DNA of 35,132 nt from a virus: positions 1-35,132 of the IMG/VR virus record IMGVR_UViG_3300003885_000028; one strand, given 5' to 3'. The position numbers were made by a program, and so were the translations under genes. Below the pieces are notes generated by a model that ran no database searches, was not told where the DNA came from, and saw nothing but the letters and a program-made list of their open reading frames with translations. Below, in pieces: positions 1 to 35,132 of this stretch; position 1 is the first letter of the stretch, and every line of letters starts with the position of its first letter.

Positions 1-124
1 GAAAATGTAATGACTTTCTAATACGTTCAATCTGCGTGTCTTTTTTAACAAACTTTATCATCTTATGTTTGCGAATCACGCGCGTAAGGCGCTCACAATT
101 TAGTGGGTATGTTCTGTATTTCAC
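1..124 (-). CDS. Partial unknown early gene, 5' end only
   Basis: The N-terminal 41 codons of a minus-strand gene run off the left edge. The start is a GTG at 122-124 that overlaps the TGA stop of the gene before it (GTGA), the same coupling seen at the RusA/exonuclease junction. The peptide begins MKYRTYPLNCERLTRV and is rich in Lys and Arg, followed by IKFVKKDTQIERIRKS. I do not recognise the family. The translational coupling and unbroken frame support a real gene, and its position at the distal end of the replication operon suggests a role in early DNA metabolism or regulation, which is inference only. Confidence 0.6.
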   Translation of the reverse strand, partial: MKYRTYPLNCERLTRVIRKHKMIKFVKKDTQIERIRKSLHF

Positions 125-471
125 TTTTCTTCTGCCAACCTCTTACAAATATCACCGTTAGCAAAGCCCTCCATAAAATTGTTTAACGTAGTATTCGCGT
201 TATTAATAAGCGCTTCATGGAAACGTTTTGCTAAAATAAACTCATTGTTGTCATCACTATTCTCATGCGAGATATAGATACCCATTATCGCTCTAGAGAG
301 TTTAAGTTGGACGTAAAGCAACTCAGCGACAAAGAGTTGGTACTCTTTATGCTCCATAGGTTCGGTCATAAGGCCGGTGTGTCCATCAACTTCAGCAACT
401 TCTATATTGAACTCTTTAAAGACTGCCTTTAATGCGGCAATGCCTTGCTTGTTAAACTTAGTTATCTCCAT
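121..471 (-). CDS. Hypothetical early phage protein (116 aa)
   Basis: A 116-residue soluble protein of unknown function. It has no transmembrane segment or clear catalytic motif. The middle (roughly residues 40-100) looks alpha-helical, with a stretch around LFVAELLYVQLKLSRAIMG and a C-terminal helix containing NNFMEGFANGDICKRL. It lies four bases downstream of the preceding gene and overlaps the next start by four bases, so it is translated as part of the early leftward operon. The frame is the only long one here and the spacing is operon-like, so the gene is real although its role is not visible. Confidence 0.75.
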   Translation of the reverse strand: MEITKFNKQGIAALKAVFKEFNIEVAEVDGHTGLMTEPMEHKEYQLFVAELLYVQLKLSRAIMGIYISHENSDDNNEFILAKRFHEALINNANTTLNNFMEGFANGDICKRLAEEK

Positions 472-475
472 CGTC

Positions 476-835
476 TTACCCTTTAATTATTTGTTTAACT
501 TCATCCACTGTTCGCCAGTGCATGTTTAACGCTTCACGCCACGTTGACGCTCCGTACTGTTGTTCATCACCCATATCACCTTTTAAGAAAACCATTGTTT
601 CAAATAAAATGGGTTCGTTAGAGTTAAGATCGTGATCTAAAAATAAAAATACAGTAGATATCCAGTAATCGCCTATATATGTGCTTCTAACGCGCTTACG
701 GGTTTGGTTACCCATCATCTTGTTGACTTTATGAATATCATCGCAACGCACTGGCTTACGGTGTTTTAATATATACCACTTAACATTCATGCCGCTTGGT
801 TCAGGTGGCTGCCCTTGCGGTGGGTTATTTGACAT
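476..835 (-). CDS. Conserved-looking phage protein with WYILKHRKPV motif (119 aa)
   Basis: A small protein with a Pro/Gly/Gln-rich head (NNPPQGQPPEPSG) followed by a compact domain starting at NVKWYILKHRKPVRCDD, then IGDYWISTVFLFLDHD and PILFETMVFLKGD. This combination of an ILKHRKPV segment, an IST-V-F-LDH segment and an LFETMVF segment recurs, from memory, in uncharacterised phage proteins of replication operons; no activity is known to me. An alternative start is the Met before NVKWY at 790. The 3' end of the membrane-protein gene upstream overlaps this start by 11 bases, which implies coupled translation. Confidence 0.75.
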   Translation of the reverse strand: MSNNPPQGQPPEPSGMNVKWYILKHRKPVRCDDIHKVNKMMGNQTRKRVRSTYIGDYWISTVFLFLDHDLNSNEPILFETMVFLKGDMGDEQQYGASTWREALNMHWRTVDEVKQIIKG

Positions 836-1172
836 CGGTGGCAGTCTCCTTTAATTTTATTCTCTCTTCCAGGCGATTAATCAGCTCTTGTTGTAGTTTA
901 AGCATTTTATGCTGACTCGCAAGGAGCTTCATTGTCGCATCATTCCCTAGAATCAATCTTCTAGATAAGCTCTGCTCCTTTGAAAACAAGAGGCCCCAGC
1001 AAAGCAATAGAAAACTAAAGAAAATTAAATAAGGCGGGGCGATCCAACCAGCCATATAAGCAGTATTAAGAGTGGTAACCATTGTGGCGCTACCGAATAA
1101 ACCGCCAGCTATGCCCCAAGGCCCCCATAACCAAGTAGCGTTTACTTTGGCTGTAAATAACTTTCTTAACAT
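825..1172 (-). CDS. Two-TM membrane protein with C-terminal coiled coil, paralogue A
   Basis: A 115-residue inner-membrane protein. The start chosen is the ATG at 1172 because GAGGAGG lies six bases upstream; the longer reading frame has no ribosome site. A glycine-rich stretch with GIAGGLFGSATM precedes or forms a first membrane segment (about 20-45), a second hydrophobic segment follows (about 48-67, YLIFFSFLLLCWGLLF), and the last 45 residues form a charged helix with heptad character (KMLKLQQELINRLEERIKL). It shares the G-I-x-x-GLFGSA-x-M motif and the whole layout with the next gene (1184-1567), so the two are tandem paralogues. It could be a holin-like or exclusion protein, but nothing proves either. 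Confidence 0.78.
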   Translation of the reverse strand: MLRKLFTAKVNATWLWGPWGIAGGLFGSATMVTTLNTAYMAGWIAPPYLIFFSFLLLCWGLLFSKEQSLSRRLILGNDATMKLLASQHKMLKLQQELINRLEERIKLKETATDVK

Positions 1173-1183
1173 TTTTAACCTCC

Positions 1184-1567
1184 TCAAACGATGCTATCTT
1201 TTTTTTCATAAAGCTTAAGTAAGTTATCTTGTATTTCAACTTTATCATTAAGCTTCTGTATTAATTCAAGTCTTATTTTTTCTTTTTCCGCTGTCATTTT
1301 TAGCAGGTCGTTTTGGTGGGCTGAAAGTTTAAGTATGCCGACCATATCATCGAGTAAACCGTTAATCTGTTTTTGCATCACCACTTGTGCTCCACCAAAT
1401 GCAAAAAGACCAACCACAGCTATAACGATAAAGGTGCTGTCTATCATGCCAAGCCTGTAGTGAGTGATTAAAATAAAAGCCATTAACGCACTACCAAACA
1501 AGCCACTTGTAATACCGTAAGGGTTTCTATGTGGGCGTCTTTCTAACTCTCTTATCTTCTTAGCCAT
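1184..1567 (-). CDS. Two-TM membrane protein with C-terminal coiled coil, paralogue B
   Basis: A 127-residue protein with a basic N-terminus (AKKIRELERRPHRN), a motif GITSGLFGSALMAFIL leading into the first membrane segment (about 20-37), a second membrane segment (about 44-65, FIVIAVVGLFAFGG), and a long C-terminal amphipathic helix (KLSAHQNDLLKMTAEKEK onwards) likely to form a coiled coil. The architecture repeats that of the downstream neighbour at 825-1172. Its start overlaps the end of the helicase gene by 16 bases, so it belongs to the replication operon. Possible roles are a membrane anchor for the replication complex, a holin, or superinfection control; the sequence does not decide. 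Confidence 0.78.
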   Translation of the reverse strand: MAKKIRELERRPHRNPYGITSGLFGSALMAFILITHYRLGMIDSTFIVIAVVGLFAFGGAQVVMQKQINGLLDDMVGILKLSAHQNDLLKMTAEKEKIRLELIQKLNDKVEIQDNLLKLYEKKDSIV

Positions 1568-2766
1568 TTGTCATTCTTCCTTGGTTTTTCTGATACCCAA
1601 TCAGGCCGCGTACTCATTACATTTGCGTAACGCATGTGCCGCCTAAACTCTTCGTCCAATAATCTATGTCGTTGTCCATTGTCATACAGCACTTTAACCT
1701 GCAACCATATCTGCCTAGCGTTGATTATTATTTCATGCTTAATGGTGCCAATCCCTATCACGAAGTAATGTCTATCCGCTGCAAAAGCTATACGCCTATC
1801 TTTGCTTGTTATGCCTGCACAAAAAAACATGTGCCTATCGTTGTTTTTATATTTACTCAACACATCGCAGTTACGATTCAAAAATAAACCCACATCGGCT
1901 AACGTGGTTCTTCTACTTGAATTGCTATAGCCATGCACAAGAAGCTCTTGGAAACTTTCAAACTCCAATAGCCATTTTTTAGTGTTCACCCGTAAGTTGC
2001 GTTTATCCCATGGGGTGCGGCCTGCATTACCAAACCAATCACTAAAATACTTTTGTGGTAGCAGGTCTTCAAAGAATAAGGTTTTTCCACAGCCACTTTT
2101 ACCGTGCAATACAAGCATGGATTGGTTGGTTGTTCCGTCTTCGTTATAAACGCAATCCATGCCGCCCAATAACCAGCGGGTTAGGTATGTTCTTGCTAAC
2201 GCTTCGGGGCAATCACGCATATTTAACTTATCAACTAACTTGCCAATCCTGTCTATACCATCCCATTCATGGCCTTCAAGCCATGCCGCTACGGGGTGAT
2301 ACGGTTTTTCACCATCAGCCATTCTCTTTGAAGCGGCACCAATTGTTTTGTGGTATCCGTTTAGTCCTGCCTCAACGACCATTTCAAGCAACTCTTCTTC
2401 GCTGATAGGCTCATCACCTAACAGCACATCACATTCATGCGTCATTAAGTTATATCTTGTTGTGATGTTGTTATTAAAGCAAAAGAGCCTGAAGTTTTTA
2501 TATGTAGAGGCGGGCTTACCTGTTGTCGCCTTCATATCATGCCATCCACTTAAATTAACAGTAGCGGTTTCAGCGCGGTACATGGGATCTAAAACACGAA
2601 GGGGGATATCGGTTTTTTCTCTAACCTCTGTTAATGCCTCATAAACATCAAGTTCATTAATTGGCCCCAGCTTAGCCAGTTCAGCAATACAATTAGCCGT
2701 ATCATCACGAACACGAAGGTCATTTATAATCCTTTTTATTTCTTGTTTAATTGTCTTATCATCCAT
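1552..2766 (-). CDS. VapE/VirE-type SF3 replicative helicase
   Basis: A 404-residue ATPase of the virulence-associated-E family, the superfamily 3 helicases that open the origin in phages and phage satellites. The family signature YHPVAAWLEGHEWDGIDRI is at about 156-174, the Walker A loop GKSGCGKT at about 222-229, and a Walker B-like hydrophobic strand with acidic residues (KKWLLEFESF) at about 263-272. The start has Met-Asp-Asp-Lys and lies 25 bases after the rusA stop. No separate primase domain is fused; the N-terminal 150 residues match the non-catalytic head common in this family. With no DNA polymerase in view, replication probably relies on host polymerase III or on genes further left. 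Confidence 0.9.
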   Translation of the reverse strand: MDDKTIKQEIKRIINDLRVRDDTANCIAELAKLGPINELDVYEALTEVREKTDIPLRVLDPMYRAETATVNLSGWHDMKATTGKPASTYKNFRLFCFNNNITTRYNLMTHECDVLLGDEPISEEELLEMVVEAGLNGYHKTIGAASKRMADGEKPYHPVAAWLEGHEWDGIDRIGKLVDKLNMRDCPEALARTYLTRWLLGGMDCVYNEDGTTNQSMLVLHGKSGCGKTLFFEDLLPQKYFSDWFGNAGRTPWDKRNLRVNTKKWLLEFESFQELLVHGYSNSSRRTTLADVGLFLNRNCDVLSKYKNNDRHMFFCAGITSKDRRIAFAADRHYFVIGIGTIKHEIIINARQIWLQVKVLYDNGQRHRLLDEEFRRHMRYANVMSTRPDWVSEKPRKNDKWLRR

Positions 2767-2790
2767 AATACAATCTTAACTTGTAACTTA

Positions 2791-3162
2791 TCATAACCGT
2801 TCTATCTTCACAATAACGCTACCACCTTTTCTCTTGATGCATTTCATAACCCTTAAATCGTGGACTAAATCATCATCCACCCAAATATTAGCGTGCGTTA
2901 ATACATCAAGAATACCTTTATTAAAATTGTCTACATCGTACTTTCTGAGTGATGGGGGGTGTAAATGGATAAGCATTTTAACGGGGGAGTTGATTACTTC
3001 GTGGACGGGGTATTGCTTGCGTATGGTGATAAGCCCCTCAATTCTAAACTGCCTTGCTTTTGGTGTGAGGGCTTTACCTTTTATAAGTATCCCCCGCTTT
3101 TTGTAACTAACATTTTTCCAGTAGTTATTTACAGAAGGGGGGAACGGTAAAAGAATTATCAC
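2791..3162 (-). CDS. rusA: RusA-family Holliday junction resolvase
   Basis: A 123-residue endodeoxyribonuclease that cuts four-way junctions as a dimer. Family marks visible are the N-terminal FPPSVNNYWKN, the catalytic KYDVDNFNKGILDVL with two acidic residues (about 75-88), and WVDDDLVHDL (about 94-103) carrying the third and fourth acidic residues. The length matches RusA (about 120). The start is a GTG at 3162 that overlaps the TGA of the exonuclease gene (GTGA), so the two are translationally coupled. In phages this enzyme resolves recombination and replication intermediates before packaging, consistent with the helicase and exonuclease beside it. Confidence 0.93.
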   Translation of the reverse strand: MIILLPFPPSVNNYWKNVSYKKRGILIKGKALTPKARQFRIEGLITIRKQYPVHEVINSPVKMLIHLHPPSLRKYDVDNFNKGILDVLTHANIWVDDDLVHDLRVMKCIKRKGGSVIVKIERL

Positions 3163-3847
3163 GCAAAGGTCATGCGCTTATAAAGATCGCGAACACGTTC
3201 TACATCATCATCACAATACTCAGCAATATCATCACCACGCCCTGCTTGCCAAGCATCCCACACAGTTGCACCGGTAATATCACCTTTGGGTTTGTGGCCC
3301 ATGAGTTTAGAGACCTCATCAAGCGAGCCATAACCTGTAGAGCGGATACCGTTTAATTCAAACTTGGTATCGTAAATCTCTTTACCCCATGGCTTCGCGT
3401 TATAAGGTATAGAAACAATAGGGATAACTTTCAACATAATGTGTCGTTGCCAGATAACAGGTAAATCAAATCCTGCAATATAGTGGCCTATCCACTGCGG
3501 TACTTTAAGTTGTTCAGTGTGCGGCATTTCTAACCCTTCACGTAAACGTAAACCGAAGTCGATTAGCAGGGCCGTTTCACTGTCTGCATTTGTTTGGCGG
3601 TAAACGTGCTGAAAACAGGTTCATCATCAAAGGCAAATGAGATACAAATAATTTCATTCACCAATCCGCAAAATGATGTTTTACGATATTGCTTATCGTA
3701 TTCAGCTTCTTCGTTCTCAGCAAACCACTTTTGAATTGCTTCAGGCTTTTTATAATTAGCAGGTGCCGTGATTGACGCTGCTATATCAGCCTTAACGCGT
3801 CCATCCTGTGTAGGGATTGTTTCAATGTCTAGGAATAATTTAGTCAT
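3159..3847 (-). pseudogene. PolB-type 3'-5' exonuclease, split by a frameshift
   Basis: Two consecutive reading frames make up one DnaQ-fold 3'-5' exonuclease. The first (3563-3847, 94 aa) carries the Exo I motif FLDIETIP near its N-terminus. The second (3159-3527 by Met start, open from about 3575) carries Exo II, GHYIAGFDLPVIWQR, and Exo III, EYCDDDVERVRDLY. Reading the second frame upstream gives SETALLIDFGLRLREGLEMP, which joins smoothly to the end of the first at about AKQ, so a single-base deletion around 3575-3595 (near short A runs) or a sequencing error is the simplest explanation. Neither half alone has a complete active site. The shift required is -1, but I see no canonical slippery heptamer. 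Function, if restored: trimming of 3' ends in replication or recombination. Confidence 0.85.
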
Positions 3848-3857
3848 TTAGCTCTCC

Positions 3858-4250
3858 TTACAACGGAATATCATCATCGAATGCGTTATCAATGGCTGTA
3901 TTAGCACTTATTGGCTGATTAAGGTTAGGCATACGAATACGAATACCACCCACGATTTTGCCACCCATGGCAATTGTTGGATCGTAATACATCTCTACTT
4001 GCTTACCCTTCCAATCGTTTGTTTCATCGGAACCCACGATGGCACCAATGGCACCTGCATTAGTGATGTTTAAAACAAGGGGCTTAAGGAGCTCTTTAAC
4101 GGCAAGCGTGTACTTTGTTTTATTCTCACCTGCATCATCTTTCATTTGTTCTTGACCTACGCCAAGAATAGTCACTACTAATCCAGTTGGAGGGCTTGGT
4201 AAATCAGCCTTACTAATAAAGCGGCTCGTTCTCATGTCGTTAATGTTCAT
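3858..4250 (-). CDS. SSB-like phage protein with acidic DDDIPL tail
   Basis: A 130-residue protein with a predicted beta-rich core (GLVVTILGVGQEQ, KYTLAVKELLKPLVLNITNA, GSDETNDWKGKQVEMYYDP, GGIRIRMP) and a disordered C-terminus ending DDDIPL. The tip closely resembles the DDDIPF tail of bacterial single-stranded-DNA-binding proteins, which recruits replication and repair enzymes. The core pattern LVLN-TNA...DDTDW-GK-V-x-Y is common, from memory, in uncharacterised phage proteins beside recombination genes. I infer a phage single-strand-binding or recombination-accessory protein. Its ATG overlaps the stop of the upstream gene (ATGA), and the split exonuclease gene follows 10 bases downstream. 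Confidence 0.7.
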   Translation of the reverse strand: MNINDMRTSRFISKADLPSPPTGLVVTILGVGQEQMKDDAGENKTKYTLAVKELLKPLVLNITNAGAIGAIVGSDETNDWKGKQVEMYYDPTIAMGGKIVGGIRIRMPNLNQPISANTAIDNAFDDDIPL

Positions 4251-4474
4251 TTCACTTCCTCTGTTTGTGGGTAAACTTCAATTGCCATTTGTAAAATGTC
4301 AGACGTGCGTAACCATCCAATGTTTTTCAATCGGACATACCAAACACCTGCCAACCTATTAAAACCTGTAATATTTTTAAGGGGGATATTGCCCTTATTA
4401 GCAACAGCCTGAAGTAGCTCAACTGTTTGCGAGTCTATGAGCCAAACGCGGGACGATATATTGCCCATTCTCAT
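4247..4474 (-). CDS. Small hypothetical early protein (about 75 aa)
   Basis: A basic, soluble 75-residue protein reading MRMGNISSRVWLIDSQTVEL and then helical segments including ELLQAVANKGNIPLKN and GWLRTSDILQMAIEVYP. The frame is open further upstream to 4606, but that extension overlaps a more protein-like frame, so I use the ATG at 4474 (or 4468). No strong ribosome site is visible, and the start lies inside the upstream gene by 56 bases, so coupling, or a frameshift that once fused the two, is possible. Its stop overlaps the start of the SSB-like gene by four bases. Function unknown. Confidence 0.5.
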   Translation of the reverse strand: MRMGNISSRVWLIDSQTVELLQAVANKGNIPLKNITGFNRLAGVWYVRLKNIGWLRTSDILQMAIEVYPQTEEVK

Positions 4475-4622
4475 GACAGCTAGCGATATCTTTCGCCTTA
4501 GCCAGCGAGCTAAATAGACCAAGCAAAGAATGACGGAACCACACTTCAAAGCGGTTTGCTTGATAAGAGATTTTATAATCTCCGCTATGTATAAATAGGC
4601 CATCACCCTTCATCCACTTCAT
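4419..4622 (-). CDS. Small hypothetical early protein (67 aa)
   Basis: A 67-residue protein with the run GDGLFIHSGDYKISYQ followed by RFEVWFRHSLLGLFSSLAKA and KDIASCHENG. The pattern of a short beta pair (YKISYQ, FEVWF) followed by a helix with AKDIA reads like a compact alpha/beta fold, more convincing than the overlapping frame. The start overlaps the end of the Cro-like gene by 20 bases. Function not recognised. It and the next gene may be two halves of one decayed gene, but no motif spans the junction to prove it. Confidence 0.6.
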   Translation of the reverse strand: MKWMKGDGLFIHSGDYKISYQANRFEVWFRHSLLGLFSSLAKAKDIASCHENGQYIVPRLAHRLANS

Positions 4623-4899
4623 GGTAATACTCTTCCATTTTTTCCCATAAATCAGGCCTTAGCATCTGTCTTGTTACTTTGCCTTGAGTAACGTATTCAA
4701 TACTCTTGGCACGCTCGGCTGAAATACAGTTTCTACCGGCCAGCCATTGTTCGATTGTTTGTTGGCTGACACTTAACCGTCTTGCTAAGATCCTTCGACT
4801 ACCGCATATCTCGACTGCTTTCTCAACAGCACTAATATTATGATTCTTGGCTTTTAATCTACCGCCTAAAATTCCTTTACTCGCTTTATTAGTTTGCAT
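4603..4899 (-). CDS. Cro/YdaS-like HTH regulator, first gene of the early operon
   Basis: A 98-residue DNA-binding protein. After a basic head it has a helix-turn-helix, RRILARRLSVSQQTIEQWLA (about 35-54), then ISAERAKSIEYVTQGKVTRQ and LRPDLW, the signature of the YdaS/Cro-like family in which the recognition helix is followed by an A-x-x-IE-x-x-T-x-G-x-VTR segment. AAGGAT lies seven bases before the ATG. It is transcribed divergently from the repressor at 5085, the standard lambdoid cI/cro geometry, and heads the leftward replication operon. It probably represses the repressor promoter and commits the phage to lytic growth. Confidence 0.85.
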   Translation of the reverse strand: MQTNKASKGILGGRLKAKNHNISAVEKAVEICGSRRILARRLSVSQQTIEQWLAGRNCISAERAKSIEYVTQGKVTRQMLRPDLWEKMEEYYHEVDEG

Positions 4900-4943
4900 T
4901 TAAAATCCTTAAATCAAGATATGTTTGTAATTTATCGTCATAT

Positions 4944-4979
4944 TCAAGCATAAATTGAATAATTACAAGCCCGTATTGT
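4944..4979. promoter_or_regulatory. Two weak operator copies in front of the cro-like gene
   Basis: Two imperfect copies of the ACAAGT-nnn-ACTTGT palindrome lie 21 bp apart centre to centre: TCAAGC-ATA-AATTGA at 4944-4958 (8 of 12 arm positions) and ACAAGC-CCG-TATTGT at 4965-4979 (9 of 12; TACAA/TTGTA symmetric). A spacing of two helical turns on one DNA face, just upstream of the leftward early gene, is typical of cooperatively bound lambda-type operators. A weak leftward promoter reading TTGTAA-17-GAATAT overlaps them. Confidence 0.45.
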
Positions 4980-5021
4980 AACTTTATTTAATATATGCCA
5001 CCACAATCTTGTTACAACTTC

Positions 5022-5053
5022 TTTACCTTATCGAAGTTACAAGTTATACTTGT
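5022..5053 (+). promoter_or_regulatory. Repressor promoter overlapped by perfect operator O1
   Basis: A -35-like TTTACC (5022-5027) and a -10 TATACT (5045-5050) are 17 bp apart and point at the repressor gene. The -10 box sits inside the perfect palindrome ACAAGT-TAT-ACTTGT (5039-5053). Binding there would block polymerase, so this is probably an autoregulatory or Cro-controlled site. The operator is seen directly; the promoter assignment is from consensus matching. Confidence 0.6.
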
Positions 5054-5084
5054 CTTTCAATCAATCAGTGCAAAAGGTGGCGTT

Positions 5085-5621
5085 ATGACGGTATTAAAAT
5101 TTAGTGATGAAGCGGTAAGTAAGGAGATTAGAACAAGACTCAACCTTGCTATAGATATGAATGACTCAATCCCAAAAGGGCACGGTAGAACCGCAGCCGT
5201 AGCCTCCCTTCTTGAAGAAGGCCATCAAACAGTGAGGCTGTGGTTAGCTGACGGAATAGAGCGAAAAGCGGGACTCCCCAATCTCTCTCGGTTGGCAAGC
5301 ATTACTGAAAAGCTCGGTATCAACACGGCTTGGCTAGTTGAAGGGGTTGGGCCAATGCTGCGTAAAGACACAGACGATAAGAATACCGTGAATGCAGAGG
5401 CGTTAAGTGAAATGTGGCAAGTTGCACAAAAAGAGTTGCCCGATATTGATTTAGACGCAATGGATAACGAGGTGCGCGGCACTGTTTTACTGCATATCTA
5501 TGAACTTATCACCATGTACAGCTATAAAACATTGCCAGACGCTTCGCCCGAAAGCGCGAAGATGTTTAAGTTTGGCGTGAACAGCGTAAGAAAGTTGGCG
5601 CAAATGCAAAGTAAGAAATAA
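5085..5621 (+). CDS. Short HTH phage repressor (CI-like), no peptidase domain
   Basis: A 178-residue DNA-binding protein, the probable lysogeny repressor. I start it at the ATG at 5085, preceded by AAAGGTGG; the upstream extension would place the promoter and operator inside the gene. The HTH lies at about 33-84 (GRTAAVASLLEEGHQTVRLWLA and LASITEKLGINTAWLVEG, the latter very like lambdoid CI/Cro proteins). The C-terminal half is helical (EALSEMWQVAQKELPDIDLD) and lacks the S24/LexA Ser-Lys protease, so RecA-driven self-cleavage is unlikely and induction must work another way. It is divergent from the cro-like gene and is the natural binder of the repeated ACAAGT-nnn-ACTTGT sites. Confidence 0.85.
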   Translation: MTVLKFSDEAVSKEIRTRLNLAIDMNDSIPKGHGRTAAVASLLEEGHQTVRLWLADGIERKAGLPNLSRLASITEKLGINTAWLVEGVGPMLRKDTDDKNTVNAEALSEMWQVAQKELPDIDLDAMDNEVRGTVLLHIYELITMYSYKTLPDASPESAKMFKFGVNSVRKLAQMQSKK

Positions 5622-5628
5622 CCGCCAA

Positions 5629-5670
5629 TTGTCATAGATTGTAAACTTTTTGTCATAGATTGTAAACTTT
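5629..5670. repeat. Perfect 21-bp tandem direct repeat, two copies
   Basis: The unit beginning TTGTCATAGATTG and ending GTAAACTTT occurs at 5629-5649 and again at 5650-5670 with no mismatch and no spacer. It starts eight bases after the repressor stop codon. A period of 21 bp puts both copies on the same face of the helix, which suggests a pair of protein-binding sites or an iteron-like element rather than coding DNA. Confidence 0.85.
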
Positions 5671-5722
5671 ACAGGAATCATGGAATTTGAACTTGTAAGC
5701 CACATTCAAGTCTGTATACTTT

Positions 5723-5755
5723 TTTGCCCCCCTTCACTCAAGAGGGGCAAAGGAG
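5723..5755 (+). promoter_or_regulatory. Stem-loop abutting the ribosome site of the 47-aa gene
   Basis: TTTGCCCC (5723-5730) pairs perfectly with GGGGCAAA (5744-5751), with an additional CTT/AAG inner stem. The right arm shares its AAA with the ribosome site AAAGGAG (5749-5755) of the gene at 5764. When folded the hairpin would restrict access to that site. It is not a normal terminator because no T run follows on either strand. Confidence 0.55.
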
Positions 5756-5763
5756 ATTATGAT

Positions 5764-5907
5764 ATGGACGAATCTAAACCACCTCTCACAAATGAAGAAA
5801 TTCTCGATAAAATAAGGCGTGAAACCCTCTTCCTTGTTAATCACCACGAAGCACAAAAACCCCAAGAAGATATTTTAAGGCATAAAAAAACCCCAAGGTT
5901 GGATTAG
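5764..5907 (+). CDS. Small hypothetical acidic/basic protein (47 aa)
   Basis: A 47-residue protein starting MDESKPPLTNEEILDKIRR, with AAAGGAG eight bases before the ATG. The frame continues upstream, but no better start exists there. The peptide is hydrophilic and helical, with no membrane segment or cysteine, and ends in KKTPRLD. It follows the repressor in the same direction, separated by the 21-bp tandem repeat and a hairpin. Its last codons overlap the integrase terminator on the other strand. It may be a small regulator, for example an antirepressor or excisionase-like factor, but no motif supports either. Confidence 0.55.
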   Translation: MDESKPPLTNEEILDKIRRETLFLVNHHEAQKPQEDILRHKKTPRLD

Positions 5908-5919
5908 CTCCCTTGAGGT
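5884..5919 (-). terminator. Rho-independent terminator of the integrase transcript
   Basis: On the minus strand ACCTCAAGG (5919-5911) pairs with CCTTGGGGT (5898-5890) around a 12-base loop, giving nine pairs with one G-U, and is followed at once by at least six T residues (5889-5884). It lies 50 bases downstream of the integrase stop and would protect the repressor region from leftward readthrough. Confidence 0.85.
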
Positions 5920-5968
5920 TACACAAAAGGCAGGAGGTTAAAGCCGCCTTTCGAAAAGAGATTGTAGT

Positions 5969-7285
5969 TTAAGCCTGCACTGCTTGCAACGGCTTTTCCC
6001 GTAGTTTATCAAAACCAAGCGTATCAAGATGATTGGCCCATTTTTGCAGCCATACCTTGCGGTCTTCACGCCTTGTTGCCTCCAAATAAGCGTCAGTCGT
6101 GTAATGTGATAAAATGAGGTCAGCAATTTCCTTGCCGCCTTTCTCGGCAATCCAACTACCCCCTAAATGTCGCCACTTATGTGGTGTATGTGCGATTTTT
6201 CGCATACGAAAGCCGGAAGCCATCGTAGAAGGTGATAAGGGTTTATTGGCTTCATGCTTACTTCTTGTGATTAAACCCTTTACTGGGTACCCATCAGCTT
6301 TGCGCCATGCCAATAAATGTTCAATCAACTGTGTTGGTAAGTCAATAATATGGTCACGCTCACGCCCTTTCATGCGAATGGCCTTAAGGTGCCAAATCCC
6401 GTCCTTCAGGTTTATTTCACCCCAGTCAAGCGGATATATTGGCCCTCGCAACTCAATATTTGAGGCATAAGTTACGCTTGCAGCACGAACTAACGTATAA
6501 GCCTGCATAATCGAGGCGCGCCTTAACCCCTCAAAAAACGAAGGAATATGTTTATCAACAAATTCAGCCACGTGGTTTTCTGTCATGCTTTTATTGTTCT
6601 TATTCTTTTGGCTTAATTTGCGATACTCAGCTTTGAATGTTTTTAATTGGGAGAAGTAGTTCATTGCATCACAATTGAATCCTCCCACATCGTTACCCCA
6701 GTTCCACATTGCTTGTCCTGTTTTCTGGACTTCACGTACCATTGAGTATTTACCCATTCCCTGTATTTCAGTTAAAAGGTTAATAATGTCCTGTTTCGTC
6801 ACGTCTTTAACGCGTTTGTGTCCTATAGCGTTTGAAATGCGGCTTAATGACCTACGTAGCCCCACTTTTGAGCTAGGCAGGCTTGTATTTTGAAGGTAGT
6901 ATTCATCGGCCTTTTCGGTGACATAAACATCATCATCACGCCTTGGCTCTTTGCGTGCCTTACTAACCGTTTTACGTGCAAACTTTTTCAGTTTGTATTG
7001 TGCTTGTGGATCACCACCCCGCTTAATGTCCGTAGCGTGCTTTCTAGCCATACTGACAATAGCCCCCACTTTGAACTGGTTAATCCCATCACCAAACTCA
7101 GCGACCGTGAAAACCTTGTTTGAACCACTAATGTCATAACGAAGAACGGCAACAACTTTACCTAGATTGTTGGCTTGCCAAAAAAAACCCTTAACACGAA
7201 CATCTTTTAATCGAAGAATTTTCTTACCGCTTTTCACTGCCTCGCGACCCAGTAATTCAAGTCGCTGCCTATTGATTGTATCCAT
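5969..7285 (-). CDS. int: P4-type tyrosine integrase
   Basis: A 438-residue site-specific recombinase. The ATG at 7285 is preferred because AGAGGTT precedes it; the frame runs open to 7330 without a better site. The N-terminus has the arm-binding domain of P4-like integrases (about 6-95; KGFFWQANNLGKVVAVLRY and the closing RGGDP). The catalytic domain shows Arg280 (ELRGP), the His-x-x-Arg box HKWRH (His369, Arg372), His394 (ILSHYT) and the probable nucleophile Tyr400 (DAYLEATRR). The His-to-Tyr spacing of six is shorter than usual. It stands alone with its own promoter, operator and terminator. It catalyses integration at, and excision from, the host att site, which I could not identify. Confidence 0.92.
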   Translation of the reverse strand: MDTINRQRLELLGREAVKSGKKILRLKDVRVKGFFWQANNLGKVVAVLRYDISGSNKVFTVAEFGDGINQFKVGAIVSMARKHATDIKRGGDPQAQYKLKKFARKTVSKARKEPRRDDDVYVTEKADEYYLQNTSLPSSKVGLRRSLSRISNAIGHKRVKDVTKQDIINLLTEIQGMGKYSMVREVQKTGQAMWNWGNDVGGFNCDAMNYFSQLKTFKAEYRKLSQKNKNNKSMTENHVAEFVDKHIPSFFEGLRRASIMQAYTLVRAASVTYASNIELRGPIYPLDWGEINLKDGIWHLKAIRMKGRERDHIIDLPTQLIEHLLAWRKADGYPVKGLITRSKHEANKPLSPSTMASGFRMRKIAHTPHKWRHLGGSWIAEKGGKEIADLILSHYTTDAYLEATRREDRKVWLQKWANHLDTLGFDKLREKPLQAVQA

Positions 7286-7318
7286 ACTATTAACCTCTTT
7301 ATTGATTGGATTTAGATA

Positions 7319-7358
7319 ATAATAAAACACATTAATGTTAAATACAAGTTTGACTTGT
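7319..7358 (-). promoter_or_regulatory. Integrase promoter with perfect operator O2
   Basis: The leftward promoter TTGTAT (7347-7342), 17 bp, TATTAT (7324-7319) lies 34 bases before the integrase ATG. Its -35 box is inside the palindrome ACAAGT-TTG-ACTTGT (7344-7358), extended to TACAAGT/ACTTGTA (7343-7359). The same palindrome covers the repressor promoter, so integrase is probably silenced in the lysogen. Confidence 0.65.
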
Positions 7359-7359
7359 A

Positions 7360-7875
7360 AGAATGCAGTATAAAACCTATTAGGAATTGTTTTGGTCTAT
7401 ATAAATCAACAACTTACAAAGACGATAAACTCAATGAAAGTAAGGTAGAAATTGTGATTTCTGTGTTTTAGGTGAAAATAACTGTGAAAACGCGTTTTTT
7501 GTTGTAACTAATTTAACCAGTGTTTATGTGGTCTTTGTAACCATGCTGTATTTGGGAGTCGTGAGGAATCGGGCGCAAAGCCTTTGCTTTACTACGATTG
7601 GGGTGATAACTACTGTGTTTTCAGTGACTTACTTAATGGCGGGAAAGAGTTAAAATACAAGTTAAGTTTAGCGCAATAAACCAATTAGGTTTAAGGGTTC
7701 AAAAAAACCGTTACCCAGTATACCTCTATAGCCTGCGCTTGTGGTTGAAAAATTAAATCACAAAACCACTTTTCACAAAAATATATTTTCTACCCCTCCA
7801 AAACAGCCTTTTTTGTGATTTACCTACCCTCAAAAACACCAAAAACCACAAAACCTCACCTTAAAAGCCGGTTAT
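7360..7875. other. Non-coding stretch beside int, candidate attP/arm-site region
   Basis: About 515 bases without a credible gene. Visible structure: an exact 11-bp inverted pair AAATCACAAAA (7755-7765) and TTTTGTGATTT (7811-7821), a third related TTGTGATTT (7452-7460), GTGGTT/AACCAC flanking the first, and a 13-bp dyad GCAAAGCCTTTGC (7575-7587). Repeated short sites near an integrase gene fit arm-type integrase or IHF binding sites. No tRNA gene or clear core duplication was found, so the attP call is tentative. Confidence 0.4.
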
Positions 7876-7904
7876 TTGACATAATCAAGCTAGGCTTGTA
7901 TAAA
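7876..7904 (+). promoter_or_regulatory. Near-consensus sigma-70 promoter with operator O3 in its spacer
   Basis: TTGACA (7876-7881) and TATAAA (7899-7904) are separated by exactly 17 bp. The spacer holds TCAAGC-TAG-GCTTGT (7885-7899), a symmetric variant of the ACAAGT-nnn-ACTTGT operator. A bound repressor would occlude the promoter. It drives the AP2-like gene at 7952. Confidence 0.75.
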
Positions 7905-7910
7905 TCAAGT

Positions 7911-7934
7911 ATAACTTCAATTATAACTTCAATT
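7911..7934. repeat. 12-bp tandem repeat in the AP2-gene leader
   Basis: ATAACTTCAATT occurs twice in immediate succession (7911-7922, 7923-7934), between the promoter and the ribosome site AAAAGGTG of the gene at 7952. It may be a leader binding site or a simple slippage duplication. Confidence 0.7.
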
Positions 7935-7951
7935 ATAAAAAAGGTGATGCT

Positions 7952-8416
7952 ATGGCTTTAGCGGCAAGGACGATAGTTAAAATTCAATCGGATTGGTTAT
8001 GCAGGGATTTATCATCATGGCGGGTGCGGGTGCCGTGTGTAGGGGGTTCAGGCCGATTCCTATTTAAAGAATACGGTGGCTCCGAACCTGCTTTAGCCGC
8101 TGCAAGACGATTCCAAAAGAAAGCCATAAAACTGCTTATTAGTGACCGCAAATATCACTCCGAACACGGTGAATTACCCTACCGCGAAGCATTACCCATC
8201 ACTAATACATCGGGCTATTTAGGTGTATATCGCACACTAGTCCCAACAAAATCAGGCAACCCATATATTCAGTGGTGCGCAAGCTGGGCGGGGCCAAATG
8301 GCAAAAAATTCACTCAGTGCTATTCAAATGCCAATCACGTTGAGTCTGAATGTAAAAAGAAAGCCATCAAAAAGCGTAAAGAAATGGTGGCCCATGTACT
8401 TTTACCAACTAATTAA
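7952..8416 (+). CDS. AP2/ERF-like DNA-binding protein with possible doubled domain
   Basis: A 154-residue basic protein. The second half has the AP2 fold signature SGYLGVYR, then QWCASWAGPNGKKFTQCYS and a C-terminal helix ECKKKAIKKRKE. The first half (WRVRVPCVGGSGRFLFKEYG then ALAAARRFQKKAIK) has the same strand-strand-helix plan, so there may be two AP2-like units. In phages such domains usually sit in homing endonucleases, but no HNH or GIY motif is present, so it may act as a stand-alone DNA-binding protein. It is the first gene of the short rightward cluster and is driven by a strong operator-controlled promoter, which suggests an early-induced regulator. Confidence 0.75.
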   Translation: MALAARTIVKIQSDWLCRDLSSWRVRVPCVGGSGRFLFKEYGGSEPALAAARRFQKKAIKLLISDRKYHSEHGELPYREALPITNTSGYLGVYRTLVPTKSGNPYIQWCASWAGPNGKKFTQCYSNANHVESECKKKAIKKRKEMVAHVLLPTN

Positions 8417-8437
8417 TATTACTTAAAGAGGTTACAA

Positions 8438-8866
8438 ATGGCGGCACACGGAGATATACAAGCAAGAATACTGAAGATTATAGGTGAGAAAGCGGAGCCA
8501 ACGGAGTTATGGAGTACTTCAGATTTAATGGCTGAACCTGAGTTAAAGGGGCTAACTAAAATACAGGTATCGAACTCTCTCACTTATGCGTACGAACTGG
8601 GTAAGGTGTTTAAGCATAAGATAAAAATAAAACACGGTGCAGGTCAGTACGCTTTGGAGATACACCCGAATGATCGATATGTGGCAGGGGCAACAACGTC
8701 AGGTGGCGGCAAGAAGAAAGGGCAAAAAACATCGGCTAAAGAGATCAGATATGCCTTTGCTGATTTACAACGCTCGATTGCTCGGCTTGAAGATTTAATT
8801 ATGCCAGTGATAGAGAATGCTGAAGAGAAGGATAAAGCATTGGCTAAATTAAAGAGTATCTTATGA
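8438..8866 (+). CDS. Probable winged-helix DNA-binding protein (142 aa)
   Basis: A 142-residue soluble protein. Residues 1-70 read like a winged helix (ARILKIIGEKAEPTELWSTS, then GLTKIQVSNSLTYAYELGKV as the likely recognition region, then FKHKIKIKHGAGQYALE as the wing). A Gly/Lys-rich linker (TSGGGKKKGQKTS) follows, then a C-terminal helix with leucines (YAFADLQRSIARLEDLIMPV) that could dimerise. AAAGAGG precedes the ATG. It lies 21 bases after the AP2-like gene and is probably co-transcribed with it. I do not recognise the family; a transcriptional regulator is the best inference. Confidence 0.65.
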   Translation: MAAHGDIQARILKIIGEKAEPTELWSTSDLMAEPELKGLTKIQVSNSLTYAYELGKVFKHKIKIKHGAGQYALEIHPNDRYVAGATTSGGGKKKGQKTSAKEIRYAFADLQRSIARLEDLIMPVIENAEEKDKALAKLKSIL

Positions 8867-8922
8867 ACACAACAGAAGTAAGGTTACAAGCATTAAATTC
8901 ACCCCATACCCGCATTTTTTAG
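8863..8922 (+). CDS. Possible 19-aa leader or remnant peptide
   Basis: An ATG overlaps the preceding stop (ATGA) and opens a 19-codon frame, MNTTEVRLQALNSPHTRIF. The coupling is typical of a real start, but the peptide is very short and followed by about 220 bases with no intact gene, so it may be the 5' end of a gene that was truncated. Confidence 0.25.
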   Translation: MNTTEVRLQALNSPHTRIF

Positions 8923-8944
8923 TTTAAAACCCCCACGAACAAGG

Positions 8945-9148
8945 ATGTTCAACCTAACTAAAGCTAAGGCAGTTCTACAAGCTGTAATTGAATGAATACT
9001 AGAGCAAGGATATACGATTTATTATGTGCCACAGAGCGCGTCACAGAGCCATTTTTTTGGCGCATTTTCAAAAAACCGATTACACTACTATAAATTAAAG
9101 TACAATAGCATTACTTCAGTTATGTCTATTGACATTCAAGGAATCATT
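8945..9148 (+). pseudogene. Possible decayed small gene upstream of the Rrf2-like gene
   Basis: One frame reads MFNLTKAKAVLQAVIE, a TGA at 8993, then ILEQGYTIYYVPQSASQSHF and onward into the reading frame of the Rrf2-like gene. The peptide on both sides of the stop looks like one helical protein start. This suggests a small gene inactivated by a nonsense mutation. Evidence is by inspection only. Confidence 0.25.
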
Positions 9149-9523
9149 ATGAGAGCAGATTTTAGCAAACCAACCCCTATACTAAATACCAAACAAAGCA
9201 ACCTAATTCAAGTATTCGCGGTTATCGCCTCGGCCGACAAACCCATAAGGTCGGTTGATATAGGTAAGATACTCGGCCTCAGTAAATCAGCCGTTGAGAA
9301 CTACCTTTGCATAGCAAATAAAACGGACTATATAAAAGGTGTAAAGGGGCCGCGCGGTGGCACCCAACTTAGCGTGCCTGCCAAACAGATCAGTTTGCTC
9401 GATATCGTCGGCAAGATAACCACAATTGATAATCAAGACCTCGGCATTCAAATAGTCTACGAAAAGCTCGTTGAATTGCTAGATACAATAAACTTACAAG
9501 ATGTACTTGATTGGGGTGAATAA
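9149..9523 (+). CDS. Rrf2-like transcriptional regulator without Fe-S cysteines
   Basis: A 124-residue winged-helix protein. The ATG at 9149 has AAGGA seven bases upstream; the longer frame to 9026 has no ribosome site. The HTH is LIQVFAVIASADKPIRSVDI and ILGLSKSAVENYLCIA (about 17-61), followed by the Rrf2 wing signature VKGPRGGTQLSVPAKQISLLDIVGK (about 69-93, read as VKG-xxGG-xL-xxP-xxI-xLxDIV). Rrf2 proteins such as IscR, NsrR and RirA often carry three cysteines for an Fe-S cluster; here only one Cys is present, in the HTH, so metal or NO sensing is unlikely. The end of the gene contains the promoter and operator for the small membrane genes that follow. Confidence 0.8.
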   Translation: MRADFSKPTPILNTKQSNLIQVFAVIASADKPIRSVDIGKILGLSKSAVENYLCIANKTDYIKGVKGPRGGTQLSVPAKQISLLDIVGKITTIDNQDLGIQIVYEKLVELLDTINLQDVLDWGE

Positions 9524-9534
9524 ACTGCTATAAT
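9496..9534 (+). promoter_or_regulatory. Promoter for the small membrane genes, overlapped by operator O6
   Basis: TTGATT (9507-9512), 16 bp, and a perfect TATAAT (9529-9534) lie at the end of the Rrf2-like gene and point at the gene at 9571. ACAAGA-TGT-ACTTGA (9496-9510; 10 of 12 operator arm positions) overlaps the -35 box. Its position on the promoter supports it although it lies in coding DNA. Confidence 0.55.
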
Positions 9535-9570
9535 AACCTTAACCTGATAAAGTTTATTAGAGAAGTTTAT

Positions 9571-9747
9571 ATGTCCAATCCATATGCATTACCTTCAGAG
9601 ATAAAAAAACGGCCCTACTATGATGCGGTGGGTTATCTGCTTAGTGTTGCGTGTATCTTAGAGACGCTGGGGTTTTGGGGAGGTATGCCTAACCCACCCC
9701 TTGCTGTCTTCTATGGTGTTGCAGCCACTTATATACTGAGGTGTTGA
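9571..9747 (+). CDS. Tiny membrane protein (58 aa, two possible TM segments)
   Basis: A 58-residue peptide, MSNPYALPSEIKKRPYYDAV then GYLLSVACILETLGFW, a GGMPNPP turn, and LAVFYGVAATYIL. This reads as two membrane segments joined by a proline-glycine turn, with a short cytoplasmic head. AGAGAAG is eight bases before the ATG. It has its own promoter with an operator and is followed at once by a second small membrane gene. Possible roles are superinfection exclusion, a holin-like lysis factor or a lysogenic-conversion protein; none is proven. Confidence 0.65.
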   Translation: MSNPYALPSEIKKRPYYDAVGYLLSVACILETLGFWGGMPNPPLAVFYGVAATYILRC

Positions 9748-9915
9748 ATGATTAAACGAATAGCGAATGTTTTCGTCATTACAGGTTTAGGTGCGGTGCT
9801 TTTACTCCTCGCTCAAAATCTGAACGAGGAAATAAAAACCTACGAAGAACCGGATTACTCAGACACGAAAGGGTGTGCTGCTGACGTGCGGTGGGACTAC
9901 AATCTTTGTGCTTAA
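9748..9915 (+). CDS. Tiny membrane-anchored protein with two periplasmic cysteines (55 aa)
   Basis: The ATG directly follows the stop of the previous gene. The protein starts MIKRIANVFVITGLGAVLLL, a positively charged head plus one membrane segment or signal anchor, then an acidic, tyrosine-rich outer part (NEEIKTYEEPDYSDTKG) with two cysteines near the end (KGCAADVRWDYNLCA) that could form a disulfide. It converges with, and overlaps by four bases, the histone-like gene on the other strand. It probably works together with the 58-aa protein at the envelope. Confidence 0.6.
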   Translation: MIKRIANVFVITGLGAVLLLLAQNLNEEIKTYEEPDYSDTKGCAADVRWDYNLCA

Positions 9916-10139
9916 AGCCCTTGCGTCTTCATGCGTCGTTTCCGCAGGTCATCTAAAAGACTACCTTCACCTGCAAGCGCATTAACTGCTCTATCATCAC
10001 CTGCTTTTCTGGCTGCCGAGCGCTTTTTTTGCGCTACCTTTTTAGCCGCTAACTTCTTCTTTGCTGCGGCTGCTTTTTTTACCGCTATCTTTGCGGCTAA
10101 CCGTTTTTTATGTGCTGCTCTTTCTTTTTCTGTAGGCAT
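9912..10139 (-). CDS. Ala/Lys-rich histone H1-like basic protein (75 aa)
   Basis: A 75-residue, extremely basic protein. Residues 1-50 are almost entirely Lys, Ala and Arg in repeats of the AAKKK/AAKKVAQKK kind, resembling the tails of eukaryotic H1 and of bacterial AlgP/HctB-like nucleoid proteins; the C-terminus is a different, mixed segment (NALAGEGSLLDDLRKRRM). AAGGAG precedes the ATG by eight bases. It is the last gene of the leftward virion module. It may coat DNA, help condense the genome, or be injected with it. The sequence composition is seen; the role is inference. Confidence 0.8.
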   Translation of the reverse strand: MPTEKERAAHKKRLAAKIAVKKAAAAKKKLAAKKVAQKKRSAARKAGDDRAVNALAGEGSLLDDLRKRRMKTQGL

Positions 10140-10268
10140 AATATTTACTCCTTTTTAAAGGTGGTGTGTGTTACTGCATCCTTTTTCAATTACCACGATA
10201 ATTTCTCTTTGTTAATATAAAGCTTTACAGGATTGGCAAGCAACTCCCCTGTTCAGTTTTATGTTGAT

Positions 10269-10859
10269 TTAAAACTTATGTTGTACACCAAGCATAGTCG
10301 TAGTTGGATTATAATTAAATGTAATTCCACCACTTCCAAACTCTAAATCATACGTTGTGCGATCAAGTGTAATTGCAGTGCTTGGTGAAAACCATAACTT
10401 TGCACCAACACCATACGCCTTACCCGTATCGGTAGATGACATGCTATAGTTATTAACCGAGAGTGTTGCTTCACCGCGACTTAATCCTGCGCGAGCACTT
10501 AGATCGAACGGTTTACCTAGAAAGGTAGCGACGTTCCAATCACCCACAAGCCAAAATGTTTTAGCATCTGCTTCAAACTGTGTTGTTGTATTATGATGTG
10601 GCGATCTATCTGCTTCACCAAAGTCAGCCACCTCAAACTCTAAAGATAACCAAGTCATAGCGGGTAACGTATAGCCTACCGCAATACTTTTTGCTTTTGC
10701 TTTATCGTCAAAGTAAGCATTAACAAATGGTTCGTTATAATCATAATCAGTTGAGCCAATGGCAACACGCGCATAAGGGCCCGCTTCGGCCTCATCGGTA
10801 CAAGCAATTAATAGTGTTGATAAAAATACTGCGAGTAATAAAAATCCTATCTTCTTCAT
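10269..10859 (-). CDS. Lom-like outer-membrane beta-barrel with lipoprotein-type signal
   Basis: A 196-residue exported protein, starting at the Met of MKKIGFLLLAVFLSTLLIAC, with GGGGG seven bases upstream. The signal peptide ends in a lipobox LIAC; an alternative signal-peptidase-I site is AEA-GPY. The mature part alternates polar and apolar residues in strands (YARVAIGSTDYDY, SIAVGYTLPAMTWLSLEFEV, AKTFWLVGDWNV, FDLSARAGLSRGEA, KAYGVGAKLWFSPS) and ends in Phe (MLGVQHKF), the classic C-terminal signal of an outer-membrane barrel. It lies just downstream of the tail fibre, the same place as lom in lambda. It probably alters the lysogen surface or blocks superinfection. Confidence 0.8.
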   Translation of the reverse strand: MKKIGFLLLAVFLSTLLIACTDEAEAGPYARVAIGSTDYDYNEPFVNAYFDDKAKAKSIAVGYTLPAMTWLSLEFEVADFGEADRSPHHNTTTQFEADAKTFWLVGDWNVATFLGKPFDLSARAGLSRGEATLSVNNYSMSSTDTGKAYGVGAKLWFSPSTAITLDRTTYDLEFGSGGITFNYNPTTTMLGVQHKF

Positions 10860-10947
10860 GGTAAAACCCCCCATTGGGTTGTTGTTGTAATATTTCCGTT
10901 AATTTATTAGCCTTAGCTTGTCCCCCTTTGGCGCTCAGTGAACTTCA

Positions 10948-12387
10948 CTACTTAACCCTCCATAGCTCTACTATTGCGTAGACTTCACTCACGCCAAAAG
11001 TGGTATTAACCCCAAACCCCAAGGATGTCCTTGTAGTTTGGCAATAGTGTTGCAGCTCAAATATCTTTGGTGCTGTTATAGTAAATTGGCCAACTACCAC
11101 TCCGTAAACTTGAGTTGCTGCTGTGTTGGCAGAAATATTGCTAGTTCCTATAATTTCATCTGTAGAGTCACTAATATTTCTTAATTTCAACTTATGGTCA
11201 TTAACTTGATAAGCGGGCGCTCTCGCATTTATTTGATACGTTCCGGCTTGAAGGGTAAATTGATTTGATGATAATGAAGCATTACCGCCGGTATCGGTGT
11301 CCTCGGTATTTAACACTCTTGTTTGCCATGCACCTGCTGTGAAATCACCCCCATCCGTTCCCGATGTCTTTACATCACTTAGCTTTATATATTCACCGCC
11401 AAATTGCGATGAAACAAACCCAGCATCACTAACGATAACGGGGTTCAACAAAATCATATCGGTACCGTCATACCGAACAAAGCCTTCATCTGGAATTGCG
11501 CCGTCCGCCAAGGCTAAGCCGTTAAGGTTCTTAATAATTTTTGCGCCCAACAAATCAAACTCTAATGTTGGAGCCGCAACCGTATTTGTATTAGCAAAGC
11601 TTAGGTAATATGTTCTTCCTGTCGTGTACGAACTGACGCCAAGTGTTGCAGTATAAGTATCCGTACCTAAAACTGGCGAGGCTAAATCGGCAGCGGTTCC
11701 GGCGCTGCTCTCAGCTTTCGCTGCCCAATGCAAAGCAGAAAACTCACCAGCCTCAACGGGTACATCTTCAGGATTTTCAGCCCACTCTTGCGCTTTAGCC
11801 TCAGAAGCGGATGAATTTGTTTCGCTTGTTGCTGCGTTGCCTTCACTTGTCGATGTATTACCCTCCGACACTGCGGCTGCATCTGCGCTTGCTTGTGCGT
11901 CTGCTGTTATACCGTTTAGATCATCATCCGAATTGGTAAACTTTTTATCTATCTCATCCCACATGATGCCTTTGCCTGAATTATAAACTGGCATGGTGTA
12001 GTCGGTTGTTCCGTCATCTGACACGGGTGCAGTTACCGCTCTTTCTCCTAAGTCTGAGTTTTGCTGAGTAATTAACGTCAACTTATCTAACGCATCTTCG
12101 TGTGTTTCTGCTGGAAACGGATCGTAAGGTAGATAATCGACAAGTTGCGTTTCGTCAACAAGGCGTTGCAATGTAATGGTTACACCATCGGCAGGTGCAA
12201 CATCAAAAGTCACATCACCACCTGCATCATCACCCACGCCATTAACGGTATAGCCTGTTGACTGCAATACATCATCAAAGTAAACCTTCATCTGTGACTC
12301 TTCTTGCACTATAAAGTCATAGATGAAAACAGTTTGTATGCCATCGGCTAACTGATTAATTCGGTTCTTTGTTGTTGAGACTGTCAT
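10948..12387 (-). CDS. Tail fibre protein with T7 gp17-type N-terminus
   Basis: A 479-residue receptor-binding fibre. Residues 1-140 match the T7 tail-fibre attachment domain: INQLADGIQTVFIYDFIV, then MKVYFDDVLQSTGYTVNG, VTITLQRLVDETQLVDYLP and ETHEDALDKLTLITQQ. A low-complexity Ala/Ser/Glu/Asn collagen-like stem follows (about 160-200, ASADAAAVSEGNTSTSEGNA), then AGEFSALHWAAKAESSAG, common in tail fibres. The C-terminal 250 residues are beta-rich and not recognisable, as expected for the host-specific tip. It overlaps no neighbour and is the last large virion gene. No chaperone gene follows. Confidence 0.9.
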   Translation of the reverse strand: MTVSTTKNRINQLADGIQTVFIYDFIVQEESQMKVYFDDVLQSTGYTVNGVGDDAGGDVTFDVAPADGVTITLQRLVDETQLVDYLPYDPFPAETHEDALDKLTLITQQNSDLGERAVTAPVSDDGTTDYTMPVYNSGKGIMWDEIDKKFTNSDDDLNGITADAQASADAAAVSEGNTSTSEGNAATSETNSSASEAKAQEWAENPEDVPVEAGEFSALHWAAKAESSAGTAADLASPVLGTDTYTATLGVSSYTTGRTYYLSFANTNTVAAPTLEFDLLGAKIIKNLNGLALADGAIPDEGFVRYDGTDMILLNPVIVSDAGFVSSQFGGEYIKLSDVKTSGTDGGDFTAGAWQTRVLNTEDTDTGGNASLSSNQFTLQAGTYQINARAPAYQVNDHKLKLRNISDSTDEIIGTSNISANTAATQVYGVVVGQFTITAPKIFELQHYCQTTRTSLGFGVNTTFGVSEVYAIVELWRVK

Positions 12388-12388
12388 A

Positions 12389-15300
12389 TTATTTCTCCTG
12401 ACCTAATGGGCCATACTCTTTGCCGCCAATAGCTTCTTCTATTTTGTTGAAACCCCTATACATCCAAGATACATTATTGAAAGCCGCCATCCTTCGCATC
12501 GCTCTTGCGTCCGATTCTCGCCACTCACCTGCTGCAATTGCAGCGGCAACTTTGCTTACGTCTTCTACTCGGCCTGCTGACGGCCCAAGTATTGAACCTA
12601 ATGTGTTTCGTGATGCATAGCGGTCAAGCGGGGCTTCTGAAAATTTAGGAATGGGATTGAATTTGCCGCCCAAAAGTTTTTCTACCATGCCACCCACGTC
12701 ACCGTAATGAGCAAGCGCGCCTGAGCGAGCAATAGCATTATCCATAAATTTTCTTATCCCTTCTTCACTACTTAAATCTGTCTCCTTACCCTTGGCTGCA
12801 TCACGCGCAATCTGACTTAAGCCACCCAACATGACCATCGACAATATGCCTATCATTTTCTGCGCACTAAAATCATCAAGTGTTGCAAGTATAATTTTGT
12901 TGTTTGCCGACATAGCGAATGACTTAAACTGTAATATTAAGCGACCTAATTCACCTCGACTCACTAGAGGCATATCACCTATGCTTGGCGTTACGATTGT
13001 TGAGTCCACTTCTTTACTTAGCGCACTTTTAAATCGTTGCGCCAATGCTTGGTCTGCCCACTCTTCTGGGTTAGGGATAAACGTGCCATCCATCTTTGAT
13101 GTTTCTTGCGCGCCCATTGCTTTGGCAATATTGCCCATGTCTTTTTTACTTAAGCCGCCACGCGCATATTGAGTAATTTTTTTCTTATCAAGTGTTCCTT
13201 TACTTATTTTATATGCATCTTCAATAATGTTGTTTGAATAAATAAAGCCTGTAAATTGTTTCCAGTATGCGTTCCAATGCGTCATGCCTGTTGCTTTAGA
13301 AAAAGTTGATGTCGCTTTTTGCATAACCCTATCTGCGCGCGTGGTAAGCGCATAATTATTATCAAGCATGGCGCGTTTTTCTGCGGTTATATTGTTAACG
13401 AGGTCGGCTGTCATACCCATTGTTTTCATTTGCTGCATGGATAGCTTCATACCTTTAGACATACTGGCAACCTTAATCAAGCCCTTGGTAAAGCTTTTTA
13501 ATCCATGCCGAAGAACGATGTTGCCTATGTCAGGAATAGCGGATACTGTCATCATCCCCAGTAAAGTAACGTAGTTAAAAGCACGTAACATTTGACCTGC
13601 CTTTGATAAAAAAGCTTGAGGGTCGGGTGGCGCTTTATATCTGCCGTGTAACGACTCAACCATTGCGTTTAAATCTCTAAGAGTTTGTTTTTTTTCTTTC
13701 GTGAGATTTTTAGCTTTCTTGCTTGTTTTTGCTTTAAGTATGGCAACATCATAGTCGTACGCTATATCTTCTAGTTCTTCTTTTAAATCAATAGAGCCAA
13801 ACTTTTCTTTTAAGTGTAAAGACGGGGTTATTTGATCTATATAATCATTCCATACTGTTTCTGCGTTTTTCACTAAAAACTCATCAACCGTATTCGACGG
13901 TGGAGCAAAGGTTCTTTCCTTTAATGGGCCAGACTCAAAACTTTTTAACTTGTAACCCTGCGTTAACGTGCCACCCTCAATCGCACCCTTAATTTCTAGT
14001 GCGGCTTTGGTTAAGTCTTCGTCAAGTTGTTTTTCTTGATAGAGAGCATGTTTGGTGCGCCTACTTGCCAAGTCATCTTCTAACTCTAAAATCTTTTGCT
14101 CTGCTGATATAGGTTTACTTCTTTGCGCGCTAACAAGCCCCTTTTGTGCTTTATGCATTCGCACCCTTGCTTTTTCTCTGGTTGCACTTACGCTCTTAGG
14201 GTCACGCGTTTCTTTGTCGTAAGCCTTGCGTGATGCACGCAGCTCATCGCCTGCACTCTTTAATGCTTTTTCTTTAGTTTCTGCATCTGCAAGTCGTGCC
14301 GAACGTGGCCGTGGCTTTGCATTTTCCCAATCTGGATTGGTGCTTCTTAAAGCTAGCCCCTCTCTTGCTTTTGTTATTCTTTGCTCAAGAACAGCTTCCT
14401 TTTTAGCCATGCCTTCAATTGAAACGCCACGCAAAGCCTCGCGCAAAGTTTGTATGAACTCTTGAGGCTTATTCTCTATTTTAGAAAAATCCCACGAACG
14501 ATGGAAAAAAGACTTATCACCTTTGGGTAGTTTTGCCTTCTTATCCAGCTTACCTATGCGTTGAAGCTCATCTGATACTTCTTTAGGTAAGGTTTTACTA
14601 ATATCATCCGCAGCTACGTTACCGTTAAAATATTTATCAAGCTTTTCTTCCGGCACTAAATCCATTAAGTCTTCACGTTTTAGCTTATCAAAACCAACAT
14701 AATTAGATTTAAGTAAATCAACATCAGTAAGCCTATCTTCTATTGGTTGGCCTATCTCACTACGAAGTTGTTTAGCGGTGGCCTGCACCGCAGGAATATC
14801 GCTCACATCACCTTCGCTATTGGCTTTGCCTACTAACTCAGCAAACTCATTGTAAGTAAGTTTCTTTGCATCTGTTTTATCAGTCTCGTCACTGTAACGC
14901 GCATACTGCGTTTGTAATACGTCTTGAATCTTGGTTGCAGTTTCGTTTTTAAACTGATCCATATTAACTTCTGCAATGTCACCCAATGAGTCACCATAAA
15001 TGTGCCGCCCTCTTGTTAGTTGGTCATAAACAAGCTGTTCCCCCACTACTCTTGGGCTATCAAGTTGTGATGTTGCAATGCGAACCGAAGGATGCATGTA
15101 ACCTGCGGCACGTATAAGCTTAGGGTTATTAACTTCACTGAGTGTTTCTTTCAACACCTTGCGCTCTGTTTGCAAAGCGGTGTCTCTATCTTTTATATTT
15201 ACTTCGCCGTCAGCAATACGCTGATCAATATTTTTATTTGCCTGTGCTTCTAATTCTTTTGGTAACTCAACATCAGCCTCTCTTGCACCAACAGAAGTAA

Positions 15301-16129
15301 GTTGTGGGTTTGAATCAATGTTTACCATGTCATCGTCAAGCTGCTCCAAGGCTTTATCTACATTTTTACGCCCCACTGCTAAACCGAGGGCACCCGTAAG
15401 AAGACCTGAAAATATAACGGAGCCACCAACTTCATACATAGACTCCTTTATTGTTCTAGTCATTTGCGTTGGATGCAGAAGAGACTCCGAAACGGTTGTA
15501 GCTGCACCAGCTATACCCGCCTCATAAGCAACCGCTTTAGGTATAGATAATTTCGCTAGCCTGCCACCTACCTTCAATGCAACACCCGCAGGTATAATAA
15601 AGGTTGGCCACTGTTCAGGTGAGGTTAGGCCAGCAAGCATGCTTGTTGCCATTGCCGCCCCAGTATTGTTATCGAGTATTTCATTATTTTTTTGCTCTCT
15701 ATAATAATTACCCGTTATCCAGTCCACCATTCTTTGTGATGTGCCGTACTGATAAGCCTCTTTCATATAAACGGGGTTTTTTCTAAGGTCGTCAGGTATG
15801 TCTGCATTTTTAATGCTGAATGTACCGTCAACAAATTGCACGCGCTCTTTGTTTGTCATTGCGCTAGGTAGGTTTTCTTTCTCGGCAATCCATGACGAAT
15901 AAATATTATATTTCTCAAACGCAGCATCGTTCACAACACCAAGGCTGTCACCTTCAGGATTATCGGCTTGGTATTCTTTTTGCGTATAAGCTGATTGAGC
16001 AAGCTCGGGGCTAATGTGATTGGCCCACTCTTCTTCTGGAACGGCAACTGAGTCGGTCGGTTCAGGGTTAACGTAGTTCTTCGGCGCTTCGCTTGGTGCA
16101 GTAAGCTCTTCTCTTGGAGTAGCATGCAT
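12389..16129 (-). CDS. Large internal virion protein (T7 gp16-like, 1246 aa)
   Basis: A 1246-residue ejected core protein, the largest in the window, as gp16 is in T7. The N-terminal 150 residues are acidic and Pro-rich; two hydrophobic patches at about 155-250 (TSMLAGLTSPEQWPTFIIPAG, then a Gly/Ala-rich stretch after ESLLHPTQMTRT) resemble the membrane-active part of podoviral ejection proteins. The centre is a long charged helical region, and a further hydrophobic region (FNYVTLLGMMTVSAIPDIGN) precedes the C-terminus. No lysozyme or transglycosylase motif was found, unlike T7 gp16. It is expected to form the inner core and the tunnel across the cell envelope. Confidence 0.82.
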   Translation of the reverse strand: MHATPREELTAPSEAPKNYVNPEPTDSVAVPEEEWANHISPELAQSAYTQKEYQADNPEGDSLGVVNDAAFEKYNIYSSWIAEKENLPSAMTNKERVQFVDGTFSIKNADIPDDLRKNPVYMKEAYQYGTSQRMVDWITGNYYREQKNNEILDNNTGAAMATSMLAGLTSPEQWPTFIIPAGVALKVGGRLAKLSIPKAVAYEAGIAGAATTVSESLLHPTQMTRTIKESMYEVGGSVIFSGLLTGALGLAVGRKNVDKALEQLDDDMVNIDSNPQLTSVGAREADVELPKELEAQANKNIDQRIADGEVNIKDRDTALQTERKVLKETLSEVNNPKLIRAAGYMHPSVRIATSQLDSPRVVGEQLVYDQLTRGRHIYGDSLGDIAEVNMDQFKNETATKIQDVLQTQYARYSDETDKTDAKKLTYNEFAELVGKANSEGDVSDIPAVQATAKQLRSEIGQPIEDRLTDVDLLKSNYVGFDKLKREDLMDLVPEEKLDKYFNGNVAADDISKTLPKEVSDELQRIGKLDKKAKLPKGDKSFFHRSWDFSKIENKPQEFIQTLREALRGVSIEGMAKKEAVLEQRITKAREGLALRSTNPDWENAKPRPRSARLADAETKEKALKSAGDELRASRKAYDKETRDPKSVSATREKARVRMHKAQKGLVSAQRSKPISAEQKILELEDDLASRRTKHALYQEKQLDEDLTKAALEIKGAIEGGTLTQGYKLKSFESGPLKERTFAPPSNTVDEFLVKNAETVWNDYIDQITPSLHLKEKFGSIDLKEELEDIAYDYDVAILKAKTSKKAKNLTKEKKQTLRDLNAMVESLHGRYKAPPDPQAFLSKAGQMLRAFNYVTLLGMMTVSAIPDIGNIVLRHGLKSFTKGLIKVASMSKGMKLSMQQMKTMGMTADLVNNITAEKRAMLDNNYALTTRADRVMQKATSTFSKATGMTHWNAYWKQFTGFIYSNNIIEDAYKISKGTLDKKKITQYARGGLSKKDMGNIAKAMGAQETSKMDGTFIPNPEEWADQALAQRFKSALSKEVDSTIVTPSIGDMPLVSRGELGRLILQFKSFAMSANNKIILATLDDFSAQKMIGILSMVMLGGLSQIARDAAKGKETDLSSEEGIRKFMDNAIARSGALAHYGDVGGMVEKLLGGKFNPIPKFSEAPLDRYASRNTLGSILGPSAGRVEDVSKVAAAIAAGEWRESDARAMRRMAAFNNVSWMYRGFNKIEEAIGGKEYGPLGQEK

Positions 16130-18438
16130 TAGGGTGCGCCCCTATATATGGGTTTTCTTGTTCGCGTCTTAGCTGTCTGCTCTTCTTTGGCTAAGCGTTT
16201 TTTTCTTATGGCTTTAATCGTTTTATTTGCTATCTTGGCTGCGCTTGCCTGGCCTTTCATTCCCTCAGAGAATCCCTTTACAGCCTTACCTATCGGCGAT
16301 AACCGTGATGGATCTTCGCCATACGGGTTCCCAGCCTCGATGCCTCTACCGCTAGCGGTCATTTCAGCCTTATCACGTTCGCGCACCTCTTTTGGGTTTT
16401 CTAAGTTCCACTCTTCGCGCAATCTATTATCTTCTTCATTTTTAAAGTTAGCTTTTTCTTCCGCTTCTTTTTGTTTTTTCTCAGCCTTGTATTCAGGGGT
16501 CTTTGTTCTGTTAAAGCGAATTATGCCAGCAAGCCTATCCATGCCATCTACTTTGATGTACATGTTATAAAGAGGATTTTGTTTATCAAACTTTTCAACT
16601 CCCTCAAAGCGCAATGTGTCTGTGTCCGCTTTAGGAAACTTCTTTTCAACGACAGCAAGGCCCTGCCTGCGCAGCCACCCGCCACCTTTATGTGTGCCTT
16701 CAATAACCGTAGCTTCGGGTGAGTTCTGCATTAACTCTTCATCGCCACTGGTGTTAGATGTGGCCCACGATGTTTTCATTGTCATTAAAGTGGCAGCTAA
16801 TGCCTCAGATTGAATTCCATTATTAATAGAAAGCTGAGTATTAAATGATTTACGCGCTAACAATCTATACTTACGCTGCGTTGCAGGTGCGGAACTAAAT
16901 AATGAGCTGTCTGGATAAAGTTTTTCTAAAACCTCTTCATACTTACTATCAAAATATTCGTCATTATCTTTCTTGCTACCAACTAATGCGTCCCGCTCAT
17001 CTTTAGATAGGGAGTTATACTTGCGCATAATAGAGACTGCTTTTTTATACGAACCTTCGCCGCCCCCTGCGAGTTCTATTTGTGTTGCAACCATCCCCAT
17101 GTTGTCGCTCTTACCATCAGAGAATATTGAGGTTGGGTTTGCTTTATAGAGTTTATAAATTCCTTTTGCCGCAAGAATACTTTGCTCACCGTTTTTATCG
17201 GTTAATGCAGTGTTAAGCAGTGACCTCATTTCTTGAACTTGGTGCCCATTCTTAGCGGCGTAACTAACATATTTATCAAACACGCCATTCGCATTACTTA
17301 AGAACTCGTCTTTAGTCACGGCGCGATTATCTGGATCTGGGTTTTCGTAATCATTGTCATAGCCAGACTTGCCCGAGCGCTTATAACCCATTACAGGTCT
17401 TAGAAAATTATCCGAATATGCCACTTCATTATTGTTAGGTGATGCACCAATATACCCTTTAGTGTAATCGTTCTGATTTTTTTGTCGCTTATCTAAAACA
17501 GCTTGTTTCTGAACCTTAACGTTATACTGATCAAGTATGATTTTATTGGCAATATAAATACGCTGCTTAAAACTTTCATCACCACCAAGGGTCTTTGCGC
17601 TAGTGCGCATAATTTTATCGAGTCGCTTACGTCCTGCCGCATAAGCTTTAGCAGGTGTACCGCCATCTGAACTTTCTACATCTTGTATGGTTGAGTTCAT
17701 CTCACCAAGATTAGCGTCAATGATTTGCATGTCTGCTTTAGCGGTAAGGCGTTTTTTGTCTGTCTCTTTTAATGAGCTGCTACCCACTTTTTCACGAAAC
17801 TTATTAAGGTCTTTACCGCTACCCACCTCGTCAGACTCTAAACCAAAGTTATAGTATTTTTCTTCGTAGAATATTTTTTTAATTTGAGATTGTGCTTGCG
17901 TTTCGCTAATAGTCCCAACCACTGCCGCCTGAACAATTGCCTCCCTAGCAGGTTCAAATCTTTTGTCGCCCATATTAGAGTCAACAACGGTTTGCAGTGT
18001 GGCGAGGTCATTCTCTTTTTTTAAACCAATCAATCGGGCGTTGTTGCTGTTGCGTCTATCACTAAAGCGCTTGTTAGCACGTTCGTTGAATAACTTCTTG
18101 CCCATTCGGTTATCCATACCCTCTAAAACAGTCTGCCTTATCTCACGCTCATCTTGTTCAAAGTTTTTTCTACCGTTTACCCATGCACCCTCACGCTTTC
18201 CAGTTTCACTGTTAAGAACGCTGGGGCTTTGGTTCATCTGCATATCATCCATTAGCTCGTTATAATTTAACTCACTGGCTTGCATTTCTGACACAGCATC
18301 TTGCTCATAATATTCCTGCGCAGCATCACCTACCGCTTTAGAAATAGAGGCTTTGGCTTCCCCCAGACGAACGTAAGACCTTGGGTCAACTTTTGCAGTT
18401 GCTGCACGCTGCTGGTATTGAATGTTTGGTAACTTCAT
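16129..18438 (-). CDS. Internal virion protein (T7 gp15-like, 769 aa)
   Basis: A 769-residue, highly charged, mostly helical protein starting MKLPNIQYQQRAATAKVDP. It has no membrane segment or enzyme motif. Its place between a gp14-like and a gp16-like gene, its size (T7 gp15 is 747 aa) and its long runs of Lys/Glu/Gln-rich helix fit the middle core protein. The C-terminal 120 residues are very basic (KAIRKKRLAKEEQTAKTRTR). The stop overlaps the start of the next gene by one base. Identification rests on gene order and character, not on a motif. Confidence 0.75.
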   Translation of the reverse strand: MKLPNIQYQQRAATAKVDPRSYVRLGEAKASISKAVGDAAQEYYEQDAVSEMQASELNYNELMDDMQMNQSPSVLNSETGKREGAWVNGRKNFEQDEREIRQTVLEGMDNRMGKKLFNERANKRFSDRRNSNNARLIGLKKENDLATLQTVVDSNMGDKRFEPAREAIVQAAVVGTISETQAQSQIKKIFYEEKYYNFGLESDEVGSGKDLNKFREKVGSSSLKETDKKRLTAKADMQIIDANLGEMNSTIQDVESSDGGTPAKAYAAGRKRLDKIMRTSAKTLGGDESFKQRIYIANKIILDQYNVKVQKQAVLDKRQKNQNDYTKGYIGASPNNNEVAYSDNFLRPVMGYKRSGKSGYDNDYENPDPDNRAVTKDEFLSNANGVFDKYVSYAAKNGHQVQEMRSLLNTALTDKNGEQSILAAKGIYKLYKANPTSIFSDGKSDNMGMVATQIELAGGGEGSYKKAVSIMRKYNSLSKDERDALVGSKKDNDEYFDSKYEEVLEKLYPDSSLFSSAPATQRKYRLLARKSFNTQLSINNGIQSEALAATLMTMKTSWATSNTSGDEELMQNSPEATVIEGTHKGGGWLRRQGLAVVEKKFPKADTDTLRFEGVEKFDKQNPLYNMYIKVDGMDRLAGIIRFNRTKTPEYKAEKKQKEAEEKANFKNEEDNRLREEWNLENPKEVRERDKAEMTASGRGIEAGNPYGEDPSRLSPIGKAVKGFSEGMKGQASAAKIANKTIKAIRKKRLAKEEQTAKTRTRKPIYRGAP

Positions 18439-18445
18439 CTTAAAC

Positions 18446-19078
18446 CTAGTCTATCCATCGAAAATTAGAGGTTGCTTTAGTTGTCTTGGTGGTGGTTTTT
18501 TTATTACCCCCGCCTGAGAATGCTTTGTTAAAACTTCCTAGAGCGCTTAAATAACCCTGCGTTGCTGACGCGTTTGCTTGGGCCTGCGCAACCTGACCGC
18601 CCATCCTTGTTACGCGCGAACGACTTCGGCCAGCCTTACCCATGTAACCTATATCACTAGCAAAGTTTCGGCGCATTTCCCTTAAGTATTGAAACGCAGA
18701 GCTGCCTTCGATGTCACCTTGCGTTTGTTCACCGTAACCTTGTTCAACTTGTTGGTCTTCATAAGTATCTGCATCCTCACCGCTATAGTCTGTATAGGTT
18801 CCTGTTTTTACTCGCTCTGTTTTTGTGCCGCCCTCGCTAAATCGAAGTCGATTGATCTTGCGCGCATCAAATCGAATTCCGCTTGATGCAATAATGGCTT
18901 TAGACATACCAAGCGTTTGTCTTTGGGTTTTTCTCATCTGCCCAATGTTTTCGGCTGTCTCGCTTTCAATTGCTTGTGCGTTTTCTTCGGCTGCATTGCG
19001 CGCCCTACGGCCTGCTCCTCGCTGCTTGTTCGCGCCACTTATTGCCATGACACCCATAAATGCTTCAAAGACACCCAT
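18446..19078 (-). CDS. Internal virion protein (T7 gp14-like, 210 aa)
   Basis: A 210-residue protein beginning MGVFEAFMGVMAISGANKQR, with a short hydrophobic N-terminus and long Ala/Glu/Arg-rich helices (RRARNAAEENAQAIESETAE). It contains GMSKAIIASSGIRFDA, a Gly-Ser-Gly-Ile turn found in gp14-type ejection proteins, and a Gly/Ser/Thr/Lys-rich C-terminus. Size (T7 gp14 is 196 aa) and position immediately before the gp15- and gp16-like genes support the call. gp14-type proteins form the outer-membrane part of the ejection channel. Confidence 0.75.
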   Translation of the reverse strand: MGVFEAFMGVMAISGANKQRGAGRRARNAAEENAQAIESETAENIGQMRKTQRQTLGMSKAIIASSGIRFDARKINRLRFSEGGTKTERVKTGTYTDYSGEDADTYEDQQVEQGYGEQTQGDIEGSSAFQYLREMRRNFASDIGYMGKAGRSRSRVTRMGGQVAQAQANASATQGYLSALGSFNKAFSGGGNKKTTTKTTKATSNFRWID

Positions 19079-19539
19079 TACTTGAGCCTCTTGATATAAA
19101 GTGACTCACTGTGCTTAAAGCCTAATTGCTTTAATGAGTTTGAAAAATCTCGATGTGTCATAACGCATACCACCATTGAGTTTATGCCGTCGATAATAAA
19201 TTCTTTTTCAATAAAGCCAACTAACTCTTTCACTGTTCCATTTTTTCTATTGGGTTTAAGTATGTACATCGAATCATGCACTGCAAAAGTGATGTTTCTT
19301 GTATGGAGTGTTGGAGCAACAATGAAAGTTGCATAACCTACTAAGTCGTTATCCACTTCAGTGCGCACCGTAAATAAACGTAGCAAGTCAGCGTCATTAA
19401 GTTGCTTATACTTTTCCCAATCAGGATCGTAAGTTGTTTCAGGCGCGCAGTTAGCTTCTTCCCAACTTAGCTTCGTTAACGGCGTTAACTCTTTGATAAG
19501 CCCGTCACTAAAATACTCTTCACGAAAAAATAGATTCAT
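19078..19539 (-). CDS. gp13/GNAT-like virion-associated protein (153 aa)
   Basis: A 153-residue protein with a GNAT acyltransferase-like layout: LFTVRTEVDNDLVGYATFIVAP as central strands, HDSMYILKPNRKNGTVKELV as the helix and loop region, and HRDFSNSLKQLGFKHSESLYIKR as the last strand pair. The acetyl-CoA loop (Q/R-x-x-G-x-G/A) is poorly conserved: it reads RKNGTVKE. In T7-like phages a small protein of this fold lies between the tail tubular and internal virion genes (gp13 position), where it is needed for assembly of the core rather than for known catalysis. Its stop and start overlap both neighbours by one to four bases. Confidence 0.7.
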   Translation of the reverse strand: MNLFFREEYFSDGLIKELTPLTKLSWEEANCAPETTYDPDWEKYKQLNDADLLRLFTVRTEVDNDLVGYATFIVAPTLHTRNITFAVHDSMYILKPNRKNGTVKELVGFIEKEFIIDGINSMVVCVMTHRDFSNSLKQLGFKHSESLYIKRLK

Positions 19540-21641
19540 ATTCCCGCCTGCCCTTCAATGCCAAACAAGTTAAGAATGGTTAAACGTAACGGTAAGTCTT
19601 GTTCGATAGTAATTTGTGCTAAACGTGTTCGACCTAAATCGGTTACTTGTATGTCTTGTGTTTTCGCATCTTCTGGTTCGTTCATCGGTGTTGAGGGTGA
19701 GCGTGTTGGTGGGCGCTTACCGTTTATCATTGGGATGTATGAGTCAATAGTGCGCACATATATTTTAGCCCAATGTTTTAATTCGCCCGAGCCTGTACCA
19801 CCATCACCGCCTACATCAAGCGGTACTGTTTTAATTCTTTTAGGAAAACCGATACCGACAAGACAACTCGTGCCCGAGTAATCTAATGTAATCTGGCCAG
19901 ACACTACTGTCTTACTTGGATGAACTGCGCCATCAACTTTAATGTCAACCTCTAGGTTATCAAGGTGGTCAAGTCCTGTTACAACATTTCCCGCTTCAAC
20001 CGGTCGTTGAACGGTGCTATCTAAATCTGTTCGGGCAGCAACGGCTGCGGCATTAATAATAATAACCATCTTGCCGTTAGCTTGTTTAAGTGCGCCAAAA
20101 ATATCTGAACCTAAATCACCGTTTATAACTGCGGCAGACTCTATAGTTGAATCGGTAAAAATAAACTCAGACCAACCCAAAGCATTCTGCGACCTATCGT
20201 AAGTACATGCTGCAACTTTACCGTCATCTAAAACACAAATAATAAGTGTCGAGGGGTCGCGTGCAAAATGTATTTCTTTAATGCCTGCTTGTGTAATATG
20301 TTCAGCCGTCCATGTTAAATCAGGTGAGTACCAACCTTGCTGAAAAGCATCGAAAGTAAGGGCGCGCAATTTTTTATTGTCAGGCGAAACATAAAGTACT
20401 TGGTCACCAATGTTTCTACTTTGAATTAAAGTTGCACTGCCATAGGCTGACTGTTGACGAATATCAATATCGCTTGGTGTAATAATGCCGTTTTGAGAAT
20501 CAACCCTATACTCGCCTAAGTCTGTTCCTATTAATAAGTTCTTTTGGCCGCGCAACCATTCAATCTCACCCTGTGAAGCAAGCTCAACAAAAATACCTTC
20601 GTCTGCTTGTGCGGTACCTTGATCGAAGTCAAAGTAATCGCCCGACTTTGAAGACCATAAACCTTGTTGCTTGTTGGGCGTTCTTGCCAACCATAAGCGA
20701 CCCTGAAATACAGTCACCACGTTAGGATAATTTGAACCCGTCCAGTTTGTAGGCTGATTAACAATAGGCGCATCTTGAAACTGAAAGTCTGTTGAGCCAA
20801 CCAACGTTAAAGATTTAACAGGGTGCCTTGAATGTGTAAGGATTAACGTGTCAATCGAGCTGATCATTTCAGTTTGTATTTCAGGTAAGTCTTCTGCTTC
20901 ATACGGTGTTGCTAAAACCGTGGTTGTTGAGTCACGATTAAATCTTGGTATACCCAAGTTTGCAACAGAGCTTGCGCCACCTGTATTGGTAAACGTGATC
21001 CAGTTTGTTGAAGAGGTGGGTGTAACTGCAAAACTAAAATCACCTGCGACCGTTACGGTTTGACTAAACACATCCGAAGCACCCTGCGTAGTACCTACCT
21101 CAATTAAAAGTTGACCATCACCAGAAAAGTTCCCATCTAATGTATGTGCCGACCCTAAATCACTAACAGGCACGTCATCCATTTGTTGGTCAATAGCGGC
21201 AACACGATTGCCGCCACCGCCACCACTATTGGTAAAGATGGCAGTGCTTTGATCGTGGTCAAAAGTAACGATGCCGTTTTGGGATTGGTCAGCCCAAAAA
21301 GTAAACTCCCTAAAAAAGAAAACATCATTAATTAACTCTTGACCACCAATATCGACTAAGCCAGAGAGGTTAAAGATACGCAGGTAAAGGGGGCCAAGCT
21401 CAATAACAAAATCTTCACCCCGCCCAACATTAAAAGCCAACAAGCGAATGTCTGTTGTGTTGTTTGCTTCACCAACATAAAGAGAGCCTGCTCTTGATAT
21501 AACTGGCCCCTGTGCAAGCGAAACCATATTAAGCGCCTCAGCAACAGAGCTTTTATAAACTTCACCCTGCGTATTACCCAGCAACAAGGGGGTTATTTCT
21601 CCTGCGCTAAAGCCGTACTGTATGGGTTTTAATTTATTCAT
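19536..21641 (-). CDS. Tail tubular protein B (T7 gp12-like, 701 aa)
   Basis: A 701-residue tail nozzle protein. The N-terminus has the family signature YGFSAGEITPLLLGNTQGEV then VAEALNMVSLAQGPVISRAG, followed by RLLAFNVGRGEDFVIELGP and LRIFN. The centre includes WTGSNYPNVVTVFQGRLWLA, LWSSKSGDYFDFDQG and WLRGQKNLLIGTDLGEYRVD, which are typical of the gp12 beta-propeller body. It lies after the tail tubular A gene with two small genes between them. It forms the lower tail tube that touches the cell surface. Confidence 0.92.
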   Translation of the reverse strand: MNKLKPIQYGFSAGEITPLLLGNTQGEVYKSSVAEALNMVSLAQGPVISRAGSLYVGEANNTTDIRLLAFNVGRGEDFVIELGPLYLRIFNLSGLVDIGGQELINDVFFFREFTFWADQSQNGIVTFDHDQSTAIFTNSGGGGGNRVAAIDQQMDDVPVSDLGSAHTLDGNFSGDGQLLIEVGTTQGASDVFSQTVTVAGDFSFAVTPTSSTNWITFTNTGGASSVANLGIPRFNRDSTTTVLATPYEAEDLPEIQTEMISSIDTLILTHSRHPVKSLTLVGSTDFQFQDAPIVNQPTNWTGSNYPNVVTVFQGRLWLARTPNKQQGLWSSKSGDYFDFDQGTAQADEGIFVELASQGEIEWLRGQKNLLIGTDLGEYRVDSQNGIITPSDIDIRQQSAYGSATLIQSRNIGDQVLYVSPDNKKLRALTFDAFQQGWYSPDLTWTAEHITQAGIKEIHFARDPSTLIICVLDDGKVAACTYDRSQNALGWSEFIFTDSTIESAAVINGDLGSDIFGALKQANGKMVIIINAAAVAARTDLDSTVQRPVEAGNVVTGLDHLDNLEVDIKVDGAVHPSKTVVSGQITLDYSGTSCLVGIGFPKRIKTVPLDVGGDGGTGSGELKHWAKIYVRTIDSYIPMINGKRPPTRSPSTPMNEPEDAKTQDIQVTDLGRTRLAQITIEQDLPLRLTILNLFGIEGQAGI

Positions 21642-21649
21642 AAGCTAAT

Positions 21650-21829
21650 TTATATGTTTGACTCAATTATCATTGCATCGGCGATCTCATAAGACTGTCT
21701 TGACGCTTCTTCACTAAGGGAGACGCCTTTACTTTTCGCAGCAATAATTATTGTTCTTAAGTAATAGCTGTTTGCAAGTAAGCCGCTTAATGCCTGTATT
21801 GCAACATCATCTCTTTTTATGGGGGCCAT
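21650..21829 (-). CDS. Small conserved-position protein between tail tube genes (59 aa)
   Basis: A 59-residue protein starting MAPIKRDDVAIQALSGLLAN. GGAG nine bases before the ATG at 21829 supports this start over the longer frame. It is helical, with NSYYLRTIIIAAKSKGVS and SEEASRQSYEIADAMI. It is packed between two tail genes with two-base gaps, so it is probably co-translated, but its role (virion part or assembly factor) is not known to me. Confidence 0.65.
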   Translation of the reverse strand: MAPIKRDDVAIQALSGLLANSYYLRTIIIAAKSKGVSLSEEASRQSYEIADAMIIESNI

Positions 21830-21830
21830 A

Positions 21831-22100
21831 TTAACTACTCCAATATGCAAGCCATCGGTCATTCAACGCACCTTGCGTATGACCATTAATTGCTAGCCAC
21901 TCATAAGCTCTGTCATTAAATTGGCCGTCAGTTACGAAAGACTGATCGAACAAAGCCATCCATAAGTCGTTAACAACCGCTGGCCCCGTATAGGCGGGCA
22001 ACTGAGATAACAACCATTCAACTTCTAAGTCACGAACATGGCCGTCCTTAGCCAAGGCTAATGAAAGCTTTCGATACTTTTCATCATTAACATGCGCCAT
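21831..22100 (-). CDS. Small protein between tail tubular A and B genes (89 aa)
   Basis: An 89-residue protein with regularly spaced Trp residues (VEWLLSQLPAYTG, VNDLWMALFDQ, AYEWLAINGHTQGALNDRWL). The last part looks like a short tail-completion or small virion-protein fold, as found at this place in marine podoviruses. The stop and start overlap its neighbours closely (start shared with the stop of tail tubular A at 22100). Unknown function, but the position and conservation-like Trp pattern point to a virion or assembly role. Confidence 0.65.
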   Translation of the reverse strand: MAHVNDEKYRKLSLALAKDGHVRDLEVEWLLSQLPAYTGPAVVNDLWMALFDQSFVTDGQFNDRAYEWLAINGHTQGALNDRWLAYWSS

Positions 22101-22684
22101 TAAACTCTAGCTCTAATTAATGCATCGCTTACAAAGACATCTGTCTTACCTTGCAGGCCGTCTGTGGTTGCAGCAATTCCCAGTAAGGTTCCGTACTTTT
22201 GCTGCATTGAGTTCATTAGTTGTAATGACTCAGTAAGCGGTATACAAATATCCATCGCTATACGTGCAGCAAAGGCTTGAACAAAGTTAGGGGTATAACG
22301 AACAGGATCGATTTCACGAAAGATAGCTTTAACATAAATCGTTTCTTCGTCACAAAGAATGCGGTTACCCTCTCTACGCCAATCAAGTTTGTTTGCACCA
22401 TTAGCGACACTAGAGTTTGCGGTAACCTCTAAAACAGTAAGCACATCGGCAGGAATGGTGAATTGTTTTTGATAACCCCATGCAGGTGTTTCAAGCTCGG
22501 GTGTTAATGTGTAACGCTTAGTTGCAAACGTCCACGCCATCGTTTCAAGAACGGCATTAAGCGAGGGTTCATAGTTAGCCTTACAAAGTTTAGCCTCATT
22601 AATATCATCATCTATACTTATGATAAGATTTCCCGCTAACCAGCTTAACGCTAAATTACATATTGATACCTGAGACGCTGCCAT
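22100..22684 (-). CDS. Tail tubular protein A (T7 gp11-like, 194 aa)
   Basis: A 194-residue adaptor that joins the portal to the tail. The family start is clear: SQVSICNLALSWLAGNLIIS, then EAKLCKANYEPSLNAVLETM and AWTFATKRYTL, with W-x-x-A aligned to the PW-FA motif of the gp11 family. A central strand region (FTIPADVLTVLEV) and the C-terminal helix FAARIAMDICIPLTES are also typical. Length agrees with T7 gp11 (196 aa). It follows a block of small genes after the capsid gene. Confidence 0.9.
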   Translation of the reverse strand: MAASQVSICNLALSWLAGNLIISIDDDINEAKLCKANYEPSLNAVLETMAWTFATKRYTLTPELETPAWGYQKQFTIPADVLTVLEVTANSSVANGANKLDWRREGNRILCDEETIYVKAIFREIDPVRYTPNFVQAFAARIAMDICIPLTESLQLMNSMQQKYGTLLGIAATTDGLQGKTDVFVSDALIRARV

Positions 22685-22689
22685 AATGA

Positions 22690-22869
22690 CTACTTAGCAA
22701 GCTTATCTGCTAACTTATTTTTGCCTTTTACTTCTTTTTGCTTTGGCAAGAATGCTTTAACAACATCGAGTTCTATTTGAAGTGACTGACTAATATACTC
22801 AGCATCTTCACCTTGTTTGGCCATGCGTGCAATTGCGTTTCTATCTGTTGTGTTTGCACCTGCTTTCAT
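22690..22869 (-). CDS. Small HTH-like protein between capsid and tail tube genes (59 aa)
   Basis: A 59-residue gene on the minus strand starting at 22869, with AAGGAG eight bases upstream. The peptide MKAGANTTDRNAIARMAKQG is followed by EDAEYISQSLQIELDVVKAF and a Lys-rich end (KEVKGKNKLADKLAK). The core resembles a small helix-turn-helix. I recall a peptide of this kind (A-I-A-R-M-A-K-Q-G) in this position of other marine podoviruses. Its role is unknown. Confidence 0.7.
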   Translation of the reverse strand: MKAGANTTDRNAIARMAKQGEDAEYISQSLQIELDVVKAFLPKQKEVKGKNKLADKLAK

Positions 22870-22880
22870 AGTGTCACTCC

Positions 22881-23414
22881 TTAATCAGTGTGTTGTGAAA
22901 TTTTAAAATAGAAATCAAAATCTTTTGCGCCCGTATCATTATTTTTAATACGGAAATAATAAACAGTACTTGGTTTCATTATTATTCCCGAGTTATCGGT
23001 AGTCTCTATATAGTCTACTGAACCAGTTCTCCCCGCAGCACCGCGAACTTTTGCAGAAAATATTGGTACGCCTGCCACATCAATCGTGACACCCTTCTCA
23101 ACAGAAATAATCGGCAAGGTTTTATTTGTTACGCGATTGGTGTTTTCAAAAACTATGGCTGTACCACCTGAAAAGTCGCCACCTTCAAAAAACTCAACGT
23201 CAGCATCTAATGCATTTGTAACAACTCGATAAAGAAGCATCTCAATTTCAGTGTCAGATAGCTCCATAGCAATAAGGTATTCGCCACCTGCTGGTATTGA
23301 TATCTCCAACGCCGAGGCGGCCCAATAAAAGCCATTATGATTTTTAACGATTGCGCTCTGCACATAAAACAAATGTTTTATATCGTTGATTTGGTTTATT
23401 GTTCTAATGGTCAT
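22881..23414 (-). CDS. Putative capsid decoration/head-fibre-like protein (177 aa)
   Basis: A 177-residue beta-rich protein. It has LEISIPAGGEYLIAMELSD, then DVEFFEGGDFSGGTAIVFENTNR and a C-terminal YFRIKNNDTGAKDFDFYFKI. The F-E-G-x-x-x-SGGT-x-I-x-x-x-N-x-NR segment is found, from memory, in phage head-associated decoration proteins that follow the capsid gene. It has no signal peptide or membrane segment. The stop of the previous gene overlaps its start by one base. A virion-surface role is inference from the motif and position. Confidence 0.55.
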   Translation of the reverse strand: MTIRTINQINDIKHLFYVQSAIVKNHNGFYWAASALEISIPAGGEYLIAMELSDTEIEMLLYRVVTNALDADVEFFEGGDFSGGTAIVFENTNRVTNKTLPIISVEKGVTIDVAGVPIFSAKVRGAAGRTGSVDYIETTDNSGIIMKPSTVYYFRIKNNDTGAKDFDFYFKISQHTD

Positions 23415-23830
23415 TATTGAGCGCTCAATACGTCTTTCAATAACTCGTTAATGAAGTTATCGGCTGTTATATCAAGGTTTAATGATGAGGCGGGGTTGTT
23501 ATCAAACGTTCCGCTATAAGCAACAGACACATTTCCTTCGTTAGGCGTGTCAGTAGCAAGTTGCTCACTAACGACGACTTGCCCTTTACCTGCATCAATA
23601 GAGACAGTTGCTAACTTATAGGCAAGAGCTGGTTTCTTAAAGCCGTCTTCAACTAATGCTTTAACGCATTGCTCTAATGCCGAACGTATTTCAAGTTGTC
23701 GGTGTAGTGCAAGGGTTGTTCCATACATCACACAAAGATTACCTACACCCACATCAGCAAAGGTTGTAATTGTTGAGGTTGTTGTTTGAGGTTCGGCTGC
23801 GTTATATGCGCCAACGATTCCAATTGCCAT
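23414..23830 (-). CDS. Hypothetical virion-module protein (138 aa)
   Basis: A 138-residue protein, MAIGIVGAYNAAEPQTTTST onward, with a Thr-rich N-terminus, a central helix LEIRSALEQCVKALVEDGFK, and beta segments LATVSIDAGKGQVVVSEQLA. It lies between a small acidic gene and the decoration-like gene. No family recognised. It has the size and composition of a head-completion or minor capsid protein, which I can only infer from position. Confidence 0.6.
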   Translation of the reverse strand: MAIGIVGAYNAAEPQTTTSTITTFADVGVGNLCVMYGTTLALHRQLEIRSALEQCVKALVEDGFKKPALAYKLATVSIDAGKGQVVVSEQLATDTPNEGNVSVAYSGTFDNNPASSLNLDITADNFINELLKDVLSAQ

Positions 23831-23846
23831 AGCATTAACTCCTTGA

Positions 23847-24041
23847 TTAGCCGCTTAATGAGCGGTCTTGTGCTTCAACCTTTAAACAACCTTCGCTGTT
23901 AATTTTATTTTCACTACTGTCATAAGGGTTTTTATAGTTCTGCTTACTTATGACCTCTTTGCGCCGTTCTTCACGTAGCTCATGCGCTTTGTACATTATC
24001 TTATCGTCACGACTAGTCTCATCTTTCTCTTCGTCCATCAT
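23847..24041 (-). CDS. Small charged protein downstream of the capsid gene (64 aa)
   Basis: A 64-residue, very hydrophilic protein beginning MMDEEKDETSRDDKIMYKAH and continuing ELREERRKEVISKQNYKNPY. The start at 24041 is chosen because AGAGGG precedes it; the longer frame overlaps the capsid terminator hairpin. It is probably a long charged helix. It is the first gene after the terminator that follows the capsid gene. Function unknown; a small assembly factor is possible. Confidence 0.55.
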   Translation of the reverse strand: MMDEEKDETSRDDKIMYKAHELREERRKEVISKQNYKNPYDSSENKINSEGCLKVEAQDRSLSG

Positions 24042-24053
24042 GGTGGTGCCCTC

Positions 24054-24087
24054 TTTAATAAAATGGGCTAACAATTGCGTTAGCCCA
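24054..24087 (-). terminator. Terminator hairpin directly after the major capsid gene
   Basis: TGGGCTAAC (24064-24072) and GTTAGCCCA (24079-24087) form a perfect nine-pair stem with a six-base loop. On the minus strand it is followed by TTTTATT. It is 16 bases after the capsid stop. Its position matches that of the T-phi terminator after gene 10 in T7 and could set a higher capsid-to-tail expression ratio. Confidence 0.75.
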
Positions 24088-24102
24088 CCAAGATCGAGTC
24101 TT

Positions 24103-24969
24103 TTAAGTTAAAGAATCTTTAAGCTGCCAATGAACAATCTGTTCATCCTCAACTCGAACTGCACCCCACGTACCGTAGCAGTACACGCGCCATGCAAAAC
24201 TAATGCTTGGATCTTCTGCAACACGCACCGCAATATCACGGTTCATTTGCATACCAATCGCACGCTTAGTCATTGCAAAACAAGATATTTCACCTGCGTT
24301 TGGTGCAAGTAAACGGGTTGATACAATCCAATCAAAACCCATCCACGAACGAACAAAGCCGTTTGATGCAAGTGACTTGATGTTCACGTAATCGCTTGAG
24401 GTGTATTCAGTGAGTTGTTGCATTTTACGCAACTGGGTAGGGCCGATGATCATGTACTTTGTTTCTTCTGGATCGATATCGTTTTCCATGAACTTCTCAT
24501 AGACTTCGGTAACGCCATCAAAAGAAAACACGCCCGTACCATCACCGACTAGCTGGCTTGCAGGAAAAGCATTATTAACGCCCTGCCCATCAAGTGCTGT
24601 ACCTGTTGCGGCCGCGATGATCGTGTCATCTTGCGCACGCTTCATTGCCATTGCTAATGAATGAGCAATATTAGATTGTGGATCAACGAGCATTTGAATA
24701 GGATCTTCTTGCTCTACTGTGTCACCAACGTTCCACGTTTCAGCAATAGAAACTCGACGACTCCAAGATGAATCATTTTCTGGTGTCGCTTGACGTGCAG
24801 ATGTTTTTTGAATAGCAACATTAGAACCCATTCGTTCCCAGTTGTGTTTTTCAGACGAAACGCCGCGCTCGTCAACAGTCATGCGTAAACGTGCCATTCT
24901 TTGTTGTGCGAGATGTCGAACGATATTTTCAAACGTCTCGATATAGACGTTACTAATTGAAATAGCCAT
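24103..24969 (-). CDS. Major capsid protein
   Basis: A 288-residue phage capsid protein of the podoviral capsid group. Visible are an N-terminal helix that starts AISISNVYIETFENIVRH, then QKTSARQATPENDSSW, a spine-helix-like MLVDPQSNIAHSLAMAMKRA with DDTIIAAATGTALDG, and the C-terminal ISFAWRVYCYGTWGAVRVED strand pair that is typical for the last capsid strands. Position is standard: after portal and scaffold, before the tail tube genes. GGAGC lies eight to nine bases before the ATG. A 186-base non-coding leader with two hairpins precedes it and a terminator follows it, which suggests separate control. Confidence 0.9.
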   Translation of the reverse strand: MAISISNVYIETFENIVRHLAQQRMARLRMTVDERGVSSEKHNWERMGSNVAIQKTSARQATPENDSSWSRRVSIAETWNVGDTVEQEDPIQMLVDPQSNIAHSLAMAMKRAQDDTIIAAATGTALDGQGVNNAFPASQLVGDGTGVFSFDGVTEVYEKFMENDIDPEETKYMIIGPTQLRKMQQLTEYTSSDYVNIKSLASNGFVRSWMGFDWIVSTRLLAPNAGEISCFAMTKRAIGMQMNRDIAVRVAEDPSISFAWRVYCYGTWGAVRVEDEQIVHWQLKDSLT

Positions 24970-25037
24970 TTGAATAGCTCCTTAAAAAGTTATTTAAACT
25001 TTCGTCTAGAGCTACCCAACGCTATTGTCGGACTATG

Positions 25038-25097
25038 ACTGTATTAATCGACGCTAATACTGTACGTGTTCTGCTGGACAGATTAAATTTCAATCTG
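25038..25097 (-). promoter_or_regulatory. Two hairpins in the scaffold-capsid gap
   Basis: In the 186-base gap 24970-25155, CAGATT (25079-25084)/AATCTG (25092-25097) form a six-pair hairpin, and ACTGTATTA (25038-25046)/TAATACTGT (25055-25063) form eight of nine pairs with an eight-base loop. They lie in the leader of the capsid gene. mRNA processing, stabilisation or attenuation are possible; no T run follows either. Confidence 0.45.
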
Positions 25098-25155
25098 CTA
25101 TCCCAATATCTGAAATATAGTTTAAGTAAAATACAAATTCAACTTAAATTAAATT

Positions 25156-26055
25156 TTATCTCAAGTCTTCTGCATTTGTTGACATATCGGGGTTAGCCGC
25201 TTTAGTTAAATCCAACACCTTATCAACTGCTTGTTTGTGCGCTGGATCGCTTGCATCCCAATAAGCGTGCTCCCTATTGCTCAAAATATCATTCAATCGT
25301 TCTTTGGCTTCCGCTGGTGCAACCTTGTCTGAATGCTCTTTGCGTTCCTCGTTAATTAAGTTACCCGAGCCTTCTTTGCCAAACTTATCCGCAAGATTTG
25401 AAAACGCTTTAATGGCTTCCGCACCCGCCACACCAAGGTTGGGCATAACGTCAGAAAAATATTTTGATCGAATAGCTTCGGCTTTTTCCATGTTGCTATC
25501 AAACTTCATACCCCACTCATCATTTAAATCTTTCATCCCTGTTTGATGTTGGCTTAAATCAAGCTCGGCTTGTACGATTGTGGAATCCGTATAATCTTTT
25601 ATAACTCCCTCATATTGTTTTTGACTCAAGCCGTGCTTGTGTGCAATGCCTTTAAAGTTTTCTGCAAGCCCATCTTGTAAGACTATACCTTCGGGCGCTT
25701 TTAGTTCTGGCGCATTATAAGCTGCTGACTCTTTAGGTCGCCCCATCTGTTCATAAAATACATCCATCACTTCGATGTTATCAATGTCGGGCTTCTGCAT
25801 TAAGTTAGGCACTTTCTCCATTAAGCGTTGATTAAAAGCTGCCAGATCTTCTTTACTTGCATCGTCGGTAGGAATGCGAATTGATTGGCCCATCATAGAA
25901 CGCATGTTACTCATTTGACTCCAAAACGAATCTTCACTTTTAGAGTCTTGCACCTCACCCCAGTCGCGCACACCTTCAGGTAAGTTTTCACGCCACTCAT
26001 TATCCGTGCCGCCGATATCATCTTCATTACACAGTTTTTGTTTCACATGGAACAT
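25156..26055 (-). CDS. Capsid scaffolding protein
   Basis: A 299-residue hydrophilic, helical protein (WSQMSNMRSMMGQSIRIPTD, then EDLAAFNQRLMEKVPNLMQK). The IRIP segment after a Met-rich helix, AAFNQRLMEKVP, and the later EGIVLQDGLAENFKGIAHKHGLS (P-E-G-x-x-x-D, then F-K-x-x-A-H-x-x-G-L-S-x-x-Q) are characteristic of podoviral scaffold proteins. The N-terminus is acidic. It lies between portal and capsid genes, as expected. It would guide procapsid assembly and leave the head before packaging. The start overlaps the previous gene by 29 bases. Confidence 0.85.
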   Translation of the reverse strand: MFHVKQKLCNEDDIGGTDNEWRENLPEGVRDWGEVQDSKSEDSFWSQMSNMRSMMGQSIRIPTDDASKEDLAAFNQRLMEKVPNLMQKPDIDNIEVMDVFYEQMGRPKESAAYNAPELKAPEGIVLQDGLAENFKGIAHKHGLSQKQYEGVIKDYTDSTIVQAELDLSQHQTGMKDLNDEWGMKFDSNMEKAEAIRSKYFSDVMPNLGVAGAEAIKAFSNLADKFGKEGSGNLINEERKEHSDKVAPAEAKERLNDILSNREHAYWDASDPAHKQAVDKVLDLTKAANPDMSTNAEDLR

Positions 26056-26254
26056 TATCTTCTTCCTCTACAGTTAATAGAATATTGGTTGCCATCGTGC
26101 GCAAGCCGTCATTGAACGCAGTTGTATATGGATCATTAGCAACATGCGCCTGCATTGTTGAGTAGTAACGTAAATCTTCTTTAATAATGTCACCATGCGT
26201 ACCCGTCAAAGCTATACGCCATGCTTCTGTTATTTTTTTTAATTTATCACTCAT
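26027..26254 (-). CDS. Small protein between portal and scaffold genes (75 aa)
   Basis: A 75-residue protein, MSDKLKKITEAWRIALTGTH then GDIIKEDLRYYSTMQAHVAN and YTTAFNDGLRTMATNILLTV, ending in an acidic tail. The pattern of a helical basic head and the D-P-Y/T-A-F-x-D-G-x-R motif are found, from memory, in small proteins at this place in podoviral head modules. Its 3' end overlaps the scaffold start by 29 bases, and it starts two bases after the portal stop, so it is translated within the head operon. Function unknown. Confidence 0.65.
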   Translation of the reverse strand: MSDKLKKITEAWRIALTGTHGDIIKEDLRYYSTMQAHVANDPYTTAFNDGLRTMATNILLTVEEEDNVPCETKTV

Positions 26255-26256
26255 AG

Positions 26257-27891
26257 TTACCCCTCTACTGCTTTCGTTGCATTTAAGTCGGCTTGCGAAC
26301 CATCTTTCATTGCGCCTGCCAACGCTTGCGCTTGTTCCATTTGTTGCTGTTGCGCCTGCGCTTCGGCACGTTGTTCGCGTATTTCACCGACCTCTTCTTC
26401 TGAACGTAAGATCGCAACTGGAACACCAATGCGATCAGCATACATGCGCACCAACTTATCCCAGTCAATCGTATCAATAACCTCGGGTGCAACAGAGGCT
26501 ATCTGCCCTAAGTTGGCCAGCAAGCGTTCTGTACTTTGCACATCATTCATTTTTTGAACGCGCGCTAATGGCCCTAAGTATTCAATATCCATTTCAGCAT
26601 AATTTTCTATAACTGAAGGTGGCATTTCAGGAAAGCGACCTTCGCGTGCAAGAATAAAGAAACCACGCTTGATTAAAGGATCTAAACAGTCCGCTTTAAT
26701 GCGACCAACAACAGGACTAAGTACACGCTGCATAAATTCATAACGCGCATTCACTTCTGTTGCTGTCATTGCGGGTGATTCTTTTAAGACTAAGTGCTTA
26801 GTATAAAAAGCATCTTGAATAGTGTTGATAAGGTTTTCACGTGTAAGTTGTGACACATCAAAACGTGCGCCCGACTCATAAGGTTTAACCCCATTGATGT
26901 CTCTAACAACGGTGACACCACCCGAAGTTAAATCTAAATCACCAATGATGCCGCGCTGTTGAGTCAGTGTTGGTGGGTCAATCACTTTAGCGGCTGCACG
27001 TAGGGTTAATTCGACCGTTTGATTAAGTGTTGTAATATCAGCCAACACATTAATAGCGGGGCTATCACCAAACTTAGACCCCGCCGCTCTACCCCAGCGC
27101 ATAACGTAAGCGGGTATTTCATAATAACCGCTCTTCTCTTCCGTTAACTCATACGCATCTTTGGATAAAATATAACGCTCTTCATAAGGTCTTGCTTCGG
27201 GCGCAAGCTCTTCTGATACATCCGCGTCTTTATTTTCCATGCGTAACCGTATGCAATGAATAACTTCATGCGGAACAGTTGATGTTGTTGCACCTCGCGC
27301 CTGCACTTTAATGTATTCAGGTGCAGTATTAGGATACTTTTCAACAATTTGTAATGCGGTGTATTTTTTATACCGATAAATATTGATCGGCATACCGTCA
27401 AACCCTTCTTCAAAATAAATTTCTCTTGCCATTGCCGCTCTAAAGACAAAGCCACCTCTACCGTCTGACTCATGCAGTAAAACCGCAGTGCCGTAAGAAA
27501 CTAAATCTAAATAACATTCTGGTATTTCTAAATCAAAATTCGATTCATTGATCGCGTCATACAGTATGCGTTCACACTCTTCCAACCATTCGCGCGCATC
27601 ATGATCTTTATTCATTTTCTCATCACGATAACGTAAATTAAACCAGCGACCGCTTGCACTTGTTAAGTTTGAATGAATTGAACTTGCAAGTAGTCTTGCA
27701 GAAATAACAGCGGTACTATCATACAGCTCACGATGCCGCCAATTTATAGACTCTTCATAGTCGCTTTCCTTTTCAAAGAAGCGGCCACGGTTAGGCATAA
27801 CAAAATGGCTAATGATTTCCCATCGGTTATCAAGGTTTCGGCGCTCAGCCTCTAATGTGCGAAAGCGTGCGACAATTTCTTCGGGCGTCAT
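26257..27891 (-). CDS. Portal (head-to-tail connector) protein
   Basis: A 544-residue portal of the podoviral head-to-tail connector family. Diagnostic segments are RWEIISHFVMPNRGRFFEKE near the N-terminus, RELYDSTAVISARLLASSIH and HSNLTSASGRWFNLRYRDE, LDLVSYGTAVLLHESDG, and the later VIDPPTLTQQRGIIGDLDL and KESPAMTATEVNARYEFMQR. The C-terminal 40 residues are Gln/Glu/Ala-rich (EQRAEAQAQQQQMEQAQALA), probably the barrel. Length is close to T7 gp8 (536 aa). Twelve copies would form the DNA channel for packaging and hold the tail. Confidence 0.95.
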   Translation of the reverse strand: MTPEEIVARFRTLEAERRNLDNRWEIISHFVMPNRGRFFEKESDYEESINWRHRELYDSTAVISARLLASSIHSNLTSASGRWFNLRYRDEKMNKDHDAREWLEECERILYDAINESNFDLEIPECYLDLVSYGTAVLLHESDGRGGFVFRAAMAREIYFEEGFDGMPINIYRYKKYTALQIVEKYPNTAPEYIKVQARGATTSTVPHEVIHCIRLRMENKDADVSEELAPEARPYEERYILSKDAYELTEEKSGYYEIPAYVMRWGRAAGSKFGDSPAINVLADITTLNQTVELTLRAAAKVIDPPTLTQQRGIIGDLDLTSGGVTVVRDINGVKPYESGARFDVSQLTRENLINTIQDAFYTKHLVLKESPAMTATEVNARYEFMQRVLSPVVGRIKADCLDPLIKRGFFILAREGRFPEMPPSVIENYAEMDIEYLGPLARVQKMNDVQSTERLLANLGQIASVAPEVIDTIDWDKLVRMYADRIGVPVAILRSEEEVGEIREQRAEAQAQQQQMEQAQALAGAMKDGSQADLNATKAVEG

Positions 27892-27903
27892 AATAATTTA
27901 CTC

Positions 27904-29274
27904 CTATCCAATTGAGCGTTTAACTTTTGGTTTGGTTGCAAAGGGATTAAACATATCAGGCGAGTCATCAACCCAGCCTGTCGCAAGAACACGAAATGCA
28001 TCAGCACCGTGACTAGCCCAGTTGTGAGTAGGTGAATTGCGATAACGTTTCATGTTGTCATCCCATGCGCGCTCATAACCAAATAAGGCTTCAATGCCTT
28101 GGTTAGTTTCGCTGTCATGGAAAGTACATCGAGGGAGTAGTGCGCGAACGGCTTCAATACCATCTTCAATAAAGAGTTTGGGAACAACGGTAAAGTCGAG
28201 GCCCATATCAAAAGCCAGTTCTTTACGTGTTTTACCTGTTTCGTAGGAGCGCACCATTATGTCGTGCGGTGCAAGGTGTTCGAGGTAGTTATAGTTACGG
28301 GATAAAACATAACCGACATGATCGGTTAATGGTTTATTTCTTACTTCATAATATTCAATAACACGTGGCCCACCTTCGTAAGGTTGAACAAACCAAATAG
28401 CGGTCGCATCATGAATACCCAAGTCCCAACTTGTAACAACAGGACGAGTGGGATCGTAAGGATAGTGACCAATAAGACTAGGCTCACTATGGCGAAGTTG
28501 TGTAATAAGATCCGCATAGTAAGCGCCAATGTTTCCCGCATCAAACGAGTTATAAAATTCTTGTTGCACCAACTCAGAGGGCATACCGCTGGCAACTTCT
28601 TCGTCAATATCTTCTTGCGTAATTAAAGGTGTGCCATCTGCACGTTTTGACTGCGTGATATCCACTTCACTAAAATAGTAATCAGGGTTACCCGCTTCAA
28701 GTTCACGCAAGCCAACCTTATACATATCGTAACCGTGATTATGTCCACGCGGCGTATAGATAAAGATTGCCCAACCGCCGTTTTCAACTAAGATGGGTCT
28801 AAAGTAGTTATAAGCTTGTGGGTTTTGCAAAGAGTATTCTGAGAAGACGATGCCGCGTGGGTTTGTTCCCATCCATGAGTCATAAGAATCACTCCCACCC
28901 AACTGAATAGTTGAACCGTTAATCATTTCGATTAACATATCTTTTTCGTATTTCTTTTTTATTAATTGTTGCGGTATGTGGTCAATAAATTTTATACCGT
29001 CACTACCAATGCCTTGCCAGATAATTTTCTTAACTTGGGTTTGTTCGGGGGCCATGTAAAGATAGTTACCCACCTCTTCAACGGCTTTGGCTGTGATCAG
29101 ATTAATTGATGTTTTATCTTTTCCACAACGTCGATGCCATACCAAAATAAAACGTTTTGCCGCTTGCTTATTTAAACCGTACCAACTTGGAAACGCAGCT
29201 TGCCATACACCTTCTTGATATTCTCTGGGCGTGTATTGGTATGGCAGTATTATTTCATTTGCGTTTGCGTTCAC
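27904..29274 (-). CDS. terL: Terminase large subunit (packaging ATPase-nuclease)
   Basis: A 456-residue DNA-packaging motor. Walker A is WHRRCGKDKT (about 46-55), Walker B GIVFSE (about 141-146), and the C-terminal RNase H-like nuclease is marked by TSWDLGIHD with Asp284 (about 281-289) and WASHGADAFRVLA near the end. Preferred start is GTG at 29274 (reads MNANANEI), with AAGGA seven bases upstream. The 134-base leader holds the structured element at 29334-29404. It is separated from the small subunit gene by about 2.2 kb of small genes, unlike the adjacent order in most phages. Confidence 0.95.
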   Translation of the reverse strand: MNANANEIILPYQYTPREYQEGVWQAAFPSWYGLNKQAAKRFILVWHRRCGKDKTSINLITAKAVEEVGNYLYMAPEQTQVKKIIWQGIGSDGIKFIDHIPQQLIKKKYEKDMLIEMINGSTIQLGGSDSYDSWMGTNPRGIVFSEYSLQNPQAYNYFRPILVENGGWAIFIYTPRGHNHGYDMYKVGLRELEAGNPDYYFSEVDITQSKRADGTPLITQEDIDEEVASGMPSELVQQEFYNSFDAGNIGAYYADLITQLRHSEPSLIGHYPYDPTRPVVTSWDLGIHDATAIWFVQPYEGGPRVIEYYEVRNKPLTDHVGYVLSRNYNYLEHLAPHDIMVRSYETGKTRKELAFDMGLDFTVVPKLFIEDGIEAVRALLPRCTFHDSETNQGIEALFGYERAWDDNMKRYRNSPTHNWASHGADAFRVLATGWVDDSPDMFNPFATKPKVKRSIG

Positions 29275-29333
29275 AATTTATCCTTGTGTTACTTTGCAAA
29301 CGCACTACCCGCAAACGGATACGTTGTAAATTA

Positions 29334-29404
29334 TTAGGTGGCTACACCTTACCCAATAGCTAAGTGACTAAAAGCTAAAGTTCCGGTGGTAAGATGCAGC
29401 CTAA
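29334..29404 (-). ncRNA. Structured RNA element in the leader of the large terminase gene
   Basis: On the minus strand a long hairpin can be drawn by eye: TTAGG (29404-29400) with CCTAA (29338-29334), a three-base bulge CCA, CTGCATCTTACC (29399-29388) with GGTAAGGTGTAG (29353-29342) as 12 uninterrupted pairs including two G-U, and an apical TAGCT (29077 offset, 29377-29373)/AGCTA (29361-29357) stem. The two G-U pairs become A-C mismatches on the plus strand, so the transcript of the minus strand is the folded form. It ends 60 bases before the terL start. It could be an RNase III processing site, a translational control element or a packaging signal. Confidence 0.6.
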
Positions 29405-29408
29405 GCTT

Positions 29409-29729
29409 TTACTTTTTTCTATTCTTTGACTCTAGTTTTTGCGTTAAACGATTAACTTTTGCTTTATAAAATGAAATTTGTTCCTTCATTATAAGTATTA
29501 ACTCACCCTCCCTTTGCGTCTGAGCAGTAAGTTTTTTAATTACCGAGGGTGCGTTAGCGATAAACTGCGCGACATCTTCTTTTACATCATCAGGCACATC
29601 ATCATGAATAATTAAAATATAGTGGCCGCCCCACGGAGCTATGCGCCCAACTGAGGTTTCTTTAGTGTCGTGCTCGAAAGTCCAGCCGTCAAATATATCA
29701 TCTAAGCTTATATGTATATCGATTGCCAT
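29409..29729 (-). CDS. Hypothetical protein with C-terminal coiled coil (106 aa)
   Basis: A 106-residue protein with an N-terminal beta-rich half (DIHISLDDIFDGWTFEHD, GGHYILIIHDDVPDDVKED) and a helical end (ELILIMKEQISFYKAKVNRL then TQKLESKNRKK) that looks like a coiled coil. No membrane segment or motif. It is the last gene before the structured terL leader and starts three bases after the preceding stop. Function unknown. Confidence 0.65.
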   Translation of the reverse strand: MAIDIHISLDDIFDGWTFEHDTKETSVGRIAPWGGHYILIIHDDVPDDVKEDVAQFIANAPSVIKKLTAQTQREGELILIMKEQISFYKAKVNRLTQKLESKNRKK

Positions 29730-29732
29730 TTC

Positions 29733-29927
29733 TTAGAGTTCCCTTATAGCTTCTTTTATGCGAATGATTGCGGCTTCATCCATTTGCTCTTTTGTTAAAA
29801 CACCATCTTCTTCAAAGGCATTGTTTACCGCAATAATAGAAGATATTTTCGCTATTGCATTTTTACGGGCAATAGCATCACGCTTTGGTCGTTCATCAAA
29901 TTCATCTTTAAACCATCGCTTACTCAT
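29733..29927 (-). CDS. Hypothetical charged protein (64 aa)
   Basis: A 64-residue helical protein, MSKRWFKDEFDERPKRDAIA, then RKNAIAKISSIIAVNNAFEE and TKEQMDEAAIIRIKEAIREL. Rich in charged residues, with no cysteine. Its ATG overlaps the stop of the upstream gene by four bases (ATGA). Member of the run of small genes between the two terminase genes. No family recognised. Confidence 0.6.
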   Translation of the reverse strand: MSKRWFKDEFDERPKRDAIARKNAIAKISSIIAVNNAFEEDGVLTKEQMDEAAIIRIKEAIREL

Positions 29928-30151
29928 GTTTTTGTATTCGCACTAACAACTTTAATGGGTACCTTGCGGTAATGTGTCAACTGCATTATCTCGATACTTT
30001 TATTTTCACGTTCAAATTCTAAAAGTGCATCGTATGTTCTATGTGAAACGGATATTGCGCTAGGCGGTTCTTTGGATGACAACTCAAAGTAGTCAAGCAT
30101 TTGATCTACCGCATGAACAAGAGCTTGGTTCTTTTTACTCTGCACGGCCAT
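29924..30151 (-). CDS. Hypothetical alpha/beta protein (75 aa)
   Basis: A 75-residue protein, MAVQSKKNQALVHAVDQMLD, then a segment AISVSHRTYDALLEFERENK and a last strand TDYRKVPIKVV-like region (HYRKVPIKVVSANTKT). The ATG at 30151 is preferred, though a GTG nine bases earlier is possible and the ribosome site spacing is short for either. It overlaps the next gene by four bases and the previous by 17. Function unknown. Confidence 0.55.
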   Translation of the reverse strand: MAVQSKKNQALVHAVDQMLDYFELSSKEPPSAISVSHRTYDALLEFERENKSIEIMQLTHYRKVPIKVVSANTKT

Positions 30152-30371
30152 AGTCTCCACTCAATAAGTTATGTTTAAAGGTTTCTATTAACTCAAGCAA
30201 CACCCCAACATTTGTAGTGCTTGACCTTGAAAAGAGCGAACCGTCTTTATCAAAACCGACAACTAATACCTGACTAAAGTCATCTTTATCATCTAGCATT
30301 CCCTTAATCACACGCCCAACGGGAATGTCTAAACTCGTTTGGCCAGTAAAAAAATGTATGTTGTCACTCAT
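30135..30371 (-). CDS. Hypothetical protein (78 aa)
   Basis: A 78-residue protein starting MSDNIHFFTGQTSLDIPVGR, with GGAG six bases before the ATG at 30371, which I prefer over the longer frame to 30386. The core GMLDDKDDFSQVLVVGFDKD and GSLFSRSSTTNVGVLLELIE reads as three strands plus a helix. This D-x-G-x-x-x-x-x-SS-T pattern with a preceding VLVVG strand occurs in many phage proteins of unknown use. It overlaps both neighbours, implying coupled translation. Confidence 0.6.
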   Translation of the reverse strand: MSDNIHFFTGQTSLDIPVGRVIKGMLDDKDDFSQVLVVGFDKDGSLFSRSSTTNVGVLLELIETFKHNLLSGDYGRAE

Positions 30372-30582
30372 GTTCAACTCCATCACTATTCATTGGTCTT
30401 AACGGTCTATCCCTACAAAAGCTGCATGTAACGTCATTACATATCGGCTCTATCCATGCGTTGCATTGTTTACAATAAATCGCATCATGTTTTTTACTTG
30501 TTACTCGTTCCGCTACATCACAAACGCACTTCGGCTCTGCGGTTTTTAGAGAATATTTTTCGTTTTGCTTTTTTGATTTCAT
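30364..30582 (-). CDS. Zinc-ribbon-like small protein (72 aa)
   Basis: A 72-residue protein with seven cysteines in metal-binding spacing: KCVCDV near residue 19-22, then IYCKQCNAWIEPICNDVTCSFCRD. The CxxC pairs are typical of zinc ribbons that bind DNA or proteins. GGAG nine bases upstream supports the ATG at 30582. Its first 21 codons overlap, out of frame, the last codons of the next zinc-binding gene (30518-30763), an unusually long overlap of 65 bases. Confidence 0.65.
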   Translation of the reverse strand: MKSKKQNEKYSLKTAEPKCVCDVAERVTSKKHDAIYCKQCNAWIEPICNDVTCSFCRDRPLRPMNSDGVEHE

Positions 30583-30763
30583 TTGCGCTATCTCCGCTAA
30601 GCCACAACCATGGCTGTTGCATTAGCTCTATTTCAAAGCTGTCCTTCATCCATAACCATTCAACCCGATCACAATTAGAGCAACGGTTATACTCTGCTAC
30701 CGTGATGTATTTTCTAACAACCTTATGCGTTCGCACAGTGCCCAGCCTACAATTACATTCCAT
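30518..30763 (-). CDS. Second zinc-binding small protein (81 aa)
   Basis: An 81-residue protein: MECNCRLGTVRTHKVVRKYI, then a CSNCDRVEW pair and a Trp-rich segment, LMQQPWLWLSGDSANEI, and a very basic end. The CxC plus CxxC spacing suggests one zinc site. It starts inside the end of the upstream gene by 11 bases. The C-terminal part (KKAKRKIFSKNRRAEVRL) shares its DNA with the start of the other zinc protein. Probably nucleic-acid-binding; role unknown. Confidence 0.6.
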   Translation of the reverse strand: MECNCRLGTVRTHKVVRKYITVAEYNRCSNCDRVEWLWMKDSFEIELMQQPWLWLSGDSANEIKKAKRKIFSKNRRAEVRL

Positions 30764-31343
30764 TGCCTAACCTCTTTAACAAGTTCATTCCAACTTCTTT
30801 ACAGCGCATTGCATATTCATAAAAGGTTTCACTTTTATATTTTTCTAAACCTAACTTTTTTAAACTGTCTTTTAATTCACCATTGCTTTTAGCCGTTCGA
30901 GACTCGTGTTCAGCACAATAAATATAAGAAGGGCCATGGATAGGCATAACACACCCGTCATGCTGACAACGCGCCCCATCAAACATAACAACTGTTGATT
31001 CGCTTTTAACTTCAAGTACGGGTATTTCATCTTCCCACCCCATCTGATTAATCCACGTTGAACACATGCGGTTTGCATAGAACTTATTAAACTTAGTTGC
31101 TTGTAAATAACCGTGCATTGAACCGCACTGTTCACCAAGTGCAGTCCGATGTCTGCGCTGTGCAACCAATGCCGCTGCGATTCTTTCTTGCAACTTCATA
31201 CTCGGTTGCATCGTGAGTATTTTCTTTAACGCTTCACCTCGGGCACCTGACTTCCATTTCGTTGCAAAAGGACATTTCATTAACGCGTTATAACTGGGCC
31301 AAAAAACTTCATTGAACCATAGTGTTATAGAGGCGTTACTCAT
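30753..31343 (-). CDS. Phage protein with C-terminal Cys/His zinc finger (196 aa)
   Basis: A 196-residue protein. The ATG at 31343 has GGACGAG upstream and overlaps the previous stop by eight bases. The N-terminal half is helical with NEVFWPSYNALMKCPFATKW and KILTMQPSMKLQERIAAALV; the C-terminal half holds RCQHDGCVMPIHGPSYIYCAEH, a C-x4-C...C-x2-H zinc-binding motif, followed by a basic helix region. The order of a helical replisome-like head and a zinc-finger tail is reminiscent of replication accessory or anti-termination proteins. No family recognised with confidence. It lies three genes after the small terminase. Confidence 0.65.
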   Translation of the reverse strand: MSNASITLWFNEVFWPSYNALMKCPFATKWKSGARGEALKKILTMQPSMKLQERIAAALVAQRRHRTALGEQCGSMHGYLQATKFNKFYANRMCSTWINQMGWEDEIPVLEVKSESTVVMFDGARCQHDGCVMPIHGPSYIYCAEHESRTAKSNGELKDSLKKLGLEKYKSETFYEYAMRCKEVGMNLLKRLGNGM

Positions 31344-31506
31344 TCTCGTCCTCACCCACATCAATCTCCGAAGCGATTAAAGTTTGCAATTTTTTACTGT
31401 GCGCACTGCCTGTTCTACCTGATAAACATCTATGCCTTACAATCTGCTTTCCTGTGCGCAACCTAGCTGAATTGAGCCTGCGGTGTTTTCTTACGTGTCT
31501 TGCCAT
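31336..31506 (-). CDS. Small basic protein after the small terminase (56 aa)
   Basis: A 56-residue protein, MARHVRKHRRLNSARLRTGK then QIVRHRCLSGRTGSAHSKKL, with an acidic tail EIDVGEDENE. The N-terminal two-thirds is strongly basic (Arg/His/Lys), suggesting binding to DNA or RNA. It starts four bases after the terS stop, and the GGTGAG of the terS end can serve as ribosome site. It overlaps the next gene by eight bases. Confidence 0.6.
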   Translation of the reverse strand: MARHVRKHRRLNSARLRTGKQIVRHRCLSGRTGSAHSKKLQTLIASEIDVGEDENE

Positions 31507-31510
31507 TGCT

Positions 31511-32047
31511 TTACTCACCCCCAATCACCACAGGTTTATTAATATCGTTGAGTTTTAAAATAATCTTCGGGGCATTGGCTTGGGTATGTCGCTCAAAGAG
31601 GTTGAGCATTTTGAAAAGTTTATCGAGGGCTTGCGGTTTGTCATACAACTGAAGTTCATGTACGACACCGTATTCAGTTTGCGTTATTTTTAACTTCTTC
31701 ACCGCAGCCATTAAAGCTCTAGGCATTTTCGAGAAGTCTTTAAACTCATTATTTTCATTAAGGTAATCTGCCATGTTCGACAAGGCTAACCCTTTCATCT
31801 CACTAATGACTTCTGAGTCCGAGACATTGGCCCGCTGTATTAACATCTGCCTTGAGTAATCAAGCCGTTCAATAATCTTTTTGGTTTTAGCTAGCTTGAG
31901 GGCTTTTTTGATATTCTTAGTAGAACCGAAGTCTTCAAACCCCACGTCCAACCATGCCTGTTCAGGGTCTTGGGTACGGGCGAAGACTTCAGCGAAAGTG
32001 ATTTCTTGCTGAGAAGGCGCATATTTGAATGTTTGGACATCTTCCAT
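31511..32047 (-). CDS. terS: Terminase small subunit
   Basis: A 178-residue DNA-recognition subunit of the packaging terminase (Terminase_2-like). Visible: an N-terminal QEITFAEVFARTQDPEQAWLDVGF helix-turn-helix region, KALKLAKTKKIIERLDYSRQ, VSDSEVISEMKGLALSNMAD and the C-terminal KPQALDKLFKMLNLF that is characteristic of this family. Expected to bind the pac or cos site and load the large subunit. It is the first recognised packaging gene of the late operon; the strong inverted repeat at 32129-32233 lies just upstream. Confidence 0.85.
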   Translation of the reverse strand: MEDVQTFKYAPSQQEITFAEVFARTQDPEQAWLDVGFEDFGSTKNIKKALKLAKTKKIIERLDYSRQMLIQRANVSDSEVISEMKGLALSNMADYLNENNEFKDFSKMPRALMAAVKKLKITQTEYGVVHELQLYDKPQALDKLFKMLNLFERHTQANAPKIILKLNDINKPVVIGGE

Positions 32048-32077
32048 GCTTGGAATATAACAGGAAGTTTAAAGGTG

Positions 32078-32095
32078 TTACAAGTTGAAATGTAA
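32078..32095. promoter_or_regulatory. Weak palindrome 30 bases upstream of terS
   Basis: TTACA (32078-32082) and TGTAA (32091-32095) flank AGTTGAAA, giving ACAAGT-TGA-AATGTA, nine of 12 operator arm positions. A further near match ACAAGT-TTA-CCTTGA (32263-32277; 10 of 12) lies at the end of the upstream gene. Each could be a weak copy of the phage operator before the terS gene. Confidence 0.3.
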
Positions 32096-32128
32096 ACTAT
32101 TTATAATTTGAAACAATAAATGTGATGG

Positions 32129-32233
32129 GTGTGGGCGAATGGAACAAGAAAGCCATGGTGCCAATTAAGTTTCAATCAATCAATAACATCTCAATCAACA
32201 CCGCGTATCCCTTAAGGCCCCACTCGCCCACGC
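32129..32233. repeat. Inverted repeat with 14-bp arms upstream of terS
   Basis: GTGTGGGCGAATGG (32129-32142) and CCACTCGCCCACGC (32220-32233) are complementary at 12 of 14 positions, with one of the two others a G-U on the plus transcript. The 77-base interior contains repeated ATCAAT units (TTCAATCAATCAATAACATC). The arms are much richer in GC than the surroundings. This lies in the 221-base gap upstream of terS, so it could be a packaging site, a structured RNA or a transposon-like remnant. Confidence 0.55.
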
Positions 32234-32268
32234 AGTTATATTATATATTAATACACTGTTGTACAAGT

Positions 32269-32607
32269 TTACCTTGAAGAGGGTTTTTCCAATAATTGTT
32301 TCCCTCTAAACAAAACCTTGATAAAAGTAGCCTCTTTTGAATCATCGTATAATTTACGGCAATCGAACGCCCTGCATACTTGAGGCCGTTCCTCGTAAAC
32401 CGTGCACCCCTTATCCCCCAAATAAATGCAGTGGCCTACCTCGTTTGCAGCGAGCACCTTTACTAGTTTCACCTGAGTGCCGACTATCTTCGTGATAAGC
32501 TCGCTTTTAAGTAATAAGCCTTCACCGCCAATCAGCTCCGGCCTAATGGCCTTCTCACCACTCCATTGGCAGCACAAAATACATTTACCACAGATAAGCT
32601 CACTCAT
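32269..32607 (-). CDS. YkgJ-type cysteine-cluster (CxxCxxCC) protein
   Basis: A 112-residue protein with the zinc/iron-chelating YkgJ signature. GKCILCCQWSG (Cys9, Cys12, Cys13, after Cys6) opens the protein, and GHCIYLGDKGCTVYEERPQV plus CRAFDCRKLY supply four more cysteines. GGAGGTGG lies four bases before the ATG at 32607. The family binds a metal cluster and its members have varied, mostly unknown roles; phage copies occur in late or early gene clusters. It stands between two regulatory genes and terS. No catalytic residues beyond the cysteines are visible. Confidence 0.85.
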   Translation of the reverse strand: MSELICGKCILCCQWSGEKAIRPELIGGEGLLLKSELITKIVGTQVKLVKVLAANEVGHCIYLGDKGCTVYEERPQVCRAFDCRKLYDDSKEATFIKVLFRGKQLLEKPSSR

Positions 32608-32706
32608 GTGCCACCTCCGCATTGAATATAAGAAAAACCACCAAACCCCAAAACAACCAAAACCAAATACTGTTATCCATAAAGTAACAAAACTTATCTA
32701 ACCATT

Positions 32707-32976
32707 TCATAATTTAAACCCCAAAAGCTCATCCGGTGTAACACCATACAATCGACATAATATTAAGAAACACTTTAATGAGGGTGTCGCTAAGCCTTTC
32801 TCCCAATTGGCAATCCTAGAGTGACTACTACCAAAACGTTTACCCACCTCAACTAAGCTCATCCCCGCTGCCTTTCTAGCATTAAGTAGCCTTAAACCAA
32901 ACCCTGATATTTTTGTAGTCACCTCAGTTGTGACTCGTACTGTTTTTGTTTCAATCCTAAATATATCCTTAGTCAT
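32707..32976 (-). CDS. XRE-family HTH regulator (89 aa)
   Basis: An 89-residue protein with a 30-residue lead (RIETKTVRVTTEVTTKISGF) and a classic XRE/Cro HTH: GLRLLNARKAAGMSLVEVGK, RFGSSHSRIANWEKGLATPS (recognition helix SSHSRIANWE) and LKCFLILCRLYGVTPDELLG. The start overlaps the previous gene by eight bases. As an early-placed regulator at the head of the late operon, it could control late transcription or compete with the main repressor for operators. It differs clearly from both other HTH proteins in the window. Confidence 0.85.
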   Translation of the reverse strand: MTKDIFRIETKTVRVTTEVTTKISGFGLRLLNARKAAGMSLVEVGKRFGSSHSRIANWEKGLATPSLKCFLILCRLYGVTPDELLGFKL

Positions 32977-33214
32977 TCCCCTTAACCTCCCCTTTAATCA
33001 CTTCAATCAATTTACAACTGGAAAACTCACGCAACTCAATATCAATGCCTGTCTCCGATGCAATTATTCGTGCAGTTTTCATTAAAGACTCCACCCTACT
33101 AATATCCCTTCCTACCATGGGCATCCACCCACTATCACTATAAAATGCGGCAACACCTTCATTACCCTCCTCATCTACTGTAATAAATGCAAATAACTTA
33201 TCCGCCTTCACCAT
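32969..33214 (-). CDS. Small protein heading the leftward late operon (81 aa)
   Basis: An 81-residue protein, MVKADKLFAFITVDEEGNEG then VAAFYSDSGWMPMVGRDISR, VESLMKTARIIASETGIDIE and a final strand REFSSCKLIEVIKGEV. The alpha/beta pattern with G-x-D-x-x-R-V/A-x-x-L is widespread, from memory, among small phage proteins of unknown use. GGAGG nine bases before the ATG supports the start. It is the first gene after the operator-like site at 33248 and overlaps the next HTH gene. Confidence 0.65.
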   Translation of the reverse strand: MVKADKLFAFITVDEEGNEGVAAFYSDSGWMPMVGRDISRVESLMKTARIIASETGIDIELREFSSCKLIEVIKGEVKGND

Positions 33215-33247
33215 ATCTCCCAGCCTCCATTTAAGTTTATCTTGATT

Positions 33248-33262
33248 AAAGTTTAACTTGTT
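33248..33262. promoter_or_regulatory. Operator-like site O4 in front of the late operon
   Basis: TAAAGT-TTA-ACTTGT matches the ACAAGT-nnn-ACTTGT palindrome at 10 of 12 arm positions, including one perfect half. It lies 34 bases upstream of the first gene of the leftward virion operon. A clear promoter is not seen. Confidence 0.45.
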
Positions 33263-33635
33263 TTAAGTGTGTAGGGCTAGGGCTAGAGTTTAATGCTGGG
33301 CTTGGTTTTGGGTTAAACTTGAGCTGCTTGAGATTCAGTTATTGAGGACGGTTCACCCCTCAGCGCAGTCGTAAATCCCGATTCCCGCCCCCACCCCGTC
33401 TAATTTTATACTGTATTAATGTGTTTTTTCCTGAGTACATATATGTGGCTGCATTATAAGTCATTGATATTGCTAGACTTAACAATTCCTATTAGGTTTT
33501 ATTGGTGTGGTTTAGTTTGGCCTGTTATTCAATAGCGTGTTGTTGGCGCCTACCAAAACAGGTAAGGCACAACACAACCAACATAATTAAATTAAACACA
33601 AACACAAACAGCAATAGACACAAACAGAATTAAAC

Positions 33636-33720
33636 ACACGTTTAGTATTGGCACACGTTTAGTCTTGGCACACGCTCAGTACTAGTACACGCTTAGTATC
33701 AGTACAGCACTAGATTAAGC
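33636..33720. repeat. 17-bp tandem repeat array, four clear copies and one degenerate
   Basis: Units in exact register: ACACGTTTAGTATTGGC (33636), ACACGTTTAGTCTTGGC (33653), ACACGCTCAGTACTAGT (33670), ACACGCTTAGTATCAGT (33687), then a degenerate ACAGCACTAGATTAAGC (33704). The core ACACGYTYAGT is kept while the rest varies. Copies of this length and spacing resemble iterons or an array of protein-binding sites. They are not CRISPR: there are no spacers. Confidence 0.8.
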
Positions 33721-33844
33721 TTAGTAATAGAGCTAATACAGTACAGGCTTAGATTAGGATTAAAACAGAGTTAAATTAGAATAGGTCTAATATTAGTCAT
33801 TATTAATACACGGGCTTATATATTTACAGTATTTAATTGTAAAT

Positions 33845-33863
33845 GAAAAGCATTATCATTCTC
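33845..33863. promoter_or_regulatory. Fur-box-like site
   Basis: The reverse complement GAGAATGATAATGCTTTTC matches the 19-bp Fur consensus GATAATGATAATCATTATC at 15 of 19 positions. No iron-uptake gene follows on either strand within the window. It may be a captured host regulatory site or a chance match in AT-rich DNA. Confidence 0.45.
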
Positions 33864-33908
33864 ATTCTCATAAAGAGTTTAATAAGCTTTTGTATTATTC
33901 CCCTCTGT

Positions 33909-33997
33909 CACTTCGTTCCCTCGAGAACATCTTGTTTCACTTCGTTCTACTACTTCGCATAAGATGCTCGTATCCGCTCTTTACATTCACTTCGTTC
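33909..33997. repeat. Three copies of CACTTCGTTC
   Basis: The 10-mer CACTTCGTTC lies at 33909-33918, 33938-33947 and 33988-33997, with partial relatives (CTACTTCGCA, TATTTCGCTG) between them. Two copies share TTCACTTCGTTC. CATCTT (about 33929) and AAGATG (33961-33966) form an inverted pair around the middle copy. Purpose unknown. Confidence 0.6.
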
Positions 33998-34212
33998 ATT
34001 ATTTCGCTGTCATTACATAAAAATCTTTTAATTCTTAACATCAAAATCAAAACCAACGTTTAAACACTAATTCGATTCGGTTCTAGTTTAACCATCGTAT
34101 GACTTATGCCATTTTTCTTATTTTCTTGTCAAGCCAAGAGTTTTTAATGACACATATAAAAGGAATTGATACGCCTATTAACCGCTTAGGGTTCAATAAC
34201 TTACAACTAGTT

Positions 34213-34252
34213 ACAATTAGTACTTGTATGTAATTAATAATAGTTGTAATAT
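34213..34252 (+). promoter_or_regulatory. Rightward promoter with operator O5
   Basis: ACAATT-AGT-ACTTGT (34213-34227) matches the operator at 11 of 12 arm positions and extends to TACAATT/ACTTGTA. The -35 TTGTAT (34224-34229), 17 bp, and -10 TAATAT (34247-34252) overlap it exactly as in the integrase promoter. It drives the small genes from 34304 on. Confidence 0.65.
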
Positions 34253-34303
34253 CGCTACAGTTAATTATTAACAACAAAAACGCAATTAAAGAGGTTAAAT
34301 ATT

Positions 34304-34468
34304 ATGTACGAATTATTAGAAAGCTATATTAACGGCAATATAAGTTATGTAAACAAACGGCTTGATACGGCAGAATTTACCCGTGTTGAATTTTTTGACT
34401 TTTATGAAGAGTTACATAAGCCCGATATCCATGATATCAAGCTGTTTATCGCTCGAATAATGGCTTAG
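34304..34468 (+). CDS. Small hypothetical protein (54 aa), first of the rightward cassette
   Basis: A 54-residue protein, MYELLESYINGNISYVNKRL then DTAEFTRVEFFDFYEELHKP and DIHDIKLFIARIMA. AAAGAGG lies 10 bases before the ATG at 34304, and an operator-controlled promoter lies 50 bases upstream. It is acidic and helical. Its stop codon is part of a 14-base sequence, TTAGTTAAACAATT, that is repeated at the end of the next gene. Function unknown. Confidence 0.65.
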   Translation: MYELLESYINGNISYVNKRLDTAEFTRVEFFDFYEELHKPDIHDIKLFIARIMA

Positions 34469-34483
34469 TTAAACAATTAAAGT

Positions 34484-34511
34484 CCTTTATACGCTTGTAT
34501 ATAGGGTTTTT
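34484..34511 (+). terminator. Hairpin with T run after the 54-aa gene
   Basis: CCTTTATAC (34484-34492) and GTATATAGG (34497-34505) form eight of nine pairs around a GCTT loop and are followed by GTTTTTG. This is a plausible rho-independent (possibly leaky) terminator between the first and second rightward genes. Confidence 0.5.
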
Positions 34512-34549
34512 GTGGTTTTACTGACAACGACAAATAAGAGGTTATACAC

Positions 34550-34957
34550 ATGACAGACTTAAATACAGAATTTGAATATACAACCGAGATTAACGATCTC
34601 GCTATTAGTATTGTAGAGGCGGCCTTCAATGAATATGACGAAGTAGAAACAAGAGAGCAAGCCGAAGAGCTTATTAACGATACTTTGCTACATGAAACTA
34701 TCGACAGCCATCAATGGGTTATTTACAACTCTTATAATCTAAGAGTTATGCAGTATTCAGACAATGAAGATTATTATATTAATAACTTCGGTTCAGAAGA
34801 CGCGGGGAGCGTGTTAAAAGATTTTGGTTTGTCTCGCTTACATAATGTGATCGCTTTTTGGTGCATGTATGCTGATGTACAAGAACGACTCGATACAGCT
34901 CTTTATAACTACGAGGTAGAAGAGAAGATAGAAAAAGATCTAGCAAAAATTGATTAG
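34550..34957 (+). CDS. Acidic hypothetical protein (135 aa), HQWVIYNSYNL type
   Basis: A 135-residue, strongly acidic protein, MTDLNTEFEYTTEINDLAIS onward. The core is DSHQWVIYNSYNLRVMQYSD then NEDYYINNFG and a helix VIAFWCMYADVQERLDTALY. The HQWVIY-x-x-Y segment with the following Y-x-N/D-x-FG is found, from memory, in uncharacterised proteins of plasmids and phages, often in blocks of small anti-host genes. AAGAGG precedes the ATG. Negative charge would suit a DNA mimic, but no test of that can be made here. Confidence 0.7.
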   Translation: MTDLNTEFEYTTEINDLAISIVEAAFNEYDEVETREQAEELINDTLLHETIDSHQWVIYNSYNLRVMQYSDNEDYYINNFGSEDAGSVLKDFGLSRLHNVIAFWCMYADVQERLDTALYNYEVEEKIEKDLAKID

Positions 34958-34971
34958 TTAAACAATTTAAA

Positions 34972-35029
34972 CCCATGCTTTTACAAGTATATACTTTATT
35001 CATGGGCTGAGGGATTAACCCTAAGCAAA
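34972..35029 (+). promoter_or_regulatory. Structured leader of the last rightward gene
   Basis: CCCATG (34972-34977) pairs with CATGGG (35001-35006), enclosing the palindrome AAGTATATACTT (34985-34996). Immediately after comes AGGG/CCCT around ATTAA (about 35010-35023), then an A-rich stretch and AAAGGAA before the ATG at 35045. Nested hairpins just upstream of a ribosome site suggest a leader that controls the gene; no terminator T run follows. Confidence 0.45.
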
Positions 35030-35044
35030 AAAAGGAATAATAAA

Positions 35045-35132
35045 ATGAGTGATTTAACAAATGCAGTAAATGCTTATAGCGAATTAGATAACACGGTTGT
35101 TGGAGATGAAGAAAAAGGGATTGTAATTTCGC
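35045..35132 (+). CDS. Partial small gene at the right edge
   Basis: The first 29 codons of a plus-strand gene, MSDLTNAVNAYSELDNTVVG then DEEKGIVIS, cut by the window end. AAAGGAA lies seven bases before the ATG. It is the third gene of the rightward run, with the same short-gene, structured-spacer layout. Family not recognised from 29 residues. Confidence 0.55.
   Translation, partial: MSDLTNAVNAYSELDNTVVGDEEKGIVIS

What the first reader, a model, noticed from the sequence alone, without database searches (positions are those of the whole stretch)
29334..29404. Strong structured RNA in the large-terminase leader
The minus-strand transcript folds into a 5-bp + 12-bp stem (two G-U, three-base bulge) capped by a 5-bp stem. 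The G-U pairs make the fold specific to the transcribed strand. T7-like phages use such hairpins as RNase III sites, but position before terL and size could equally mean translational control or a role in packaging.
Basis: partly seen in the sequence, partly recalled or inferred. Interest (0 to 1): 0.6.

Follow-up and report, generated by a model that had tools for sequence, protein, structure and literature searches.

The report
Conserved bulged RNA hairpin, head genes

Summary
The hairpin at 29334-29404 (minus strand) is real: MFE -27.1 kcal/mol, 6 of 5000 shuffles as stable. It is absent from the only relative with a readable terL leader (L002, terL 90% identical), where the upstream gene runs straight into the leader. 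It matches nothing in Rfam, phage or plasmid records. It sits in sequence L002 lacks, next to an orphan 106-aa ORF.

Eight bases downstream, in the part of the leader L002 keeps, lies a different element (29325-29299): a hairpin with a G·U (or A·C) wobble followed by a 3-nt NAR bulge. The same element, in two permuted topologies, precedes the major-capsid gene in 44 of 56 dereplicated leaders, including Pelagibacter phage HTVC010P, and sits at the scaffold gene start in two lineages. Covariation is strong. A covariance model trained only on capsid leaders picks the terL copy as the window's best hit (E 0.0027; next hit E 3.5). Rfam has no match and my paper searches found no description. The existence of the motif is well supported; its role as a translational operator for head genes is inferred.

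The parts
29334..29404 (-).
   Evidence: absent from L002; no blastn match, no exact arm match except one chance 17-mer, no Rfam match
29409..29729 (-). Orphan 106-aa ORF just upstream of the hairpin; the ORF and the hairpin are both absent from L002, where the homologue of ORF 29733-29927 runs directly into the terL leader
   Evidence: (no relative)
29299..29325 (-). Conserved bulged hairpin in the terL leader (type 2): AACGUA-U-CCG-UUUG-CGG-GUAG-UGCGUU; G.U wobble and 3-nt bulge UAG
   Evidence: E 0.0027 with a model not trained on terL leaders; two consistent changes in L002
29281..29285 (-). Shine-Dalgarno AAGGA of terL; GTG start at 29274-29272
   Evidence: sequence
27904..29274 (-). terL, large terminase subunit
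   Evidence: (phrog_2, E 5.9e-25)
25007..25037 (-). Degenerate type-2 copy in the major-capsid leader: AG-U-CCGAC..GUUGG-GUAG-CU
   Evidence: (third best hit in the window, 9.8 bits, not significant alone), homologous position in L002-L004
25074..25106 (-). Degenerate type-1 copy in the major-capsid leader: UUGG-GAUAG-CAGAUU..AAUCUG-U-CCAG (one extra base in the bulge)
   Evidence: counterparts in L003 (UUGG-GUAA-CGGG..CCCG-U-CCAG) and L002/L004
24103..24969 (-). Major capsid protein (Phage_capsid_2)
   Evidence: E 3e-50

Best explanation
Two separate things lie in the terL leader. (1) The reported 71-nt hairpin is a phage-specific stem in sequence, with an orphan ORF, that L002 lacks between terS and terL; at most it shapes processing or stability of this one transcript. 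(2) The next element (29325-29299) belongs to an RNA motif that I could not find described: two helices joined by a G.U or A.C wobble next to an invariant G-C pair, then a 3-nt NAR bulge (consensus 5'-GG-R-NAR-C-3' opposite 5'-G-Y-CC-3'). It occurs in two permuted hairpin topologies, usually one of each upstream of the major-capsid gene, also at the scaffold gene start and, in this lineage, before terL. Shown: existence, covariation, sense-strand and positional specificity. Inferred: because both topologies present the same local bulged duplex and because copies lie beside the ribosome-binding sites or first codons of head genes, it most likely is a binding site for a phage-encoded protein, perhaps a head-assembly protein regulating its own pathway, that controls translation of head genes.
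For: Hairpin absent in L002 while the rest of the leader aligns. Unbiased scan of 56 dereplicated capsid leaders over all 16 junction pairs and 64 bulges: strongest enrichment is G.U (37 vs 7.2+-3.0 in shuffles) and A.C (19 vs 6.1+-3.1), bulges UAG/CAA/UAA/CAG; wobble plus NAR 42 vs 2.3+-1.2. With NAR bulges the adjacent pair is G-C in 42 of 42 although any Watson-Crick pair was allowed. Type-2 alignment: 63 double-change cells vs 17 shuffled, covariation 0.646 vs 0.267, slid frames 0.08-0.22; type 1 likewise. Model trained without terL rows finds the terL copy first in the window. 70 of 70 hits on the sense strand of the capsid-gene loci, 69 just upstream of the capsid gene. Copies at +11 to +22 nt of the scaffold start codon in two lineages with opposite topology.
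Against: No biochemical or expression data; no binding protein identified. The terL copy is known in only two phages (window, L002). In the window's own capsid leader both copies are degenerate. Motif pairing in the collected alignments was partly a selection criterion. A switch in which the helix next to the start site traps the Shine-Dalgarno was tested and not supported. The predicted probability of the terL copy in its own leader context is only about 0.5.
Confidence: 0.55

Rival explanations
1. The 71-nt hairpin is an RNase III processing site of the T7 kind, cut in its internal loop to separate the accessory gene from terL.
For: Shape fits: 14-bp lower stem, asymmetric internal loop, short upper stem, between two genes of one transcription unit.
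Against: Not conserved: L002 does without it. No other late-operon junction has a similar stem except the capsid leader. No transcript data; T7-type sites could not be tested.
Confidence: 0.2
2. The bulged hairpins act on transcription (pausing or antitermination, as HK022 put RNA does) rather than on translation.
For: Leaders carry pairs of hairpins and precede long structural operons. A terminator-like stem follows the capsid gene in the window.
Against: Copies lie beside start codons of individual genes, and within the first codons of the scaffold gene, not at the operon start; nothing terminator-like follows them.
Confidence: 0.15
3. The conserved element is a DNA feature (promoter or operator) and the pairing is incidental.
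For: GGGTAG before genes resembles the start of some phage promoters (general knowledge; no tool result supports it).
Against: Double-sided compensatory changes, G.U/A.C exchange at one position, two topologies with the strands joined differently, all hits on the sense strand, copies inside coding sequence.
Confidence: 0.04
4. A small-molecule riboswitch: the bulged helices bind a metabolite.
For: Conserved unpaired bases and paired copies, as in tandem riboswitches.
Against: Associated with head genes only, not with metabolism; hosts as different as Pelagibacter and Vibrio; very short motif.
Confidence: 0.06
5. The 71-nt hairpin is a chance or decaying structure with no function.
For: Absent in L002, no homologue anywhere searched; other equally strong stems occur in the window by energy.
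Against: Significant against shuffles (6 of 5000) and both mismatches of the inverted repeat are G-U in the transcript.
Confidence: 0.4

Closest known systems
Translational operators bound by phage proteins (MS2/Qbeta coat protein operators; T4 RegA and gp32 targets, reviewed in PMC3014915)
   Same: Small mRNA hairpin with bulged or unpaired bases close to the start site of a structural or essential gene; several targets in one phage would form a regulon.
   Different: Here a 3-nt NAR bulge next to a wobble pair, two permuted topologies, often two copies per leader, DNA podovirus-like phages; no binding protein known.
T7-type RNase III sites
   Same: The 71-nt hairpin has a long lower stem, internal loop and upper stem between genes.
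   Different: Single copy, not conserved, no evidence of cleavage; the conserved bulged hairpins have helices of 3-8 bp, too short for a standard RNase III substrate (general knowledge).
HK022 put RNA antiterminators
   Same: Two adjacent cis-acting hairpins in phage RNA.
   Different: From memory, put lies at the start of early operons and has other sequence; here copies sit at individual head genes.

Membership tests
T7-type RNase III processing site (71-nt hairpin) | Conserved among related phages at the same junction | tested here: not met
   Absent in L002; only one relative can be read
T7-type RNase III processing site (71-nt hairpin) | RNase III-dependent cleavage in the internal loop | not testable with these tools
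   needs RNA from infected cells
Intrinsic terminator (71-nt hairpin) | G+C-rich stem followed by a run of U | tested here: not met
   one search lists no terminator here; stem followed by ACCUAAUAAUUUACA
Any Rfam 15 family | Match above gathering score | tested here: not met
   none; weak searches give only chance-level eukaryotic RNA matches
Phage translational operator (works-like claim for the bulged hairpin) | Structured element with compensatory changes near the start of the regulated gene | tested here: met
Phage translational operator (works-like claim for the bulged hairpin) | Bound by a protein that changes translation | not testable with these tools
   no binding data available
The bulged-hairpin motif itself (terL copy as a member) | Wobble pair, NAR bulge, adjacent G-C, two helices | tested here: met
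   21.9 bits, E 0.0027 with a model built without terL sequences; next hit 9.8 bits

The most novel reading that the evidence does not exclude
One undescribed RNA motif, readable in two permuted topologies, marks terL, scaffold and capsid mRNAs of a wide group of podovirus-like phages including the abundant HTVC010P-type pelagiphages, and a phage head-assembly protein binds it to balance head-protein synthesis.
Probability: 0.4. Interest if true: 0.75.

Novelty: new variant of a known kind. Interest (0 to 1): 0.6.

Why it matters
If the motif is a protein-bound operator, it would be a shared post-transcriptional control of head assembly in phages of very common marine bacteria, and it gives an immediate handle: HTVC010P, Alteromonas phage ZP6 and Vibrio phages CKB-S2 and K300 carry copies and are cultured or deposited. 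The exchange of G.U for A.C at one position and the two strand topologies give clear predictions for which structure is recognised.

Tried and rejected
Rfam at gathering and lax thresholds: nothing. The single 17-mer match of the stem in IMG/VR (L011) is chance: no other similarity. The 106-aa ORF has no relatives. terL leaders of 77 loci show no shared hairpin of the 71-nt kind. Integron attC and terminator readings of the 71-nt hairpin were rejected by inspection. A riboswitch-like switch in which the 3' strand of the second hairpin traps the Shine-Dalgarno: complementarity 4.21 vs 4.01+-0.16 with swapped leaders, not significant. A prophage search in genome contigs gave only one partial hit. 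MAFFT misaligned the type-1 set, so equal-length members were used and the rest counted by script. Descriptor hits across whole genomes are mostly noise, so covariance models were used for claims. Paper searches found nothing on this motif; only open-licence papers are held.

Full report
What was reported. The terminase call is right: 27904-29274 matches phrog_2. The window is a 35-kb virus record of a podovirus-like phage with integrase-like and VapE-like genes.

The hairpin itself. It folds at -27.1 kcal/mol, z -3.6, with 6 of 5000 shuffles as stable. The plus strand reaches only -18.6. By raw energy it is about 18th among 80-nt windows of this record, so it is strong but not extreme.

The hairpin is phage-specific as far as can be seen. 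Three contigs share a terL of about 90% identity, but only L002 extends upstream of terL. L002 keeps the last 60 bases of the leader at about 80% identity and the start of terL, yet has no hairpin: the small ORF homologous to window ORF 29733-29927 ends directly at the leader. In the window the orphan 106-aa ORF 29409-29729 and the hairpin stand in between. No related hairpin was found in phage or plasmid records, by paired-arm pattern or by 17-mers of either arm. With one informative relative, gain in the window and loss in L002 cannot be told apart.

A different element in the same leader. Scanning other intergenic regions showed a significant hairpin in the major-capsid leader, and comparison with relatives revealed a recurring unit: two helices joined by G.U, or the isosteric A.C, followed by a 3-nt bulge. 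In type 1 the bulge is on the 5' strand (L055: AUUGG-GUAG-CAC-GUAA-GUG-U-CCAAU). In type 2 the strands are permuted (L065: GUGAAUG-U-CCAG..UUGG-GUAG-CGUUCGC). Each capsid leader usually has type 1 about 95-140 nt and type 2 about 55-75 nt before the start codon. The terL leader of the window has one type-2 copy at 29325-29299, which L002 shares with two changes that keep pairing.

Is it real? An open scan of 56 dereplicated leaders, allowing all junction pairs and all bulges, gave G.U 37 (shuffled 7.2+-3.0) and A.C 19 (6.1+-3.1) as the leading enrichments; G-C (15 vs 5.6) and C-G (12 vs 5.6) were milder. Bulges UAG, CAA, UAA and CAG dominate, and wobble plus NAR gives 42 against 2.3+-1.2. The pair beside the wobble is G-C in 42 of 42, which the scan did not require. 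Pair counting gives covariation 0.646 against 0.267 for shuffles and at most 0.22 for slid frames; type 1 gives 0.622 against 0.254. The alignments were collected by a descriptor that asks for pairing, so the percentage paired alone proves little. The stronger arguments are the features not asked for, the transfer across genes, and the strand bias.

Transfer test. A covariance model of type 2 built only from capsid leaders was run over the window with filters off. The terL copy came first at 21.9 bits, E 0.0027; the next was 9.8 bits; the third was the degenerate capsid-leader copy of this phage. In 79 capsid-gene loci the model made 70 hits, all on the sense strand and all but one close upstream of the capsid gene; many of those loci are near-identical and some supplied training sequences. 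In 79 terminase-region and cultured-phage sources, hits fall mainly on capsid leaders, the scaffold gene start and the L002 terL leader; a few lie inside other genes (L009 7753, L192 1132).

Cultured phages. Copies occur in the capsid leaders of Pelagibacter phages HTVC010P, HTVC203P, Lederberg, Greip and Baldr, Alteromonas phage ZP6, Vibrio phages CKB-S2 and K300, and assembled genome MW202510. In four pelagiphages a type-1 copy starts 11 nt after the scaffold start codon; HTVC203P shows CGCAG/CUGCG where HTVC010P has CACAG/CUGUG, a two-sided change. In another lineage (L031, L045, L048, L054, L065) a type-2 copy sits 13-22 nt after the scaffold start. The motif was not found in 12 of 56 dereplicated leaders by the stricter descriptor, the window's own degenerate capsid leader among them.

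Mechanism. Shown: a local bulged RNA duplex is under selection next to start sites of head genes. Inferred: since G.U and A.C occur mixed within one leader (L093, L141, L170) and the duplex appears in both strand topologies, the ligand reads the local three-dimensional shape, most simply a phage protein; position suggests translation control. Autogenous regulation by a scaffold protein is known from P22 (from memory, not found in the held papers). A generic Shine-Dalgarno trapping switch was tested and failed. The capsid leader of the window's own lineage does place its Shine-Dalgarno in a 12-bp stem, so local variations exist.

Novelty. No Rfam 15 family matches, and the held literature has no description under the terms tried. 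It is best called a new motif within the known kind of phage mRNA cis-elements.

Noticed in passing
24970-25019 (-): The capsid gene's Shine-Dalgarno lies in a 12-bp hairpin (UUGGGUAGCUCU/GGAGCUAUUCAA, z -4.9) that competes with the type-2 copy; L002-L004 keep a comparable stem with changed letters.
   Followed up: partly
24060-24117 (-): Terminator-like stem GGUGGGCUAACG/UGUUAGCCCAUU followed by UU directly after the major capsid gene, z -4.9.
   Followed up: no
29264-29303 (-): 9-bp inverted repeat UGCGUUUGC..GCAAACGCA encloses the Shine-Dalgarno and GTG start of terL; only partly kept in L002.
   Followed up: partly
7370-7391 and 33481-33502: 22-nt inverted repeat, 95% complementary, 26 kb apart; one arm lies just upstream of the integrase gene: possible operator or attachment-related sequence.
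   Followed up: no
5629-5670: Perfect tandem duplication of a 21-nt unit TTGTCATAGATTGTAAACTTT in an intergenic region.
   Followed up: no
10227-10252 (-): Weak type-1 match (14 bits, E 0.17) just after the stop of gene 10269-10874.
   Followed up: no
L190 5622-5798 (HTVC010P gp08): This annotated ORF overlaps the type-1 hairpin of the capsid leader and may be non-coding leader RNA rather than a gene; a similar small ORF (Lederberg_17) overlaps the capsid leader in L182.
   Followed up: no
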